Positions 1 to 64,000 of a stretch of 64,000 nucleotides of DNA are shown piece by piece. Under the pieces are notes generated by a model that was not told the origin of the DNA, did not search any database, and was given only the letters and a program-made list of their open reading frames with translations. The stretch is from Halalkalicoccus jeotgali B3 (lineage in GTDB: Archaea; Halobacteriota; Halobacteria; Halobacteriales; Halalkalicoccaceae), in assembly GCF_000196895.1 (NCBI RefSeq), contig NC_014299.1, positions 62,001 to 126,000 of the forward strand, in the 5' to 3' direction. The position numbers and the translations under genes are program-made. Position 1 is the stretch's first letter. Each line of letters starts with the position of its first letter.

Positions 1-133
1 CAGCTTCCTTCTCGTCGGGTGGGACCGAATCCTCTAGGTCGAGGATAATGACGTCAGCGTCGTTTTCATGGGCGTTTGCGACCCAACTCTCACGATTTCC
101 TGGGATGAACAGTACAGAGCGAGCGGGTTCCAT
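1..133 (-). CDS. CoA ester lyase, CitE/HpcH-HpaI family (N-terminus only)
   Basis: The first 44 codons of a gene that runs off the left edge. It starts with ATG at 131-133 and reads MEPARSVLFIPGN, then a segment containing ILDLEDSVPPDEK. The R-S-x-L-F-x-P-G-N start and the acidic LDLEDSVP strand are hallmarks of the citrate lyase beta-subunit / malyl-CoA lyase family, whose members cleave or form 3-hydroxy-acyl-CoA thioesters in a TIM barrel using a divalent metal. It lies on the same strand as the two genes upstream of it, consistent with a CoA-thioester catabolic operon. The substrate (citramalyl-, malyl- or other CoA) cannot be told from this fragment. Confidence 0.85.
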   Translation of the reverse strand, partial: MEPARSVLFIPGNRESWVANAHENDADVIILDLEDSVPPDEKEA

Positions 134-174
134 GTATCAAACTCGTCGAAGGAGTGCTTATACCTTGCCCCGAA

Positions 175-1173
175 TCATAGCTCGGCAACGCGCGGGCCGA
201 CCTCGCTACCAAGGAGTTCGATAGCATCGAGTGCGCGTTCGTGATCCATTCCGGGCCACTGAACACGAGCAATGAGGTGGTTGACATTAAGCGTCTCGCT
301 GAGGAATTCGAGTTCGCCGGCCACCTTCTCGGGCGTACCGATGAGATACCGACCTTCGCTAACTCGCTCGAAGCGCTCGCGACGGCTCAATTCCTCTGCG
401 TCGTCATCGATGATGCCCCATTCCGAGAGGGAGTCGAATTTATCGAGGATGTACGGCGCGGCGATATCAATTGCCTCCTCGGTCGTCTCGGCGACATACA
501 CGTCGCGGCGAATCGGTCGACACGTTGGCTCTTCGGTCAGCTCACGTTCGTAGAGCCCAACCGCCTTCTTCAGTTTTGAGACGGGCGAGACTGGGTCAAT
601 GAGCCACGCGTCACCGATTTCGGCCGCTCGCTTGACAGCTGCGGGTGCCGACCCCCCGAGCCATATCGGCGGTCTCGATTCTTGAATCGGTTGGGGACGG
701 GTTGTCACGTTCTCGAAGACGTAGTAGTCGCCATCGTAAGAGACGTTGTTCTTACTCCACAGTGCCCGGATAATTTCGATGCCTTCAGTAATTCGCCCGG
801 CGCGTTCGGCCTTGTCGACGCCGACAGTGTCGAACTCGGCATCGCGATAGCCGGCGGCCGCACCGAAAACGACGTTACCATTGGAGATCACGTCCAGCGT
901 GGCAATTCGCTCGGCTACCAGTGCAGGGTTGTGCAGCGGCAGCAGGCAGACGCTCGTGCCAATATTCATTTCGTTACCAAGTTCGCCAGCCATGCGGGCG
1001 AGCGTCTGGAAGTTATCGAAGTAGATGTCGTCGGTGAAGTGGTGTTCGCCAACGAACAATCCCTTGAAACCGCTGGCCTCGGCGATTCGAGCCTGTTCGA
1101 GCAACTCGGCGAAACACGTCTTGGGGTCGCGGTCGGCGGGATGTTGGGTGAGTCCCATTAGGCTGAGTTCCAT
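175..1173 (-). CDS. LLM-class flavin-dependent oxidoreductase
   Basis: A 332-residue protein of the bacterial luciferase-like (LLM) superfamily, which uses reduced FMN or F420 in a TIM barrel for oxidation, desulfonation or related chemistry. Visible family features are GEHHF at residues 42-46, the strand with GTSV and LLPLHNP at about 72-83, GAAAGYR at 104-110, and the IWLGGSAPAAVKRAAEIGDAW region that binds the flavin phosphate, followed by GTPEKVAGEL near the C-terminus. The length is normal. It follows the DUF6282-like gene with only a two-base gap on the same strand, so the two are very likely co-transcribed. F420 use is plausible in haloarchaea but is not shown by the sequence. Confidence 0.85.
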   Translation of the reverse strand: MELSLMGLTQHPADRDPKTCFAELLEQARIAEASGFKGLFVGEHHFTDDIYFDNFQTLARMAGELGNEMNIGTSVCLLPLHNPALVAERIATLDVISNGNVVFGAAAGYRDAEFDTVGVDKAERAGRITEGIEIIRALWSKNNVSYDGDYYVFENVTTRPQPIQESRPPIWLGGSAPAAVKRAAEIGDAWLIDPVSPVSKLKKAVGLYERELTEEPTCRPIRRDVYVAETTEEAIDIAAPYILDKFDSLSEWGIIDDDAEELSRRERFERVSEGRYLIGTPEKVAGELEFLSETLNVNHLIARVQWPGMDHERALDAIELLGSEVGPRVAEL

Positions 1174-1175
1174 GC

Positions 1176-2072
1176 TTAGACTCCTCCAAACAATGTCTCA
1201 GGATTGTCACGTGCCATCTGCTCGATGTCCGCACGGGAGATGCCGGCGGTTTCGAGGTCTGCATGGAAGGCTGCTAAGGCATCCGGTGGCGACATCCGGC
1301 CCGGCTGGCCGTAGTCTGTCGACAAGAGGTTATGTTTGGCGCCAGTAGCCTCGATACCGGCGACGATTTCCTTGAACATTGCGCCGTCTGCGAAGGTGTC
1401 ATGAGCCGACTGCGGTGCGTTCGGTAGGAACAACTCGCGAACCGTTTCATCGGCGACGATAAAGCATCGCTCGAAGTAGACGCCGTCTTTGGCCAAGTGC
1501 GCTTGCGACTCAAGGGTGAGACCGACACCATCGCGGGCTGCGTGGAACTCAGGATGCGTGACGATGACCTCACCGTCGGCCTCGGTGACCGCATCGATGA
1601 CGGCTTCGACTTCCTCGACACCGATATGACCGGTTCCAATGACCAGCCCATGGTTTATCGCTTCGGTGAGGACGGACCAGACAGCATCTTTTAATCCACC
1701 GTTCTCATTTAGGAGGTCGATAGTCTTCGGCTCCCCCTGTTCGAGCATGTTCCGTTTCGCGGTCATGGTCGGAAGTTCGACGCGACTCGCGCCCATATTG
1801 GCGGCGGCGACAACGGCGTCGATGTTGATACCGCCGACCGAGCGGTTCAGAACAACTGTCGACGCGAGGTTGATATCGGAGTCACAGGCTCGCCCGACGA
1901 GCTCTGTGGCCATCGTCGTCGGTGCGTAGTGGTTCTTCAGGACCAATCCACCCATGCCGGCGTCGGCCGCGCGGCGAGCGAGTTCGACGATATCGTGCTT
2001 TCTGTCCGTTACGTCCGGTCCCGCGTGAACGTGTGTGTCCCATGCGTCGGAAATAGGGTGTGTAGTTGCCAT
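1176..2072 (-). CDS. DUF6282-like metal-dependent hydrolase
   Basis: A 298-residue protein with an amidohydrolase/PHP-like metal site: DTHVHAGPD at residues 12-20 (H14, H16), KNHY at 46-49, HPEFH at 173-177 and STDYGQ at 251-256. These match my memory of DUF6282, a family usually annotated as hypothetical cytosolic protein or metal-dependent hydrolase, often in catabolic clusters with BKACE and CoA lyases. The start at 2072 is chosen because the metal motif then lies at the N-terminus as in the family, and a GAGGA ribosome site precedes it; upstream in-frame starts would add non-conserved sequence. The reaction is unknown; a lactone, cyclic amide or enol-ester substrate would be a guess. Confidence 0.75.
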   Translation of the reverse strand: MATTHPISDAWDTHVHAGPDVTDRKHDIVELARRAADAGMGGLVLKNHYAPTTMATELVGRACDSDINLASTVVLNRSVGGINIDAVVAAANMGASRVELPTMTAKRNMLEQGEPKTIDLLNENGGLKDAVWSVLTEAINHGLVIGTGHIGVEEVEAVIDAVTEADGEVIVTHPEFHAARDGVGLTLESQAHLAKDGVYFERCFIVADETVRELFLPNAPQSAHDTFADGAMFKEIVAGIEATGAKHNLLSTDYGQPGRMSPPDALAAFHADLETAGISRADIEQMARDNPETLFGGV

Positions 2073-2226
2073 CTGTTGTCCTCTAAGTATGGGTGTGACT
2101 GTCATGGATATTAAACCATCGGAGTAAGAGGCATCACTATTATCTGAAGCGCTCAAGTTATTTATGCTTGGGATGTGACTGGCAATACATGAATGCACGT
2201 ACGATCGTCCACCAAGGTCGGTACCA

Positions 2227-3141
2227 GTGAATATCGCCGTCATCGGGGCTGGCGCACTGGGCTGTCTCTTCGGCGGCCGCCTCACCGAAAGCGGCCACGA
2301 CGTATACCTCCTCCACTACCGTCAAGCGTATGTCGACCACTTGAACGAGGCGGGTTTGACTATCGAAAGCGAGAACGATGAGAAGACCGACATAGCGGTC
2401 ACTGCGACGACTGATGCGAACGAGATCGGCGTCGCAGATTTGGTAATTGTCTTCGTCAAATCCCATCAAACCCGGGATGCGCTCGCGGAGCACGCCGCCT
2501 GTATCGGCCCGGAGACAGACCTGTTGTCGCTACAGAACGGCCTTAGGCACTATGATCGACTGCTCGATATTGCCGACGAAGACCACTCCTTCGCGGGCGT
2601 GACGTATCAAGGTGCAGTTGTTGAGGAACCGGGGTATATTCGAGTGACTTCCTCAGGGTCGTCGACGTTCGGCGGGGCCAACGATGGCGGCCTCCATCGA
2701 ATCGAAGAAATCCTCGTTGAGGCCGGTTTCCCAGTCGAGTTGGTCGACGATCCGCGACCGTATATCTGGGCTAAGCAACTAGTGAGTCTGCCAATCAAGC
2801 CGCTGGCAGCGCTCACACACTTGTCGAACGGCGAACTTATTGAAACGCCGGAGACCCGGACGTTGATGAAGGAAATCGTCGCCGAAGCCGAATATGTCGC
2901 CGAGCATCACGGTGTCGACATCCCGATGGATGACCCAATGGCTGAAGTCGTTGCCACCTGTGAGGAATCTTACTCTCATTACTCCAGTATGCTACAAGAC
3001 ATTCGTGCCAAACGGAAAACTGAAATTGATGACGTGAACGGTGCCATCGTTGATATTGCCCGAGAGGAGGATGTCGACGTACCGATAAACGAACTCGCGA
3101 CGAACCTCGTCCGGGCGCTCGAAAAGAGCTATCTCGACTGA
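2227..3141 (+). CDS. Ketopantoate reductase (PanE/ApbA) family protein, divergent
   Basis: 304 residues, starting at a GTG. The N-terminal Rossmann fold has GAGALG at residues 7-12. The C-terminal helical domain has SSMLQDI and TEIDDVNG, as in 2-dehydropantoate 2-reductase. The catalytic helix is altered. The family usually shows Lys-x-x-x-Asn-x-x-x-Asn; here K183 is kept but the two asparagine positions are Ser187 and Lys191 (WAKQLVSLPIKPLAAL). It sits alone on the plus strand, divergent from the DUF6282-like gene and convergent with the thioesterase. Given the context, it more likely reduces or oxidises a catabolic 2-oxo/2-hydroxy acid than makes pantoate. A T-tract follows the stop. Confidence 0.8.
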   Translation: MNIAVIGAGALGCLFGGRLTESGHDVYLLHYRQAYVDHLNEAGLTIESENDEKTDIAVTATTDANEIGVADLVIVFVKSHQTRDALAEHAACIGPETDLLSLQNGLRHYDRLLDIADEDHSFAGVTYQGAVVEEPGYIRVTSSGSSTFGGANDGGLHRIEEILVEAGFPVELVDDPRPYIWAKQLVSLPIKPLAALTHLSNGELIETPETRTLMKEIVAEAEYVAEHHGVDIPMDDPMAEVVATCEESYSHYSSMLQDIRAKRKTEIDDVNGAIVDIAREEDVDVPINELATNLVRALEKSYLD

Positions 3142-3150
3142 GCATCGTTT

Positions 3151-3582
3151 TTACTCGCCTTCGTCAACGTAATAGGATGCACGTCCAACAACGACAGTCG
3201 TCCACTCTCCGGGAGTACGCTCAGAGACGATATCGACCTCGATGACGGCGAGTGACCGCCCGTGGCGGCGTACTCGTGCCTCCGCGCGTAAATCGCCAGT
3301 CGCTGGCCGGAGATATGAGAGGTTCATCTCCGTTGTAGCGTATAGTGCTGTCTCGGGGTCCTTGAGGACCGTCCGGAGCGCCGTTCCGGCAGCATTGTCG
3401 AGGAGCGTGGCGAGAACGCCACCATGGAGCGTGTCTCCGTTTGGGTTCGTAAGTTCCTTGCGGTGAGGTAGCCGCAGCACTGCATTACCCTCCGACTCCT
3501 CTACGATAGTGATGCCAAGCCACGAGAGGAGACCTGTCTCAGCGAGGACCCGCTCAGATGACGTCTTGGAAGGACCCGTCAT
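3151..3582 (-). CDS. PaaI-family hotdog acyl-CoA thioesterase
   Basis: 143 residues, the typical length for a single hotdog domain. The family signature is PNGDTLHGGVLATLLDNAAG at about residues 47-66, with the HGG turn and the acidic residue D62 on the long helix. These enzymes hydrolyse aryl- or short acyl-CoA thioesters and often act as CoA salvage in CoA-dependent degradation pathways. The start at 3582 is chosen because upstream codons overlap the SDR gene in another frame. The gene begins five bases after the SDR stop, so they form an operon. Confidence 0.85.
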   Translation of the reverse strand: MTGPSKTSSERVLAETGLLSWLGITIVEESEGNAVLRLPHRKELTNPNGDTLHGGVLATLLDNAAGTALRTVLKDPETALYATTEMNLSYLRPATGDLRAEARVRRHGRSLAVIEVDIVSERTPGEWTTVVVGRASYYVDEGE

Positions 3583-3587
3583 GGGCG

Positions 3588-4367
3588 TCAGTTCGGGTCC
3601 TCGGAATGCGGCGGCACACCGCGGACGGTTAGAATTTCGCCATCGATAAACGAGGCTGCAGGACTGGCGAGGAACTCTACGACATCGGCGATTTCGGCAG
3701 TAGTACCGATCTTCCGATTCACATTCGAACGGTCGATATCGGCAGGGTCGGTATCGCCAGCAGTGACTGCACCAGGAGTGGCGATGAAGCCCGGCGAAAC
3801 GCAGTTGACGCGGACGCCGGAGGCGGCCCACTCGCTGGCGAGTGATCTCGTGAAGTTGTTGACGCCGGCTTTTGCCGCGCCATAATGGATCTCGTGCGGG
3901 GCAGCCTCTTGACTCCGAATGCTAGAGATATTGACGACGGACCCACCGCCGTCCTGAAGTGCCTCTCTCGCGGCATGGGTACAGTTGAACACACCGTGGA
4001 GATTGATGTCGACGATGGTCTTCCAGCCGTTCTCGCTAAGGCCGTCGAAGTCACACTTGAAGGCCGCTCCGGCGTTGTTTACGAGAATATCGATAGCACC
4101 GAACTTTTCGACGGTGCGTTCAACCATTCGGTCGACTGAATCGCGGTTCCGAACGTCGCACTCGATAGGGAGGATATGTCCTATACTGTCACTGTCATTG
4201 TCGTTGATTTCCTCTGCAACCGGGTCGACGTTGCTCTGCTTGCGGGAGCAGATGGTTGTGTCGACGCCTTGATCGGCAAATCCTTCGGCGATGCGTCGTC
4301 CGATACCACTCGACGCGCCGGTGATGATGGCACTTGACCCGTCGACGTTGAACTTGTTGTGGGACAT
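3588..4367 (-). CDS. Short-chain dehydrogenase/reductase (classical SDR)
   Basis: 259 residues with a complete classical SDR active site: TGASSGIG at residues 16-23 (cofactor loop), NNAG at 97-100, Ser148/149, and Tyr162-x-x-x-Lys166 (YGAAK). A Ser-Arg-Lys stretch after the second beta strand (CSRKQ) favours NADP(H). It probably oxidises or reduces a hydroxy- or oxo-acyl intermediate. It is co-directional with the thioesterase and BKACE genes and likely in one operon with them. Unlike the two other SDR genes in this window it keeps the normal catalytic pair. Confidence 0.88.
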   Translation of the reverse strand: MSHNKFNVDGSSAIITGASSGIGRRIAEGFADQGVDTTICSRKQSNVDPVAEEINDNDSDSIGHILPIECDVRNRDSVDRMVERTVEKFGAIDILVNNAGAAFKCDFDGLSENGWKTIVDINLHGVFNCTHAAREALQDGGGSVVNISSIRSQEAAPHEIHYGAAKAGVNNFTRSLASEWAASGVRVNCVSPGFIATPGAVTAGDTDPADIDRSNVNRKIGTTAEIADVVEFLASPAASFIDGEILTVRGVPPHSEDPN

Positions 4368-4421
4368 GTTGAAGCGTGATTGATTCGTTGTGTGCTTAAT
4401 TGTATGTGTTGGATAGAGGTA

Positions 4422-5357
4422 TCAGAACGCGACGTTGTCCTGTCCCTTTAGTCCGAGGAACGATCGTACCTCTTCGGGAGAGGCGACGTCGCGTCCCGAC
4501 ACCTCACGGGTCAACTCGACCATCTTTTCGACCTGTTGGGCGTTGCTCTCGGCCAGTTCCCCCTTTCGGATGTAGAGACTGTCTTCGAGACCAACTCGTG
4601 CGTTGCCTCCCATGTTGACTGCCGTGGTACCCAGCGCCATCTGCATGCGTCCTGCACCGATAACGGAGTACGAGAAATCGTCACCGAACAGTTTCTCGGC
4701 GGTATCGACGAGGTGTAACAGGTGGTCGTGGTCGGCGCTAATACCGCCGTGAATTCCCATTACAAACTGGATATGAATGGGTGTCTCCAGGATGCCGCGG
4801 TCGACAAAATGCTTGGCATTATAGAGATGTCCTACGTCGTAAACCTCCAGCTCGGGCATCGTCCCGTAGGACTGGAACATTGGGATGATCTTCTCGAGCG
4901 ACTCGAACGTGTTCGGGAAGATAAGATCGCGGGACCCCTCCAGATACTCGGTTTCCCACTCGTACTCGAACTCGTCAAAGGCGTCGAGGATGGGGTAAAG
5001 TCCGAAATTTATTGAGCCCATGTTGCAGGATGCCATCTCTGGTTCCAACTCTGGCACAACTGCGGTGCGCTCCTCAACGGACATCGTTGGTGCACCTCCG
5101 GTTGTCAGCTGGATAACGGCGTCACAGCGGTCTTTGACGCGCTCAGCCACGCTCCGGAATAGCTCCAAGTCCGAAGTCGGTTCGCCTGTTTCGGGGTCCC
5201 GGACATGCAGGTGAACAATGCTCGCACCCGCGTCGGCGGCGACGACTGCTTCCTCAACGATCTTGTCAGGCGTTATTGGAAGGTATGGTGACATTGTCGG
5301 GACGTGAATCGCACCCGTCACAGCACAGGTCACTATTGCATTATCAAGCGTCCTCAT
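4422..5357 (-). CDS. Beta-keto acid cleavage enzyme (BKACE; Kce/DUF849 family)
   Basis: 311 residues. BKACE enzymes are Zn-dependent TIM barrels that condense a beta-keto acid with acetyl-CoA, giving acetoacetate plus a new acyl-CoA; the founding member acts on 3-keto-5-aminohexanoate in lysine fermentation. The metal motif HLHVRD is at residues 49-54, followed by DPETGEP, TTGGAPTMSVEER, NMGSINFG and GIHGGIS, all family features. The start at 5357 gives the usual N-terminus (VTCAVTGA); longer in-frame starts would run into the regulatory region. It is divergent from the IclR gene at 5744, a common arrangement for a regulator and its target. The substrate is not predictable by eye. Confidence 0.87.
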   Translation of the reverse strand: MRTLDNAIVTCAVTGAIHVPTMSPYLPITPDKIVEEAVVAADAGASIVHLHVRDPETGEPTSDLELFRSVAERVKDRCDAVIQLTTGGAPTMSVEERTAVVPELEPEMASCNMGSINFGLYPILDAFDEFEYEWETEYLEGSRDLIFPNTFESLEKIIPMFQSYGTMPELEVYDVGHLYNAKHFVDRGILETPIHIQFVMGIHGGISADHDHLLHLVDTAEKLFGDDFSYSVIGAGRMQMALGTTAVNMGGNARVGLEDSLYIRKGELAESNAQQVEKMVELTREVSGRDVASPEEVRSFLGLKGQDNVAF

Positions 5358-5532
5358 GAGATTGAATGACACACATTCGAGGATAAATGTTCCGGTCAGG
5401 ACGGATACGGAAGTCATGAGAGATATACTCTGCTGTTCAATAATGCTGAATTCAAGTTTATCATTCTGAGACCGTCTCATTGACCGACTGCAGTAGCTCC
5501 CCATAATCAACCTACTAGTCATCTTATTCCTA

Positions 5533-5635
5533 TTACATTCGTATGATTGTCATAAACAGTAGTATGGGAGGGAATGTCACTGATTATATATCAATTTATC
5601 GTAATCAAACTGGCGAGTTACATCCGTATGCTTGT
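5533..5635. promoter_or_regulatory. Direct-repeat operator candidate between BKACE and IclR genes
   Basis: Two 18-base direct repeats, TTACATTCGTATGATTGT at 5533-5550 and TTACATCCGTATGCTTGT at 5618-5635, differ at two positions and are 85 bases apart. An AT-rich TATA-like stretch (GATTATATATCAATTTAT, 5582-5599) lies between them. The 386-base divergent gap between the BKACE start (5357) and the IclR start (5744) holds no other gene that I can support. Binding by the adjacent IclR protein is an inference from position. Confidence 0.5.
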
Positions 5636-5743
5636 AATAGTAAACCGTGATAGTGGACACCACTGTGGCCTATACATAGTCATCGATTAGACCGAGTGTT
5701 CATTAATGGTGAACTTTATTACTATCGGTTCCTGATGAGGTGT

Positions 5744-6517
5744 ATGGGAAGCCAACGGGCGCGCGGAAACGAGATCGGGGCGGTTCGAAAGACACTTCGT
5801 ATCCTCGAGTTGCTGAAGAAGCACGACGGTGCTCGGGTAACAGAGCTCTCGAACGAACTCGAGTGGCCGAAGAGTACCGTCCATAGTCACCTCGAGACCC
5901 TCAAAAACGCCGGCTACATTGTGAAAAATGGTGATAGCTACCAACTTGGATTTCGGTTTCTTGACCTCGGTGAGCACGTCAAGTACCGCAGCGATGTATA
6001 CATGATGATCGAGCCCCGACTCGACTCACTCGCCAACAACACCGGTGAGCGGGTTCAGTTCGTCATTAGTGAACATGGCGACTGTGTGTACGCACGAATT
6101 GCTGAGGGCGAACACGCCGTTAGTACGGGTAGCAGGCTTGGACGGCGGCGACACATGCTTCATGCAACTGCTGCCGGAAAATCCATCCTGGCTTTCACCG
6201 ATCGCGAGGAGGTCAGGGAAATTATTGAGTCAAAAGGACTGCCCGAGTTAACGGAAAACACGATTACCAACGAGGATGCCCTTTTTGAGGAGTTAGCGGA
6301 AGTCAGAGAACGCGGCTATGCGTTCAACTATGAGGAACACATCGAAGGTCTTCGAGCGGTGGCCGCACCAGTTCAAAAACCCGATGGAACTGTCGTCGGT
6401 GCGATCAGCGTCTCCGGCCCAGCCCACCGAATGCATGGTGAGTCGTTTACGAAGAAATTACCCGAGAACATTCTCGGCGTCTGCAACGAAATCGAACTCG
6501 ACATCGTCTACCGGTAG
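5744..6517 (+). CDS. IclR-family transcriptional regulator
   Basis: 257 residues: an N-terminal winged helix (about residues 14-66, including ELLKKHDGARVTELSNELEWPKSTVHSHLETL) followed by the IclR effector-binding domain, with HATAAGKSILAF and the Gly-rich GAISVSGPAHRM. IclR proteins bind small organic acids and usually control neighbouring catabolic genes. The start at 5744 is chosen because a TGAGGTG ribosome site lies just upstream. It is divergent from BKACE and followed on the same strand by acyl-CoA dehydrogenase and enoyl-CoA hydratase. A second IclR gene of the same architecture is at 55884. Confidence 0.92.
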   Translation: MGSQRARGNEIGAVRKTLRILELLKKHDGARVTELSNELEWPKSTVHSHLETLKNAGYIVKNGDSYQLGFRFLDLGEHVKYRSDVYMMIEPRLDSLANNTGERVQFVISEHGDCVYARIAEGEHAVSTGSRLGRRRHMLHATAAGKSILAFTDREEVREIIESKGLPELTENTITNEDALFEELAEVRERGYAFNYEEHIEGLRAVAAPVQKPDGTVVGAISVSGPAHRMHGESFTKKLPENILGVCNEIELDIVYR

Positions 6518-6634
6518 TTCCGCGTCGTTTCAACCATGTGCTCAGCCAGCTCCGCTCGAAGTGATTCGATTCAGTGAGAATGGTACCCAAACACTTACAT
6601 TGTATTTCCGTCTATCTTGCTCTGGTAACACACG

Positions 6635-7906
6635 ATGGAGCTAAAGTTCTCTAATGCAACGAAGATGCTTCGACAGGAGGTGCGGCGGTTTGTCGACGAA
6701 GAGTTTCGACCAATCCTCAACGACCTTCCGGACGAGATAGAACGGTACCACAACCTCGACCCTAAGAACCCTGAACTCACAGACAACGTTCGCCCGCACC
6801 CGATCAAGATCCCTGAGGAGGATCAACAACGCCTCCGGAAGAAAGCAAAAAAAGCTGGTTTTTGGGCGATGGGTGTCCCTGAGGAGTACGGTGGTGGCGG
6901 GCTGAACCTCGTCGAGCGATGTGTCGTCCTCGAAGAACTCTCGAAACACCGAATGGGCTTGTATCAAGCCGGTCTCGGTGTCATCGAATTGGGTCCAGGA
7001 CTGACTGTCGGCGAGCCTGCGGCATATCTCGACAACGCTGACGACTACCAAATCAAGGAATTCTTCCAGCCGTGTATCGACGGTGAAAGGCAGAGCTGTT
7101 TCGGACTCACCGAACCGGCTGCGGGGTCGGACCCCCGTGGAATGGAAACTCGTGCCGAAAAGGACGGCGATGAGTGGGTTATCAACGGCACGAAACACTA
7201 CATCTCCTGGGCCGGTGACTCCGATTTCATCATTCTTTTTGCCCGTACGAAGCCGAAAGGTGATGACATTAACGACCACGGTATCACGACGTTCCTTGTT
7301 CCCTCCGACAGCGACGGAATCTCGATGCGATCGATTCCGGTCATCCGTCCGGAATACCCCTTCGAGGTAACGCTCAACGACGTTCGTGTGCCTGACGAGA
7401 ACGTCCTTGGAGAAGTTGATGGCGGCCTCGGTATCGCAAAGCAGTGTCTTGGCGAATCGCGCGTTCTCTACGCTGCGAACTCGCTAGGCCCTATCGACCA
7501 ATCCATTCGGATGGGCATCGAGTGGGCCAACAATCGTGTTGTCGGCGACGAAAAATTGGCCGACAAACAAGCCATCCAGTGGAAAATCGCTAAATCAGCT
7601 GTCGACTATCAGGCCGCGAAGTACTCGGTGTATCACGCCGCCCAGCGTTTCGACGACGGTGAGGACATTCGACATGCGTCCTCGATTACGAAGTACCAGA
7701 CAACCGAGACGCTGTGGACAGTTCTCGACCGGATGGTCCAGATCCACGGTGGTGCAGGCGTCGACGGCGATCTGCCGCTGGAACGGTGGCTTCGAGAGTC
7801 GCGGGTGCGTCGTATCGGTGAAGGGCCCTCGGAAATCCAACTTAAGACCATCGCTCGAAACCTCCTGAAGGGCTACGAGGATCCCGATCCGCTGCCACTG
7901 AATTGA
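6635..7906 (+). CDS. Acyl-CoA dehydrogenase
   Basis: 423 residues with the full ACAD fold. FGLTEPAAGSDPRGMET is the flavin/substrate signature. HGGAGVDGDLPLERWLRESR and IGEGPSEIQ form the C-terminal signature; the Glu in IGEG is at the place of the catalytic base in medium-chain enzymes. It would oxidise an acyl-CoA to the 2-enoyl-CoA using FAD and pass electrons to an electron-transfer flavoprotein. The N-terminus carries an extra charged segment (about residues 15-60) relative to short-chain ACADs. An enoyl-CoA hydratase gene follows on the same strand, so the two could catalyse consecutive steps. Confidence 0.92.
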   Translation: MELKFSNATKMLRQEVRRFVDEEFRPILNDLPDEIERYHNLDPKNPELTDNVRPHPIKIPEEDQQRLRKKAKKAGFWAMGVPEEYGGGGLNLVERCVVLEELSKHRMGLYQAGLGVIELGPGLTVGEPAAYLDNADDYQIKEFFQPCIDGERQSCFGLTEPAAGSDPRGMETRAEKDGDEWVINGTKHYISWAGDSDFIILFARTKPKGDDINDHGITTFLVPSDSDGISMRSIPVIRPEYPFEVTLNDVRVPDENVLGEVDGGLGIAKQCLGESRVLYAANSLGPIDQSIRMGIEWANNRVVGDEKLADKQAIQWKIAKSAVDYQAAKYSVYHAAQRFDDGEDIRHASSITKYQTTETLWTVLDRMVQIHGGAGVDGDLPLERWLRESRVRRIGEGPSEIQLKTIARNLLKGYEDPDPLPLN

Positions 7907-8051
7907 TCGCTTACTTCGCTTTGTCCCCACGGTAGTGTCTATCCATGGGGTTTCATCTATTAGTAAAAACGCGTGCGTGAGGAGAGGTAAATTCCCATCT
8001 CGTGATGGGTGCTAACAAAGAATTATATGCCCGTATGGCGACTATCGGTCG

Positions 8052-8828
8052 ATGGCAGACAGAGTACTCATCGAACGAGAGAATGACATAGCGACGATCA
8101 TCGTTAATCGGCCTGAGAAGCGTAATGCGATGGATATCCCGACGCGAAAAGCCCTCTATGCCGCCTTCGAAGAGGTTAGCGAGGATGACGATGTGCGGGC
8201 AATCGTGCTCCGCGGAGCAGGAGATGGGTCGTTTATCGCCGGTGGCGATATTGATTCTTTCGCCGACTTCGACCACATGGACGGCATGGAGTACAGCGAG
8301 AAGTACGCCCAAGGGCTGTACAACTATGTTGCGGACCGCCACAAACCAACCATCGCCGCGGTTGACGGCTACGCTCTCGGTGGAGGCACCGAAATCGCCC
8401 TCGCTTGCGACATTCGCCTCGCCACGGACGACGCGAAGTTCGGCCTGCCCGAAGTCGGCATCGGCGTCATCCCAGCCGGTGGTGGAACACAGCGACTCGT
8501 TCAAGTCGTCGGAGCCGGGCTTGCAAGCGAACTTATCCTCACTGGCCGCATTATCAGCGCCGACGAGGCAAAGAGAATTGGTCTTGCAAACCATGTCTAC
8601 GCCGCCGAGGAATTCGATAATGAAGTCCGAGCCATGGCCGAAGATCTTGCCTCGAAGGCGCCTGTCGCCCAGCGACTTGCAAAAGAATCCATCCGACGTA
8701 GCCTTGATATCGACGCCGGCCTTGAATACGAGCGACTGGCCGGAGCGTTTCTGTTCGGCACCGACGACCAGAAAGAGGGTGCAAACGCCTTCCTTGAGGA
8801 CCGAGAGCCGAAGTACCGAAACCGGTAA
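8052..8828 (+). CDS. Enoyl-CoA hydratase/isomerase (crotonase family)
   Basis: 258 residues, the usual length. It shows the oxyanion-hole segment FIAGGDID and ALGGGTEIALACDIRLA with the first catalytic Glu, then FGLPEVGIGVIPAGGGTQRL with the second. Having both glutamates supports hydratase rather than only isomerase activity. It is co-directional with the acyl-CoA dehydrogenase 145 bases upstream and convergent with the aldehyde dehydrogenase. The 7907-8051 gap holds a TATA-like AATTATATG about 20 bases before the start, so it may have its own promoter. Confidence 0.92.
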   Translation: MADRVLIERENDIATIIVNRPEKRNAMDIPTRKALYAAFEEVSEDDDVRAIVLRGAGDGSFIAGGDIDSFADFDHMDGMEYSEKYAQGLYNYVADRHKPTIAAVDGYALGGGTEIALACDIRLATDDAKFGLPEVGIGVIPAGGGTQRLVQVVGAGLASELILTGRIISADEAKRIGLANHVYAAEEFDNEVRAMAEDLASKAPVAQRLAKESIRRSLDIDAGLEYERLAGAFLFGTDDQKEGANAFLEDREPKYRNR

Positions 8829-8839
8829 TTGAACCGTCG

Positions 8840-10303
8840 TTACTCGCCGATACTTAGACAAACGTTCTTCGTGGTGGTGAACTGGTCAAGCGCCTCCAGT
8901 CCCTTCTCGCGACCGAAGCCGCTCTCGCGGTGGCCGCCGAACGGTGTCTCGACGCCGCCGGCGAACCACTCATTGATGTACACCTGCCCAGCAATCACGT
9001 CGCGGGCGAATCGGTGGGCCCGTTCGAGGTCGTTGGTGAAGATCCCGGCCGACAGCCCGTAATCGCTGTCGTTGGCTATTTCGAGTGCCTCCGTCTCCGT
9101 TTCGAACGGAATCACAGTGAGCACCGGTCCAAAGATTTCCTCGCGTGCGATGCGAAGGTCATTGTTTGCATCGTCGAAAATTGTCGGCCCAACGAAGTAG
9201 CCCGCCATCTTATCCGTGTTCTTGGGAACGCCGTTGACAAGCGGCTCGCCCAGTTCTCGCCTGCCAATTTTGATGTACTTCCGAACCTTCTTATACTGTT
9301 CTTCGGAGACTAGCGCTCCAATATCGGGATCCTCCAATCCCGGTCCTACGGTCAGCGCTTCGACTCGCTCAACAAGTTCCTTGAGGAACTCCTCATGGAC
9401 CTCCTTGTGGACGAGCAGTCGGTCACCGGCCGAACATACCTGCCCCGCGTTCCGGGTAAAAATTGATATCAATGTCCCCTCAATGGCCGCTTCAAGGTCG
9501 GCATCGGGGAAGACGACATTCGGATTCTTCCCGCCGGCCTCAATGTGGACGTGTTTCATTTGGCGTGCGGCAGTCGCAGCGACTTTCTTGCCTGTCGGCA
9601 CTGACCCGGTGAAAGCAATAGCGGTGATGTCGGAATGGTTCGTTAGCGCGGCGCCTGCCTCGGCACCGTAGCCGGGAACGACGTTGATTGTGCCATCGGG
9701 AATACCAGCTTCATCCAGCAGCTTTCCCAGTTCGACCGAGGTTAGCGGCGTCTGTTCGGCGGGTTTCACCACGACAGCATTGCCGGCGGCCAGCGACGGC
9801 GCGACACTCCGAGCGAATAGTGACACCGGGAAATTCCATGGAACGATGTGACCCGTCACTCCGAGTGGTTCGCGAATAGTGAAATCAACATACTCACGAC
9901 CGAGGGGAATTGTCTCGCCCTGAATCTTGTCGGTTGCGCCGGCATAGTACTCGAAGTAGCGAGCACCGACCTCAATTTCGGTGCGGGCCTGCGAGATTGG
10001 TTTACCGTTTTCTCGCGTCAGCAGCTCTGCGAGCGACTCTTTGTTTTTGCGAATCAACATCGCCGCTCGATTGAGGACTCGCCCTCGTTCAGGCGGCGAC
10101 ATCTCGAGCCACGCCGTTGTTGATTCGGAAGCGACGGTGGCCGCTCGGTCGATATCAGACGCCCCACCTGCGGCGATCGTCGCGAATGTCTCCTCGGTTG
10201 CGGAATCGACGATGGGAATTGTCTCGCCAGATTCAGCGGGAAACGACTTGCTATCGATAAACAATTCGAACTGCTGGATAGAGGTCGTACTATGACCAGT
10301 CAT
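8840..10303 (-). CDS. NAD(P)-dependent aldehyde dehydrogenase
   Basis: 487 residues, normal for the family. Motifs are VPWNFP with N157, the cofactor lysine K180 (VVKPAEQTP), FTGSVPTG at 231-238, the general base E255 in HIEAGGKNP, and the nucleophile C290 in NAGQVCSAGDR. It would oxidise an aldehyde, for example a semialdehyde, to the carboxylic acid. It is convergent with the enoyl-CoA hydratase and separated from the TAXI-protein gene by 187 bases. Substrate specificity is not visible. Confidence 0.93.
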   Translation of the reverse strand: MTGHSTTSIQQFELFIDSKSFPAESGETIPIVDSATEETFATIAAGGASDIDRAATVASESTTAWLEMSPPERGRVLNRAAMLIRKNKESLAELLTRENGKPISQARTEIEVGARYFEYYAGATDKIQGETIPLGREYVDFTIREPLGVTGHIVPWNFPVSLFARSVAPSLAAGNAVVVKPAEQTPLTSVELGKLLDEAGIPDGTINVVPGYGAEAGAALTNHSDITAIAFTGSVPTGKKVAATAARQMKHVHIEAGGKNPNVVFPDADLEAAIEGTLISIFTRNAGQVCSAGDRLLVHKEVHEEFLKELVERVEALTVGPGLEDPDIGALVSEEQYKKVRKYIKIGRRELGEPLVNGVPKNTDKMAGYFVGPTIFDDANNDLRIAREEIFGPVLTVIPFETETEALEIANDSDYGLSAGIFTNDLERAHRFARDVIAGQVYINEWFAGGVETPFGGHRESGFGREKGLEALDQFTTTKNVCLSIGE

Positions 10304-10490
10304 GACCTAACGTTGCTCGACGGGAGAATTAACCTTTCGCACCGAAAACGAGTTACAAGTACCGACTGACCGTGACCTCGATTACCTTTCTTGAGCTATA
10401 GTACTTGGAGACAATAAATTGGATCGTATCTGTGACGTCGGAGGTGTTGGAGATTCGATTCTGTGGAAACAACTGACCAACAGAATTGGA

Positions 10491-11582
10491 TTATCCCTCG
10501 AATTGTTCGAGTGTGGTTAAGTTCTCGTTCCACATATCGTTGTCCTTGTAGTACTGTTCAGCGCCGGGGTGGACGGGAACGCCACTGGGCTGAAGCCATT
10601 CTGTGGCAAAGTCAGGGCCGAATCGTTCAAGAACGGCACTGGCGCTACGAACTCCCTCGACGTTGTTCATTAGGATCTCCGTGTACTCGTAGGCAAGCTC
10701 TTGAGAGATATCCGACGGGATGACTGTGGTATACCCCAGTGGTAGCGCGGTATAGGGATCATGGGAAATCTCTTGATTCCACGTATCGCCTGGCACGTCG
10801 GTGACTGCGACGGGCACATCTGCACTGTTGGCTTGATCGGCAGAGATGCCCCACTCAAGAACGTCAACGTCGACTTGTGCGTCGAGTTGTTGAATCCAGC
10901 CTATAAGCGTCTCCTGATTCGCAGTGTAGCACGTACACACATCGATACGACCTTCGTTCATCGCGGTGGCCTGATCGCCGAGTCCCATCGTACTGACGTT
11001 GAAGTACTCTTGGGAGTTATCGATGCCGACGAGGCCTAAACCGTCGTTGGCCATGTCCCATGCACTTGTTCCACGTGGGCCGAACGAGATATTGGTTCCC
11101 TCCGGAAGGTCCTCAACGCGAGTAACACCTTCGAGACTGGATGCGCCCTGCCGCTTGACGAGAAAGATGTCCAATGTCATGTATGAAAACGTCTGACACA
11201 GGGTTTTTTCGACTGGGGGTTCAGAGTACGGACCTTCATCACGGTTGGCACGCCACAAGAGGTTGTGCGTCGTCTGGGCAATGTCAATCTGGCCTTGATC
11301 GACGAGTCGGTTGTTCGCTGTGGTACCGCCCGTAGTCTGGGCGCTCATCTGGATCTGATCTGAGTTTTCGTTGATGACTGAGGAGAATGCGACACCTGAC
11401 GCGTGAGTCGCGGTCTCCTCACCGCTGGTACCGATAGTCCACGAACCAGAATTGCTGCTGCCGCCACTCCCCTCCCCATCTCCATTACCGCCCCCGGAAC
11501 ACCCGGCGAGGCCGAGCATTCCGACGGTTGCTCCCATCGTTTTGATGACTGATCGGCGGTCAAACTTGTTGCTACCTACCAT
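10491..11582 (-). CDS. TAXI-family TRAP transporter substrate-binding lipoprotein
   Basis: 363 residues. The N-terminus is a Tat signal (DRRSVIK, residues 8-14) with hydrophobic stretch and lipobox LAGC (C28), then a Gly/Ser-rich linker, so it is predicted to be exported folded and anchored to the membrane. The mature part reads WTIGTSGEE, GGTTANNRLVDQGQIDIAQT and GPRGTSAWDMANDGL, typical of TAXI binding proteins that serve fused TRAP permeases. The permease gene at 12585 is on the other strand beyond an SDR gene. TAXI proteins mostly bind dicarboxylates or glutamate-like acids; the ligand here is unknown. The start at 11582 gives a clean signal peptide. Confidence 0.88.
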   Translation of the reverse strand: MVGSNKFDRRSVIKTMGATVGMLGLAGCSGGGNGDGEGSGGSSNSGSWTIGTSGEETATHASGVAFSSVINENSDQIQMSAQTTGGTTANNRLVDQGQIDIAQTTHNLLWRANRDEGPYSEPPVEKTLCQTFSYMTLDIFLVKRQGASSLEGVTRVEDLPEGTNISFGPRGTSAWDMANDGLGLVGIDNSQEYFNVSTMGLGDQATAMNEGRIDVCTCYTANQETLIGWIQQLDAQVDVDVLEWGISADQANSADVPVAVTDVPGDTWNQEISHDPYTALPLGYTTVIPSDISQELAYEYTEILMNNVEGVRSASAVLERFGPDFATEWLQPSGVPVHPGAEQYYKDNDMWNENLTTLEQFEG

Positions 11583-11652
11583 GTCTATCGATACATAGAG
11601 ACAATGATTTATAAACACTTGGTATGTGCCAGCAACGGGCATCACTTTCTGC

Positions 11653-12399
11653 TTACAGTGTCGACTGGAGCGCACCGCCGTCGATAGGAATTGCCGCGCC
11701 AGTGAGGTAACTTGAGTATCCCGAACAGAGAAACGCGACTACATCACCAAGCTCTCGGGCCTCGCCCATCCTATCTAATGGCACGTCCGAGAGGTCAACA
11801 CCGGCCTCGCCCGCGTCGTGTCGTCGCGGCGTGTAGTACAGTCCTGGTAAGATGGTGTTCACTCGGATCTCAGGTGCGAGTTCATCCGAAAGGACTTTCG
11901 CCAATCCTTGCACGCACATCCGGACCGAACTCGACAGGACGTTCGCCCCCGATGCTTCCTTCGTAACCATCGAAGTGATATTGGTAATAGTTCCTCCTAC
12001 CTCTCTGAGGTGCGGTATTGATTCCCGAACCGCTCGGACGACGCTCATCACGAGCATGTCGTATGCGTAGTACCAGTCGTCGTCCTGGGTTTCTGTAAAG
12101 GTGTACCGCGTCGGCCCGCCTGCACTGGTCACGAGGTGGTCAAGACGACCGAACTCATCAACCGTCGTCTCAACGAGGCGTGTAATGTCGTCCGGGTTTG
12201 TCATGTCGCCCACACAGCCGATAACTTGGCCCTCTGCTGTCTCGCGCAATTCCTCGACCGCGTTCTCAAGTCGTCCTTCATCCCGTCCGTTCACGATCAC
12301 GTCGACGCCCGCTTTTGCTAAGGAGGCTGCCGAGGCCTTTCCGAGACCACTGCTTGAGGCGATGACTAGTGCTGCATTACCCTCTAGGTCCAATTGCAT
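11653..12399 (-). CDS. Atypical SDR lacking the catalytic Tyr-x-x-x-Lys
   Basis: 248 residues. The fold is clearly SDR: SSSGLGKASA at residues 15-24 in place of TGxxxGIG, NGRDEGRL after beta-2, TSAGG at 91-95, ITSM around S143 and a C-terminal IDGGALQS. At the position of Tyr-x-x-x-Lys the protein has Ser156-x-x-x-Arg160 (SSSVRMCVQGLAK). The same Ser-x-x-x-Arg replacement occurs in the SDR at 61218. It may be a BKR-like SDR subgroup with changed chemistry, or an enzyme using another base. It lies between the two TRAP transporter genes, so a role on the imported substrate is likely. Confidence 0.8.
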   Translation of the reverse strand: MQLDLEGNAALVIASSSGLGKASAASLAKAGVDVIVNGRDEGRLENAVEELRETAEGQVIGCVGDMTNPDDITRLVETTVDEFGRLDHLVTSAGGPTRYTFTETQDDDWYYAYDMLVMSVVRAVRESIPHLREVGGTITNITSMVTKEASGANVLSSSVRMCVQGLAKVLSDELAPEIRVNTILPGLYYTPRRHDAGEAGVDLSDVPLDRMGEARELGDVVAFLCSGYSSYLTGAAIPIDGGALQSTL

Positions 12400-12584
12400 A
12401 CGCCATTTTCTACCGAGGGAGTTGTGATAAGCCTTTGTGGCATGGTATCATAACTCTCTTCTTTTGGTTTTTAGCCATAGAGCCCCTGTGCTTGAGCGCC
12501 TATTTTGGAGTCGTAGGTTGCATTTCTAAAATGATATTTCCCGACAGGTATATCACCGATTCCAGTTACTCATTAACACATACC

Positions 12585-14672
12585 ATGGAAACCTCCCGAT
12601 TATCTTGGCTGAACCGAGAGGAACCACTACTGATGGGTAAGTACATCTTCCTGGTTCTTCTCGGGATTGCCGGTGTTATCTATCATCTATGGTTCGCGCT
12701 AACTTACGGCATTGAGATGCAACTGCACCTAGTCGCTCATCTCGGGTTCATGATGGTCGCCATCACTGCGGTCTGCTTTGACCCGCAAGTAAACCGTGAA
12801 GACGGCTGGCTTTCGGTACTTGATAATTATTTAGTCTTACCGGCTGAGCTCATCGGCTCCGCTGGAATCGCCATCTATCTCTGGATGAACTATGAACGCC
12901 TGGCCGTCTTTTCGATAGGTGTCTACACCGACGTTGACTTCTACGTCGGTATTTTTCTGCTTCTCTTCATTATCGATCAGTCGCGCCGAGCGTTCGGAAA
13001 TATCTTGCCAGCTGTCGGTGTCATCGGCCTCATCTACGCCATCGCAGGACCGTACTTCCCATCAATTCTCCGGCATGGAGGTATTGAGTTCCGTCGGCTT
13101 ATCACTTCACAAACCGTCGCGTTTGCTGGTGTCTACGATACGCTTGTACAGGTCGCCGCGACTTATATTGTCATTTTCATTGTCTTTGCCGCGTTCCTTG
13201 AGGCCTACGGCGCGATGAATTACTTCGTTAATATTGGAGCAAAGGTCGGCAGCTACGTCAAATCGGGTATCACTCAGACAGCCGTCGTCACAAGCGTCGC
13301 AATGGGCTCGGTTAACGGGAGTGCGGCAGCCAATGCCGCGACAACGGGCGCATTTACCATCCCACTAATGAAGAATCAGGGTATCAGCAAAGAGACCTCA
13401 GCGGCCATCGAATCCGTCGCATCCAGCGGTGGACAGATCATGCCACCGATTATGGGCGCTGCAGCGTTCGTCATGGCCGAGATTACCGGAACCAGTTATC
13501 TCCATATCATCACTATCGGTCTGCTTCCGGCACTGCTATTCTACGGCACTATCGCCGTCGCAGTACACTTGATTACGTTAAAGGAGGGGGCCGGACTGAC
13601 AAACCTCGAAGACGTCGGGAGCGACAGGGATGAGAGTAAAATAAACGAAGGGGATAAGACTATCGAGGATATTTCAATGGGAACGACGACACAACCCAGC
13701 GATATGTCGATGCTAGCTGAAGCGAGTCAGACTTCTTTCCTCGCCTCTCTCGCAAAGGGGATGTATCTCTGGTTGCCGGTCTCAATTCTCGTCTACACGC
13801 TGGTCATCCTCCAGTACGACCCGGTCTACGCCGGGTTCTTTTCCACTCTCTCGATATTCCCCGTTGCACTGCTTCAGGGGTTGTACTTTGGTGACGACAA
13901 GAAAGTCGCCGTTAGGGACTTTGTTGAAAACACTATTGAGGGATGTCGACTAGGTATGAGCAACGCGGCACCGATTACCCTCGCAGTCGCAGTTATCGCT
14001 ATCTTCGTCGGCGTGTTGAACCAGACCGGCTTCACGCAGGCGCTCGCACAGAGCCTAATTTCGCTGTCGGGCGGCGAGCTGGCCTTACTGCTATTCTTTG
14101 CAATGTTCGCAGCAATCCTCTTCGGTCTAGGAATGCCAACTGTCGCCGCTTACATCGTCGCTGTATTGCTCATCGCGCCCGCACTGGTGAATCTCGGCGT
14201 GCGACTGGAGACGGCACACTTCTTTGTGTTCTATTTTGCCATCCTCTCGGCGATCACACCACCAGTCGCCATCGCCTGTATCATTACTGCGGAGATCTCG
14301 AAGGGGAACTTCTGGCGCGTCGCCGCGAAGTCCCTCGTCATCGGTATGCCGCTGTTCCTGCTTCCGTACGTCTTCATTATGAACGACGCTGTCATGTATT
14401 GGGAATTCCCGCAGACGCTCGTGTTGTTCCCGATGCTACTCTTGGGATTAATCTGTCTGTCCATCGCCAGCATCGGCTACCTCAACGGAGACCTCAGTTG
14501 GCCGTTCAGAATCGTTATCGGAGCTGTTGGTTTCGGCATCTTGTTCGTTCCAGTTCTTCCAGTCGCCGACCAACTCGTCCGCATGGTACTGGTAGCTATT
14601 GCCGGCGGCATGTTATTTTATCAGGGCACGTTTGATGGCCTCCAACAGCATCTCACGAAGGTACTGCCGTAA
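12585..14672 (+). CDS. TRAP transporter permease, fused small and large (DctQM-type) subunits
   Basis: 695 residues of mostly hydrophobic segments. The central part matches the large TRAP subunit of the 4TM/12TM fused class: GSVNGSAAANAATTGAFTIPLMK, then ASSGGQIMPPIMGAAAFVMAE and LGMPTVAAYIVAVLL. These are the repeated scoop motifs of the Na+-coupled elevator domain. A charged loop of about 60 residues (after ITLKEGAGL) splits the two halves. It pairs with the TAXI protein at 10491. The start at 12585 (METSRLSW) is preferred; the in-frame extension upstream would overlap the SDR gene and is not hydrophobic in the right way. Confidence 0.9.
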   Translation: METSRLSWLNREEPLLMGKYIFLVLLGIAGVIYHLWFALTYGIEMQLHLVAHLGFMMVAITAVCFDPQVNREDGWLSVLDNYLVLPAELIGSAGIAIYLWMNYERLAVFSIGVYTDVDFYVGIFLLLFIIDQSRRAFGNILPAVGVIGLIYAIAGPYFPSILRHGGIEFRRLITSQTVAFAGVYDTLVQVAATYIVIFIVFAAFLEAYGAMNYFVNIGAKVGSYVKSGITQTAVVTSVAMGSVNGSAAANAATTGAFTIPLMKNQGISKETSAAIESVASSGGQIMPPIMGAAAFVMAEITGTSYLHIITIGLLPALLFYGTIAVAVHLITLKEGAGLTNLEDVGSDRDESKINEGDKTIEDISMGTTTQPSDMSMLAEASQTSFLASLAKGMYLWLPVSILVYTLVILQYDPVYAGFFSTLSIFPVALLQGLYFGDDKKVAVRDFVENTIEGCRLGMSNAAPITLAVAVIAIFVGVLNQTGFTQALAQSLISLSGGELALLLFFAMFAAILFGLGMPTVAAYIVAVLLIAPALVNLGVRLETAHFFVFYFAILSAITPPVAIACIITAEISKGNFWRVAAKSLVIGMPLFLLPYVFIMNDAVMYWEFPQTLVLFPMLLLGLICLSIASIGYLNGDLSWPFRIVIGAVGFGILFVPVLPVADQLVRMVLVAIAGGMLFYQGTFDGLQQHLTKVLP

Positions 14673-14709
14673 CTTGTCGCGGTTCGGTTTTGGAATCGCT
14701 CAAAAGGCG

Positions 14710-15141
14710 TTAACTGACTCTCCTTACTTCTATATTAGTTGTCAGGACCGGACACTCTGCGTCGAAGATAACTTTTTGCACGACACTACCGAAGACAGCC
14801 TTTCCGACTGGACTCCGTTTGCGACCACCGAGAATGATTTGGTTGGCGTCTGCGTCTCGTGCCGCTCTGATAATTTCCTCGGCAGGGTCTCCACTTCGCT
14901 GTTCGGCTCGAGCAGTAATTCCTTCCGATTGAAAGAACGAGAGCGCGTTTGACGCGCTCTCGGGCATATCGGCATACTCCTCTATATTGATTTTCCCGCC
15001 CTCGTCACTCTGAATCTCCTTTGCGACATTAACAATCAGGACCTCGATTTCCTCGCTCGCACAGGGATAGTCCGCAACGGCCTCCACTTGGGCCATCACG
15101 CGTTCTTTGTGACCGTCTGTCGCTAAGACTACTGTGAACAT
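14710..15141 (-). CDS. Universal stress protein (UspA family)
   Basis: 143 residues of one Usp domain, including the ATP-binding loop GGRKRSPVGKAVFGSVVQ (Gly-x2-Gly-x9-Gly-Ser pattern). Usp proteins often sit next to transporters in haloarchaea and may sense ATP or energy state for them. It is convergent with the TRAP permease, ending 37 bases after it. A frameshifted Usp gene is found near the second island at 62062. Confidence 0.9.
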   Translation of the reverse strand: MFTVVLATDGHKERVMAQVEAVADYPCASEEIEVLIVNVAKEIQSDEGGKINIEEYADMPESASNALSFFQSEGITARAEQRSGDPAEEIIRAARDADANQIILGGRKRSPVGKAVFGSVVQKVIFDAECPVLTTNIEVRRVS

Positions 15142-15196
15142 ATCTCAACCGAGATAGCCCAATGATATAAAAGTATACGCCCAGCGACCACCGCGG

Positions 15197-16195
15197 TCAA
15201 TGGCCAGGGATTCGCTTCGTCACGGACTCGGTGTCGCCGAAACTCGGGTGAAACAGCGAGTGTCGGCCCGCACCACCGGTGACTGTCACGAGGACGTTTT
15301 CCGGTTTTGCTGCGAGCCCCACGTCTTGGTACTCGCGGAGGCCTCGAAAGTGAGTAGGCCAGCCACCACCCGCCTCGTCGAACATCCCTTGGTCGCGCAA
15401 CTCCTCTTGTGGGATTCGGGCGTGGTCGTAGATGAACCGTTTCACGTCGTCTTTCGACCAGCCGTCGCGAGCGATAGTCGCCGCATGCTCTGGCGACAAT
15501 ACGAGGTGTGGTTCGCCGTGTGCGTTGAGATATGCGAGGTTTGTCCCTACTTTCGCCATTGTCTGGGCTGCGGTGGTGAGAACGCCGGCAGCCGTGTCGG
15601 CAACGTGGTCATTGATGTTGTGTGGGGATTCCGAAGCGACGACTGTGACTGCACTTTCGTCGGCATCGAAACCGCGTTCGACGTGCAGCGGTTCCCACGG
15701 ACTTTCGGCTTCGTTCTCGGCGACACATAGCCCGAACTTGTGTGGTCCCCCATGGGTCGCCTTATCGCCTTGATCGGGGATAGCACCCCCAATATTCATG
15801 TAGGCGAAGGTGAGCGCCCGGCCGATGGTCGCATTCGATTTTGAACCCTGTCCATAGGCGTTGGCACCGCCGTTGATATCGAGTTCCTCGACTATCGGCC
15901 CGTTGACGACGATAGCTGGCCAACAGGGGTGGGTCGTCGCGAGCGCGCCGTAGAGGTTGAATTCGGGTTCCAGCGTCGCTTCGAGTGCCGTCAACACGAC
16001 TGGAAAGTACGCCGGCTCACAGCCGGCCATCACCGCGTTTGCAGCCGATTTCTGAACAGTCATGCTTCGATAGGCAGGGGGGATCTCCCCAACGGTCTCT
16101 AATGGGTCGCGGTCGACGGTTTCGAGGAACTGCTTGACTCGCTCCCGAGTGGGTTGTACGATCGGGAGGCCGTCGGGTGAGTCTATCTCGGACAT
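15197..16195 (-). CDS. UGSC-partner protein, paralogue B (DGLPxVxPTxERV family)
   Basis: 332 residues, beginning SPDGLPIVQPTRERV. I recognise the pattern DGLP-V-PT-x-RV followed by AxNAVMAGCxPxYFPVV, VNGPIVEELDIN, NATIGRALT and SPWEPLHVERGF as an uncharacterised family found beside UGSC (seleno)proteins; the function is unknown to me. Conserved cysteines are in VMAGC and FGLCVAENE; a Gly-rich segment near the end reads VTVTGGAGRHSLF. The stop of the CGSC gene and the start of this gene abut at 16195/16196, so they are translationally linked. It is a close paralogue of the protein at 16871, with which it shares long identical blocks and exact length. Confidence 0.75.
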   Translation of the reverse strand: MSEIDSPDGLPIVQPTRERVKQFLETVDRDPLETVGEIPPAYRSMTVQKSAANAVMAGCEPAYFPVVLTALEATLEPEFNLYGALATTHPCWPAIVVNGPIVEELDINGGANAYGQGSKSNATIGRALTFAYMNIGGAIPDQGDKATHGGPHKFGLCVAENEAESPWEPLHVERGFDADESAVTVVASESPHNINDHVADTAAGVLTTAAQTMAKVGTNLAYLNAHGEPHLVLSPEHAATIARDGWSKDDVKRFIYDHARIPQEELRDQGMFDEAGGGWPTHFRGLREYQDVGLAAKPENVLVTVTGGAGRHSLFHPSFGDTESVTKRIPGH

Positions 16196-16801
16196 TCAGA
16201 CTAGTTCGCTCGATGCCGCGCCGGTATACTTTCCCTGATACAGGTCAACGAGTACTTCGGGGTCGGTTGTCAGTGCTTCGGTGACCGAAGTAAGGATGTC
16301 GTCGGTGACACGATCACTCGCGACCGCCTCAGGCGAGAGGTCGGCAATAGGGTGTTCTATTTCGACGATTGGAAGCCCGGGAACGCCCTGATTTTCTGCC
16401 TCGTACTGACACAGCGTCGTAAACTCCTCGGTGCAGAAGACGACGGTTGGGACGCCCGCCTCCTCGAGTTGGAAGGAGTCGTGCATTGTCCACGACGAAC
16501 AGGAGCCACAGTCACCATAAGCAATGAGGACGGCATCATACCCTAGGAGTTCTTCGTAGATGTCCTCGTCGGCCGCACTAGTCGCGACGTCCTTGTAGAC
16601 GACCTCAGAAACGTCGACATCGTAGTCGGCTTCGAGTTGTGCACCGACCTCTCGAAGGAAGTAGTCGGCGTTCTTCTTTGTGTTCGAGAATAGCCCGATT
16701 CGTACGGAATCAACAGTCGATAATCGGTCGGCCAGTACGGTTCCTTTCGCCTCGATTTCGTCGGCGAATGGGTTGAGTATCTCTTCGTCTTGGCTTGTCA
16801 T
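16196..16801 (-). CDS. UGSC-family-like protein with Cys in place of selenocysteine (CGSC)
   Basis: 201 residues. The motif GDCGSCSSWTMHDS places C98-Gly-Ser-C101 after a hydrophobic strand (DAVLIAYGD), matching the UGSC family, in which the first residue is selenocysteine in many bacterial members. A UGSC-type site suggests thiol or selenol redox chemistry or nucleophilic catalysis. A second cluster, VVFCTEEFTTLCQYEA, contributes C132-C141-range cysteines after the motif. Flanked on both sides by the two 332-residue paralogues on the same strand, it is very likely part of one complex or pathway. The biochemical role of the family is not known to me. Confidence 0.75.
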   Translation of the reverse strand: MTSQDEEILNPFADEIEAKGTVLADRLSTVDSVRIGLFSNTKKNADYFLREVGAQLEADYDVDVSEVVYKDVATSAADEDIYEELLGYDAVLIAYGDCGSCSSWTMHDSFQLEEAGVPTVVFCTEEFTTLCQYEAENQGVPGLPIVEIEHPIADLSPEAVASDRVTDDILTSVTEALTTDPEVLVDLYQGKYTGAASSELV

Positions 16802-16870
16802 CCGTTACCTATCTTCGTGCACGAATAATAAGATTTGCCTAGCACGGATGCCGAGTATGACTGAGTCCGC

Positions 16871-17869
16871 TTACTGAATGAGACGTGTCACTGATCTACT
16901 GTCACCGAACGACGATAGAAACAACGAGTGTCGGCCTGTACCGCCTGCAACGAGGACGACCGGGTCCTCGGGGGAGCGACAGATGGGGACGTCGGCGTTG
17001 TCGGGGAGGCCGGAGACCGGGACATGATGCGGTCGGCTCCCATCTTGAGTATCGTACATCCCTTGGTCGCGGAGCTCCTTATGGGAAATTCGAGCGTAGT
17101 CATAGATAAACCGCTTCACGTCGTCTTTCGACCAGCCGTCGCGAGCAATAGTCGCCGCATGCTCCGGCGATAACACGAGACAGGGCTCTGCCCGCTCGGA
17201 GAGATACGTCGTATTCGCACCGAGGACTGACATGCTCTGTACCGCGGTGGTGAGGACGCCGGCGGCCGTGTTAGCGATGTGGTCGCTGATGTTGTGGGGC
17301 GCTTCGGTCGTCAGCACTGTGACCGTATTTTCGTTGGCGTCGAAGCCGCGTTCGACGTGCAGCGGTTCCCACGGGCTTTCGAATTCATTTTCGGCAATAC
17401 AGAGCCCGAACTTGTGGGGGCCGCCGTGAGTCGCCTTATCTGTTAGTCCCGGTGTCGCCCCCGCGACATTCATGTAAACGAAGGTGAGTGCCCGACCGAT
17501 GGTCGCGTTCGGTTTCGAGCCCTGTCCGAAAGCGTTGGTACCGCTATTGATGTCAAGTTCCTCAACCACAGGGCCGTTGACGATGACCATTGGCCAATGC
17601 GGTTCCGTTGTTGCCAGCGTGCCATAGAGATTAAATTCGGCTTCTAATGTTGCCTCCAGTGCTGACAATACCACTCCAAAATACGATGATTTACAGCCTG
17701 CCATCACCGCGTTCGCCGCCAACGTCTCCATAGTCGCCGACCGTTCGCTTAGTGGGAAGGGACCGAGTTGATCCTTGCTTGTGACGCCGGCGGTGTCCAG
17801 AAACCGCTCGACCCGCTCTCGTGTTGGGTTAACAACAGGAAGTCCGTCCGGGGACGAAGCCGTAACCAT
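16871..17869 (-). CDS. UGSC-partner protein, paralogue A (DGLPxVxPTxERV family)
   Basis: 332 residues when started at 17869 (MVTASSPDGLPVV), exactly the length of paralogue B; an alternative start nine codons upstream (17896) is less supported. It shares with B the blocks NAVMAGC, EFNLYG, VNGP-VEELDIN, NATIGRALTF, SPWEPLHVERGF and LSPEHAATIARDGWSKDDV. Differences concentrate at the N-terminal 40 and C-terminal 50 residues, suggesting divergence after duplication toward a heteromer or two substrates. It is first in the three-gene unit and divergent from the CoA-transferase gene at 17959, with an 89-base shared promoter region containing GCTTAATAG. Confidence 0.75.
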   Translation of the reverse strand: MVTASSPDGLPVVNPTRERVERFLDTAGVTSKDQLGPFPLSERSATMETLAANAVMAGCKSSYFGVVLSALEATLEAEFNLYGTLATTEPHWPMVIVNGPVVEELDINSGTNAFGQGSKPNATIGRALTFVYMNVAGATPGLTDKATHGGPHKFGLCIAENEFESPWEPLHVERGFDANENTVTVLTTEAPHNISDHIANTAAGVLTTAVQSMSVLGANTTYLSERAEPCLVLSPEHAATIARDGWSKDDVKRFIYDYARISHKELRDQGMYDTQDGSRPHHVPVSGLPDNADVPICRSPEDPVVLVAGGTGRHSLFLSSFGDSRSVTRLIQ

Positions 17870-17958
17870 ACTTCCACGGTACACCGGGTAGCTCATACCT
17901 ATTGTGCTGAATTGACTTCGATCCGCGGAAAAAGCTTAATAGAATCACTACCTCCTCT

Positions 17959-19152
17959 ATGAGTATGAGCGATCAGGTGCTGGACAGCATCGACGTAGTC
18001 GACCTTGGGCAGATATACAACGGTCCCTACTGCTCTCTGTTGCTCTCCTATATGGGTGCGAACGTTACAAAAATCGAACCACCACACGGCGAACCGCTAC
18101 GGGACCGCGTCAAGGACGGCGAGGCACCGGAGTTCGTAATGCTCAATTCCAATAAAGAGGGCATGACGCTCAATCTCAAGACGAAAGAGGGTAAGGAGAT
18201 ATTCAAGGAACTCATTGAAGACGCCGACGTACTGATCGAGAACTTTTCTGTCGGTACTATGGAACGACTTGACCTTGGCTATGGCGACCTCACAGAGCTG
18301 AATCCGGAACTCATCTACGCACACAGTAGCGGCTTCGGTGAGGAAGGTCCCTACAACGAGTACCCTGCGATGGACCTTACAATTCAGGCGATAAGCGGCG
18401 TAATGGATGTGACGGGATTTCCGAACGGCCCGCCGACGAAAGCTGGTATCGCCGTCGGCGACTTCATGGGCGGCATCCACCTGCTAGCTGGCGTCCTTGG
18501 TGCACTGTACGAACGGGAATTGACCGGCGAAGGGCAATTCGTGGAGGTGAGCATGCACGACTCGGTGTTCCCGACACTCATGTCTCCGATGGCCGCCCAT
18601 TTCAACGACGACAACGTGCCCCCACGGACCGGTAATCGACACAGCGGCCTCGCCCAGAGCCCCTACAACGTCTACGAGACAGCCGACGGCTACATTGCAA
18701 TCTTCGGTGTCACCAATCGCCACTGGCACTCCCTGCTGGAAGTCATCGGCCGGGAGGATTTGAAGGACGACCCACGCTTCGAGAGCAACGTCAAGCGCTC
18801 GAATCATCTCAATGAGGTCGACGAACTAGTTGAGGGCTGGACTATCGAACGCGAACGCGACGACATTGAGGAAACACTGCTCGACGCAGGCGTTCCTTGC
18901 GGCCCGGTCAAGAAACTCGAAGAAGTTGCTGATGACCCACACCTCAAGGAGCGAGGGATGATAAACGAAATCGACCACCCTGACTACGGCAAAATTTCGG
19001 TCCCCGGCCTTCCGATTCGCTTCTCCGGTTCGGACCTTCCTGACATCGAACCGTCTCCCTCGAAGGGACGGGATACCCGGAAAGTGATGTGTGAACGCCT
19101 TGGATATTCCGAAGCGGAGTTCGAGGAATTGGAAGAGAAAGGCGTATTTTAA
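17959..19152 (+). CDS. CaiB/BaiF (class III) CoA-transferase
   Basis: 397 residues, the usual length for a class III CoA-transferase, which moves CoA from one carboxylic acid to another through an aspartyl anhydride. Family motifs are VVDLGQIYNGPYCSLLL, GANVTKIEPP, LNSNKEGMTLNLKTKEGK, LIENFSVGTMERLDLGY, and GPYNEYPAMDLTIQAISG with the conserved Asp; the C-terminus has CGPVKKLEEVADDPHLKERGM. It is divergent from the UGSC cluster and convergent with the RraA-like gene, ending eight bases from it. A second family member is at 25381. It probably activates the imported acid. Confidence 0.92.
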   Translation: MSMSDQVLDSIDVVDLGQIYNGPYCSLLLSYMGANVTKIEPPHGEPLRDRVKDGEAPEFVMLNSNKEGMTLNLKTKEGKEIFKELIEDADVLIENFSVGTMERLDLGYGDLTELNPELIYAHSSGFGEEGPYNEYPAMDLTIQAISGVMDVTGFPNGPPTKAGIAVGDFMGGIHLLAGVLGALYERELTGEGQFVEVSMHDSVFPTLMSPMAAHFNDDNVPPRTGNRHSGLAQSPYNVYETADGYIAIFGVTNRHWHSLLEVIGREDLKDDPRFESNVKRSNHLNEVDELVEGWTIERERDDIEETLLDAGVPCGPVKKLEEVADDPHLKERGMINEIDHPDYGKISVPGLPIRFSGSDLPDIEPSPSKGRDTRKVMCERLGYSEAEFEELEEKGVF

Positions 19153-19159
19153 CTCTCTA

Positions 19160-19798
19160 TCAGAACTCGTGGTCGTTGCTCTGGAGGTCTGTGACCGTCG
19201 CGCCATTCTCAATCTTGCGTTCGACGAGTAATTCTTCACGAAGCGTTATTTCGGCTGTTTCGGCCACGTCTACCGCATTCTCTGCAGGGACGACGACGAC
19301 GCCCGTTGCGTCGGCAATGATGAGGTCCTCAGGGTTCACTACGACTCCGTCGATTTCGAGCGGTTCGCCGATCGACTCAACCGTGAGACGGTATTGGCCC
19401 GACTTTGGGGTTGGCTGGCGTGCGAATACCGGAAACGCCCCTTCGCAAATTTCTGGGATGTCACGGTAGCCTCCGTTGATGACTACGCCACTAACGCCGG
19501 CGTTTTCGGCCAGACGCGAGGCGTTCCCTCCCCAACAGGAGATGTCTGGACTGACGCCATCAATGACGAGGACGCGGTCGTTAAGCAGTTCATTTAGCAT
19601 CGTGTATGGGAAGTTCGTCTGCTTGCCCGGGTTATCAGCCCATTCGAAGCGCATTGTGTGAGCACGGCCGACCGCAGTTTGTCCAGACTCCGCGGGCGGA
19701 AGTCCAGTGATAACGCCGTCAATGTCGTACTTGTCCAAGGCGTCGGAGACGACGCTGGTGTCGAACATACTATACACGTCCGTGATACTCAATGCCAT
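19160..19798 (-). CDS. RraA-like protein (4-hydroxy-4-methyl-2-oxoglutarate aldolase / demethylmenaquinone methyltransferase-like fold)
   Basis: 212 residues. It carries the RraA-fold metal/substrate signature: WGGNASRLAENAGVSGVVINGGYRD, which is the Gly-x-x-x-Ala-x20-Arg-Asp pattern with the conserved R-D pair. Proteins of this fold cleave 4-carboxy-4-hydroxy-2-oxoacids or decarboxylate oxaloacetate; the RNase E regulator role applies to enterobacteria and is not expected here. In a CoA/keto-acid catabolic setting, an aldolase or decarboxylase role is reasonable. Confidence 0.82.
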   Translation of the reverse strand: MALSITDVYSMFDTSVVSDALDKYDIDGVITGLPPAESGQTAVGRAHTMRFEWADNPGKQTNFPYTMLNELLNDRVLVIDGVSPDISCWGGNASRLAENAGVSGVVINGGYRDIPEICEGAFPVFARQPTPKSGQYRLTVESIGEPLEIDGVVVNPEDLIIADATGVVVVPAENAVDVAETAEITLREELLVERKIENGATVTDLQSNDHEF

Positions 19799-19837
19799 AT
19801 AGCCGTTTGTTGCGTACGGCGCTTATAAGTAACCCCC

Positions 19838-19992
19838 GTCGTGCGGTCGAGATGCCTCTGTCTGCCGCGGGTAACGTCACCGGCGGCCTCTTCTACAATA
19901 ACTACCTCGGCGGGACTGGTCCCACGAACGCGGCCGTCTTCGGGGAAATTGCTCGAGAGAATGCCGATGAGTTTGTCGACGAGTATTCGTGA
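19838..19992 (+). pseudogene. C-terminal relic of an FAD-dependent fumarate-reductase/tricarballylate-dehydrogenase-type flavoprotein
   Basis: The open stretch ends with AAGNVTGGLFYNNYLGGTGPTNAAVFGEIA and a short acidic tail before TGA at 19990. This is the end of the flavoprotein family in which AAGEVxGGLxxxNYPGGxGLxxGxVFGRIAG closes the FAD-binding domain. The rest of the protein (about 400 residues) is absent; upstream lies the RraA-like gene on the other strand. It is therefore the stump of a deleted gene whose enzyme would have oxidised a carboxylic acid, in keeping with the surrounding genes. Confidence 0.65.
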
Positions 19993-20042
19993 CTCATCAC
20001 TGCTCAGCATAACTCTTTGTGTGCCCCCATCACATGATAGGT

Positions 20043-20579
20043 ATGCGAGGAATGGACATGGACGATGCGGAATTGGAGGTATTCCTTGAAAGCCAGCGTA
20101 CTCTGTATATAGCGACCGTTTCGGAAAACGGATGGCCCCACGTCGCGCCAGTGGGCTTCGCCCGACTAGACAACGGACACTTCTACGTTCTCACGCATCC
20201 AAGCCAGCGGAAAAGTAGGAACATCTTCTATGATAACCGAGTAGGCCTCACAGCTGATGCAGGCGAGAGCTACACTTCACTTAGGGGCATGTTCGTCCAC
20301 GGCTATGCCACAGTCGTTACCGACGACCAGAAGCGCCCAGAACTTGAGAACGCATGGGTCGAACGTTTCTATGATGGCGAGATCCCCGACGTGGTCAAGA
20401 AGGTCTACTCGAAACGCGACGGCTGGATCTGGTTCGACGTTGAGCCGGTCCATACCGTCACTTGGGACAATCGGAAACTTGACCCTGAACGCTTGGTCGA
20501 CGAGGACGCTCCCGATGGGATGCCGTTCAGCTATGGGCTGCCGGATGACATAGGCGCAGCGACGCCCGATGACAAGTGA
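20043..20579 (+). CDS. Pyridoxamine 5'-phosphate oxidase-family (split barrel) flavoprotein
   Basis: 178 residues with the FMN-binding split-barrel pattern: FLESQRTLYIATVSENGWPHVAPVGF, then FYVLTHPSQRKSRNI and a GYATVV strand. Haloarchaeal relatives are often F420- or FMN-binding and annotated only by fold. The start at 20043 is the first ATG that leaves the LESQRTLYIAT strand close to the N-terminus. It converges with the amidase gene, whose stop is four bases away. The substrate is unknown. Confidence 0.82.
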   Translation: MRGMDMDDAELEVFLESQRTLYIATVSENGWPHVAPVGFARLDNGHFYVLTHPSQRKSRNIFYDNRVGLTADAGESYTSLRGMFVHGYATVVTDDQKRPELENAWVERFYDGEIPDVVKKVYSKRDGWIWFDVEPVHTVTWDNRKLDPERLVDEDAPDGMPFSYGLPDDIGAATPDDK

Positions 20580-20583
20580 TCGT

Positions 20584-22008
20584 CTATGCAGAGAGTCGCT
20601 CGACGAGTCGCGCGGCCGTAATGGCCGTCCGGTCCTCGAACTGCGGTGCGAGCAGTTGGGCGCTCACCGGAAGGCCATCACGTTCTGTGAAGGGCACCGA
20701 CACCGCCGGAGTCTCCGCGAGACTGAACTGTTTGGCGATCGTGTAGTTGAAGCCCCCCTCGGAGTCGCGCAGCTGCTCAGGTTTTGGAGGAAGTGTCCGT
20801 AGCGTCGGCGTGAGCAGGACGTCGAAGCGTTCGAAGTACGTCTTAAGTGTGTGCTTGAAGGCGACGACCTGCTCCTGTGCGAGGGCGTAAGCCCGGCCGT
20901 CGGTGAGCGCATCTAGGTACGCGCCGGGAAGGAGACGCCCGATGATGTGGTCGTTGAGCGCCTCGCCGTCGACGAGGGAAATCATCTCCGGTGGGGTGGG
21001 AACCCCACCACGTTGGGCGAAGGACTGCCGGAGGAGCCACGCGAACTCCGCACCCGAGATGATCGAGTAGGCCTCCTCAATGTCCTCCATATCGAGGTTG
21101 ACCGACCCCACCGACACGCCTGATTCGGCGTCGAGATCGGCCGCGAGTTCGGCTATCGCCTCGGTAACCGGTGCTGAGATGTCGTGCGGCTCGAGTTCGA
21201 GGACGCCGATCTGGAGTGAGTCGAACGATTCGATGTTGCGGTTGAGTGGAACCACGTTGATGGCGCTCGTCTTCGGGTCGTGAACGTCAGGACCGCGAAT
21301 CGCTTCGAGAACACGGGCGGCGGTTTCCACGTCACGTGCCAGCGGTCCGATGGTGTCTGCTGATGGTACATTCTCGACGAAGCCGTACCGGGATACGAGA
21401 CCGTGTGTGGGTTTGATACCGACGACGCCACAGCAGGCCGCCGGTGACCGGACGCTACCACCGGTGTCGGATCCGAGGCCGACGTCGGCCAGCCCGGCGG
21501 CAACGGCGACGCCACAGCCGCTGGAGGTGCCACCCGGAATTCGATCGGCGTCTATTGGATTCCGCACTCGGCCGCGCTCACTCCAGAGGCCGCCGGGACC
21601 GAATGCGAAGGCGTCCATGTTGGCCTTTCCGACGACGCTGCCGCCGGCGTCAAGTAGTCGATTGAGAGCCGTCGCGTCGATGGTTGGAACGGTCTCGAGT
21701 ATCTTCGATCCGCAAGTCATTCGCAGCCCCTTGACGGCGATGTTATCCTTCAGGACGAACGATAGCCCTGAAAGTGGACCTTCTGTGCGTCGCTGGCGCG
21801 GTTCGTCATACACGTCGAGGAGAGCGTTGTACTCGTCATCAGCCCAGTGGCCACGCGAGACGCTCGCTTGCTTGTTGGGGGGGCAGTTCCACCGGTCAGC
21901 GTAGGTCGCCAACTCGTTAGCGTAGCGCAGCGCCGCGGCTTTCGTCTCCTCGTCAGCCGTGAGACCGAACTCGTCGATGAGCATCTCAATACGTTGCTCG
22001 GCATCCAT
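20584..22008 (-). CDS. Amidase-signature hydrolase (GatA-like)
   Basis: 474 residues with the Ser-Ser-Lys triad of the amidase signature family: K87 in LKDNIAVKG, S162/S163 in GGTSSGCG and S185 in GSDTGGSVRSPA. An N-terminal helical extension of about 75 residues precedes the domain, as in some allophanate- or urea-related and aryl amidases. Since there are no GatB/GatC genes nearby, it is more likely a free amidase hydrolysing a carboxamide to an acid and ammonia than a tRNA amidotransferase subunit. The start at 22008 is chosen over longer in-frame starts because no family sequence extends further. Confidence 0.87.
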   Translation of the reverse strand: MDAEQRIEMLIDEFGLTADEETKAAALRYANELATYADRWNCPPNKQASVSRGHWADDEYNALLDVYDEPRQRRTEGPLSGLSFVLKDNIAVKGLRMTCGSKILETVPTIDATALNRLLDAGGSVVGKANMDAFAFGPGGLWSERGRVRNPIDADRIPGGTSSGCGVAVAAGLADVGLGSDTGGSVRSPAACCGVVGIKPTHGLVSRYGFVENVPSADTIGPLARDVETAARVLEAIRGPDVHDPKTSAINVVPLNRNIESFDSLQIGVLELEPHDISAPVTEAIAELAADLDAESGVSVGSVNLDMEDIEEAYSIISGAEFAWLLRQSFAQRGGVPTPPEMISLVDGEALNDHIIGRLLPGAYLDALTDGRAYALAQEQVVAFKHTLKTYFERFDVLLTPTLRTLPPKPEQLRDSEGGFNYTIAKQFSLAETPAVSVPFTERDGLPVSAQLLAPQFEDRTAITAARLVERLSA

Positions 22009-22152
22009 GCGGTAGCAACCGATACAGAAACCGATAAATTCTCGGTTGGGACTCATCTTATCAGGGGCCACTTGCAACATATCGGCAAAAACATCCCCTT
22101 CAGGAGTTATAACCAAGTGGGTTAAGAAACGGATAAGACGGAGTCATCAGGT

Positions 22153-23355
22153 GTGGTCAATACAGCAACAGTCGGACAGAGAGTACGTGCCGTCTGGGAC
22201 GACAGTCGGAGTCGGACGCTCCTCGCGATCTCCGGCGGGTGGTTTCTCTCGATGGGTGTCCGACTCACCTACCCAGTGCTGTTGCCATTCCTCCGGGGGA
22301 CCTATGATCTCAGCCTCACCGCTGCTGGGTTCCTATTGAGCCTGTTGTGGATGGCCTACGCCGTTGGACAACTTCCGGGCGGTATTCTCGCTGACAAATT
22401 CGGCGAGCGCCGAATTCTTACCATCAGTACAATCATCTCGTCGATTGCCATCGCTTTCGTTGCGGCGGCTACCTCGACGTGGGTGCTATTCGTCTCGACG
22501 ACACTATTCGGACTCGGAACCGCTCTCTACGGCGTCTCTCGATTTACCGCCCTTTCGGAGATATACCCTAACAAGGACGGGTCCGCCATCGGTGTGACGA
22601 TGGCTGCCGGGGAAGCCGGTAATGTCGTCATGCCGGCTATCGCGGGCGTTGTTGCCGTCGTCGCATGGCAACTCAGCTTCGGTATCGCCATCCCCCTGTT
22701 CGTCCTCGTTGGTGTCAGCCTCTGGCTGTTCGTCCCAGAGCAAACGGCCGACGACGACAGTGCCGTCGACAGCGTCTCGCTGGAGTCGGCCCGCTACGTC
22801 CTCGCGGAAATATCACGGCCGTCGATTCTCCTCGTCGGGCTGCTGCAAATTCTCGGATACAGCATCTGGCAGGCCTTTACCGGCTTCTACCCGACGTATC
22901 TCATAGAGGTCAAGGGTTTCTCCTCGTCGGTCGCGGCGGGGCTGTTCGCGCTGTTTTTCGCCGTCGGTATCCTCGTTCAACCGCTTTCAGGTAATGCCTA
23001 CGACCGAATAGGACTCAACCGAATCCTCCCACTCCTCATGGGACTGACTGCCCTCGGCATGTTCTTCGTATCGTTCGTGGAGTCCTTCTGGGCCGTCGTT
23101 GTCATCACCATCACGTTAAGCAGTTTACTCGGGCAGGCGACGGTGACGCTATCTTACATCACATCGGCGCTGCCACGCGACATGCGAGGGACAGGACTGG
23201 GTGCGATCCGAACGGTCTACATGGGGTTGGGCGCAGCGAGTCCGATACTATTCGGTGCCTTCGCTGATCGCGGGTTCTTTGACGAGGGATTTGCCGTGCT
23301 GTCCATCGTTGCTGCAACCGTCTGCGTTCTCAGCCTGCGCTTTCCGCACCGGTAG
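22153..23355 (+). CDS. MFS transporter
   Basis: 400 residues with about 12 hydrophobic segments. The loop 2-3 motif is GGILADKFGERRIL (the G-x-L-x-D-x-x-G-R-R/K type) and a related loop in the second half, NAYDRIGLNRIL. The start is a GTG. It is likely an organic-anion or metabolite carrier of the same type as the one at 59876, which has a similar start to its first helix and the same general layout. Neighbours are the divergent amidase upstream and the quinone oxidoreductase 59 bases downstream. Confidence 0.88.
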   Translation: MVNTATVGQRVRAVWDDSRSRTLLAISGGWFLSMGVRLTYPVLLPFLRGTYDLSLTAAGFLLSLLWMAYAVGQLPGGILADKFGERRILTISTIISSIAIAFVAAATSTWVLFVSTTLFGLGTALYGVSRFTALSEIYPNKDGSAIGVTMAAGEAGNVVMPAIAGVVAVVAWQLSFGIAIPLFVLVGVSLWLFVPEQTADDDSAVDSVSLESARYVLAEISRPSILLVGLLQILGYSIWQAFTGFYPTYLIEVKGFSSSVAAGLFALFFAVGILVQPLSGNAYDRIGLNRILPLLMGLTALGMFFVSFVESFWAVVVITITLSSLLGQATVTLSYITSALPRDMRGTGLGAIRTVYMGLGAASPILFGAFADRGFFDEGFAVLSIVAATVCVLSLRFPHR

Positions 23356-23414
23356 GCTTCCTGAATGGCCCGCCTGGAGCAATACCTATGTTACCGGCGA
23401 CCACTGCTCGAAGC

Positions 23415-24380
23415 ATGCGAGCAGTCCGATACCACGAAGCCGGCGCCCCATCAGTGCTGGAACTCGAAGCCGTTGATCGTCCAACGCCAAAGGGCGACGA
23501 ACTGCTAGTCGCCGTCCGGGCAGCCAGCATCAACCCGACCGATGCAAAGCGGCGGCAGTGGGGACCGAAACATCTCCCGAAGACAACCGGTTCAGACTTC
23601 GCCGGTGTCGTCGAATCGGTCGGCGACCATGTGACTGCGTTCGAATCCGGCGATCGAGTGTGTGGTACCGGCCTCCACACAGACCGCTTCCAGCAGGGCT
23701 CCTTCCAAGAGTACGTCACAGTACCGACCGACATCGTCGCGATGCTACCTGATTCGGTGTCATTCAAGCGGGGGGCCGCGGCTGCACTCGCTGGCGTGAC
23801 GGCGTGGCGAGCGCTAGTTGACCATGCCGGGCTGGAACCTGCCGAGACTTGCTTTGTTCACGGCGGTACCGGCGGCGTCGGCCACCTTGCAGTTCAGTTG
23901 TCGGCAGCGCTCAGTACGGACACGATAACGACGGTCGGCACCGAAGAAGCCGAACGCGCCGCCACTGAATTCGGCGCTGACACCGTTCTCAGATATGATG
24001 ACCCCGAACTCCAAGAGTCAGTCGACCAACCAGTAGACGTGATCGTCGATCATCGTATCGACGAGTATCTCGGCTTTGACATCGGCATCTCGGCCTTCGG
24101 CGGTCGAATCGTCCAGTATGCTGGTGAAGACGGCGATTTCGAGGGTGCACGTGAAGGGCGGAGCAAGAATCTTTCTCTTCATATGATGAATATGTCGAAT
24201 CTCGCCTCCCGTTCCGACACAACGAATATCTCGGAACCCCTGTCGTCAGTGCTCGAACTTGTTGCTCGGGGTGTGATCAACCCGCAAATCCATCAAAATT
24301 ATAGTCTTGATGAAGCTGCCGAAATGCACCGAGCGATCCTAGAGGACAGTTTTATAGGGAAGCTGGTCGTGACGGTCTGA
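23415..24380 (+). CDS. NADPH:quinone oxidoreductase-like zinc-free alcohol dehydrogenase (MDR family)
   Basis: 321 residues. It shows the MDR N-terminal barrel (MRAVRYHEAG at the start; ASINPTDAKRR; GSDFAGVVESVGDHV; FQEYVTVP) and the Rossmann segment VHGGTGGVGHLAVQLS. The zinc-binding residues of alcohol dehydrogenases are not present, as in quinone oxidoreductases. It would reduce a quinone or enone with NADPH. The start at 23415 matches the family N-terminus; an ATG nine codons earlier is possible. Confidence 0.87.
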   Translation: MRAVRYHEAGAPSVLELEAVDRPTPKGDELLVAVRAASINPTDAKRRQWGPKHLPKTTGSDFAGVVESVGDHVTAFESGDRVCGTGLHTDRFQQGSFQEYVTVPTDIVAMLPDSVSFKRGAAAALAGVTAWRALVDHAGLEPAETCFVHGGTGGVGHLAVQLSAALSTDTITTVGTEEAERAATEFGADTVLRYDDPELQESVDQPVDVIVDHRIDEYLGFDIGISAFGGRIVQYAGEDGDFEGAREGRSKNLSLHMMNMSNLASRSDTTNISEPLSSVLELVARGVINPQIHQNYSLDEAAEMHRAILEDSFIGKLVVTV

Positions 24381-24384
24381 GGTG

Positions 24385-25338
24385 CTATGTGCTGGTCCGG
24401 ACAACTCGATAGGCGTCCTCGAGGGCCGTGCGCTCCTCCTCGACGAGCGACCACTCGACGATATTTGCGACGCCGTCTTTGTCGAGTCGGACTGGCACAC
24501 TCAGCGAAACATCCTTAAAGCCGTATTCGCCCTCCAATGGTGTCGACAGACACACTAATGCGTCGGCGCAGTCGTCATCGAGTCGCTGGACCACACTGGC
24601 GACGCCGCGGGCCGTGACCCAGCGCGAGGAGTCTTGAGCGCCACGGAGTTTTAACACATCGTAGGGCACGTCGCGGACGTACTCCACAATGTCATCCCGT
24701 TCGCTTTCCGAGAAATTGACGGGCTCGCCGCTGACTGTCGCCCGGGAGAAAATGGGGACAATGTGTTCACCGTGTTCGCCCAGAATCGGACAGTACACCT
24801 CTCGCGGAGAGGCGTCGGTTTGTCGGGCGATTTCGTCAGCGATGCGGGCCGTTTCCGACAGCGAGTAGCCGAGGAACCGTTGTCGCGGCCATCCGGTTTG
24901 GCGCCAGAGACGGTGCGTGATTCGGTCAACGGGGTTGGAGACGACGATGACAGGCGTTGGATCAGCCTCGTTGAGCCATGCGGCAATGTTGTCGACTATT
25001 TCGAGATTTCGTTCGAGAAACGTGAGTCGGCCACCACGCGCATCTCCGTCTTTTGGCCGTGGCGCACTCGCTGTTACGACAAGACAATCGCTTTCTGAGA
25101 CGACTGATGGCGAGGGTTCGGCGACGTGGACAGATCCCAGAGGCTCCGAGGCGAAATCGGGTCTACCGAGTCCGTAGGTGGCGTGACACATTGAGTGTCG
25201 AATATCAATTGCGTGTCCCTCCGCCGCATCGATGTCGGTATCAACGAGCGTCACGTTCGTCGCGGGGATCTGTACAGATAGTGTGTAGGCGACAGTGGAT
25301 CCAACGGTGCCACCGCCACCAATGACGACAACGTCCAT
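24385..25338 (-). CDS. Malate/lactate dehydrogenase family protein
   Basis: 317 residues. The nucleotide site GGGGTVGSTVAY is at about residues 7-18, followed by the acidic end of beta-2 (LVDTD, favouring NAD). The mobile-loop Arg lies in ASAPRPKDGDARGGRLTFLERN, SNPVDRIT is the conserved Asn-Pro-Val-Asp motif, and GEHGEHIVP holds the catalytic His. A second Arg in the active site, LSETARIA, is displaced from the usual DSARFR sequence, so the substrate may differ from malate or lactate. It lies on the opposite strand to the MDR gene, ending four bases after it. Confidence 0.85.
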   Translation of the reverse strand: MDVVVIGGGGTVGSTVAYTLSVQIPATNVTLVDTDIDAAEGHAIDIRHSMCHATYGLGRPDFASEPLGSVHVAEPSPSVVSESDCLVVTASAPRPKDGDARGGRLTFLERNLEIVDNIAAWLNEADPTPVIVVSNPVDRITHRLWRQTGWPRQRFLGYSLSETARIADEIARQTDASPREVYCPILGEHGEHIVPIFSRATVSGEPVNFSESERDDIVEYVRDVPYDVLKLRGAQDSSRWVTARGVASVVQRLDDDCADALVCLSTPLEGEYGFKDVSLSVPVRLDKDGVANIVEWSLVEEERTALEDAYRVVRTST

Positions 25339-25380
25339 ATTCGTATCGAGTAAGACTCCTACTTGAAGCTACGTACGAGA

Positions 25381-26598
25381 TTAGCGTTCAGCAGGTAGTT
25401 CGATGACTCCCTCTTCGAGGAGATCGTCGATCTCTGCCTCGTCGTAGCCGGAGGCCGCCACCACTTCTCGACTGTGTTCACCGAGTCGTGGCGTGTCAAG
25501 TCGTTGTTCCGTGGCGATTCGGTCACCCGACAGCGGTGTCTTCACTGTCCGAAGACGCTTTTCCATCCCATTATGGTAGCCACCGAAGGTGATGATCATT
25601 CCTGATTCTTCGAGATGTTCATCATTGAGAAGTTCTGAGGGTTTGTTCACGGGCGCCGCGGGGACACCCTCTGCGAGCAGTGCATCGACTAGTTCCTCGC
25701 GATTCCATCCTGTGAGTTCTTCGCGGGCGATAGAGACCAGTTCTGATTCGTGTTCAAATCGAGATTCTGGAGTCTCGAAACGTCTGTCTGCGAGCAAGTC
25801 AGGCCTGTCCACCGCCTCACAGAACGCCGGCCAGTGTCTGTCGGAGGTGACGCCGACGAAGACCCACCGGTCGGAGTCAGTCGTCTCAAAAATGTCGTAA
25901 AGGGAGAACGCAGGATGTGAGGTGCCCAGCGGCGGGTGGTCCTGGCCAGTCATGTCGGCAAACGTCATCCAGTACCCCATCCACTGAGCCGCCGACTCGA
26001 ACAGTGTAGCGTCGACCAGCTGTCCTTTGCCGGTTCGGTCTCGTTCTCGGAGGGCCGTGAGAACACCAATAACACCGTACATTGCCGATCCGATATCGGC
26101 GATCGAGGTGCCGACACGGACTGGGCCACCACCTGGATTACCCGTCATCGCGGCAAGTCCCGACATTGATTCGGCGACCATGTCCATCCCAGGGCGGTCG
26201 CCGTAAGGGCCGGAATGGAACCCTTTGATAGAGAGATATACGAGATCGGTGTTTCGCGCTTTGAGGTCATCGTAGCCGATTTTGAGCCGGTCTGCGACAC
26301 CCGGACCAAGGTTCTCGATCACCACATCGGCCTCGCTTGCGAGGTCGTGATACGCCTTACGGCCACGATCGCTCTGCAAGTCGAGTGCGAGTGAGCGTTT
26401 GTTACGGTTGAGGGCGTTGACCACGGCTTCACCGCTTTCGCCTGCGCTGCGCATCAGGTCACCAACACCGGGACGCTCGATCTTCACGACGTCGGCACCC
26501 AGATCTGCGAGGAGGAGGCTAGCAAACGGTGCGGAGACAATGTTCCCTAACTCGATAACCGAGATGTCAGAGAGTGGTAACGCTTCTTGTTTCGTCAT
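25381..26598 (-). CDS. CaiB/BaiF (class III) CoA-transferase, second copy
   Basis: 405 residues with VIELGNIVSAPFASLLLADLGADVVKIERPGVGD, NRNKRSLALDLQSDRGR, VIENLGPGVADRLKIGY and GPYGDRPGMDMVAESMSGLA, including the conserved Asp. It is more like the canonical formyl-/succinyl-type transferases than the first copy is. It precedes the malate/lactate dehydrogenase gene on the same strand by about 42 bases. Two different class III transferases in one cluster fit activation of more than one acid, or an activation and an exchange step. Confidence 0.92.
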   Translation of the reverse strand: MTKQEALPLSDISVIELGNIVSAPFASLLLADLGADVVKIERPGVGDLMRSAGESGEAVVNALNRNKRSLALDLQSDRGRKAYHDLASEADVVIENLGPGVADRLKIGYDDLKARNTDLVYLSIKGFHSGPYGDRPGMDMVAESMSGLAAMTGNPGGGPVRVGTSIADIGSAMYGVIGVLTALRERDRTGKGQLVDATLFESAAQWMGYWMTFADMTGQDHPPLGTSHPAFSLYDIFETTDSDRWVFVGVTSDRHWPAFCEAVDRPDLLADRRFETPESRFEHESELVSIAREELTGWNREELVDALLAEGVPAAPVNKPSELLNDEHLEESGMIITFGGYHNGMEKRLRTVKTPLSGDRIATEQRLDTPRLGEHSREVVAASGYDEAEIDDLLEEGVIELPAER

Positions 26599-26639
26599 TA
26601 CCCCGGCAGTGGACCGTGATCGGGCTTAATTCTACTGGG

Positions 26640-27100
26640 GCAGATTGCGTTCCTTCTTAATTGCAGTTAGAATATCGTTGGCTAGTATGCCGAATTCAGG
26701 ATTGGCGCCGTTACCGACTCACAGATAGATAATTCGACCAGACTCGTCGACGCCGAACACGCTCCGCCCTGTGAGTTACATCCTAGCCGCTCTTTGGAAT
26801 TCTGCCGTACTACCCAAGCGGCTCGGGGTTTCGATCCGAGCGGTCGAAGTGCTGAGGTCTTGTTGTCGGACTTAGACATTTTGTGCGAACAGGAGGTCGA
26901 TACTCTGGCTGTACACCTCATCTCCAGTAACGTGAAATCCTCGTAGGTGTTTCGGCAGGAATCTACTTCTTCGAGATACCCGCCTGTGAACATTACGGGT
27001 AGAACGTTAACACGATAACATCCGTATTGCGTCCCCTCAAAGGGAGAATAGTTCGATGTCGGCGTACACCTCTCTGCCTGCATCAAGTGGTATGAATGCG
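26640..27100. other. Non-coding gap with decayed coding remnant
   Basis: The 614-base gap between the CoA-transferase and the CMD-type gene. In one forward frame the bases 26841-26947 read as a plausible peptide (containing LLSDLDILCEQEVDTL) that ends at a stop and is out of frame with what surrounds it. On the reverse strand a long open stretch exists, but its residue composition (many Cys and Ser, few acidic residues) is unlike a haloarchaeal protein. I regard it as a decayed gene and do not name a family. Confidence 0.4.
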
Positions 27101-27212
27101 GCGCCTGCTCATCGATAGTGAACATATGCCGTCACTCATCAGGGCAAGAATAAGAGTTTACGTAGACTGCCGTTGCCGAGGGCTTCTTTATCTATGGGTG
27201 ACTTTCACCGGT

Positions 27213-27752
27213 ATGGTTCGCGTGCCACTGCTCGAACAGTCGGAACTCCCTAGCGACTATCAGCACCTTCTCAGTGAGGACGCAATGGGGGAAATAAACC
27301 TCCTCTGCGCGATGGCGAACAACCCCGACATACTTCAATCGTACATGCGCTACGGAACGACCCTCTGGCAGAACAGCGGCCTTAATGGGGACGATCTCGA
27401 GCGCTGTATCCTCTCGATCGCCCGCACCCTCGACGCCGCCTACGAGTGGAACCAACACGTTCCCATCGCACGGAACCTCGGGGTCTCCGATGCCGACATT
27501 GAGGCGATTACCATAGAGAACTTTGATTACTTCGACGACCGACGGGCCGCACTCTTGCGGTACGTCCAAGCTGTCGCCAAGGGCGATGTCGACAACGAGA
27601 CCTACGCCGCACTAGCAGAACACGTCGATAAGGCGACCATTGTTGGGGCGACACAGCTCGCCACGCACTATCTGGCGACGGCACGGTTCCTTGACGCTCT
27701 CGAAATCCCGCTTGAGGGCGAATTCGTCGGCTGGACGCCCAATGAGAACTGA
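27213..27752 (+). CDS. Carboxymuconolactone decarboxylase (CMD)/AhpD-like protein
   Basis: 179 residues of one CMD domain: GTTLWQNSGLNGDDLERCILSIARTLDAAYEWNQHVPIARNLGVSD. The segment YEWNQHV carries the Glu and His that CMD proteins use, and no Cys-x-x-Cys pair is present, so it is of the lactone-decarboxylase/peroxidase-unlike type rather than an AhpD peroxidase. The start at 27213 (MVRVPLL) leaves the family N-terminus; more distant ATGs would add a Cys-rich stretch. It is convergent with the FAH-type gene, 19 bases away. Confidence 0.82.
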   Translation: MVRVPLLEQSELPSDYQHLLSEDAMGEINLLCAMANNPDILQSYMRYGTTLWQNSGLNGDDLERCILSIARTLDAAYEWNQHVPIARNLGVSDADIEAITIENFDYFDDRRAALLRYVQAVAKGDVDNETYAALAEHVDKATIVGATQLATHYLATARFLDALEIPLEGEFVGWTPNEN

Positions 27753-27771
27753 TACGAACGCTTACGAACGC

Positions 27772-28506
27772 TTATGGGATTTGGACCGAATGCTGTAGCG
27801 TTCCGATACCCTCGATTTCGACTTCGACTTCGTCGCCGTCAGCCAGCGGTCCCACACCCTTCGGTGTTCCCGTCGAGACGATATCGCCCGCTTCAAGCGT
27901 CATATAGGTCGTGATTTCAGCTACGAGTTCTGGTACAGAGAAGATAAGATCCGTCAGTTTCCCATCCTGCTTTTGTTCTCCGTTCACTCGAGTACGGACA
28001 AAAGCGTCGTCCGGCACGTTGTCGGGCGTTGTCACTACCGGACCAAGGGGTGCAGCGCCGTCGAACCCCTTCGCTCGGACGTAGTTCTGTTCGATTTGTT
28101 GATCGTCGCGGTTGGAGATATCGTTCATACATGTGTACCCTTCGACGACCTCCATTACCTTGTTCTCCTCTACGTGTCGACACTGTTTTCCAATGACGAC
28201 GGCAAGTTCCGCCTCGTATTCTAGTCGTTTCTTGCCAGCGGGTAGCATCACCCTCGTGTTATGGTCCGCGACCGTGTTCGGCGGTTTGAAGAACAGACGA
28301 GGACGGTCTGGTGGTTCTTTTCCAAGTTCTTTAGCGTGTTCTAAGTAATTTAGTCCGACGCAGACGATTTTCGACGGTTCACACGGTGCTAATACATCCA
28401 CATCGGTTTCCTTGTAACTCTCTCCGCCGAAGCGAATCTCTTCATTGTTAATCCACGTCCCACGGCGTACGGCTCCCGCTGGGTCACGAAATCTGACGTA
28501 CTTCAT
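27772..28506 (-). CDS. Fumarylacetoacetate hydrolase-family protein
   Basis: 244 residues. The C-terminal FAH fold is visible: CVGLNYLEHAKELG, PRLFFKPPNTVADH, LEYEAELAVVIGK (metal-binding Glu residues), GYTCMNDISNRDDQ, and the C-terminal STGTPKGVGPLADGD. These enzymes cleave or decarboxylate acylpyruvates and 2-hydroxy-dienoic diacids with Mg2+. The position next to the CMD-type protein recalls the lower part of catechol or aromatic degradation, but no ring-cleavage gene is seen in the window. Confidence 0.88.
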   Translation of the reverse strand: MKYVRFRDPAGAVRRGTWINNEEIRFGGESYKETDVDVLAPCEPSKIVCVGLNYLEHAKELGKEPPDRPRLFFKPPNTVADHNTRVMLPAGKKRLEYEAELAVVIGKQCRHVEENKVMEVVEGYTCMNDISNRDDQQIEQNYVRAKGFDGAAPLGPVVTTPDNVPDDAFVRTRVNGEQKQDGKLTDLIFSVPELVAEITTYMTLEAGDIVSTGTPKGVGPLADGDEVEVEIEGIGTLQHSVQIP

Positions 28507-28801
28507 ATCTGAATTATCGTGAGATACTTAACCAATGTTGAGGTATCGGCAACCGAGGATAGCGACGCCAGCCGTTACCCTCATCAAGATATCGTGAGAC
28601 AGTCATTTTTGGTTTCCACTTTATGAAAAAATTTGGTTCACCTTGGAACGCTTTGTAAGGTAGGTTACTAGATCGATGATGGTATCGCGAGCTCTCAATG
28701 TATATGAGGGTAGAGTGATGGAAGTCTATATTGATTCAAAAGACTAATTTGCACGAGTATTTTCCGGCAAACAGATCTTAGTCTGAACAGGGTGGACTAA
28801 T

Positions 28802-30040
28802 TCACATTAATTCCTGTTTTTTTGCATTTTCGCGTAATGACTCTAAACCGAGTTCAGTACTCAAATGAAGATGCTCCAATGTGGAAATCGCGGCTTTCAT
28901 CGATACGTCAATCTCGTATTCGTAGTAGATACCGCCACCACGTCCTTCATTGCGTTTTCTCCGATCGAGAATTCCAAGCATCGAGAGTTCAGCTAAGTGA
29001 TTATGGAAAGCACGCCCACCGAGAGGATCTTGATCAGTAGCGTGGGAGAGATCACAATACTGCTCGTAGATTGACTGTTTCTGTAATGGAACAGAAGATG
29101 GATCGCTCACAGTAGAGGAAACTACTGCAAGGAGAGTGAGGTGACCATGAGAAGTGAGTTCTTTCATACTTTCTTCTATTCGCTGCTTTTCAAGCAGCTG
29201 CTTTGCTTCACGAACATGAGGTTCTGTGACCTGTTGGTCACTACGCCGACGTGCTAGATCACCTGCTTCAAGAAGCAGATCTAGCCCTTGACGGGCACTT
29301 CCTTTATCTTGCGCAGCGAATGCAGCACAGAGAGGAATAACATCACCATTGAGTACGTTATCGTCGAATGCCAGCTCAGCGCGCTTTTGCAGGATATTGC
29401 GGAGGTCTTCCGCATCATATGGAGGAAAGTGGAGCTCGCGTTCACAAAGTGTGTCTTCAACACGCGGGTCGAGCTTCTCGCGAAATTTGAAATCGTTACT
29501 GATGCCGATGATTCCGATACGAGCGTTCTCGATCTTTCCGTTACTCCGGGCACGGGGAAGCTGGTAGAGGATGCTATCGTCATCACCAATGTAATCGACC
29601 TCATCAAGTACAACCAGAATAGTGCCGCCGATCTCGTCGAGTTTCTCCCAGAGCATATCGTAGACAGCATTCAGGGGATATCCAGTTCGACTGATCTGAT
29701 TATTCGGTGCACGAAGATCGTTAACAAGAGAAACAGCAATGCGATAGCTACTCGTAAGATCCTCACAGTTTAGATATACGGACTGAACTTGCAAGTCATC
29801 ATATTGAGTAGCGTCCTGTTCAAGATGTTGGAGAAGATACTTTGTAACTGCAGTTTTACCAACCCCTGTTTTTCCGTAGAGAAATACGTGCCGGGGCTGA
29901 GAGCCGTTGATAACCGGTTGTAAGTACGCCGTAAACCGCTCGACTTCCTCCTCCCGTTCTTCGAGCGACTGTGGCTGATAGTCATCATGCAGGACGTTTT
30001 CGTCCTGGAAGATTTCCTCAGACCGCTCGAAGAGGACCAT
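28802..30040 (-). CDS. Orc1/Cdc6-type replication initiator
   Basis: 412 residues. It shows the AAA+ Walker A GKTGVGKTA at about residues 56-64, Walker B ILVVLDEVDY with D146-E147, sensor-1 IGISND at 179-183, and RVEDTL as the putative arginine finger region. The last 110 residues form a winged-helix domain (HNHLAELSMLGILDRRK). Such proteins bind origin recognition boxes and load MCM. The ATG at 30040 is preferred over a GTG two codons earlier. A TATA-like GGTATATAATACC at 30061-30073 lies about 21-33 bases upstream, compatible with a leaderless transcript. The downstream intergenic region (28507-28801) shows nothing I can support. Confidence 0.92.
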   Translation of the reverse strand: MVLFERSEEIFQDENVLHDDYQPQSLEEREEEVERFTAYLQPVINGSQPRHVFLYGKTGVGKTAVTKYLLQHLEQDATQYDDLQVQSVYLNCEDLTSSYRIAVSLVNDLRAPNNQISRTGYPLNAVYDMLWEKLDEIGGTILVVLDEVDYIGDDDSILYQLPRARSNGKIENARIGIIGISNDFKFREKLDPRVEDTLCERELHFPPYDAEDLRNILQKRAELAFDDNVLNGDVIPLCAAFAAQDKGSARQGLDLLLEAGDLARRRSDQQVTEPHVREAKQLLEKQRIEESMKELTSHGHLTLLAVVSSTVSDPSSVPLQKQSIYEQYCDLSHATDQDPLGGRAFHNHLAELSMLGILDRRKRNEGRGGGIYYEYEIDVSMKAAISTLEHLHLSTELGLESLRENAKKQELM

Positions 30041-30118
30041 GCTCACCTAATGGAAGAACGGGTATATAATACCTCGGCTGCAATCGATACAAACGATTCA
30101 TTCGTTTCCTACGTTCAC

Positions 30119-30410
30119 TGGAGAGACACCACCGATTCAAACGTTATGGCTAAAGAGTGGGGGGAGACTTAGGAATGGTTCTAGTTTGAAGAAAGATTTA
30201 ATACATAAGCGTGAAAACCAGAACCGTACTAGAGAGAGTATAGAAACGAATGAAATAGTGGTGGGTCTAGCAGGGGTCTAGTAATTGAACCACTTCTATC
30301 CCTGTCTAAGGGGCTCTTACTAGGTGATACATTTGAATCAGTGGTGTGCTTGAGGGGGATTCTACCCTCTATCTCATCTGGAAACGTTTGAATCGGTGGT
30401 GTCTCTCTCC
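30119..30410. other. Predicted replication origin with inverted ORB-like repeats
   Basis: Directly upstream of the Orc1/Cdc6 gene. A 24-base sequence containing TTTGAATCGGTGGTGT is present at 30384-30407 and, in perfect reverse complement, at 30121-30144. A weaker third copy (TTTGAATCAGTGGTGTGC core) lies at 30332-30349 in the same orientation as 30384. The space between has an A-rich stretch (about 30183-30275) that could unwind, and G-runs beside the boxes (GGGGGGAG at 30159, GAGGGGG at 30352). The arrangement matches archaeal origins beside their initiator gene. Function was not tested. Confidence 0.75.
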
Positions 30411-30456
30411 TCTACAACCGATTATCTTCGTGCGATGAACTCTCACCACCTGTACG

Positions 30457-30834
30457 GTGAAACGCGTAGATCTCTCTATTGAACACAATCTCTATACTCA
30501 TAACGTCCGATTACCCTCTGTGATGGAGACCGACGAGTGGTCAGCAATCTCGTATCAGTTTGGCGAATCTACTGACCTTCTTACAGCGTTCGAGCACACA
30601 GGAATCGAACATCTCGAGGTCTCGGGTGAGCGGACGATCGTCATCTACAGTCGCACTATCTTCGATCTCGAAGCCGATGACGGGAACTTAGCGGACACAC
30701 AGCTTGTCACTGTTGAGGTCTTTGATGTCTCACCGAATTATTCTATGACTGATGATTCTGATCCAGTCGCGCTTACCGATCCCTTGATCGAGGAACTTGC
30801 GGGTGCAATTGGTATCGACTGGGAACGTTGCTGA
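30457..30834 (+). CDS. Hypothetical acidic protein next to the origin
   Basis: 125 residues from a GTG, or 103 from the ATG at 30523. I do not recognise a family. The composition is strongly acidic and coding-like. It shows alternating beta-strand-like segments (TIVIYSRTIFDLEADD; TQLVTVEVFDV) and a C-terminal helix. The reading frame is well open in GC-rich third-position style, unlike the decayed DNA further right. It lies between the predicted origin and the TRAM-protein gene. Confidence 0.65.
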   Translation: MKRVDLSIEHNLYTHNVRLPSVMETDEWSAISYQFGESTDLLTAFEHTGIEHLEVSGERTIVIYSRTIFDLEADDGNLADTQLVTVEVFDVSPNYSMTDDSDPVALTDPLIEELAGAIGIDWERC

Positions 30835-30903
30835 ACACTCTCTTGGTTGATCTTGTGCATCCGAACCATACATTCTACGTAGCAGCTATTCGACGATCTG
30901 GCT

Positions 30904-31302
30904 CTATTTGCTTCGTTCGACGACGCTCGCAAAGGCGACGTTCGACTGGACGGTATCGATTTCAACGGTCACCTCCTCATCGGGTTCGGCATCCGGGACG
31001 ATTACTACGTATCCCCGTTCGATACGAGTAATTCCATCTCCCTGATCGCCGAGCGTATCGATCGTCACTGTTCGGATCTCACCCTCGTTGACTGGTGGCT
31101 CCGGACCCTCTGCCGGAGAGGAAGATGTGTCGTCTGCTGCGTCCTTAGTCTTTGTAGGAAGCACGGCGATTTGATAGACTTCTCCTGGAGCAACCGTCCC
31201 TTGCTCGACTAGCTCTTTTGGAATCTCGATCTGCATGTGTCCCGCTGTCTCGGTCGGGCGAGACGTGATAAGCGCGTGAAGACGATCTGGAATTGAAACC
31301 AT
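30904..31302 (-). CDS. TRAM-domain protein
   Basis: 132 residues. The C-terminal 55 residues form a TRAM domain: IDTLGDQGDGITRIERGYVVIVPDAEPDEEVTVEIDTVQSNVAFA. This is the RNA-binding beta-barrel found in small haloarchaeal proteins proposed to act as RNA chaperones. The first 70 residues (PAGEVYQIAV) plus a Ser/Ala/Pro/Glu linker form a distinct N-terminal part I cannot name. It overlaps nothing and is convergent with the hypothetical gene at 30457. Confidence 0.82.
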   Translation of the reverse strand: MVSIPDRLHALITSRPTETAGHMQIEIPKELVEQGTVAPGEVYQIAVLPTKTKDAADDTSSSPAEGPEPPVNEGEIRTVTIDTLGDQGDGITRIERGYVVIVPDAEPDEEVTVEIDTVQSNVAFASVVERSK

Positions 31303-31414
31303 TGATACGTATTACGAGTAGTTGCATGCACGTCACTCTATATAATCTCTTTCGGCAAATCTGTCTGCTAGAATGTGTTCTTTGCTGCGTGTCTCCGTTA
31401 TCTCACTCAATACG

Positions 31415-31786
31415 ATGTCGTCGGAGCAATCTGCAGATTCTTCGCTTGGTGAGCAGCTTCAGGCGCTTCACGATACTGCGCCTCAACGCTATAGTCTGCT
31501 TGAACGCCATGTAGAAGACCTCCGGCAGGCTCTCGAGCAGTCAACGCGAAATTACGCCTCGGCAAAGCAGCTGTATTCGATGTGGGACGATCCGCCGTTC
31601 GAACCACAGCTCTTCGGCCAACTCCTGAGTACTGCCGCGAATCTCGAGATTCTACGGGTCTATACCCATCGGAGCAATCGCAACCGATACGATCTCACAG
31701 CGTATGATTCGGCGCGGATGGATCAGCTCGTATTTTTTTTCGATGAGGTGGCATCGACGATTACTACGGACTCATCTGATCGATAG
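31415..31786 (+). CDS. Hypothetical protein, possible winged-helix
   Basis: 123 residues starting MSSEQSADSS at 31415, chosen because the upstream in-frame start adds a Cys-rich stretch. The first 60 residues are helical with a regular heptad-like pattern (ERHVEDLRQALEQSTRNYASAKQLY). The rest (LLSTAANLEILRVYTHRSNRNRYDLT) resembles the wing of a DNA-binding domain, as in PadR or ArsR proteins. No family is recognised. It is convergent with the PadR gene, eight bases away. Confidence 0.6.
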   Translation: MSSEQSADSSLGEQLQALHDTAPQRYSLLERHVEDLRQALEQSTRNYASAKQLYSMWDDPPFEPQLFGQLLSTAANLEILRVYTHRSNRNRYDLTAYDSARMDQLVFFFDEVASTITTDSSDR

Positions 31787-31793
31787 TCTTTCT

Positions 31794-32084
31794 TTAGGCC
31801 GCGCTCAGTGTGTCCTGGAGGTACTGCTGTTCCCACTCTCGACGAGCATCAATTTCTCGCTGCCCACGGGCCGTGAGTGCATAGAGGTTCGTCCGGCGAT
31901 CAAGCTCTGATTTCTCGATGAGCCCTTTATCGACAAGCGTATCGAGGTTAGGGTAGAGCCGCCCGTGATGGATCTCTTTCTCATAGTACGTTTCGAGTTC
32001 AGCTTTGATTGCAAGTCCATGTGGATCGTCTAGTCCACTAATGACGTAGAGTAGATCCCGCTGGAAGCCAGTGAGGTCGTACAT
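31794..32084 (-). CDS. PadR-family transcriptional regulator
   Basis: 96 residues of a PadR winged helix: LTGFQRDLLYVISGL, GLAIKAELETYY, HHGRLYPNLDTLVDKGLIEKSE and the wing RRTNLYALTARGQRE. Small single-domain PadR proteins are common in haloarchaea and regulate unknown targets. A damaged paralogue lies just upstream at 32250-32590 on the same strand. Confidence 0.88.
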   Translation of the reverse strand: MYDLTGFQRDLLYVISGLDDPHGLAIKAELETYYEKEIHHGRLYPNLDTLVDKGLIEKSELDRRTNLYALTARGQREIDARREWEQQYLQDTLSAA

Positions 32085-32249
32085 ATCCCAGAATTATCCA
32101 GTGACATTGTCAATTTATCGCATGGTGTATACTGAAAAAGTATCTGAACGAACACAATTCGATACAGATCAATGCACGCCGGTAGTACCAGCGACTGCAA
32201 GCCTCGTTCGAGTCCTGGTGCTTATCTTACTACGCGGCTCGGCAGTAAA

Positions 32250-32590
32250 CTACTCAGCGAGCGCTCTGAGATCGCGTGCCCGATTGTCGGTGGTGAGGAG
32301 CTTCGATGCTCGCCACTCGAGTTCACCGAGGAGGACCTCGTAGCCTTCCTCAGTCAGTTCATACTCATTCGTTCGCTTTTCCCAACGAACCCTCGCTCGA
32401 CGAGGTCATTGAGGTTGGGATAGAGCCGTCCGTGATTGACTTCCTCGTCGTAGTACGCTTCGAGGTTGCGTTTGATCGCGAGGCCATACTGGGGTTCCTC
32501 ACTGAGGACGGTCAGAATGTTCTGCTGGAATGCAGTCAAGTCGTGTGCGGTACGCTCTTCTCCGTCGGGTGTCGACTGTGCCTCTGACAT
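32250..32590 (-). pseudogene. PadR-family regulator, frameshifted
   Basis: The first 78 codons read as a normal PadR protein (LTAFQQNILTVLSEEPQYGLAIKRN; NHGRLYPNLNDLVERGF) and end at a stop after GKSERMSMN. In the next frame the sequence continues as the expected wing (TNEYELTEEGYEVLLGELEWRASKL) to a TAG at 32250-32252. Loss of one ACGA of an original ACGA-ACGA tandem would explain the shift exactly (GAACGAATGAG here). The break lies at about 32352-32378. Confidence 0.8.
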
Positions 32591-33337
32591 CTTCTTGAGA
32601 CTGACTGTCGTTCTCTATAACTGCTTGGAAATCGATTGCGTTTTAGATACCGTAATCACCGACAAAACGCGCTCATAACTGATATCGGTAAGTCGGGTAA
32701 TGGTGATGCCTCTGCGTGGAACGTGAGGGTCGACGTCATTCATCAACCCACCAATGAATCCAGAAGAGCAGTACATTCTCAACCGGCCGCCGCATGGAGA
32801 TCATTTCGAAGAGCACGCGGCAGCCCTCGATCGAATATTTCCTCTTCTGAACGTGGGTAGGGTAGGGACTATCTCCTCTATCCCCACATATAAGTCACTG
32901 TGGCATTAAGTAACAATCGCACACTCCTGAGGATGGGTATGCCTGAGGGGGTGCGACTCGTTCCGATCCGCGGTGTCGAACCGCGCGAAGTACAAAGAAA
33001 CTACACACGGTTTGCAGCCCACCATCGTCTACCGACGGTGGCCCTCTAGACCACCGTCGTTAGCATCACCACAATCGGATCTCCCGCTGAGTGGATATAC
33101 AGGTGTCCAAGAGGGATTGGTACCCAGTCTCCTACCAAGACCGGGCCCGATGACTACATTGCGTGACTGCCAGACATATGTATCATCACACTGCTCTACT
33201 AACCACCTGCTCTAAGGATCACATTCCTGATTATTAACCGACAATTCTGGGTTGGCTTTGATTATCCATCCCGACGTTGTATAGCGATTCCATTCCAGCA
33301 ATGAAGTCATGTATGTGATCTCTATTAATCGCGTCTC

Positions 33338-33367
33338 GAAAACCTCCCCGAATTGGAGAGGTTCAAC
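33338..33367. repeat. Hairpin repeat copy 1 (AACCTCCCC..GGAGAGGTT)
   Basis: GAAAACCTCCCCGAATTGG followed by AGAGGTTCAAC; imperfect stem of about eight pairs with a short loop. One of three related hairpins, with 33563 and 34070. Confidence 0.5.
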
Positions 33368-33562
33368 ATGATCGACGGAATGGGCTTCCGCCGTGGCGGT
33401 TACCCGCCATTGAGTTCTATGCTGTCATTGGTTTTAGTTATGCGATAGTTATCCTGTGAAAATATCCGATTTGAGGCGATAGTTGAGTCTCAGACCTGCC
33501 GCTTACTCGTGTTTCCATTCTTTGTAGCATTCTACCTGTACAGATCTCTCTGAGTTCTCGTA

Positions 33563-33589
33563 GAAAACCTCTCTTTGGGAGAGAGGTAC
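33563..33589. repeat. Hairpin repeat copy 2 (AACCTCTCT..AGAGAGGT)
   Basis: GAAAACCTCTCTTTGGGA followed by GAGAGGTAC: a stem ACCTCTC/GAGAGGT with small loop. It shares the GAAAACCTC start with the copies at 33338 and 34070. Confidence 0.5.
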
Positions 33590-34069
33590 TGTGGGTGGGT
33601 GGATCGTACGCGACTGACCATGAGTCGCGGTGACCGCATCATCTCGTAGATTGTCAATTGTATTGATTATGTAGATGATACCCCACGTAGAGTTTCTACG
33701 TAATTCGACTTCGGGGATGACATACGACCAAACACCTACTCAAGAAATTCTCAGTCAGTGCCGACTTTCTGTCCAACCCAACAAAAAGACTATATTATAG
33801 ACTCTGCTACAGCAAATCGCCCTACTCGATTACGGAACGAAGGTAATGTCAGAGGCACCTTCACGACGCCAGTAGGGTGAGTGCAATCCCCCACTTTCTA
33901 CCTCTCGGCTCTGGCGCCGTACCTGAGGATATGTACAACAGTGAGAAATACGTTGGCATTTGTGGAGAAAATGAGAGGATCTACCTCACACCGGCCTCCA
34001 GACGAGTAGAGACCTGTTCGATGCCGTCCTCGAATAGCAACTCCACCGCTGACTATCGATTAGACTCCT

Positions 34070-34099
34070 GAAAACCTCTCCAAACTGGAGAGGTCAACC
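34070..34099. repeat. Hairpin repeat copy 3 (AACCTCTCC..GGAGAGGT)
   Basis: GAAAACCTCTCCAAACTGG followed by AGAGGTCAACC: perfect ACCTCTCC/GGAGAGGT stem with a six-base loop. The flank TCAAC is shared with copy 1. The copies are 225 and 507 bases apart, so this is not a CRISPR array. Confidence 0.5.
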
Positions 34100-34527
34100 A
34101 TAAACAAGGGGGAGGGGGGATATATGTCCGATCCCTATGAGCTCCGCGACCGCAGTAGTTCTTTGGATATCACCTGTATTACTTATACACTGATTATTGA
34201 TCGCGACAGTCATTCATCTTCATCGAGTACTGTTGAATAGCAACGAAGCGAAACGAGACGGTACGAAGCCGCTACAAGGCGTTTGACACCCAATAGATTG
34301 TCATACCTTCCTGCAGGGGGACTAGTGCCGGACCAGCCGATACAATCCTAGCCTCGCTCCCGACGGCAGCACTCCGCATGGGTGGTGTACCTCGCCGTCA
34401 CTGCAATGCTCGACGTCCATGGTGGGCAGTGGTGCGGGCCTCTCTCTGATAGTCGTGTCGCCAGTTGTGTACGCGCTCGCCCGTCGAATAGGCGTCTTGA
34501 GGATCTGAGTACTATACCTGATCGAAG

Positions 34528-34575
34528 GCCTTGTGCAACGATCGCCTTTCATAATCGAATGGTGTTGCACAAGGC
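34528..34575. repeat. Palindromic element 1, GCCTTGTGCAAC inverted repeat
   Basis: Perfect 12-base inverted repeat GCCTTGTGCAAC at 34528-34539 and GTTGCACAAGGC at 34564-34575, with a 24-base interior. Related elements lie at 36552 and 38976. Possibly a miniature element or the two ends of a collapsed insertion sequence. Confidence 0.65.
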
Positions 34576-35866
34576 AAAGAGCAGAGGAACACGCTTTCTG
34601 ATGACAGAGTATTGAGCGCACGTCCATTCTATGAAGTGGCGAGTGAGGTCTACTCGCCCCAGGCCGATCCTGGTATTGCCCTCACATGGGTTTCGTAAAC
34701 CCACATTGAGATCTGTCATATATCAGTATAAGGTTGTTGGATGCTGTAGCTGCAGTGGAATAACCTGAACCAAAGAGTAGGTATCAAAGGTACACAGCAC
34801 AGTCTATCGCGGTGGAACACTAATTCAGGATACTCACTTCAGAAGCCACAGCCGATAGCTCACGAGCGTCCCTCCGCAGCTTCTCTCGCCGGCATTCCCT
34901 CATTGAAATAGCCGTATTGGCGACTTCTCAACCAAGCGGACCTGTATCGCGAGGTTGATCGCACCAACACGAGCACGTTTTCTGAATCGGCGACCAGTGT
35001 GGTCGATGGAAATTCGCGAGCCTAGCGTGAATATGAGTTCATTATTGTCACTTTGTAACTAATTACTATAGACTATTAATTTACTTGCTGGCCGAAAAGC
35101 CAAGTATCTGGGCGTGTAATTATCTCACGCGGCGTAGTCTCACCCCACTACGCTGCGGTTGGGTAGGTGTTCGTCACCCACTGTTCCCTTAGCCCAACCA
35201 ACCCAGGAACGAGGGCCTTTCACTAGGTCCTCTCGGAGAAATATCACGCCTGGTTCTAGTCTACCTATTCCGACGAGCCACCTCTTTACAGGAGTGAGCA
35301 CTACGACATCGGCGTTTCGTTTCGCGACTATCTGCTCTCTTTGATCGCTCTGACTGACTCGGTGTGCTCTTCGAATTGACAAAAATTTGCCGTTTCTCCC
35401 GTCGAAAGCGTTTGATTGCAAATTCTCAGCAAATCAGATCACTTCCTCGTTAAGCCGGACGGCGATTTGTTTCATGGTGGAAACTTTCGGAGCGGGATCG
35501 GCTAAGAGTGCGTCAGACGTCCGTGCGCTCATTTCGACTGGAGCGTTTAGCACAGTGGGTTAAAAAAGTAATATTTCTTAGATGATTCAGTGAAATACGC
35601 TAAAACGGTGTGCCGCCAAACAGTAGGTTAGCGTTCGTGACTGGATGGGGCAGTTAGTCGAACTCATCGCGCAGATCACCGAGTTCGGTGCCAAGCGTTC
35701 GATTGGTGGAAGTCGTGGTCCGTACAAGCGGCGATGACGATACTGTCCATAGCCACCGTCCCTGCATTGTGTATGACGCTATATGGGGTTCAGTCTATGA
35801 GAAGTGTCGTCTGGATCTCTTCTGGGATCGTTACTTGCTTGGACCGAAAAGCTGGCCTATTTCTGC

Positions 35867-36433
35867 TTAGCTAGCAGGATTTCCTGGCCCATCGTCGTCT
35901 TCGACAGCTCCAAGGATCATAAGAATCCGATTTACGAATTCCTCAGTTGTGAGATCGCCGAACAGACACTCACGCAGCCACTCCACATCCAGGTAGAGTG
36001 CGGCCCGCCGGACGTCGCACTCATCATAGAGAGCGAATTTGAACTCCTCAACCGCTTCGAAGAACTCATCAACGTTCGCCTCACGAATCGCTCGGTTGAA
36101 CGCAGGGACCAGGGCTCGTAATTCCTCAGCGAGAATGTCCTCATCAGTCGTCTCAACGATGAGACTGAGTTTGAGTGTCCCTTCGTGGAACCTGAGGTCT
36201 TTCACGGAGAGGACGTCGCTGTTGAGCTCGAACTCCTCGCGATCGAATCCAGGGATTCCATCGTACTCATCGTCCTCTTCCTTTTCTTCCTCGTCTTCGT
36301 GCTTTGTGTGCCCGTTCTTTTCTGATTTCGTGTGGTCGTCCTCGCTGTCGTGTGCTGAACTAATGCTGGAATAGCCAACGAGGGTAGTTGTGAGCAGGCC
36401 GCCGGTTCCGATGAGCATCTGTCGACGCTTCAT
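35867..36433 (-). CDS. Tat-exported acidic protein, DUF8159-like
   Basis: 188 residues. The N-terminus MKRRQMLIGTGGLLTTTLVG is a Tat-type signal (RRxxL, hydrophobic segment), followed by a His/Lys/Glu-rich linker and a 110-residue domain ending LMILGAVEDDDG. The domain (VKDLRFHEGTLKLSL; VPAFNRAI; ALYLDVEWLRECLFGDLTTEEFVNRIL) resembles haloarchaeal DUF8159-type secreted proteins of unknown role. No lipobox Cys is seen, so it may be released or retained by its signal. The ATG at 36433 is preferred over a TTG two codons upstream. It stands alone in the gene-poor zone. Confidence 0.72.
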   Translation of the reverse strand: MKRRQMLIGTGGLLTTTLVGYSSISSAHDSEDDHTKSEKNGHTKHEDEEEKEEDDEYDGIPGFDREEFELNSDVLSVKDLRFHEGTLKLSLIVETTDEDILAEELRALVPAFNRAIREANVDEFFEAVEEFKFALYDECDVRRAALYLDVEWLRECLFGDLTTEEFVNRILMILGAVEDDDGPGNPAS

Positions 36434-37410
36434 ACCCAACCTATCAATCTACGTATATATAATTTTTCTGGTGGTAAAAAGATAGAATTATATGTATAAC
36501 GAATAGCGCCATTGGTGAGCGGTCGAAGAACTAGAGAAGTGAAGGGAAGTACCTTGTGCAACAATCAACTTGCTATGAATGGATTGTTGCACAAGGCTGG
36601 AGGAAGGAAAGACTGATAAAGATAATAGATTCGTCATATCATGGTAGATTTAATAGTTAGCAAGATGCTACTGGTTGATAGGGTCCACGCCCAAATGAGA
36701 GTGGAGGACTGAGGCCATAGTTGACTCCTGCACTCCACTGCGGTTGCTCAGGCGTGGATACCCTTTCTCCAGAACCCACCCAGGGACTGAATTGTAGCAC
36801 CTGGGGTGAGGATCTAGAGCAGAGAGTATCCACGCCTGTGCATGTACTAGTAGCACTCACGGGAATATATATCGTTTGAATCTGGTCGCAGCGACATAAC
36901 CTTACGAAGTATTTATCTATTTGAAAGACAGGAAGAGATCTCAAAACACTCGTTACTATCCTACTAACTAACATCTATCCGTGACTACTTTTCTATGGGA
37001 GAGGCACCCTCTCCCGCTCCCGGCTACGGCCTCAGGGCCGGGAGCCTGCGTTTCACACTTCGTCGGTTAGACGCTGTAAAACTCAGTTGAACGATATGGT
37101 ACAAGGGAAAAACAAGAGTCGATTCCTCGAGCAGCGTGATTCACCTGTGGAACCACCTCTCTCACCTGGCGGCAGATCACGCCTCCCCCGCGCCGAAGCA
37201 CCGACGGTACCCTTCGCGAAGTGATACTCCTCTTTCTCTTCGCTTTCACTCAGCATCTGATTACTCCCTGCGTTGCGAGTATATTGCTCGAAGAACAGTC
37301 CGATCATCTCGCGAAGAAGCAACATCACCCGTCGACTAATGTGTGAAGTTTTCCGAGTTGGGCGATCAGTCCCTCGGAGGCGTCAGTTACCCGTGTCGAC
37401 GTCTGCCCGC
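36434..37410. other. Intergenic region with paired hairpins and a 13-base inverted repeat
   Basis: No supported gene in 977 bases. Contents: palindromic element 2 (36552-36596); a 13-base inverted repeat CAGGCGTGGATAC (36749-36761) and GTATCCACGCCTG (36826-36838) 64 bases apart; and two adjacent hairpins at 36997-37045, GGGAGAGG-CAC-CCTCTCCC then GCTCCCGGC..GCCGGGAGC. The double hairpin could be a terminator or the structured end of an inserted element. The rest, to the winged-helix gene, shows only short Ser/Arg-rich open stretches. Confidence 0.5.
36552..36596. repeat. Palindromic element 2, CCTTGTGCAACAATC inverted repeat
   Basis: Perfect 15-base inverted repeat CCTTGTGCAACAATC (36552-36566) and GATTGTTGCACAAGG (36582-36596), with a 15-base interior. 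It shares the 11-base core CCTTGTGCAAC with element 1 at 34528 and element 3 at 38976, while the interior differs. Confidence 0.7.
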
Positions 37411-37692
37411 TCAGTCGTCCTCAAGAAGTGCGTGCCCCTCGTCAGTCAGCGTGTAGATAATCGCTGGAATCCCGGTCTCATGTTCGCCAACGTACTGGGT
37501 GCCAACTGGCGTAATGAGGTCCCACGAGTCAAGCATCGAGAGCTGATAGTGTTTGCTTCCCTCCGGGATCTCGGCCCGATCACGAATCTCACTTGAACGG
37601 AGTTCGTCGTGTTCAGCAAGCACTTCGAGGATCCGATAGCGATCGTCTGTCAGCGCAGCCTGAAATTCCTCAATGGTTGTCGGTTGTTGCAT
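37411..37692 (-). CDS. Winged-helix DNA-binding protein
   Basis: 93 residues: TDDRYRILEVLAEHDELRSSEIRDRAEIPEGSKHYQLSMLDSWDLITPVG and a wing IIYTLTDEGHALLEDD. This is a MarR/ArsR-like winged helix of the short haloarchaeal type; the ligand and target are unknown. Confidence 0.82.
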   Translation of the reverse strand: MQQPTTIEEFQAALTDDRYRILEVLAEHDELRSSEIRDRAEIPEGSKHYQLSMLDSWDLITPVGTQYVGEHETGIPAIIYTLTDEGHALLEDD

Positions 37693-37988
37693 ATTGATCT
37701 GCTTGGTGTTGGTGTGCTTCGATTTTACTCAATTACTGCAAATAAGGTACACCGATCTAATCAGTATTTCTCTTTTAATCGTGTACATAGTCGGGTACTC
37801 AATTAGAAATAGAAGTGTGGCGCATAGCAATTCAAATACCATCGCTTAGGGGAAGCTCTGTCTGAGGAAGTATGGCACCGCCGAGACTGCCCGTACTTTT
37901 GGTCGTCGCCGCTGAAGGAGGCCGTCCACTCGTCGGATCGATACAATAGCGTTATACCTCTCAGTTATTGTAGACTCCCCAACGGCAC

Positions 37989-38357
37989 ATGACTTCGTCT
38001 TCGCCACCCTCGGATTCTGCGGTACTCTCGCCGCTGTCACTGGATACGGTCTTGGAACTCTTAGCCAACCAACGCAGGCGGTTTGCACTCTACTCACTGC
38101 TCACTGCCGATGGTTCGTCCGTCGAATTCGAGCCACTGATTGAGGACGTTGCGACGCTTGAGGCAGCGCTCACGGAGGACGCGCTCACTCGCGAGCGGTA
38201 TCAGGACGTTGCAGCGGATCTCTACCAGTGGCATCTCCCAGTGCTTGACGACGTAGGTATCATCGACTATGACCCCCGGCAGGACCTCATACGCGTGTTT
38301 GAGGATTCATGTCTTCGCAAATGGACACTCCGTGTGCAGCAGGACGAATTCTTGTAG
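37989..38357 (+). CDS. DUF7344-type winged-helix protein
   Basis: 122 residues: LDTVLELLANQRRRFALYSLLTADGSSVEFEPLIEDVATLEAAL, then YQWHLPVLDDVGIIDYDPRQDLIRV. This N-R-R-R-x-x-L-Y start with a HxHLPxLDxxGxxxYD second half is the pattern of the haloarchaeal DUF7344 domain, predicted to bind DNA. It converges with a small membrane protein ten bases away. Confidence 0.8.
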   Translation: MTSSSPPSDSAVLSPLSLDTVLELLANQRRRFALYSLLTADGSSVEFEPLIEDVATLEAALTEDALTRERYQDVAADLYQWHLPVLDDVGIIDYDPRQDLIRVFEDSCLRKWTLRVQQDEFL

Positions 38358-38367
38358 TTCGAGCGTT

Positions 38368-38565
38368 CTAGGAGACGCAGTAGACGCCAGTGATACACGC
38401 AGCAATCGCCACTACGACGGCCAGCGTACTGAAGATGGCGTATACGCCGACGGCGATACTAACGATGGTCACCAGTCCGGTGAGCACTGAGGGTTGTCGC
38501 GTAATGCGTTCGCGCTGACGTCGTTGTTCGTGTTCCAGTTCGGCTCGTGTTTGAGGTCGTTGCAT
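38368..38565 (-). CDS. Small two-helix membrane protein
   Basis: 65 residues from the ATG at 38565 (MQRPQTRAELEHEQRRQRER), with a charged N-terminus and two hydrophobic segments (TGLVTIVSIAVGVYAIFS and LAVVVAIAACITGVYC). Longer in-frame starts add a Ser/Arg-rich stretch that does not look translated. No family is recognised. It is convergent with the DUF7344 gene. Confidence 0.55.
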   Translation of the reverse strand: MQRPQTRAELEHEQRRQRERITRQPSVLTGLVTIVSIAVGVYAIFSTLAVVVAIAACITGVYCVS

Positions 38566-39256
38566 TGGATGTCGGGGTATTGCCCGAGTACGACGGAGAG
38601 ATGTCTCTCCGGGCCCCGAGTGCTTGCTGTGGTCAGGTACCGACCGCCCAGAAGACGTGATCAACCACGAACGGCAAGTCAGCACCGTCTCTATAGTGCT
38701 GACTGCATTATGGCCGTTAGAACACGCGCCAGACGTTTCCCACTATGTGGTAGGGGGAGAGAATGGCGCGATGGGACGTCGAAAACGCGGCCGGATAGTG
38801 CATGCATTGATGGAATCAACGCGTGAATCCGGCCATCGGGGAGTGCCCGATCGTGACCGGACCTAGCGTCGATTGAAGAACGCGAGTGGTCCGAGCATGG
38901 TTGTGTATCCGCTCACGACTGTGTAGTCAATAGTTATAAAATTATTTGAGAATGGATAGCATTAGTCAGACAGAACCTTGTGCAACAAAACGCTTCTTAG
39001 ACGTGAGGTGTTGTACAAAATCTACCATTTGACCTCGATTGGGATCCGTGCCACCGTTGGAATGATGAGGACGATTGGCGCGAGCAGTAGGCGTTCGTTG
39101 AATTGAGGGGCTCTTCTCGGCTGCCTCACCTGACCGCTCTATTGGAGTGTAATTCCGCCGACGCGCCGGCAGATAGCTTTCGCTCTACTCTAAAAAGGCA
39201 TTGCTCGTTCAGTCCGGTAGCCCGATTGAGACAATCCTCTACTCCTATGTTGTCTA
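38566..39256. other. Intergenic region with no supported gene
   Basis: 691 bases. It holds an 8-base inverted repeat GGCCGGAT (38789-38796) / ATCCGGCC (38827-38834) and palindromic element 3 at 38976. A short open stretch in the forward direction is not coding-like. Confidence 0.5.
38976..39018. repeat. Palindromic element 3, degenerate copy
   Basis: CCTTGTGCAACA (38976-38987) and TGTTGTACAAAA (39009-39020 region), inverted with mismatches. The core CCTTGTGCAAC is the same as in elements 1 and 2. Confidence 0.5.
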
Positions 39257-39757
39257 TTATTCCTCACTAAACGTCGGGAGGTAGTCCATATTTAGATACT
39301 GAGTCATATCTTGATTTCGACTCGTTACCACGATATAATCCACTTTACTGACGCAGTCCGCCTCACGGACTCGTGTGACAAGTTCGTCAACCTTCTGGAG
39401 CGAAGGGAGGCTGCCGACGGCATACAAGTCGTATGTTCCGATCCCACGCGAGACGTGCCAGAATGGCTGTTCACAAAGAAGCCCGAACGCTTCATGCTTG
39501 GAATCTTTGGTATCTTTTGTAGACACTGCAACACGGAGGATTTCCCACGAGACCGTCTGGGGGTCCACTAGGAAGAATACAGTGGTCAGTTCGATGATCT
39601 TATCAACCCGGTATCTGACCCCCTCTGGACTCATTTCGTATCCCATTTCCGCTAAGGTGTCCGTGATCTCGGAATAGGGGACTCGTGGATTCTCCGCGAG
39701 TGCACGAAGAATTATCCCGTCAATATCGTCAAACGACTCGAATGTCTGTTTCGCCAT
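39257..39757 (-). CDS. Lrp/AsnC-like transcriptional regulator
   Basis: 166 residues. A helix-turn-helix lies at about residues 10-60 (DDIDGIILRALAENPRVPYSEITDTLAEMGYEMSPEGVRYRVDKI), followed by an RAM-like ligand-binding domain (FHV-type strands, SLPSLQKVDELV). It is divergent from the peptide ABC operon with a 234-base gap, so it is the likely regulator. The gap has a TATA-like AAATTATAAG before the operon. Confidence 0.82.
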   Translation of the reverse strand: MAKQTFESFDDIDGIILRALAENPRVPYSEITDTLAEMGYEMSPEGVRYRVDKIIELTTVFFLVDPQTVSWEILRVAVSTKDTKDSKHEAFGLLCEQPFWHVSRGIGTYDLYAVGSLPSLQKVDELVTRVREADCVSKVDYIVVTSRNQDMTQYLNMDYLPTFSEE

Positions 39758-39957
39758 AGGATCTCAATTAGTCCCACTGGCAGCTAAATGGTGTTGGCCT
39801 AACTGATTCCGCCATTCTTCTACTGAGTTTATGATATAACATTGTATCGAACCTGTGAGAGAGTACTTGAGATCTGCATTTGAGGATTTCGGTTATAGAA
39901 TATCCCTTAAAGAGGTGCTCAATTCACTGTATCACAGGCAAATCGTGTATGTATAGT

Positions 39958-39968
39958 AAAATTATAAG
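39958..39968 (+). promoter_or_regulatory. TATA-like box before the ABC-transporter operon
   Basis: AAAATTATAAG; TTATAA at 39962-39967 is 25-30 bases before the ATG at 39992, the spacing of haloarchaeal leaderless promoters. Confidence 0.5.
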
Positions 39969-39991
39969 TAGTAGTAGCATTACACCTAAAT

Positions 39992-41641
39992 ATGCGACAC
40001 GTTACCAAAAGTCGTCGAAGCGTACTACAAAGCACTGCAGGGGCTATGGGTGGAGTATCACTTGCCTTGGCTGGTTGTTTAGGTGGAAGCAGCGAGGAGG
40101 GTGCTGTCGAACCCATCGAACTCATCGTAACGACCGAGGATTACGATCCGATTCGGTACGAGTTCGGCAACCTTATCGCCGAAAACTGGCGTGAACTAGG
40201 ATTTGAGGTCGAAGTCACCCCACTAGCGTGGAATACGATCGTCTCACGAACGTTTGACGAGCAGAATTTCGACACGTTTACGCTAAACTGGGCCGGTCGT
40301 GCCGCGCGGCTGGATCCAGACGTATTCTGCTACTCACTCCATCATTCCTCTCAGACTGATCAGGGAGGCAACAATATGGTGAACTACGAAAGTTCTGAGT
40401 ACGACGAATATGCAGAGGCCCAACGGAAAGCCTACGATGAAAACGAGCGGCAGGAGGCGGTCATGCAATGCCAAGAACTCTTCGCCGAAGACCAGCCTCG
40501 GACGCCTATCGCAAATCAGACACAGGCGATGCCATACCTTGAGGCTCGCTTTGACGATATTGTCAATATGATGGGCGAGGGACTGATGTCCTTTTGGACG
40601 GCGGTTGATTCCATGCCGGCAAATGGAGTTGAGCAGATCAGTCTTGGCTACCCCTCAGACGTCAATAACCTCAATCCGGTTGATGGGACGGCGAGTCACG
40701 ACACGCAGACGATGCGGCTTATCTACGACAAACTCGTTCGGATCGATCAGGAGGGGATGGCGACCAATTGGCTCGCTGAGGATGTTACAGTGGTTGACGA
40801 TACCACAATCAGAGCGACGATTCGTGATGGTCACCAGTGGCACGACGGGGAGGATCTGACGGTTGAGGACGTGAAGTTTTCCTTTGATTACTTAAATGAA
40901 TATTCGTCTCTCCTCAGCTCGTTCATGGGTCCTTTAGAATCTACCGAAATTATCGACGAACGGACAGTCGAATTCACGCTGTCGGACTCGTTTGCGCCGT
41001 TCATTCCGGTTGGACTAGGTCAGGTCTTCATCATCCCTCAGCACATCTGGGAGAATATCCCCGAGGACCTGGATGGCGTCTCGGAGCCGGTTGGATGGGA
41101 GAATCCCGAACCCGTCGGGAGTGGCCCGTTCGAATTTGTCAGCTGGAATCGAGATGAACAGATGGTTCTCCAAGCGAATCAGAACCACTTTCATACGCCG
41201 AACATTCCAGAGCTTATCAAGATCCCCGGGGCCGACATGCAGAGTCTAGTGCGGCTCCTCGAAGATGAGTCGCTTGACATGATTGGGTGGGTGCCGGGTC
41301 CTGACACTGTCAACCGTCTCGATTCCGAAATTGATCATGTCACCATTAGCTCGATTGATAGCCACAATTGGTACCATATCAACTACCAGCTTGAACGTCC
41401 CCCGTTCGACGATGTCGCGGTCAGACACGCACTTGCAGACGCGATTCCGAAACAGGACATTGTTGACATCGTGATGGACGGTATGGGGACGGTGACCCAC
41501 ACATTCATGGCCGCTGTCAATGACTTCTGGCATAATCCCGACGTCAGAGAGTTCGGGAATGATCTCGGAAGGGCACAAATTACGCTCGAAGAAGCCGGCT
41601 ACACGCTTGAAAACGGTCGGCTCTATTACCCGGAGGAGTAA
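39992..41641 (+). CDS. Extracellular peptide-type (family 5) solute-binding lipoprotein, apparently circularly permuted
   Basis: 549 residues. Signal: twin Arg (SRRSVLQS) and lipobox LAGC (C29). The region at about residues 40-205 reads like the C-terminal part of a family-5 binding protein (ENWRELGFEVEVTPLAWNTI; FDTFTLNWAGRAARLDPDVF; CQELFAEDQPRTPIA). The region 212-549 reads like the N-terminal and middle parts (EQISLGYPSDVNNLNPV; DGHQWHDGEDLTVEDVKFSFDYLN; VGSGPFEFVSWNR; EEAGYTLENGRLY). The usual order is the reverse, so the protein looks circularly permuted. It is first in an operon with two permeases and two ATPases. The ligand is unknown, most likely a peptide or amide. Confidence 0.82.
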   Translation: MRHVTKSRRSVLQSTAGAMGGVSLALAGCLGGSSEEGAVEPIELIVTTEDYDPIRYEFGNLIAENWRELGFEVEVTPLAWNTIVSRTFDEQNFDTFTLNWAGRAARLDPDVFCYSLHHSSQTDQGGNNMVNYESSEYDEYAEAQRKAYDENERQEAVMQCQELFAEDQPRTPIANQTQAMPYLEARFDDIVNMMGEGLMSFWTAVDSMPANGVEQISLGYPSDVNNLNPVDGTASHDTQTMRLIYDKLVRIDQEGMATNWLAEDVTVVDDTTIRATIRDGHQWHDGEDLTVEDVKFSFDYLNEYSSLLSSFMGPLESTEIIDERTVEFTLSDSFAPFIPVGLGQVFIIPQHIWENIPEDLDGVSEPVGWENPEPVGSGPFEFVSWNRDEQMVLQANQNHFHTPNIPELIKIPGADMQSLVRLLEDESLDMIGWVPGPDTVNRLDSEIDHVTISSIDSHNWYHINYQLERPPFDDVAVRHALADAIPKQDIVDIVMDGMGTVTHTFMAAVNDFWHNPDVREFGNDLGRAQITLEEAGYTLENGRLYYPEE

Positions 41642-41749
41642 CTTGAGGAGAACGTATTCACCTTCCCTTTGGCGAACGAGAGATGCGCCACTACCAGTCG
41701 GACGGCACTGGCAGTGTTATCATCTGAATTTACGGGGGTACGATCGATA

Positions 41750-42727
41750 ATGGGGCTTCAAGAATTCGTTGTTCGGCGTATCGCCCAGCTAGTTTTCACT
41801 TTCTGGGTATTCGTCACGATGCTCTTCGTCCTGTTTAGGGCCGCACCGGGCGATCCGACTTCAATGTATGTCACCCAAGGGATGTCCGCAGAGGCACGTG
41901 CGGCAACGATTAGACGCCTCGGATTAGATCAACCGCTCCACCAGCAGTACATCGACTACATCGGCCAGTTGCTTACAGGCGAATTCGGGACCTCGTTTCG
42001 GTACAACGAACCGGTATGGGATATTCTCGTCGTAAAGTTCTGGAACACGGTCATTCTGATGGGATCGGCGCTATTGCTAGCGTACGTACTTGGCATCACG
42101 TTTGGCGCTTTGCTAGGATGGTACCGTGGATCGTCGTTCGAGCGTGGCGGAATTATCGTCGCACTGATGGCCCGCTCCTCGCCAGAGTTTTGGACAGGTA
42201 TTATCATCCTCTCGATCTTCTCATTCGGACTTGGCCTGTTCCCCTCGGGGGGAATGCGTGCCGTCGGAACGCAACCTGATAGCTTCATGGCGAGGTACCT
42301 CGCTTGGGACTTTGTTTATCACATGATCTTACCGATGCTCGCCGGCGCCATCTACTACATGGCAACCCCAATGCTGCTGATGCGAAACACGATGCTTGAT
42401 GTTCTGAAGGCTGATTTCATCGAAATAAAGAAGGCGGAAGGTCTCTCCGAGCGCCGGATCCTGTTCCGACACGCTGCGAGGAACTCTGTGTTGCCCCTCG
42501 TCACGATCATCGCTATCGTCTCCGGAACGGCGATCGGTGGTTCTCTGATAATCGAGACAGTATTCAATTGGCCTGGAATGGGCCGTGAAATGGTTGAGTC
42601 AATCAGTTACAATGACTACCCCGTCGCTATGGGGACGTTCTTTCTCATGGGATCGGTGGTTATCATTATGAACTTCTTCGCCGATCTCGCTTACGGCTAC
42701 CTTGATCCGCGGGTACAGTATGATTGA
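41750..42727 (+). CDS. ABC transporter permease, DppB type
   Basis: 325 residues with about six hydrophobic segments. The N-terminus RRIAQLVFTFWVFVTMLFVLFRAAPGDP and the loop EIKKAEGLSERRILFRHAARNSVLP (EAA motif) match dipeptide-transport permeases. The start at 41750 (MGLQEF) is preferred over an earlier ATG; a GGGGG run lies upstream. Confidence 0.9.
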   Translation: MGLQEFVVRRIAQLVFTFWVFVTMLFVLFRAAPGDPTSMYVTQGMSAEARAATIRRLGLDQPLHQQYIDYIGQLLTGEFGTSFRYNEPVWDILVVKFWNTVILMGSALLLAYVLGITFGALLGWYRGSSFERGGIIVALMARSSPEFWTGIIILSIFSFGLGLFPSGGMRAVGTQPDSFMARYLAWDFVYHMILPMLAGAIYYMATPMLLMRNTMLDVLKADFIEIKKAEGLSERRILFRHAARNSVLPLVTIIAIVSGTAIGGSLIIETVFNWPGMGREMVESISYNDYPVAMGTFFLMGSVVIIMNFFADLAYGYLDPRVQYD

Positions 42728-42816
42728 GAGAACACCAGATAGATCACATATGATATTGAAAATAGCACACACGACAGGGCGAACAAACCCCGAAACGACG
42801 ATTAAGAGGTGTAGCA

Positions 42817-43761
42817 ATGGGAACTGACGGTAATCAGACCGAAGTTCTCAACTCCCAGCCCGGGACCTCGCATAGGTTCACAGTGACTGATCGACTCAGC
42901 AAACAGTTATCTGAAATCACCGGATTGCTACGCGCCAACCGGATGGGACAAATTGGGGTGACCCTTCTCTTCGTCTTCGTACTAATGGGTCTATTTGGTC
43001 GATATCTTGCCCCTCACGATCCAAATGCGATCAACCGTGCTGCTGACGGTTCCGCTCTTCGGCTCATGGAACCATCTCTCACACATCCGCTGGGAACGAC
43101 AAACCTTGGTCGTGATGTCGCGTCGCAAGTTCTCGTTGGTGCTCGAGTATCGCTGCTTATCGGCTTTCTTGCCGCATTCGTTTCCGTATTCATCGGCGTG
43201 AATATCGGACTCATCAGCGGGTACTTCGGCGGCTGGGTCGACGATGGACTGATGCGTCTAGCAGATATCGCGTACGGATTGCCCTTCCTCCCATTCGTCC
43301 TCGTACTTGTGTTTCTCTTGGGACCGAGTCTCTGGAGTATCGTTATTGTTATTAGTCTGATTCTTTGGCGCTCGACGGCCCGGGTAATACGATCGCAGGT
43401 TCTCAGCCACAAACAGCGTCCGTACGTTGAGTCAGCGCGGGCTATCGGTGCGAGCGACCTTCGGATTATGTATCGCCATATTCTCCCGAATGTACTTCCG
43501 CTCGCATTTCTGTATGGCTCGTTCTCGGTTGCGTGGGCGGTCATCGCAGAGGCGAGCATCTCATTTCTCGGCTTCGGTGATCCAAGCATGACGTCATGGG
43601 GCCAGATGCTCTTCGATGCCTACACTGCTGGCGCCGTCCGGTTCGCGTGGTGGTGGGTGGTTCCACCGGGAATCTGCATCATGCTGATGGTGATGTCTGT
43701 GTTCTTCATCGGCCGTGCACTTGAACAGTTGACTAATCCAGAACTCCGTCATTCCGAATAA
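42817..43761 (+). CDS. ABC transporter permease, DppC type
   Basis: 314 residues with six predicted membrane segments. The cytosolic EAA loop is YVESARAIGASDLRIMYRHILPNVLP and the start of the domain is GLFGRYLAPHDP. GAGGTG precedes the ATG. It pairs with the DppB-type permease to make the translocation pore. Confidence 0.92.
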   Translation: MGTDGNQTEVLNSQPGTSHRFTVTDRLSKQLSEITGLLRANRMGQIGVTLLFVFVLMGLFGRYLAPHDPNAINRAADGSALRLMEPSLTHPLGTTNLGRDVASQVLVGARVSLLIGFLAAFVSVFIGVNIGLISGYFGGWVDDGLMRLADIAYGLPFLPFVLVLVFLLGPSLWSIVIVISLILWRSTARVIRSQVLSHKQRPYVESARAIGASDLRIMYRHILPNVLPLAFLYGSFSVAWAVIAEASISFLGFGDPSMTSWGQMLFDAYTAGAVRFAWWWVVPPGICIMLMVMSVFFIGRALEQLTNPELRHSE

Positions 43762-43878
43762 AATGAGTATACTCCGAACCGACCGGACGAAATCGTCCGA
43801 CCGAATTCGAGTACAGTCGTGGACGCGCCAACGCGTCTTGAAGAATCCAACACGAGTCCAGCAAGAGGGACCAACCCA

Positions 43879-44937
43879 ATGACGCTGGTACGAATTGATG
43901 GGCTGAAAACGCACTATCAAACGGAGGAAGGGAATGTCGCGGCAGCCGACGGTGTGTCTCTGTCAGTGTCCCCCAACGAAACGCTGGGGCTTGTCGGAGA
44001 GAGCGGTAGCGGCAAGACAACCGTCGCTAAGTCGATTATTCGGCTTCTCCCCGATAACGGCGAGATCGTTGAGGGGACGATCGAGTACGAGGACAGGGAT
44101 ATTACAGAGATGTCGATGAAGGAAGTCCGACGAGAACTCCGCTGGAAGGAAATCTCTATGATCCCGCAAAACGCAATGAACGGGTTTGACCCCGTTCACA
44201 CCGTCTGTAACCAGATCATCGAGGTGATCCAGGCACACGAATCCGACACTTCCAAGGCCGAGGCTCGCAAGCGAGCCGAGGACCTGTTCGAAGAACTCGG
44301 ACTCGACCGGGATCGGATCGACGATTATCCCCACCAATTCTCCGGCGGAATGGCCCAGCGGGCGATGATCGCGCTCGCGCTGGCGGTTAACCCTGCAGTT
44401 GTCCTTGCAGACGAACCAACGACCGCCCTTGACGTAGTAATCCAAGACCGGATTCTGCAGACTATCTCGGAACTTCAAGACGAGTTCGACACCGCGATGA
44501 TCCTGATCACCCACGACATGTCCGTGGTCTCGGAAACCTGCGACAGGATCGCGGTGATGTACGGTGGTCGTGTCGTAGAGTCTGCCGACGCTGATACAAT
44601 TATTAGAAACCCTCGACATCCGTATACACTTGGGCTCAGAAATGCGTTTCCTGACATTACCGCCGATTCTCAAGAATTGATATCCATCCCAGGAACACCA
44701 CCAAATCTCACAGATCCCGATGAAGGATGCCGCTTTGCCCCGCGGTGTCCGTTCGCTGAGGAGCGCTGCTGGGAGGAGACGCCCGAACCAGAAGAGTTCG
44801 GAGACGGGCACGTCGTTGAGTGCCACCGTGCTGATGAGGCTGAAATGCTCCGCAAGGAGGCCAGCAAACGTGAGACGTGGCAGAAACTGCGCAATCAATC
44901 TAAAGAAACTGCCTCGGTTGGAGGTAACAATGAGTGA
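43879..44937 (+). CDS. ABC transporter ATPase, DppD type
   Basis: 352 residues. Walker A is GESGSGKTTVAKS, the signature is QFSGGMAQRAMIA and Walker B is VVLADEPTTALD. The C-terminal oligopeptide extension has CRFAPRCPFAEERC. The ATG at 43879 follows a GAGGGA site; a GTG 20 codons upstream is possible but less supported. It ends overlapping the start of the next ATPase gene by eight bases. Confidence 0.92.
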   Translation: MTLVRIDGLKTHYQTEEGNVAAADGVSLSVSPNETLGLVGESGSGKTTVAKSIIRLLPDNGEIVEGTIEYEDRDITEMSMKEVRRELRWKEISMIPQNAMNGFDPVHTVCNQIIEVIQAHESDTSKAEARKRAEDLFEELGLDRDRIDDYPHQFSGGMAQRAMIALALAVNPAVVLADEPTTALDVVIQDRILQTISELQDEFDTAMILITHDMSVVSETCDRIAVMYGGRVVESADADTIIRNPRHPYTLGLRNAFPDITADSQELISIPGTPPNLTDPDEGCRFAPRCPFAEERCWEETPEPEEFGDGHVVECHRADEAEMLRKEASKRETWQKLRNQSKETASVGGNNE

Positions 44938-45982
44938 TGGACAAGTAGTCCCTCCTGAGGACGCCAAACTTGCCGTCGAGAACCTGGTTAAGCACTTTCC
45001 GGTTAACGAGGGTATCGTTTCCCGGCTTTTCAACCGGGGAAGCCGTGAGCACGTTCACGCCGTGGACGGCGTCACTCTGTCGGTGAAGGAAGGTGAGACA
45101 TTCGGCCTAGCCGGCGAGTCGGGATGTGGAAAGACGACGCTCGGTAAAACAGCAATTCGTCTCCATGATCCCACAGCAGGGCGCATTTATTTCGACGGGG
45201 AGGATGTGAGCGAATTCACTGACAATGAATTATTTGATTTTCGTCGGGAGGCACAGGTCATTCATCAGGACCCGTATCAGTCGTTGAATCCAAAGTGGAC
45301 CGTCTATCGGTGGGTAAAAGAGCCCCTTGATGTCCACGATATCGGAACACCAGAGGAGCGAGCGAACAAGGTCTACGACACTCTTGAAAAAGCGGGTCTT
45401 CGGCCAGCACAGGCGTATGCTCAGGAGTATCCCTCAGAACTGAGTGGTGGAGAACGTCAACGAGTCGGCATTGCTCGCGCGCTGGCGCTGGACCCCTCAT
45501 TTCTTCTTGCAGACGAACCGGCGAGCATGCTTGACGTGAGCATTCGAGCGAGTATCCTCGATCTCTTCGAGAATCTTCAAGAGGAGTTTGGACTTACGGC
45601 AGTGTACATTAGCCACGATCTCTCCCTTCTGAAGCATATGTGTGATCGGATTGGCGTCATGTACGCCGGGAAGATCGTTGAGATCGGACCAACTGAGAAA
45701 ATAATATCTGATCCAAAACATCCGTACACGCAGGCATTAGTCGGCTCTATGCCGATTATCAACCCCGATATTGAACGTGAGCCTGTCGAGCTAGAGGGGG
45801 AGGTACCAGACCTCACGGAGACAATGAATCGATGTCGGTTTTACGACCGATGTCCGGAAGCAATGCCGAGCTGTCAGGACGGAGAGCCACCTATGTTCAC
45901 CGTCGACAAGAACCGACACGCACGATGTATTCTCTACGATGAATACGCTGCTGAGACGGCAGAAACAACGGAATCAGTATAA
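44930..45982 (+). CDS. ABC transporter ATPase, DppF type
   Basis: 350 residues. Walker A is [13 protein letters not shown], signature [13 protein letters not shown] and Walker [12 protein letters not shown]; the C-terminal cluster is [14 protein letters not shown]. The start overlaps the previous gene and a strong GGAGGT site (44920-44925) lies before it. The stop TAA shares a base with the ATG of the creatininase gene (TAATG). Confidence 0.93.
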
Positions 45983-46740
45983 TGGAACTTAGATCGGAGC
46001 TGCTAGAGGAGTTGACCTGGATGGAGATCGAATCAGCAATCGACCGTGGAGTGAAGACGATTCTCGTTCCGGCCGGATCCGTCGAACAGCACGGGCCACA
46101 CCTTGGTATCCTAAAAGACGCCGCCTGGGCCGAAGCCATGGGAGTAGAACTAGCGAAGGAGCTTGGTGATACGCTTGTCGCGCCTGTGATTCGACCGGGG
46201 TGCTCAGATCACCATATGGGCTTCAGCGGGACGATCAGTTATCGACCGGAAACGTTGATGCGCGTTTTGGAGGACTACTGTCGAAGTCTCGATTCCCACG
46301 GGTTTGAACACATTGTCCTGTTCTCGCTCCACGGTGGGAATTTTCCTGCGATGAATGCGATCCTACCGTCTATCGCGGACGAGGTCGATGCACAGATTAT
46401 CACGCTGCTCGACAAGGAGTTGCTAATCGACCCATTGATGGAAAGCCTGGCTCAAATGGAAATCCCTTCTGAAGCTCGAGGCCACGGTGGGGCAGCAGTG
46501 ACTGCTTCTGTATGGTACCTACGCCCAGATCTCGTGCTCGAAGAGGAGTTCACGCCAGGATTTATTGGAGACGTCTCAACGTCGAAATTGATGACAAATG
46601 GCCTCGACGCGGTAACAGAACTGGGTCATATGGGTGATCCAACTTATGCAACACGTGAGCTCGGCGAAGAGGTGACGACCCGACTTGTGAGCGCGTTCTC
46701 TGAACGTATCCGAACTGAACGAGGTGATTCTCATGCATAA
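45982..46740 (+). CDS. Creatininase-family amidohydrolase, copy 1
   Basis: 252 residues. The metal site E35-x-H37 (GSVEQHGPHLG), D46, and HGGN at 117-120 are those of the creatininase superfamily, whose members hydrolyse cyclic amides such as creatinine or formamide-type intermediates. It begins with ATG overlapping the stop of the ATPase gene and ends eight bases inside the M20 peptidase gene, so transport and hydrolysis are translationally coupled. The substrate is presumably an imported cyclic amide or peptide-like compound. Confidence 0.88.
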   Translation: MELRSELLEELTWMEIESAIDRGVKTILVPAGSVEQHGPHLGILKDAAWAEAMGVELAKELGDTLVAPVIRPGCSDHHMGFSGTISYRPETLMRVLEDYCRSLDSHGFEHIVLFSLHGGNFPAMNAILPSIADEVDAQIITLLDKELLIDPLMESLAQMEIPSEARGHGGAAVTASVWYLRPDLVLEEEFTPGFIGDVSTSKLMTNGLDAVTELGHMGDPTYATRELGEEVTTRLVSAFSERIRTERGDSHA

Positions 46741-48082
46741 AATCGAAACCACAATAGATGATCAACTCTCGGCGTATCGCTCTACCCTGTTCGAACTGCT
46801 AGCTCAGCCGAGTATCAGCGCGACGGGTGAGGGAATGGAGCGCTGCGCGGAGTTGTTGCTGTCGATTCTTGACGAATACCAGTTTGATCGAGTCGAGCAG
46901 ATCGAGACGAGCAGGTATCCGCTTATCTATGCCGAACGTATTGTTGATGAGTCAGCACCAACGGTCACGTTCTACGGACATTACGACGTCCAACCGCCGG
47001 GAGTATCAGACGACTGGGAGTCGCCGGCGTTCGAGCCGACGATCCGCAATGAGTCGATATACGCTCGTGGTGCTGGAGACAACAAGGGACAGTTCCTCAC
47101 GCACGTCTTCGCATTCGATGCGTTGAGCCGCATTGCCGACGATACGGACGTCAACGTCAAGCTTCTCGTCGAAGGTGGTGAGGAGAGCGGAAGCACCGGT
47201 CTAATCGAATACCTGGGCGACGCCCCGACGGAACTTGCTGACACTGACTTGGTCTATGTCGCGGATGGGCCGATGCATGCATCGCGGAAGCCGACTATTA
47301 TCTACGGCAACCGGGGGATCCTTTCCTACCAGCTTGATCTCAAGACTGCAGATGCGGACCTGCATTCGGGCAACTTCGGAGGACCGATTCCGAACGCAGC
47401 TAACGAGTTGATTGCTGTTGTCTCCTCAATGTTTGATGGTGACAAGGTGACGGTTGAGGGCTTCTCTGAAAATGTAAACATCTCAGCCACGGATCGGGAG
47501 TTAGTCGAGGACATCCCAATTGATGAGATGGCTCTAAAATCCGACCTTGGAATCAAGGAGTTCGCCACTGACGACCCTTACTACGAACGGCTGCTCCTAG
47601 AACCAACGTTGACGGTCAACGGACTCTCAAGCGGCTATGAAGGTGAGGGGAAGAAGACAATCATCCCACATCAGGCGACCGTCAAGCTTGACTCGCGGCT
47701 CGTACCAGATCAGGACCCTGATCAGGTCTTTGAGCGGATCACTAACCATGTCAAGCGTGAGAACCCCGATATCGAGGTGACAAAGATGGGCTCGTTCCCA
47801 CCGATGAAAACACCGATTGATACGCCGGCAGCGAGGCCACTTGCAGCAGCTCTCAAGGCGGTGTGGGGCATGGACCCCGTCGAGATGCCGCTACTGGGTG
47901 GCAGTCTTCCCGCAGCACACTTCCGGACGAAGCTGAACGTACCTGTATTGGTCGTTCCGTATGCGAACCCCGATCAGGGAAACCATTCGCCGAACGAGCA
48001 TCTTGACTTAGACTGCTTCCGAAATGGGATTGAAACAACCGCACGGTTCTTACAGAAGTTCCCCGATGACAGTGGCCTCTAA
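46733..48082 (+). CDS. M20-family peptidase/dipeptidase
   Basis: 449 residues. Metal ligands: H83 and D85 (YGHYDVQPPG), D116 (GAGDNKGQF), E150/E151 (VEGGEESGS), plus the lid domain in the middle. It is of the ArgE/DapE/carnosinase-like class. The ATG at 46733 follows GAGGTGA (46721-46727); a GTG three codons earlier is possible. The overlap with the creatininase gene and the ABC operon before it suggest that an imported peptide or amidated acid is hydrolysed in two steps. Confidence 0.9.
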   Translation: MHKIETTIDDQLSAYRSTLFELLAQPSISATGEGMERCAELLLSILDEYQFDRVEQIETSRYPLIYAERIVDESAPTVTFYGHYDVQPPGVSDDWESPAFEPTIRNESIYARGAGDNKGQFLTHVFAFDALSRIADDTDVNVKLLVEGGEESGSTGLIEYLGDAPTELADTDLVYVADGPMHASRKPTIIYGNRGILSYQLDLKTADADLHSGNFGGPIPNAANELIAVVSSMFDGDKVTVEGFSENVNISATDRELVEDIPIDEMALKSDLGIKEFATDDPYYERLLLEPTLTVNGLSSGYEGEGKKTIIPHQATVKLDSRLVPDQDPDQVFERITNHVKRENPDIEVTKMGSFPPMKTPIDTPAARPLAAALKAVWGMDPVEMPLLGGSLPAAHFRTKLNVPVLVVPYANPDQGNHSPNEHLDLDCFRNGIETTARFLQKFPDDSGL

Positions 48083-48086
48083 CATC

Positions 48087-48395
48087 ATGTATAGGGAACT
48101 CGAACCCGGTGTTCACTGGCTGTATGAACCGGGACCAGATCGATCTGGAATGATCGAGGAAATGAACCCAGTTCCGAACTGGTACGATGAGGATGAATCC
48201 GTCCATATCCCGCAATGTGCATATCTTCTCAACGGCGGCGACGTGACACTCCTAATAGACACCCTCTCCCCAGCAAGCATGGATTAACTCCCTTCGGAAC
48301 TTTACACACTTCTTGAGGATGATCTGAATTACCGCATTGTATCACACCCGGACGTCCTGCACGCGGGCGGAACGGGCGTGACACACCGAGTATGA
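48087..48395 (+). pseudogene. Metallo-beta-lactamase-fold hydrolase, N-terminal remnant
   Basis: Starts MYRELEPGVHWLYEPGPDRSG just after the M20 stop. The frame reads a plausible MBL-fold N-terminus (LLNGGDVTLLIDTLSPASMD), then a TAA at 48285-48287. It continues in the same frame as LPSELYTLLEDDLNYRIVSHPDVLHAGGTGV, as MBL proteins do at the strand before the HxHxDH motif, and ends at TGA 48393. The HxHxDH region is missing. It is a truncated gene that once sat in the same operon. Confidence 0.65.
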
Positions 48396-48592
48396 TTCAA
48401 CTGTTGTCGCACTACGCTCTGGGTACGGATGTGGTTCGGGCAATTCGGTAAACTCGTGCTGAAAGTGGCTGTGAGAACTGTCGAACTTGCTTCCTAGCTT
48501 CGGCTAGTAGAGAGACTATGCTACCAAATTTCGTGTGGGTCGACACCATACCCTCCCAAAGGTCTTTGTTTCGACAAGATAGATGCAGATGC

Positions 48593-49351
48593 ATGTCTTC
48601 TCGCAAACCAGTATGCCTTGAGGAGATGGTATGGCCAGAGGTCGAATCTGCCCTTGAAAACGGAACACGGACAGCAATCGTGGCTGTCGGTTCGATCGAA
48701 CAACACGGCCCACATCTGCCGTTGAATATGGATACGCTGGACGGGGACGAGCTTTCACGCCGAATTGCGAGAGAGCTAGGCGATGCCCTCGCCGCCCCTA
48801 CGATTCGCCCCGGATGCTCGGGCCATCACATGGAGTTTCCTGGCACGATCACTCTCCCACCCGAAACACTGATGGACGTGATCCGGTCGTACTGCCGATC
48901 CCTCGACGCACATGGCTTCGAGTACATCGTCCTCGTTCCGACCCACGGTGGTAACTTTGGGCCGGTCAAGACTGTGGCTCCCGACATTGCCCGCGAACTC
49001 GAATCTACGGTGATTGCACTTGCCGATCTTGACGAACACATGCAGTTGCTGAACGAGGGGCTTAGCGAAGCAGGCATCGAGTACGATCAGGACGTGATCC
49101 ACGCCGGGGCAGCCGAGACGGCGATGGTGCTGGCCATCGACGAGGGTCTCGTCAGGGTTGAGAACATCGAACCCGGGCCCGAAGGCGAGATTTCGACAGC
49201 CCGTTTGCTAAGTGAGGGATTCAAATCCATTACCGAAAACGGTGTCCTCGGGGATCCAACCAGGGCCACCTCCGACGCAGGAAACGTGATTATCCAGAAC
49301 GTCGTGGAGACGTACGTTGAGCATATCAACACTGAACGCGATGCAGTCTGA
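48593..49351 (+). CDS. Creatininase-family amidohydrolase, copy 2
   Basis: 252 residues, the same length as copy 1, with GSIEQHGPHLPLNMDTLDGD (Glu-x-His ... Asp) and THGGN. The start at 48593 (MSSRKPV) matches the N-terminus of copy 1; a longer in-frame ATG at 48518 adds a Cys/Arg-rich stretch. It differs from copy 1 in loops around the active site, so the substrates may differ. It stands behind the broken MBL gene, outside the tight operon. Confidence 0.87.
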   Translation: MSSRKPVCLEEMVWPEVESALENGTRTAIVAVGSIEQHGPHLPLNMDTLDGDELSRRIARELGDALAAPTIRPGCSGHHMEFPGTITLPPETLMDVIRSYCRSLDAHGFEYIVLVPTHGGNFGPVKTVAPDIARELESTVIALADLDEHMQLLNEGLSEAGIEYDQDVIHAGAAETAMVLAIDEGLVRVENIEPGPEGEISTARLLSEGFKSITENGVLGDPTRATSDAGNVIIQNVVETYVEHINTERDAV

Positions 49352-49378
49352 TTGAGCGACCTGCTGACCCTTGTGTGA

Positions 49379-49552
49379 TTTGCTGTTGGCTTTGACCCGA
49401 ATCGGATACGTCTCATCATCGACACGGCGGATACAGATGTTGTCTATCCACTTGCAGCGGCATTCGCGACCGAAATAACGCAATCGACAGTGAAATCGAC
49501 CTATGGAACCCCGGCAAACATCGAGCTCTCGTTCTATCCCGGACTGCAATGA
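49379..49552 (+). other. Decayed coding fragment, family not recognised
   Basis: 57 codons between two stops that read as a coherent acidic peptide (GFDPNRIRLIIDTADTDVV; YPLAAAFATEITQS; TYGTPANIELSFYPGL). The composition is like a real haloarchaeal protein, in contrast to its surroundings. Perhaps the C-terminal part of a lost gene of the creatininase/M20 operon; I cannot name the family. Confidence 0.4.
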
Positions 49553-49643
49553 AGGCCCCGGGATCAAGCTCGTGCTTGAACAACGGGTTATCTCGCAGCT
49601 TTCGAAACATCAACTATCCGTTCTTAGTTCGTTCATGTAAAGA

Positions 49644-49766
49644 TCAAACCGTTCGACAAGGTTGGGCGGCTTGCCATCCGTTTTTAGTCCGCTTCTTCAA
49701 CAGGATGAACACGTTGTCTGCCGTCACCATCGGCGATCGGTCGTACTTGTTTGTCAACGTGAGCTG
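49644..49766 (-). pseudogene. Transposase C-terminal scar, copy 1
   Basis: The reverse strand reads LTNKYDRSPMVTADNVFILLKKRTKNGWQA up to a stop at 49644. Copy 2 at 51156 reads LTNKYKHSPIVTVDNTLTPLKNKRGIG and a stop. The endings resemble the C-terminus of haloarchaeal insertion-sequence transposases (LLKKxTGIG), from memory. No intact element is present. Confidence 0.5.
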
Positions 49767-49908
49767 AACTAGCAAGTCAATAGCGTACCGCATGAGATAT
49801 CAGATAAGTCTTCAACATCCTTTTTTCAATTCTCTGCTTATATGTCAGATTTTTACTCCCTTCCTGTGATATGGAACCATTTTATACAGCATCATTCAAT
49901 GGTGACAC

Positions 49909-50862
49909 ATGAGTGTCGGAGCCCTGCTTATCGCCTTGTTGGTTGGTGGTGTGCTTGGATATTACTTACCGTTTAGCCGAACCCAACAGATAGGTGATGG
50001 CATCATCTTCGTTGGTCTCGCAATCCTCCTCATTGCGATCGGTGCACAACTCGGAGGTGATGACCAAATCTTGCAGGATTTGAATACGATTGGTGGATCT
50101 GCACTTGTGCTGTGTCTAGGAACTATCATCGGTAGTATCATGTGTGTCTACCTAAGCTTAGTGATCACGTCAATCGCCGACCCACTGTCCGCCCCATCCG
50201 AGGAGAACGAGCTCACTGATCAAGGCTCACCATCAGAGCGAGGAGCTGATGGTTTCGATTGGAAGATCACGGCTCTCATTTTCATCTCGCTCGTGGTTGG
50301 TCTCAGATTCTCGACCATCGGACTTTCAGAGCATCTCGTCACAAGTCTTGGATTTATCTCCGATTATGCGCTCTTGGCGCTGCTATTCGGCGTTGGCGTT
50401 ACAGTTGGAAGCGATACCGAAGCCTTGCGTCATATCGTACATATCGGATGGGCCGTGCTTTTGATTCCAGTCGCTGTGGCTGTCGGGAGCATTTTGGGTG
50501 GCGTACTGGTTGGAATGGTCATCAACATGCCCGTCACCCACGCTGCAGCAGTCGCAGCAGGGTTCGGCTGGTACAGTTACGCGGGGGTCGTCGTGTTTGA
50601 TCTCGGTGGGATGAAACTGGGCGCGATTGCGTTTCTCGCGAATCTCTTTCGAGAAATTGTTACATTCTTAGTGCTGCCAGCCGTTACTAAGTACTTCGGT
50701 GGGGTAACAAGTATTGCGCCTGGTGGCGCAACGACGATGGACGTGACACTTCCACTGATTCAGCGTGTTTCTGGTGAGAAGTTCGTGATTCCAGCACTGA
50801 TCAACGGACTCGTACTGTCTGTAACCGCGACTGTTCTCATTCCGATCATACTGGAGATCTAA
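49909..50862 (+). CDS. LysO-family membrane exporter
   Basis: 317 residues with about eight hydrophobic segments. The two LysO halves are visible: an N-terminal part with PFSRTQQIGDGIIFVGLAILLIAIGAQLG, and a C-terminal part with LLFGVGVTVGSDTEALRHI and GFGWYSYAGVVVFDLGG. LysO exports lysine or related basic amino acids in bacteria; the substrate here is inferred only by family. TTTATA at 49881-49886 is 23-28 bases before the ATG. The gene lies between two transposase scars. Confidence 0.82.
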   Translation: MSVGALLIALLVGGVLGYYLPFSRTQQIGDGIIFVGLAILLIAIGAQLGGDDQILQDLNTIGGSALVLCLGTIIGSIMCVYLSLVITSIADPLSAPSEENELTDQGSPSERGADGFDWKITALIFISLVVGLRFSTIGLSEHLVTSLGFISDYALLALLFGVGVTVGSDTEALRHIVHIGWAVLLIPVAVAVGSILGGVLVGMVINMPVTHAAAVAAGFGWYSYAGVVVFDLGGMKLGAIAFLANLFREIVTFLVLPAVTKYFGGVTSIAPGGATTMDVTLPLIQRVSGEKFVIPALINGLVLSVTATVLIPIILEI

Positions 50863-51155
50863 TGACGAACACGAAACCCCTCATCGAATAAACCGGCTCA
50901 TCGTCGCAGTGTCACTCCTAGGCAAACAAATGCATGGAGATCCACAATATCAAATTTAAATAATTTGTAAGTTGAAACTACAGCAGATTTATCGGATCTG
51001 TGATGCGTAGTTTTGAGGATGAGTGATTAGAAACTGCTTCAGATAGGTTCTTTATCGCTCTCTCCTGTCGTACCGCCTAGCCATATCGGTGACTCTCTAA
51101 GATTTCTTGCAGTCTTCCCACTCAGAAACCGCCCTATCATGGACTGAACGTCTCA

Positions 51156-51400
51156 CTACCCGATCCCCCGTTTGTTCTTTAGCGGCGTGAGCGTATTATC
51201 CACCGTCACGATTGGCGAGTGTTTATACTTATTAGTCAATCAGTCCACATAACCAGATCAACCGCTCATCGGATTGAATACAACAGACACGCGAATATGA
51301 AACACAAGAACCACAGCACGAGCGTCTCTACTATCGTCACAACCAGGAATCATTTGGTACTCTTACAGCGGCTCTCAACCTTCCGCCGGTAGCTGTACTT
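51156..51400 (-). pseudogene. Transposase C-terminal scar, copy 2
   Basis: Reverse-strand remains ending LTNKYKHSPIVTVDNTLTPLKNKRGIG and a TAG at 51156-51158. The same frame is interrupted upstream by several stops (degenerate). It is homologous to the scar at 49644. The surrounding 50863-51155 segment contains no supported gene. Confidence 0.5.
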
Positions 51401-51422
51401 GAGATCGGTATAGAGTGACTTC

Positions 51423-52436
51423 CTATATTCCAAACAATACTGCGATTAGTATAAGCGAAGTGGTACTAACGATGACGAGTGAAAGGAAGACTAGGAGTAT
51501 AGGTTTTAGGCCTGTATTTCTGAGGGTCTCGAAACGTATCTCGAGACCGAGGCCAGCAAATGCAAGCAGGAACAACCAGTTAGAGACGTTTTCAAGGGAA
51601 ATAATTTGCTCGTTAGATAGGATTCCAGAATTTGCGATAATCATCACACCAAAAAACCCAATGACGAATTTTGGGAATGTATCCCTTATTGCTTTGATTG
51701 AGAAGGATTCTTCAAAAGACTGGAACTGATCACGCTGCATATACCAGAATGAATATACAATAACTGCACCACCAATGAGTGCATTTCGAGAAAGTTTTAC
51801 TAATACTGCCCACTGGCCGGCCGTATCAGAGAATGCGAACCCTGCAGCCGCAACCGGACCAGTACTGAACATAGTAGTCCCTGCCCAAATGCCGAATGCG
51901 ACGTCTGAAAGGCCTAGTGCCCGCCCCAACAAGGGATAAGCAAATATTGTGAGAGCGTCGAATAATAGTACTGTTGCGGCTGCGTAGGCAATTTGATCTT
52001 GTCGTGCTCTGATTGCTCCGGCGACCGCGACGATAGCAGAAACACCACAAATGCTGGAACCAGCTGCGAGAAGTGAACCAACTTCTTCAGGAATATTGAA
52101 AAATGTGCGAGTTAGCAGCTCTAATATAATAATGGAAAGAGATGAGATAAGCACGATAAATAACAATATTTGTGGTCCTGCCTCAATGACTTGATCAAAC
52201 GCAATACTAGCACCCATTAGAACAATCCCACATTCCAGCCAGAGTTTATGTGTCTTTGAGCCAGGTTGTGCCCAAGTGGGGGTTCCTATTGTATTTCCGA
52301 TAATCAGCCCAATGAGAATAGATAAAATGAGATAGTTTACGCCAGGTAATCTACTTGCAATGAATCGGCCAGTGAGTCCAATAACTAACAAAACGAAGAG
52401 ACCAGGAATGTATCGTTTAATACTGGAAATCACCAT
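51423..52436 (-). CDS. YeiH/UPF0324-family putative sulfate exporter (PSE family)
   Basis: 337 residues with about ten hydrophobic segments. Features of the family: LPGVNYLILSILIGLIIGN, KTHKLWLECGIVLMGASIAF, GSSICGVSAIVAVAGAIRARQ and AFAGLGLEIRFETLRNTGLKP. Family members are proposed to export sulfite or sulfate (YeiH). The start at 52436 (MVISSIKRY) leaves the first helix at the N-terminus; the longer start is not conserved. Sulfonate-derived substrates would be a natural reason to have it near a carboxylate or amide importer, but no sulfonate enzyme is seen. Confidence 0.85.
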   Translation of the reverse strand: MVISSIKRYIPGLFVLLVIGLTGRFIASRLPGVNYLILSILIGLIIGNTIGTPTWAQPGSKTHKLWLECGIVLMGASIAFDQVIEAGPQILLFIVLISSLSIIILELLTRTFFNIPEEVGSLLAAGSSICGVSAIVAVAGAIRARQDQIAYAAATVLLFDALTIFAYPLLGRALGLSDVAFGIWAGTTMFSTGPVAAAGFAFSDTAGQWAVLVKLSRNALIGGAVIVYSFWYMQRDQFQSFEESFSIKAIRDTFPKFVIGFFGVMIIANSGILSNEQIISLENVSNWLFLLAFAGLGLEIRFETLRNTGLKPILLVFLSLVIVSTTSLILIAVLFGI

Positions 52437-52586
52437 GGTATATAAACTTCGAAGATGATGATCGTTATCAGTATCATTGAACTGATCACAACTGCTTGCC
52501 ATCCCCGCTCAAGTTGCCTCCAACCACGACTAATACATGCGAAAAACTGAAAAATTGTATTCTGTGATTGAACTGCTCTCATTCGA

Positions 52587-54068
52587 TTATCCTTGGATCA
52601 TCCTTTTAAGTGGTTTACTCGTGAGTGCGAAGAGTGCTAAGAGCCAAAGTACAATAGTAATTGGACTAGATATAAATAGAATTGATGGGTCACCTTGACT
52701 CAATTCAAGTGACCGCCGGAAGGCACCTTCTGCTAACGGTCCAAGAATGACACCAAGGACTAATGGAATGAGAGAGTAGTCGTGTTCTCTCATTGTGAAT
52801 CCAAGAACACCAAAGAGAATCATAAACCAAGCATCAAACAAGGATGAATTGAGAGCATACACTCCAATAACGGTCAATACAAGAATAATTGGAACTAACC
52901 ATTGAGTAGGAAGCAGAACGACTCGAACGATATACCGAGAAATAGCGAGAGCAAAGAACAATAGAACGATATTAGCAGCGATAAGCGAGAGCATGATCGC
53001 CGTCGCTTCAGCACCAAATACTTCCATTAGCTGAGGTCCTGGTTGAAGTCCGTGTAGTAACAACGCGGCCAGCATCACCGCAGTTGTTCCACTTCCAGGA
53101 ATTCCCAGAACGAGTGTTGGTATAAGAGAGCTAGAAGTGACAGCATTGTTTGATGCTTCTGAAGCAATAACTCCTTCCGGATTGCCTTTTCCGAACTGGT
53201 CAGGATTATCAGAAGCACGTTTGGCTTCTCCCCAGCTGATGAAGTTGGCGACCGAGGTACCTGCACCGGGGATCGAACCGATAATTGTGCCGATACTAGT
53301 AGCTCGGAAAAGTTGGAACGGATTTTTTAATGCGTATTGAACGCCTTCAAAGACGTTATCGTAGGAGTCAACATCAATGTCCGTATCACTGATTTTTTCT
53401 TTTTTGATGAGATAGAGTAACTCTGAGATGGCAAATAATCCGACAATAATGGGTATAAACGGTAGATCAGAGTACAGCTCAGGAAATCCAAAGTCTAGTC
53501 GTCGCTGGCCTGTAACTGGGTCTAACGTGATTGCGGCTATAAGCAAACCAAACAGTCCTGAGAGTAGCCCTTTGGCGATGTTGTCGCCTAGTACAGATGC
53601 TAGGGCGATTATACCGAACATAGAGAGTGCAAAGAATTCTGGCTGTCCGAATAAGAATGCGATCTCTGCAACAGGGTTGATGAGTAGTACAAGGAAGATG
53701 GCGGAGGTTAGCCCGCCGAATACGCTTGCAGCAATAGAAATACCGATTGCTTGTCCTGCTTTCCCTTGCTGACTCATTGGATATGCATCCAATACAGTCG
53801 CAGTAGCACCAGCAGTACCTGGTGTGTTTATCAGTACTGCAGGAATGGCTCCTCCATAGTTGGCTCCGACGTAAATAGCAGCTAGAAACACGACAGCCGT
53901 TTCAGGGGCCATTGCCAACGTGAAGGGAAGTGCAATAGCCACGGTGTTTGTGCCAGTAAACCCTGGTATGGCGCCTGCTACGATGCCGATACAGACTGCA
54001 ATACTAATTAGTAGCAGATTCTGTATAGACAGAAGGATTCCTAATCCTTGAATGAGATTATCGATCAT
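52587..54068 (-). CDS. tctA: Tripartite tricarboxylate transporter large permease TctA
   Basis: 493 residues with about twelve hydrophobic segments. Hallmarks are GAIPGFTGTNTVAIALPFT, MYVGANYGGAIPAVLINTPGTAGA, GSIPGAGTSVANFISWGEAKRAS, GVIASEASNNAVTSSSLIPTLVLGIPGSGTTAVMLAALLLHGLQPGPQLM. TctA is the large membrane subunit working with TctB and the binding protein TctC. The order C-B-A is on the minus strand with short gaps. Confidence 0.94.
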   Translation of the reverse strand: MIDNLIQGLGILLSIQNLLLISIAVCIGIVAGAIPGFTGTNTVAIALPFTLAMAPETAVVFLAAIYVGANYGGAIPAVLINTPGTAGATATVLDAYPMSQQGKAGQAIGISIAASVFGGLTSAIFLVLLINPVAEIAFLFGQPEFFALSMFGIIALASVLGDNIAKGLLSGLFGLLIAAITLDPVTGQRRLDFGFPELYSDLPFIPIIVGLFAISELLYLIKKEKISDTDIDVDSYDNVFEGVQYALKNPFQLFRATSIGTIIGSIPGAGTSVANFISWGEAKRASDNPDQFGKGNPEGVIASEASNNAVTSSSLIPTLVLGIPGSGTTAVMLAALLLHGLQPGPQLMEVFGAEATAIMLSLIAANIVLLFFALAISRYIVRVVLLPTQWLVPIILVLTVIGVYALNSSLFDAWFMILFGVLGFTMREHDYSLIPLVLGVILGPLAEGAFRRSLELSQGDPSILFISSPITIVLWLLALFALTSKPLKRMIQG

Positions 54069-54089
54069 GCTATAGTTCTCGCTTAGGTT

Positions 54090-54653
54090 TTACCATGGGG
54101 CTGTGAATTCTATCTGTACGTAGCCAGTAGGTGGTCGAATTCCTAAGACCACGACGAACAGTATGTAGACTGCAACAAGGGTGGCTATGCTAACGGTTCC
54201 AATTAGCCGCCAGTTCTGTACCCCCCCTACATACATTATTGTGATTATTGCCAAGAATGAGGCTGGAAAAAATCCTATTGTCTCCATAATAGCGATATAA
54301 CCGATAGCAGTGACTACAACTAAGATCGAAGCACCCCATTCAGAGAGTAGTCGTTTCACCGAATTTGAAATACTCAAAGTATCGTTTGAATTTCTCAAAG
54401 TACCGAATATCTCGTTTGCATATATGACTGCAACCATTGCGAGTGCTAGTAGTAAGATCGCGTATGGATAAACGAGCGTGCTTAGATCTAAACGACCCCA
54501 AGTACTATTCAGATAGAGTACACAGAAGACCAGCACCAACGTAGGAAACGCAAGCTTCTTTGCTAACGTAATAACAGTGTGATCTAACTTTTCAGTTTGT
54601 TCACCGTCGCTACGTGCTGATATCTGATTTGATGCTGATTGTTCAGAAGACAT
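54090..54653 (-). CDS. tctB: Tripartite tricarboxylate transporter small permease TctB
   Basis: 187 residues with four hydrophobic segments (FPTLVLVFCVLYLNSTW; LVYPYAILLLALAMVAVI; WGASILVVVTAIGYIAIM; IGTVSIATLVAVYILFVVVLG). The number of helices, the length and the position between TctC and TctA identify it as TctB although sequence is poorly conserved in this family. Confidence 0.85.
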   Translation of the reverse strand: MSSEQSASNQISARSDGEQTEKLDHTVITLAKKLAFPTLVLVFCVLYLNSTWGRLDLSTLVYPYAILLLALAMVAVIYANEIFGTLRNSNDTLSISNSVKRLLSEWGASILVVVTAIGYIAIMETIGFFPASFLAIITIMYVGGVQNWRLIGTVSIATLVAVYILFVVVLGIRPPTGYVQIEFTAPW

Positions 54654-54661
54654 GTGATAGG

Positions 54662-55711
54662 CTAAATTACCTCTTCCATAGTATCAATATGGCTTTCCAT
54701 TTGGTCTTGTTTCTCCTGCACCAATTGTTCAGTTTCGTCTGGCGGTCTAAAATCTCGCTTCCTTTCCTGGGGAGGTGATAATTCGCTTAGATACTCTTCG
54801 TATTCTTGTGAGGTAACGGATTCTTCGAAAGATTCTCGGAGGATACTGAGACGTTCTGAGTATTCATCCGCCGCCTCAGTACTAGTATACCATGCATATC
54901 TGACTTCAGGCCCACTTGGTGGCACTTTTTCTTGTTCAAATCCAAGAGCATCGCTAAATGTAGGGGCATTATCTGTCAATTCAGCCCAATTGTTTTCTTC
55001 CGCGTGGATTGCTAGAACCTCTGTATCATCAGTAGTATTCACGCTATTGTAGACGTTTGCATGAACTAAATCTACCTCTCGAGTAACGAGCGCGTTACGG
55101 GATGGGCCCCCTCCGTCGTAGGGGACAATATTAAATTCTGCGCCAGTTACTTCTTGCAGAAGAGCAAGCCCCAACACGTTCTGATTATACGGGCCAGAGG
55201 TACTCACCGAAAGGTCGCCTGGATTTTCACTTGCGTATTCGATTACATCAGTAATGTCTTCGAATCGGTCATCATCTCGATGTTTGCGCAGAACACCCGG
55301 ATCTACCAATTTGGTACCGATCCAGGCAAAATCACTGAGTTCATAATCTGCACCACCCGTAATCATAGTGAAATTAAATGCGGGAAGCGATGCTACTCCT
55401 ACAGTGTAACAATCAGAGTTTGCATCCAAAACTGCTTGTTGACCGATTTGCGTTCCTCCGCCTGGCCTGTATTCTAGTCGAAGTCGACCATCGATGGATT
55501 CCTCAAAGAAAGACTGGAGTTCACGGACGCTTCGATCAACACCTCCGCCTTCACTGAATGGAATGATTGTTTGTATTGGGTTCGATGGATAATCTTCTGC
55601 GCCGCCACTACTATTGTCACTACTGACACTTAGACAGCCAGTGATGCCAACTACACTTGCACTACCAACTGTACCTAAGAATCGTCGCCGTGATTTGATT
55701 TTTGTTGTCAT
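54662..55711 (-). CDS. tctC: Tripartite tricarboxylate transporter binding protein TctC (lipoprotein)
   Basis: 349 residues. Tat signal SRRRFLGT and lipobox ITGC, followed by the TctC/BugT-like fold: IQTIIPFSEGGGVDRSVRELQ, YRPGGGTQIGQQAVL, DFAWIGTKLVDPG and DLVHANVYNSV. The start at 55711 (MTTKIKSRRR) gives a clean signal; a longer start is not conserved. The ligand is a carboxylate of unknown identity. The promoter is probably that controlled by the divergent IclR. Confidence 0.9.
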   Translation of the reverse strand: MTTKIKSRRRFLGTVGSASVVGITGCLSVSSDNSSGGAEDYPSNPIQTIIPFSEGGGVDRSVRELQSFFEESIDGRLRLEYRPGGGTQIGQQAVLDANSDCYTVGVASLPAFNFTMITGGADYELSDFAWIGTKLVDPGVLRKHRDDDRFEDITDVIEYASENPGDLSVSTSGPYNQNVLGLALLQEVTGAEFNIVPYDGGGPSRNALVTREVDLVHANVYNSVNTTDDTEVLAIHAEENNWAELTDNAPTFSDALGFEQEKVPPSGPEVRYAWYTSTEAADEYSERLSILRESFEESVTSQEYEEYLSELSPPQERKRDFRPPDETEQLVQEKQDQMESHIDTMEEVI

Positions 55712-55776
55712 ATAACCATCAGTATGAGTGTTATCCACTGCCAAGACAAACATCTGATCCACTACACTTAACTCTT

Positions 55777-55816
55777 GTGCTTCTATAAGCAAAAGCCATG
55801 ATAATGCTTCTATGAG
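55777..55816. promoter_or_regulatory. Direct-repeat operator candidate in the tctC/IclR divergent gap
   Basis: GTGCTTCTATAAG at 55777-55789 and ATGCTTCTATGAG at 55804-55816 differ at two positions and are 27 bases apart. The first copy carries CTATAAG, the reverse of a TATA-like box for tctC transcription, so a bound regulator could block it. The 172-base gap lies between tctC (55711) and IclR (55884). Confidence 0.5.
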
Positions 55817-55883
55817 ACGCCAGAAGAGTGGAGTCAGGATATAGAATCTATATCTTCAATAGGTCTGATTGTAACTAGTGACC

Positions 55884-56654
55884 ATGATCAATGAGCGTGG
55901 GTCTGATCGAACGATACAGTCTCTCAAGACGGGATTCAAAATAATCGAATTATTGCGTGATCAGGATGGTGGGTATCTAACGGATGTTTCTACTCAACTC
56001 GATATACCGAAGAGTACTGCGTATCAGTATTTGGATACGCTCGAAGAGATCGGCTATTTAGTCAAAGAGGACAGCAAATACGAATTGAGTTTGAATTTTG
56101 TGTCCCTTGGTGAGTACGCACGGACACGCAAGGAAGCCTATACACTCGCTAAACCCATGGTTCAGCAGCTCGCTGATAAAACTGGAGAGCGTGCCCAATT
56201 TCTTATTGAAGAACACGGAAGAGGGATCTATCTTTATACTGACCAGGGGAGTCAGGGAGTCCAGACAGACCGTTGGATCGGTGAACAACGATATCTCCAT
56301 TCGAGCGCGGGGGGGAAAGCAATACTAGCATACTCGGAGACAAGGAGAGTTAAAAAGATAATCGATCAGATAGGGCTGCCAGCTGAAACACAAAATACGA
56401 TTACAGAATCTGAAAAATTATTTAGAGAATTAGAGGAGATCACGGAACGGGGATATAGCATAAATAACGAGGAATCAATTGATGGGCTTCGAGGTATAGG
56501 AGTGCCAGTAATTGGACCAGATGACATGATATTTGGAGCATTTAGCATTTCTGGCCCGATTCAGCGGTTTTCAGGAGATTGGTTCCAGGAGGAACTACCT
56601 GATCTCTTACTCGGAACAGCGAATGAGCTCGAATTACGTCTAAAATACTTATAA
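55884..56654 (+). CDS. IclR-family transcriptional regulator, second copy
   Basis: 256 residues. The winged helix (LKTGFKIIELLRDQDGGYLTDVSTQLDIPKSTAYQYLDTL) and effector domain (LHSSAGGKAILAYSE; GAFSISGPIQRFSG) follow the same plan as the regulator at 5744. It is divergent from the tripartite transporter operon and co-directional with the enolase-superfamily and amidohydrolase genes. It probably regulates both in response to an acid intermediate. The ATG at 55884 is preferred over a GTG two codons earlier. Confidence 0.92.
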   Translation: MINERGSDRTIQSLKTGFKIIELLRDQDGGYLTDVSTQLDIPKSTAYQYLDTLEEIGYLVKEDSKYELSLNFVSLGEYARTRKEAYTLAKPMVQQLADKTGERAQFLIEEHGRGIYLYTDQGSQGVQTDRWIGEQRYLHSSAGGKAILAYSETRRVKKIIDQIGLPAETQNTITESEKLFRELEEITERGYSINNEESIDGLRGIGVPVIGPDDMIFGAFSISGPIQRFSGDWFQEELPDLLLGTANELELRLKYL

Positions 56655-56926
56655 AATATCAAAATTAATAAATTAGTTTGTCATAGACGGACCCAAGGAG
56701 TCAGTAGATAACATCCATATGTATGTAATACATGCTTTGATAGAGAATGAAGAGAATCCTTTTAGATAAGTACAATTCTTCTATACTAGATTATAATATA
56801 CTATTCCGTCATCGACGAACTGTGGGTAGCATACCCACCACATATCACTCCCGTATTGCTTCTATTTTCTGGGGGAAAAGTTCAAGTCGGTTACTATCGC
56901 TGGTGATGTTACAGCGAGACAATCAC

Positions 56927-58048
56927 ATGGAGATTCGTACGATAGACGTTCACCGACTCGAAGTGCCGATGAAAGGCTCATACCGTGCATCTGTTCACGA
57001 CTTTTCAGTTATGGATTCGGTATTAGTTGTACTGAACACCGCTGATGGCGAGCGAGGAATTGGGACAGTTGATCCATCGCCAGGATACTCGAGGCAAACA
57101 CCATCCAGTATTGAAAATGTACTCATCAACTATTTACTGCCAGCCCTTATCGAAGTAGAACCAGAATCACCCAATAAACTGACCGAGCTACTACGTTCGT
57201 TCGAAGGGAACGCGAACGCGAAATGTGGGATAGAAATGGCGTATCTTGATCTATACTGTCGGCAACGGGGACAGACACTAGCTGAGCTATTTGGTGGAGC
57301 ACTTAGACAAAGAGAGAGCCTCAATGCATGGATCGGTATTGATGATCCTGAGAAAATGGGTGAAGAAGCAAAGCAATGGAGAAACAAAGGATATGAATCA
57401 GCAAAATTGAAACTGAGCGGTGATCTCGAAATAGACTCTGCTCGTATCGAAACAGTATGTGAAATGGTGAACCCGCAGAGAAAAGGAATGGAAGTTCGTG
57501 CTGATGCAAACGGGGCATATTCAGTACCAGATGCAATCAGCCTTGCACGCTCTGTAGAGCACCTTCCACTTGCCCATTTAGAGCAACCAGTCCCCTTCAA
57601 CGATTTAGAAGGATTAGCTCGGGTCAGCGAATCAACGTCAGTACCGGTGATGGCGGACGAGTGTTTACTAAGTATTCAACACCTCTCGTCTGTGATCAGT
57701 CTAAAAGCTGCAGACAGAGTGAAGCTGAAGCCAATGCGGCTAGGGAGTCTTCTATCTACGAGGACTGGAATTGAGATCGCGGCAGCGAGTGGTCGATCTA
57801 CGGTAGTGGGACATGGTTTCGGCCTATCACCAGCAACTAGTGCTGAGATTCAGCTAACTGCGTCCACAAAAGGGGTACATCGCCCGGTTGAAAGTGTAGG
57901 CCCCATCAAGATGCGAGACGAACCATTTGAACCAACAATTACAGATTCTAATGGATCTGTAGAACTACCAACTGGAGCAGGGCTCGGCATTGATCTCGTC
58001 GACAGCAAACTGCACTCATTCGCCACAAATTCCACAACGATCAGCTGA
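56927..58048 (+). CDS. Enolase-superfamily enzyme (muconate lactonizing/mandelate racemase type)
   Basis: 373 residues. Active-site residues fit the MLE subgroup: KLKLSG (the first Lys pair, KxK), a metal Asp in VRADANGAY, Glu in HLEQPV, Asp-Glu in VMADECL, and a second Lys in RVKLKPMRLG. The last strand has HGFGLSP. Lys on both faces suggests cycloisomerase, epimerase or dehydratase chemistry. The start at 56927 (MEIRTIDVHRLEVP) agrees with the family; longer in-frame starts add a Ser/Arg-rich stretch. Upstream (56655-56926) lies CATATGTATGTAATACATG-type dyad sequence. Confidence 0.87.
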   Translation: MEIRTIDVHRLEVPMKGSYRASVHDFSVMDSVLVVLNTADGERGIGTVDPSPGYSRQTPSSIENVLINYLLPALIEVEPESPNKLTELLRSFEGNANAKCGIEMAYLDLYCRQRGQTLAELFGGALRQRESLNAWIGIDDPEKMGEEAKQWRNKGYESAKLKLSGDLEIDSARIETVCEMVNPQRKGMEVRADANGAYSVPDAISLARSVEHLPLAHLEQPVPFNDLEGLARVSESTSVPVMADECLLSIQHLSSVISLKAADRVKLKPMRLGSLLSTRTGIEIAAASGRSTVVGHGFGLSPATSAEIQLTASTKGVHRPVESVGPIKMRDEPFEPTITDSNGSVELPTGAGLGIDLVDSKLHSFATNSTTIS

Positions 58049-58101
58049 TGATCGGCTGAAACAGTAAACTTAATACATATCATGTAATAGGTACTCATGG
58101 T

Positions 58102-59175
58102 ATGTCGCAACAAGCCCAGAAGCAAGAGTCAATACAAGATACAACTATCGTCGATACAGACGTTCACTTATCAGTACCAGCGAAAGAAGTGGCGAAGTAT
58201 ACTGACGAACCATATCGGAGTCATATGGCGAATACAGGTTATGCACCACTACCCTCAAGCGGCTGGGATCGGAATCTTGCGGGGAAGATCGAGCATTATA
58301 CCGTGCAATCTCCAGAAGACGTCCAACAAAGACTCTGTGAAGAATTCCAAATAGATCATCCAATTCTCAATGCGACTTCAAAACTTCCTCGTCTCCCCCA
58401 ATCAGACTTGGCAGTAAATTTGATGTCTGCCTACAACGACCTGCTTATAGATCAGTATCTCGATGAGTATGACCACTTCTATGGACTGGCATCGCTAGCG
58501 ACTCAAAAACCCGATAAAGCAGCAGAAGAGCTTGACCGTCTCGGTGATGAGGATCAGATTGTCGGCGCATATATTGCTACCACCGGTCCAAATCCACCAC
58601 TTGGAGACCCAGAGTACGATATACTATACCAAGCAGCTCAGGACAACGATATCCATATCGCGTATCATGGTAGTGGCGGAGCATTTATGTTCGAATTTCC
58701 TCGACAGAACCAGTCGTTTGAGAAGTTCATTGAGGTCCATACCATGGCTCATACGTGGAGTCAGATGATGACTTTGTCAAGTCTCCTCGTACATGGCGTT
58801 CCTGAGAAGTTCCCCGATCTCAATTTCACTTTCCTTGAAGCAGGCATTGGATGGATTCCGATGATGATGTTCCGGCTTAATAAGGAATACTCCATTCGTC
58901 GCAGCGAGGCGCCTCTCCTCGAGAAGAGTCCTGAGGAATATATTCGTGAATTCTACTTCGCCAGCCAACCTATCGGTGAAGCGAACGACCCGAAGCACAT
59001 GAAACAACTGATAGATATAGTTGGCGTGGACTCGCTTACATTCGCATCTGACTACCCACACTGGGATTTTGATCATCCAGATGCGCTTGAGCAATATCTT
59101 TCAACGTTCAATGAAGAAGGTCGCCAGAAGATAATGTACAAAAACGCCGCCGATGCGTTTGCGCTTGATCTATGA
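58102..59175 (+). CDS. ACMSD-type amidohydrolase (decarboxylase family)
   Basis: 357 residues. The N-terminal DTDVH metal motif, AYHGSGG near the middle, and FASDYPHWDFDHP near the end mark an amidohydrolase of the ACMSD/2,6-dihydroxybenzoate decarboxylase class (metal by Asp-x-His, His and Asp). These enzymes decarboxylate or hydrolyse aromatic-type acids. It overlaps the Rieske gene by four bases (ATGA), so the two are translationally coupled. Confidence 0.85.
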   Translation: MSQQAQKQESIQDTTIVDTDVHLSVPAKEVAKYTDEPYRSHMANTGYAPLPSSGWDRNLAGKIEHYTVQSPEDVQQRLCEEFQIDHPILNATSKLPRLPQSDLAVNLMSAYNDLLIDQYLDEYDHFYGLASLATQKPDKAAEELDRLGDEDQIVGAYIATTGPNPPLGDPEYDILYQAAQDNDIHIAYHGSGGAFMFEFPRQNQSFEKFIEVHTMAHTWSQMMTLSSLLVHGVPEKFPDLNFTFLEAGIGWIPMMMFRLNKEYSIRRSEAPLLEKSPEEYIREFYFASQPIGEANDPKHMKQLIDIVGVDSLTFASDYPHWDFDHPDALEQYLSTFNEEGRQKIMYKNAADAFALDL

Positions 59176-59537
59176 CCGACCATATTGTAGCACCTGCAGA
59201 CGAGCTTGAAGAAGGAGGCCGAATCATCACCGAGTTGAATGGGAGAGAGATCTGTGTATTCAATATCGACGGAGAGTACTATGCATACAACAATTGGTGT
59301 GCGCATCAAGCAGGACCGATCTGTGAGGGAAACATAACAGGAACTACCGAGGCTTCCTTTGATCCCGAGTCTCTAGAAGTCTCATTAGACTACTGCCGCG
59401 AGGGGGAGATCCTGAATTGTCCTTGGCATGGATGGGAATATGAAGTTAAATCTGGCAAGTGTTTATCCAGACAGAAGGTTCAGCTCCCCAGTTACGCAGT
59501 TCGAGTTGAGGGAGAGGATATCATCGTAACGCTATAG
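59172..59537 (+). CDS. Rieske [2Fe-2S] ferredoxin
   Basis: 121 residues. The Rieske cluster ligands are in WCAHQAGPIC and CPWHGWEYEVKSG, a normal Cys-x-His ... Cys-x-x-His arrangement. It has an insertion of about 20 residues between the two binding loops. No oxygenase catalytic domain is present, so it is a free ferredoxin, perhaps serving an oxygenase outside the window or acting as a small subunit. It is coupled to the amidohydrolase gene by the four-base overlap. Confidence 0.9.
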   Translation: MTDHIVAPADELEEGGRIITELNGREICVFNIDGEYYAYNNWCAHQAGPICEGNITGTTEASFDPESLEVSLDYCREGEILNCPWHGWEYEVKSGKCLSRQKVQLPSYAVRVEGEDIIVTL

Positions 59538-59543
59538 CGCGAG

Positions 59544-59861
59544 TTAGCCTTGGAATGAAGTTGATATCAGCTGGCAGAATTCCGAGGACGTCATTTCATA
59601 AACAGTATTTCCTTTCTCATTGCGATATCGACCGATTCGCCCTACAGTTGATCCATCGACTCTGACTTCCCAATCATCACCGTATCGAGTATCGATACCT
59701 ATTAGCGAAATAGTACAGCCATGTTCTTGCTCGAGGCGAGTAATGACGGTGTGTGTATAACGCCCATCTACGAATTTGGGAGCGTCGTACTCAGGTAGAT
59801 TAAGTTCATCTCGTATCTTTTGATTGGTTATCCACCAATCCGGATAGGTGTCGTTAGCCAT
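59544..59861 (-). CDS. Hypothetical small protein
   Basis: 105 residues with a coherent, acidic, beta-rich composition (VDGRYTHTVITRLEQEHG; WEVRVDGSTVGRIGRYRN). No family is recognised. It lies seven bases from the Rieske stop on the other strand and precedes the MFS gene on the minus strand. The frame is well open, and I think it is real. Confidence 0.6.
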   Translation of the reverse strand: MANDTYPDWWITNQKIRDELNLPEYDAPKFVDGRYTHTVITRLEQEHGCTISLIGIDTRYGDDWEVRVDGSTVGRIGRYRNEKGNTVYEMTSSEFCQLISTSFQG

Positions 59862-59875
59862 GATAGCAGGAATGT

Positions 59876-61093
59876 CTATTGGGAGTTACTTAGGTGTTTG
59901 AGAAATGCAACCAGTAAACCTCCAAGCGTCAGGCTCACTATGAGGGCCGAAAATGATACAGCGAAATTTGAGATATCTGCGAGATAGCCTACAAGTGCAG
60001 GGGAAAGTGCTCCAATGAGAGTCATAACCGTTCGGACGATCCCCAGAACACCTCCCCCGAGAGAGGTGGGTATCAAATCCATTAGATAGGAATCGCGAAC
60101 GGGTCTAAAACCGTGAAGACCGATTCCCATTGTAAGCGTCAATACTAACAGCGGAATGGTCGTCTCAAGGATGATTATGAGTATGAGACTAACTGTCATA
60201 ACTAGAAACAGGAGAATTGAGATAGGAAGGCGACCGATCCTGTCACTTAGATTTCCTGTTATCAACTGGCTGAGACTCGCTACGAACAACAGTGAGTATG
60301 CGGTACTCGCTATTGCTGGTGAAAATCCTTTCTGATTAGTGAAAAAGAGAGGTAGGAAAGAAGCGATACCATTCCAGCTAAAGGTGAAAAGAGTCATTAC
60401 AACCAGAAAAACAGCCAATTTCGTATCAGAGAAGATCGAGAGATACAGAGATAAGCTGTGATCAGCACTATCTTCCGCTACTGCAGTATGGTTCGGAGGA
60501 AGAGAAGATGGTGGAATGTTTCGAACGAACAGAACTGCTAGGAGGATACCGGCAATAGAGATAAGTGGGAATACCAAGCTCCAATGAAATGAGCTTGCTA
60601 ATAATCCAACAACAATAACAGGAGCCACAATACCCCCAAATTGGCCGATTGTATCCAGGATACCGAGTGCAGATCCAGTTCGCTGGGGATATTGTTTCGA
60701 GAGAAACGGTATTGCAACGGTCTTGTGAATGCCAGTACCAATACCAATTAGAACAGCCGCAGCGGTAAAGAGGGTAAATGAAGGTGCAAAGAAAATCACA
60801 ATCGAAGCTGCAGCAAAGATGCCAACCCCGCTTATGATTATGGCAGGTTCTCCAAATCGATCTCCCAATATCCCCGCCGGTAGCTGTGCAGCAGAATATC
60901 CTAACATAAGAAGAGTGAACAACAGCCCAGTCTGGGTATTAGAGACGCTATATGTTGTCTGGAGCGTTTCAAAAAGAGGAGGAAACACATATCGTGAAAA
61001 CTGCACCATAAACCAGATAAGAGAGACAAGAATTATTAGTCGGTACTCAAGCAGTCGGAGTAGCGCTGCTGAAAGTCGCTGGCTTCTGACCAC
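59876..61093 (-). CDS. MFS transporter, second copy
   Basis: 405 residues with about 12 hydrophobic segments and the loop motif AGILGDRFGEPAII (the G-x-L-x-D-R-x-G type) and GNLSDRIGRLPISI. It has a similar start (FSRYVFPPLFETLQTTYSVSNTQTGLLFTL) to the MFS protein at 22153. Probably a carboxylate carrier of the metabolite:proton type. It is on the minus strand and ends 15 bases after the hypothetical gene. Confidence 0.88.
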   Translation of the reverse strand: MVRSQRLSAALLRLLEYRLIILVSLIWFMVQFSRYVFPPLFETLQTTYSVSNTQTGLLFTLLMLGYSAAQLPAGILGDRFGEPAIIISGVGIFAAASIVIFFAPSFTLFTAAAVLIGIGTGIHKTVAIPFLSKQYPQRTGSALGILDTIGQFGGIVAPVIVVGLLASSFHWSLVFPLISIAGILLAVLFVRNIPPSSLPPNHTAVAEDSADHSLSLYLSIFSDTKLAVFLVVMTLFTFSWNGIASFLPLFFTNQKGFSPAIASTAYSLLFVASLSQLITGNLSDRIGRLPISILLFLVMTVSLILIIILETTIPLLVLTLTMGIGLHGFRPVRDSYLMDLIPTSLGGGVLGIVRTVMTLIGALSPALVGYLADISNFAVSFSALIVSLTLGGLLVAFLKHLSNSQ

Positions 61094-61217
61094 GATGTCC
61101 TATACATAACCTACATAAGAGACTGTTTCACTCTTTGGTTGTAGGCAGTATGCGTGAAAGATTGAACAGACAGAATACAGAAGATAGTATTAAAAAGGTA
61201 GGCGGAGAGCAATACTC

Positions 61218-62015
61218 ATGGACTTACAGTTAGAAGACAAGACGGCGTTCGTGTCTGCTTCAAGCAAAGGCCTCGGAAAAGCAAGCGCTAAACGATTAGC
61301 AAAAGAAGGAGCAAACGTCGTTATCTCCTCTCGGAAGCAGGAGAATGTATCACAGACGCGGAAAGAGATCATTTCGGAGGCAGGAGTCAAAGACTCCCAG
61401 ATATATGCAACAATTTGTGATCTGAATGATAGTGTTTCGATTGAATCCGCTATTGAAGCAACGACCGAGGAGTTTGGAGGATTGGATATTCTCGTAAATA
61501 ATCATGGAGGCCCTCCAGCGGTAACGTTTGAGGCAGCAACTGAAGAACAATGGGATGATGCGTATGTGAGTGTGATCAAAGCAAATATTCGTCTTGCTCA
61601 GGCCGGGCTGCCTTATCTTCAACAGGGGGATGGTGGGTCACTAATCACGGTGACAAGTGCATCTGCTCGTGAACCAGGAAGCAATCATGCAATTTCCAAT
61701 GTATTTCGTTTAGGCCTATATGGCTTGACAAAATCTATTGCTCATGAGTATTCGCCATCTGTTCGTGCAAACTGCATCACACCACGGTTTGTGATGACAG
61801 ATCGAATAAAGTATAAGATTGAACGACGGGCAGAACATCGAGACATCTCTATAGAGGAAGCTACAGAATCTAGAGAGCAGGAAGTTCTATTGAAACGAGC
61901 TGGGAGACCAGACGAGTTTGCAGATGCAGTTGCGTTCTTGGCATCACCACGGGCTAGTTACACTACTGGAAGCGTTTTTGATGTGGATGGGGGATGGTCT
62001 CGAAGTGTACTTTGA
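61218..62015 (+). CDS. Atypical SDR lacking the catalytic Tyr-x-x-x-Lys, second copy
   Basis: 265 residues. Fold and cofactor motifs ([12 protein letters not shown] at residues 13-24, SSRKQ, NNHGG at 94-98, SASA around S147-S149, VDGGWSRS at the end) are clear. The catalytic pair is Ser160-x-x-x-Arg164 ([14 protein letters not shown]), the same substitution as in the SDR at 11653 despite limited overall identity. The two therefore form a subgroup. TTAAAA at about 61190 lies before the ATG. Confidence 0.82.
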
Positions 62016-62061
62016 ATTGTATTTGAATCATCATGACGTTTGAGTAGTTGTAAAGTGAGAA

Positions 62062-62496
62062 TTGGCCATGATAGTGGCAGCCGCGATTGACGGGAGTAGA
62101 AGCTCTGGGCATCTTGTATCAGAGGCAGCAGAATTAGCAGATGCTCTGGGTAGAGAATTGCATGTTATTCATGTGATGGAGCAAGCAGATATGAAACAAG
62201 GAACTGGAGATGTAGAAGGTCCAGATGCTCGTTCAATTAAACAACAGGCGAAGGACATAGCTGCAGATACGAGTTCAGCAACTAGCGCTGATTTTACACC
62301 AATTGGTCTAATAGGACAACCAGTAAGGGAAGTAATAGAATATACAAAAGTCACGATATAGATTACCTATTATTGGGGAAAAGATCAATCACCCGTAGGA
62401 AAGGCTATGTTTGGTAGCACGGTACAGCAAATTCTTCTCAATGCAGACTGTACGGTTGTAGTTGTAACTGATGTAAGTACTTCGAATAAGAAATAA
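62062..62496 (+). pseudogene. Universal stress protein, inactivated by frameshift pair
   Basis: The first 99 codons read as a Usp N-terminal half ending YTKVTI* at 62361. Shifting one base reads the expected continuation (HDIDYLLLGKRS), and a second shift returns to the original frame for SPVGKAMFGSTVQQILLNADC and TAA at 62494-62496. So two compensating indels, the first in the A-run ACAAAAGTC, interrupt it. It may be a real pseudogene or two sequencing errors. Confidence 0.75.
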
Positions 62497-62739
62497 GCTT
62501 GTCCTCCCTATGGGAGAATTGCGGCTGAGAGTCCTAGAGTCGTGTCTTTTTGTAGAAATCGAGATTGGCATCTATCTGCTCTCGTTTGTGATTACACTAA
62601 CTCTGTGTTGTGCAATATATCATTTTCATTGAGAGCCAACGTTGCACACCGTAGACTCTTTTTACGAGTGACTACCCCTTTCGGTTCTAGACAACGGATA
62701 CGCTTCACTCCATCGGTCGACATCATGTGTCGCTCGATA

Positions 62740-63080
62740 CTAGTGATCGTACGCTTTCTCGACAGTCCGGAGATCGAGCCCACCTGGGTTCCGTTCCGGA
62801 GTGTAGTACGGAGTCGTGGGTAGTCAGAACGTCGTAGTGCTCGGTCCTCACCGAGGAGGGCTGCAACCATGTATCGATCACCGACTACGTAGGTCGTCGG
62901 ATTGTGAAACGCGAGAACGACTGTGGCGGCCGCAGGCCCGATCTCAGGGATTGACGTGAGGGTTTCCATCTGGAGCTTTGGATCGCCGACGAGGAAGGCT
63001 GCTTCACGTATTCGCTGGACGAATGCTGCAGGAACCTTGGACATCCACTTGATGTATCGATCACGCTGTCCACATTGCGG
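62740..63080 (-). pseudogene. HhH-containing DNA-repair-type protein, decayed
   Basis: An open stretch reads RYIKWMSKVPAAF and then LTSIPEIGPAAATVVLAFHNPTTYVVGDRYMVAALLGEDRALRRSDYP, which resembles the helix-hairpin-helix base-excision repair fold. It shifts frame and continues GGLDLRTVEKAYDH before a stop at 62740-62742; upstream of residue -9 the frame is broken as well. Thus truncated at both ends. It lies just after the nucleotidyltransferase gene on the same strand. Confidence 0.6.
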
Positions 63081-63113
63081 TCAGTTTCCACTGCGTCACC
63101 TTCTATTGGGTAT

Positions 63114-63959
63114 TTAGGACCGCTGGAATTCGTCGTGCTTGCCAGTATCACGAATCCCCTTAGAAGTTCGTTCGGCGAATCCGTACTGCTTAAGATACTC
63201 GAATCGCCGTTCGATCTCATCTTCTGCAACACCTAACTCGGAGGCCAGTTTGCTCACAGATTTTGGAGCAGTATCGTCCAAGTGTATTCGGAGCTCGTAC
63301 CCATCCATATACCGCCGATAGTACTCCCCAACAACGCCGTCGAGTGGCGTCTGGACTCCCTCGTTTTCATCGAGCCGCTCCAGGGATTCGGACATCACCG
63401 TGACGAAGAGCTCCCCGCCCAAGAGCTCTACTTGGTGTTCGATTTCGTCTTCGATGGCGTCAAAGTCGAGATCCGTCTGGATGAGCGTGGCCATGTCGCT
63501 GATATCATCCGGACGCTCTGCAACGGCTTTGAAAAGAAAAATGTCCTCGAACGAGACGAGACCGATCGAGAAGTACTTGTCCGAGAGAAACGGCTCGCTT
63601 CGTGTACGCATTCCATCGCTGAAGAACAGCTTATCGGCGATCTGTCGGTAGAAGATATCGAACTGGCACCCAGCGTCGTTCCGTACGCAGTGGCGTGCAC
63701 CCAACCGATCGTACTCGTCACCAAGATCAATAACTTCCTCGTACCCGAGGTCGTCGAGTACCCCCAACAGGCGGCTGAGAGCAGCCTCGTCGACAACAAC
63801 GAGATCGATGTCTTTGGTCGTGTCCTTGAGTGACGGTTCGTGAAGTGACATCGCGCCACCGCCGATGAGATACGCCTCAACCTTCGTCTGAAGATGATCT
63901 GCAATCGTTTGAAGTTCGGTCTCGATATAGCTACGACCAAACCGTTTACGAGAGCTCAT
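63114..63959 (-). CDS. Nucleotidyltransferase (DUF6036/AbiEii-like)
   Basis: 281 residues. The active site GGGAM then TKDIDLVV (Gly-Gly ... Asp-x-Asp) is that of the MNT/AbiEii-type nucleotidyltransferase fold. The C-terminal part is a winged helix (DTAPKSVSKLASELGVAEDEIERRFEYLKQYGFAERTSKGIRD). Such genes are often toxin-like parts of two-gene systems. The start overlaps the stop of the upstream gene (ATGA), so a coupled partner is at the window edge. Confidence 0.78.
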   Translation of the reverse strand: MSSRKRFGRSYIETELQTIADHLQTKVEAYLIGGGAMSLHEPSLKDTTKDIDLVVVDEAALSRLLGVLDDLGYEEVIDLGDEYDRLGARHCVRNDAGCQFDIFYRQIADKLFFSDGMRTRSEPFLSDKYFSIGLVSFEDIFLFKAVAERPDDISDMATLIQTDLDFDAIEDEIEHQVELLGGELFVTVMSESLERLDENEGVQTPLDGVVGEYYRRYMDGYELRIHLDDTAPKSVSKLASELGVAEDEIERRFEYLKQYGFAERTSKGIRDTGKHDEFQRS

Positions 63960-64000
63960 ACAGTAATCTCGTAGTCTCTGGCTGTTTGTTTGAACTCTTC
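63956..64000 (-). CDS. C-terminal end of the upstream partner gene (partial)
   Basis: The last 14 codons (EEFKQTARDYEITV) and TGA of a gene running off the right edge. Its stop codon overlaps the start of the nucleotidyltransferase by four bases (ATGA), so the two are translationally coupled. In two-gene AbiE-like systems the partner is the antitoxin or winged-helix protein; that is an inference from arrangement, since only 14 residues are visible. Confidence 0.6.
   Translation of the reverse strand, partial: EEFKQTARDYEITV

Follow-up and report, generated by a model that had tools for sequence, protein, structure and literature searches.

Among the described systems closest to the locus reported here are the UGSC family of (seleno)proteins and the selenocysteine (Sec) proteins GrdB and PrdB of glycine and D-proline reductase. 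The grd operons are genetically linked to trxA/trxB, a link that the present system shares. Few selenoprotein families are commoner in aquatic metagenomes than UGSC, which has been without a function since 2008, when the Global Ocean Sampling survey supposed it likely to have a thioredoxin (Trx) fold and reported it in fusion with Unknown_1, a conserved domain lacking a known function (PMC2398784). That arrangement resembles the one described here in that UGSC is joined to a conserved unknown domain, and Unknown_1 may be our partner family; the passages of the survey on which we draw name no two-component system, partner duplication or trx link, unlike the present system.

The window (the whole 64,000-nucleotide stretch of DNA that was analysed) is part of contig 3 (363 kb) of a haloarchaeal genome, and holds a UGSC gene between two copies of a partner gene, P' and P (Table 1). 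The sequence-only reading of this DNA had described three co-directional genes for proteins of 332, 201 and 332 residues, the first and third being close paralogues with identical blocks and the second partner start abutting the stop of the middle gene, and all of this was recovered with the same sizes and order on the minus strand. P and P' are 66% identical, with SPEHAATIARDGWSKDD among the shared blocks. The gap between UGSC and P is 0 bp, the TGA at 16198-16196 touching the ATG of P in a shared frame, and 69 bp lie between P' and UGSC. Read from an in-frame ATG at 17896, P' would have 341 aa; we placed the start at 17869 because the closest homologues begin near that position. UGSC and P are not chance ORFs, given the family scores of the former (158 and 171 bits) and the at least 580 relatives of P in the GTDB genome collection.

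Table 1. Features of the UGSC locus and its surroundings, in window positions.
Feature	Position	Strand	Evidence or remark
TAXI-family TRAP solute-binding protein	10491..11675	-	TIGR02122, 90.5 bits (cut-off 84.35)
Fused TRAP transporter permease	12369..14672	+	PF06808, E 1.7e-57
Universal stress protein gene	14710..15141	-	PF00582, E 1.3e-16; 55 bp downstream of P
P (second DGLP partner copy, 332 aa)	15197..16195	-	ORF and translation; downstream of UGSC
Cys59 codon of P	16019..16021	-	Invariant in 65/65 aligned partners
UGSC stop TGA, then P start ATG, same frame	16193..16198	-	Sequence CTAGTCTGAATG
UGSC-family protein, Cys form, 201 aa	16196..16801	-	PF24696 and NF041046 matches
CGSC motif, Cys98-Gly-Ser-Cys101 of UGSC	16499..16510	-	Alignment; Cys98 is the selenocysteine position of bacterial relatives
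P' (first DGLP partner copy, 332 aa)	16871..17869	-	ORF and translation; upstream of UGSC
Cys59 codon of P'	17693..17695	-	Alignments; equivalent to invariant Cys59 of P
CoA-transferase family III gene, divergent	17959..19152	+	PF02515, E 1.6e-118; synteny

The UGSC protein matches both curated family models over its full length and above their cut-offs (PF24696, 158 bits against 25; NF041046, 171 bits against 125), and the U/CGSC motif of the family is found as C98GSC101 within residues 96-106, GDCGSCSSWTM. The first position of the motif is encoded by a Cys codon and not by the Sec codon (TGA) that prevails in bacteria, as in all haloarchaeal members seen; membership stands despite this, because the family includes Cys members. 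Unlike the usual UGSC gene, that of the window lies between two partner copies, a layout found in other haloarchaea as well. PDB single-sequence and profile searches with UGSC gave no significant match. At least 73 of the 90 UGSC genes found on 80 GTDB contigs have an in-frame TGA in place of the first Cys codon of the motif, and several genes scored as "other" also read UGGC. When the 48 bases from the TGA were folded and compared with shuffled sequences, a SECIS-like hairpin was apparent in the Sec genes (mean z -2.06, 79 genes) as against the Cys genes (-0.19, 10 genes), and an Rfam search at one Sec codon returned no significant match. In Paracoccus, a Sec-form UGSC lies between selA/trxB and selB. 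This gene, on a plasmid of Paracoccus ferrooxidans (L026:11351-11921), is annotated as two hypothetical proteins divided at the TGA, with DsrE, TusA and cysteine desulfurase genes nearby, making up a plasmid-borne selenium island. The UGSC protein of an Arthrobacter (L170:9970-10785) has an additional C-terminal stretch with CSDC that resembles a NifU-like domain.

The possibility, raised earlier, that the partners belong to an already characterised family found no support, as neither P nor P' has a Pfam, NCBIfam or PDB-sequence match, and PDB single-sequence and profile searches with P were likewise without a significant match. Both copies carry the DGLPxxxPT, MAGC and ATIGRA blocks of what we call the DGLP partner family, and the five residues invariant in 65 aligned partners (D8, C59, N121, R126 and E160) are all kept by P'. 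Modelled alone with AlphaFold2, P reached a pLDDT of 92.9. The 11 best PDB fold matches of this model, all weak (best E 1.3e-3, TM about 0.3, large rmsd, none reaching E 0.001), are class I fumarate hydratases, and a search of a viral fold library returned noise. P as a class I fumarase was nevertheless rejected, since comparison with the alpha-domain profile (PF05681) gave 0.5% and only a single Cys is invariant in P, where the cluster site has three conserved ones.

A U/CGSC protein beside DGLPxVxPT-type proteins had been named in the sequence-only reading as a recurring but functionally undescribed pair, and the wider survey bears this out. Of 293 genomes of the order, 13 carry P, and these include every one of the 12 that carry UGSC, an overlap expected by chance with a probability of 2e-20 (hypergeometric); in one haloarchaeal relative (1 of the 13 P genomes) P stands without UGSC. 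We then scanned the loci of the best 80 of the at least 580 P relatives in the GTDB set, on 80 contigs from Rokubacteria, Chloroflexi/SAR202, Beta-, Gamma- and Alphaproteobacteria, Nitrospinota, Actinobacteria, Poribacteria and archaea. UGSC lies directly upstream of P in 79 of 90 cases, directly downstream in 8 and apart in 3. About 25 natural fusions of the two in one frame were found, two of them plasmid-borne, with linkers of about 2-55 residues. A complex prediction, proposed earlier as a check, was run with AlphaFold2 for the window's UGSC and P, joined by reading through the one TGA between them, with the natural fusions as paired rows, and gave a pLDDT of 92.3 and a pTM of 0.93; for a model of 201 + 332 residues, the latter suggests a confidently placed UGSC-P interface. 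We conclude that UGSC-P is a genuine two-component system.

The redox residues are missing in some fusions, where the motif reads GDMGTS or ADMGTS (Sporomusa, Vibrio) or GEGGN (L094). The UGSC domain can thus persist without them, and these fusions represent either decay or a redox-free role. The fusions in which MGTS replaces C/UGSC belong to Vibrio europaeus (L028:11323-13008) and Sporomusa termitida (L027:11281-13005), and aconitase X genes lie near both. A Chloroflexi contig carries three UGSC-P fusion genes in succession (L083:7260-12648), which suggests a local expansion for different substrates.

To place UGSC among known redox proteins, we compared a profile of 28 UGSC sequences with one of 7 GrdB/PrdB sequences, which gave 93.4% (P 2.6e-7) over 89 columns aligning UGSC with the C-terminal Sec domain. 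DCGSC falls on T-U-G-T-C of GrdB and the ExxGIPTV...HP blocks are in register, so that Sec/Cys-x-x-Cys(Ser) is found in a homologous domain. Comparisons with other families gave 7% for GrdE, 2% for Asp/Glu racemase, kinship with which was rejected, and 0.1% for fumarase. None of 12 UGSC members matched PF07355 (GrdB) at E up to 1, and because standard models miss the relation we regard it as remote and not as membership; on the strength of about 90 columns, UGSC is a remote relative of the GrdB/PrdB Sec domain. UGSC has no N-terminal GrdB domain, and its partner shows no sequence relation to the pyruvoyl subunit GrdE/PrdA, an identity for P that we rejected (0.1% against the PF09338 profile; PF09338 matches in 0 of 16 partners). 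UGSC-P is also found in largely aerobic lineages, haloarchaea among them. A search of the window's own genome for GrdB found none, and sequence searches of the PDB turned up no structure of GrdB or GrdE. The PDB matches of the joint model include flavodoxin-like and Rossmann-type proteins, and its elements follow an alpha/beta order; a thioredoxin fold for UGSC was rejected, as no thioredoxin is among the 50 fold matches listed. A deltaproteobacterial genome (G308; L110, L124, L126-L131) holds five full-length GrdB-like and seven GrdE-like genes, a number that exceeds what amino-acid reduction alone would explain.

That the locus encodes a redox system, as had been proposed, is well supported, and UGSC-P has neighbours from the thioredoxin system. 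In Arthrobacter ERGS1:01, trxB, trxA, P and a Cys-form UGSC are consecutive, and the CATC motif of the reductase and the CGPC motif of the thioredoxin are intact. In Roseovarius trxB adjoins P-UGSC, in Variovorax it lies three genes upstream of the pair, and complete operons of a trxB-like gene, UGSC and P exist as well. A gene resembling thioredoxin reductase (TrxR) was found within about 260 bp of the pair at seven loci (L062, L067, L068, L071, L074, L076 and L087), with CxxC intact in all five translations checked. At most loci trx genes are absent from the vicinity, and the window's genome encodes its own TrxB elsewhere. The commonest direct neighbours of the pair are transport proteins, the carboxylate-binding TctC accounting for 18 of 116. 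Given the trx operons and the TctC/TRAP neighbours, the pair most likely serves to reduce an imported carboxylate. An attempt to name the substrate from neighbouring genes was dropped, as the clusters differ too much between lineages.

In the window the locus is surrounded by catabolic and uptake genes, comprising a TAXI-TRAP transporter, CoA-transferases, an RraA-like aldolase, DUF6282, BKACE, acyl-CoA dehydrogenase, enoyl-CoA hydratase and a FAH-like gene (names of unscanned ORFs were assigned by reading their sequence). The CoA-transferase is divergent from the cluster, as noted previously, and is syntenic only in the closest haloarchaeal relatives, where it is 77% identical. With synteny so limited, and with TctC as the commonest direct neighbour elsewhere, the earlier suggestion that the system works on a CoA ester finds no direct support. 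A TAXI-TRAP binding protein gene adjoins P in Halorientalis and Haladaptatus, and the window's own TAXI protein likely serves uptake of the UGSC-P substrate; the universal stress protein gene possibly marks the end of the P transcript. The DUF6282 gene (1176-2285) is metal-hydrolase-like. In Natrialba, in Natrinema and at three Chloroflexi loci its relatives are no more than 150 bp away from UGSC-P, a closeness by which it may act in the same pathway. A PaaI-thioesterase ORF (3151-3831), read from its first GTG, overlaps an SDR gene (3588-4367), and its true start is probably further in. Clusters of largely similar make-up are found on plasmids of Halorientalis and Haladaptatus, plasmids often carry close relatives, and the cluster is absent from all six sampled genomes of the window's genus. 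Its absence from genus-mates and the plasmid location of its relatives point to horizontal spread. In Haladaptatus halobius this catabolic cluster is likewise present, with one P (L023:11974-12981), and a UGSC match is found nowhere in the genome.

The P' and P sequences of the window's clade fall into two distinct clades, both shared with Natronomonas gomsonensis and the nearest genome. Other haloarchaea have a second P-UGSC-P' arrangement, of the GDCGSCTKF type, which represents another duplication, a single origin of the added P in haloarchaea being rejected (AU p 1.7e-8). By these sequence comparisons, P' is a haloarchaeal duplication, and an added P beside UGSC arose independently at least twice in that group. 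Several bacteria have additional P copies after the UGSC-P pair, and single-P systems are the rule elsewhere. Such repeated gain of a paralogue beside one UGSC fits an evolution from homomer to heteromer. The heteromer of two partner types with one CGSC subunit that had been suggested earlier is therefore plausible in view of the repeated duplications and the invariants kept in P', with the joint P-P' complex being the part that we infer.

We think it slightly better than an even bet that UGSC and P form one enzyme, a thiol/selenol reductase that is fed by thioredoxin and has an imported carboxylate as its substrate, probably together with P'. The two would be subunits of a single reductase, UGSC bearing the redox-active Sec/Cys-x-x-Cys and P, the new-family subunit, holding the substrate through Asp8, Cys59, Asn121, Arg126 and Glu160. 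Electrons would pass from NADPH to TrxB (and from there perhaps to TrxA), then to CGSC and to the substrate, a carboxylic acid that a TRAP/TctC-type transporter would import, and the product would enter CoA-ester catabolism. In haloarchaea Cys takes the place of Sec, and in the window's lineage, where P is duplicated, UGSC would probably work with both P and P'. Reduction as the direction, the substrate class and the P' heteromer are the parts of this proposal that we infer. Concerning the last of these, P and P' may instead each be an enzyme in its own right, with a substrate of its own, the two taking turns with the one UGSC, which we consider quite possible while leaning against it. Single-P systems being the rule elsewhere is consistent with separate enzymes, and with all invariant residues present in both copies each could be catalytic, whereas the at least two independent gains of a P beside UGSC in haloarchaea and the additional copies after the pair in several bacteria speak for a joint role.

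The strongest argument for a different chemistry comes from the fusions without redox residues, which retain a P with the invariant Cys59. Here P would catalyse a redox-neutral reaction, as a hydratase, lyase or isomerase acting on a polycarboxylate, and UGSC would be regulatory or structural, its thiols switching or protecting P. The fumarate hydratases among the fold matches of P point the same way, as do aconitase X near the Cys-less fusions and MmgE/PrpD near others. We nevertheless consider this unlikely, because those matches are weak and the sequence relation to the fumarase alpha domain is negligible, an iron-sulfur cluster would need three Cys where P has a single invariant one, and the strong retention of Sec and the trx operons argue for redox turnover. 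It seems less probable still, indeed improbable, that UGSC has a thioredoxin fold and acts as a general thiol-disulfide oxidoreductase or peroxidase, with P as its client or chaperone. Its UxxC/CxxC motif and the likely Trx-fold proposed in the 2008 survey (PMC2398784) would suit such a role, but its predicted fold has an alpha/beta layout, flavodoxin-like and Rossmann-type proteins but no thioredoxin are among the listed PDB matches of the joint model, its best profile relative is GrdB/PrdB, and the pair is found in catabolic and transport clusters and not in stress operons.

Returning to the reductase, we put forward tentatively, at somewhat less than even chances, that thioredoxin-fed selenol/thiol reductases comprise, besides the glycine and D-proline enzymes, a second widespread class represented by UGSC-P, which shares only the redox domain with those enzymes and has a partner of new fold and no pyruvoyl subunit, with a selenium-free, two-partner haloarchaeal form for the breakdown of imported carboxylates. 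The fixed and often fused partner, the link to thioredoxin reductase and thioredoxin and the remote relation to GrdB/PrdB turn UGSC from an orphan family into a testable enzyme, and the haloarchaeal form, being independent of selenium, could be expressed and assayed unaltered. If reductive cleavage of carboxylates is indeed its reaction, chemistry like that of Grd and Prd would reach well beyond the amino-acid-fermenting anaerobes.
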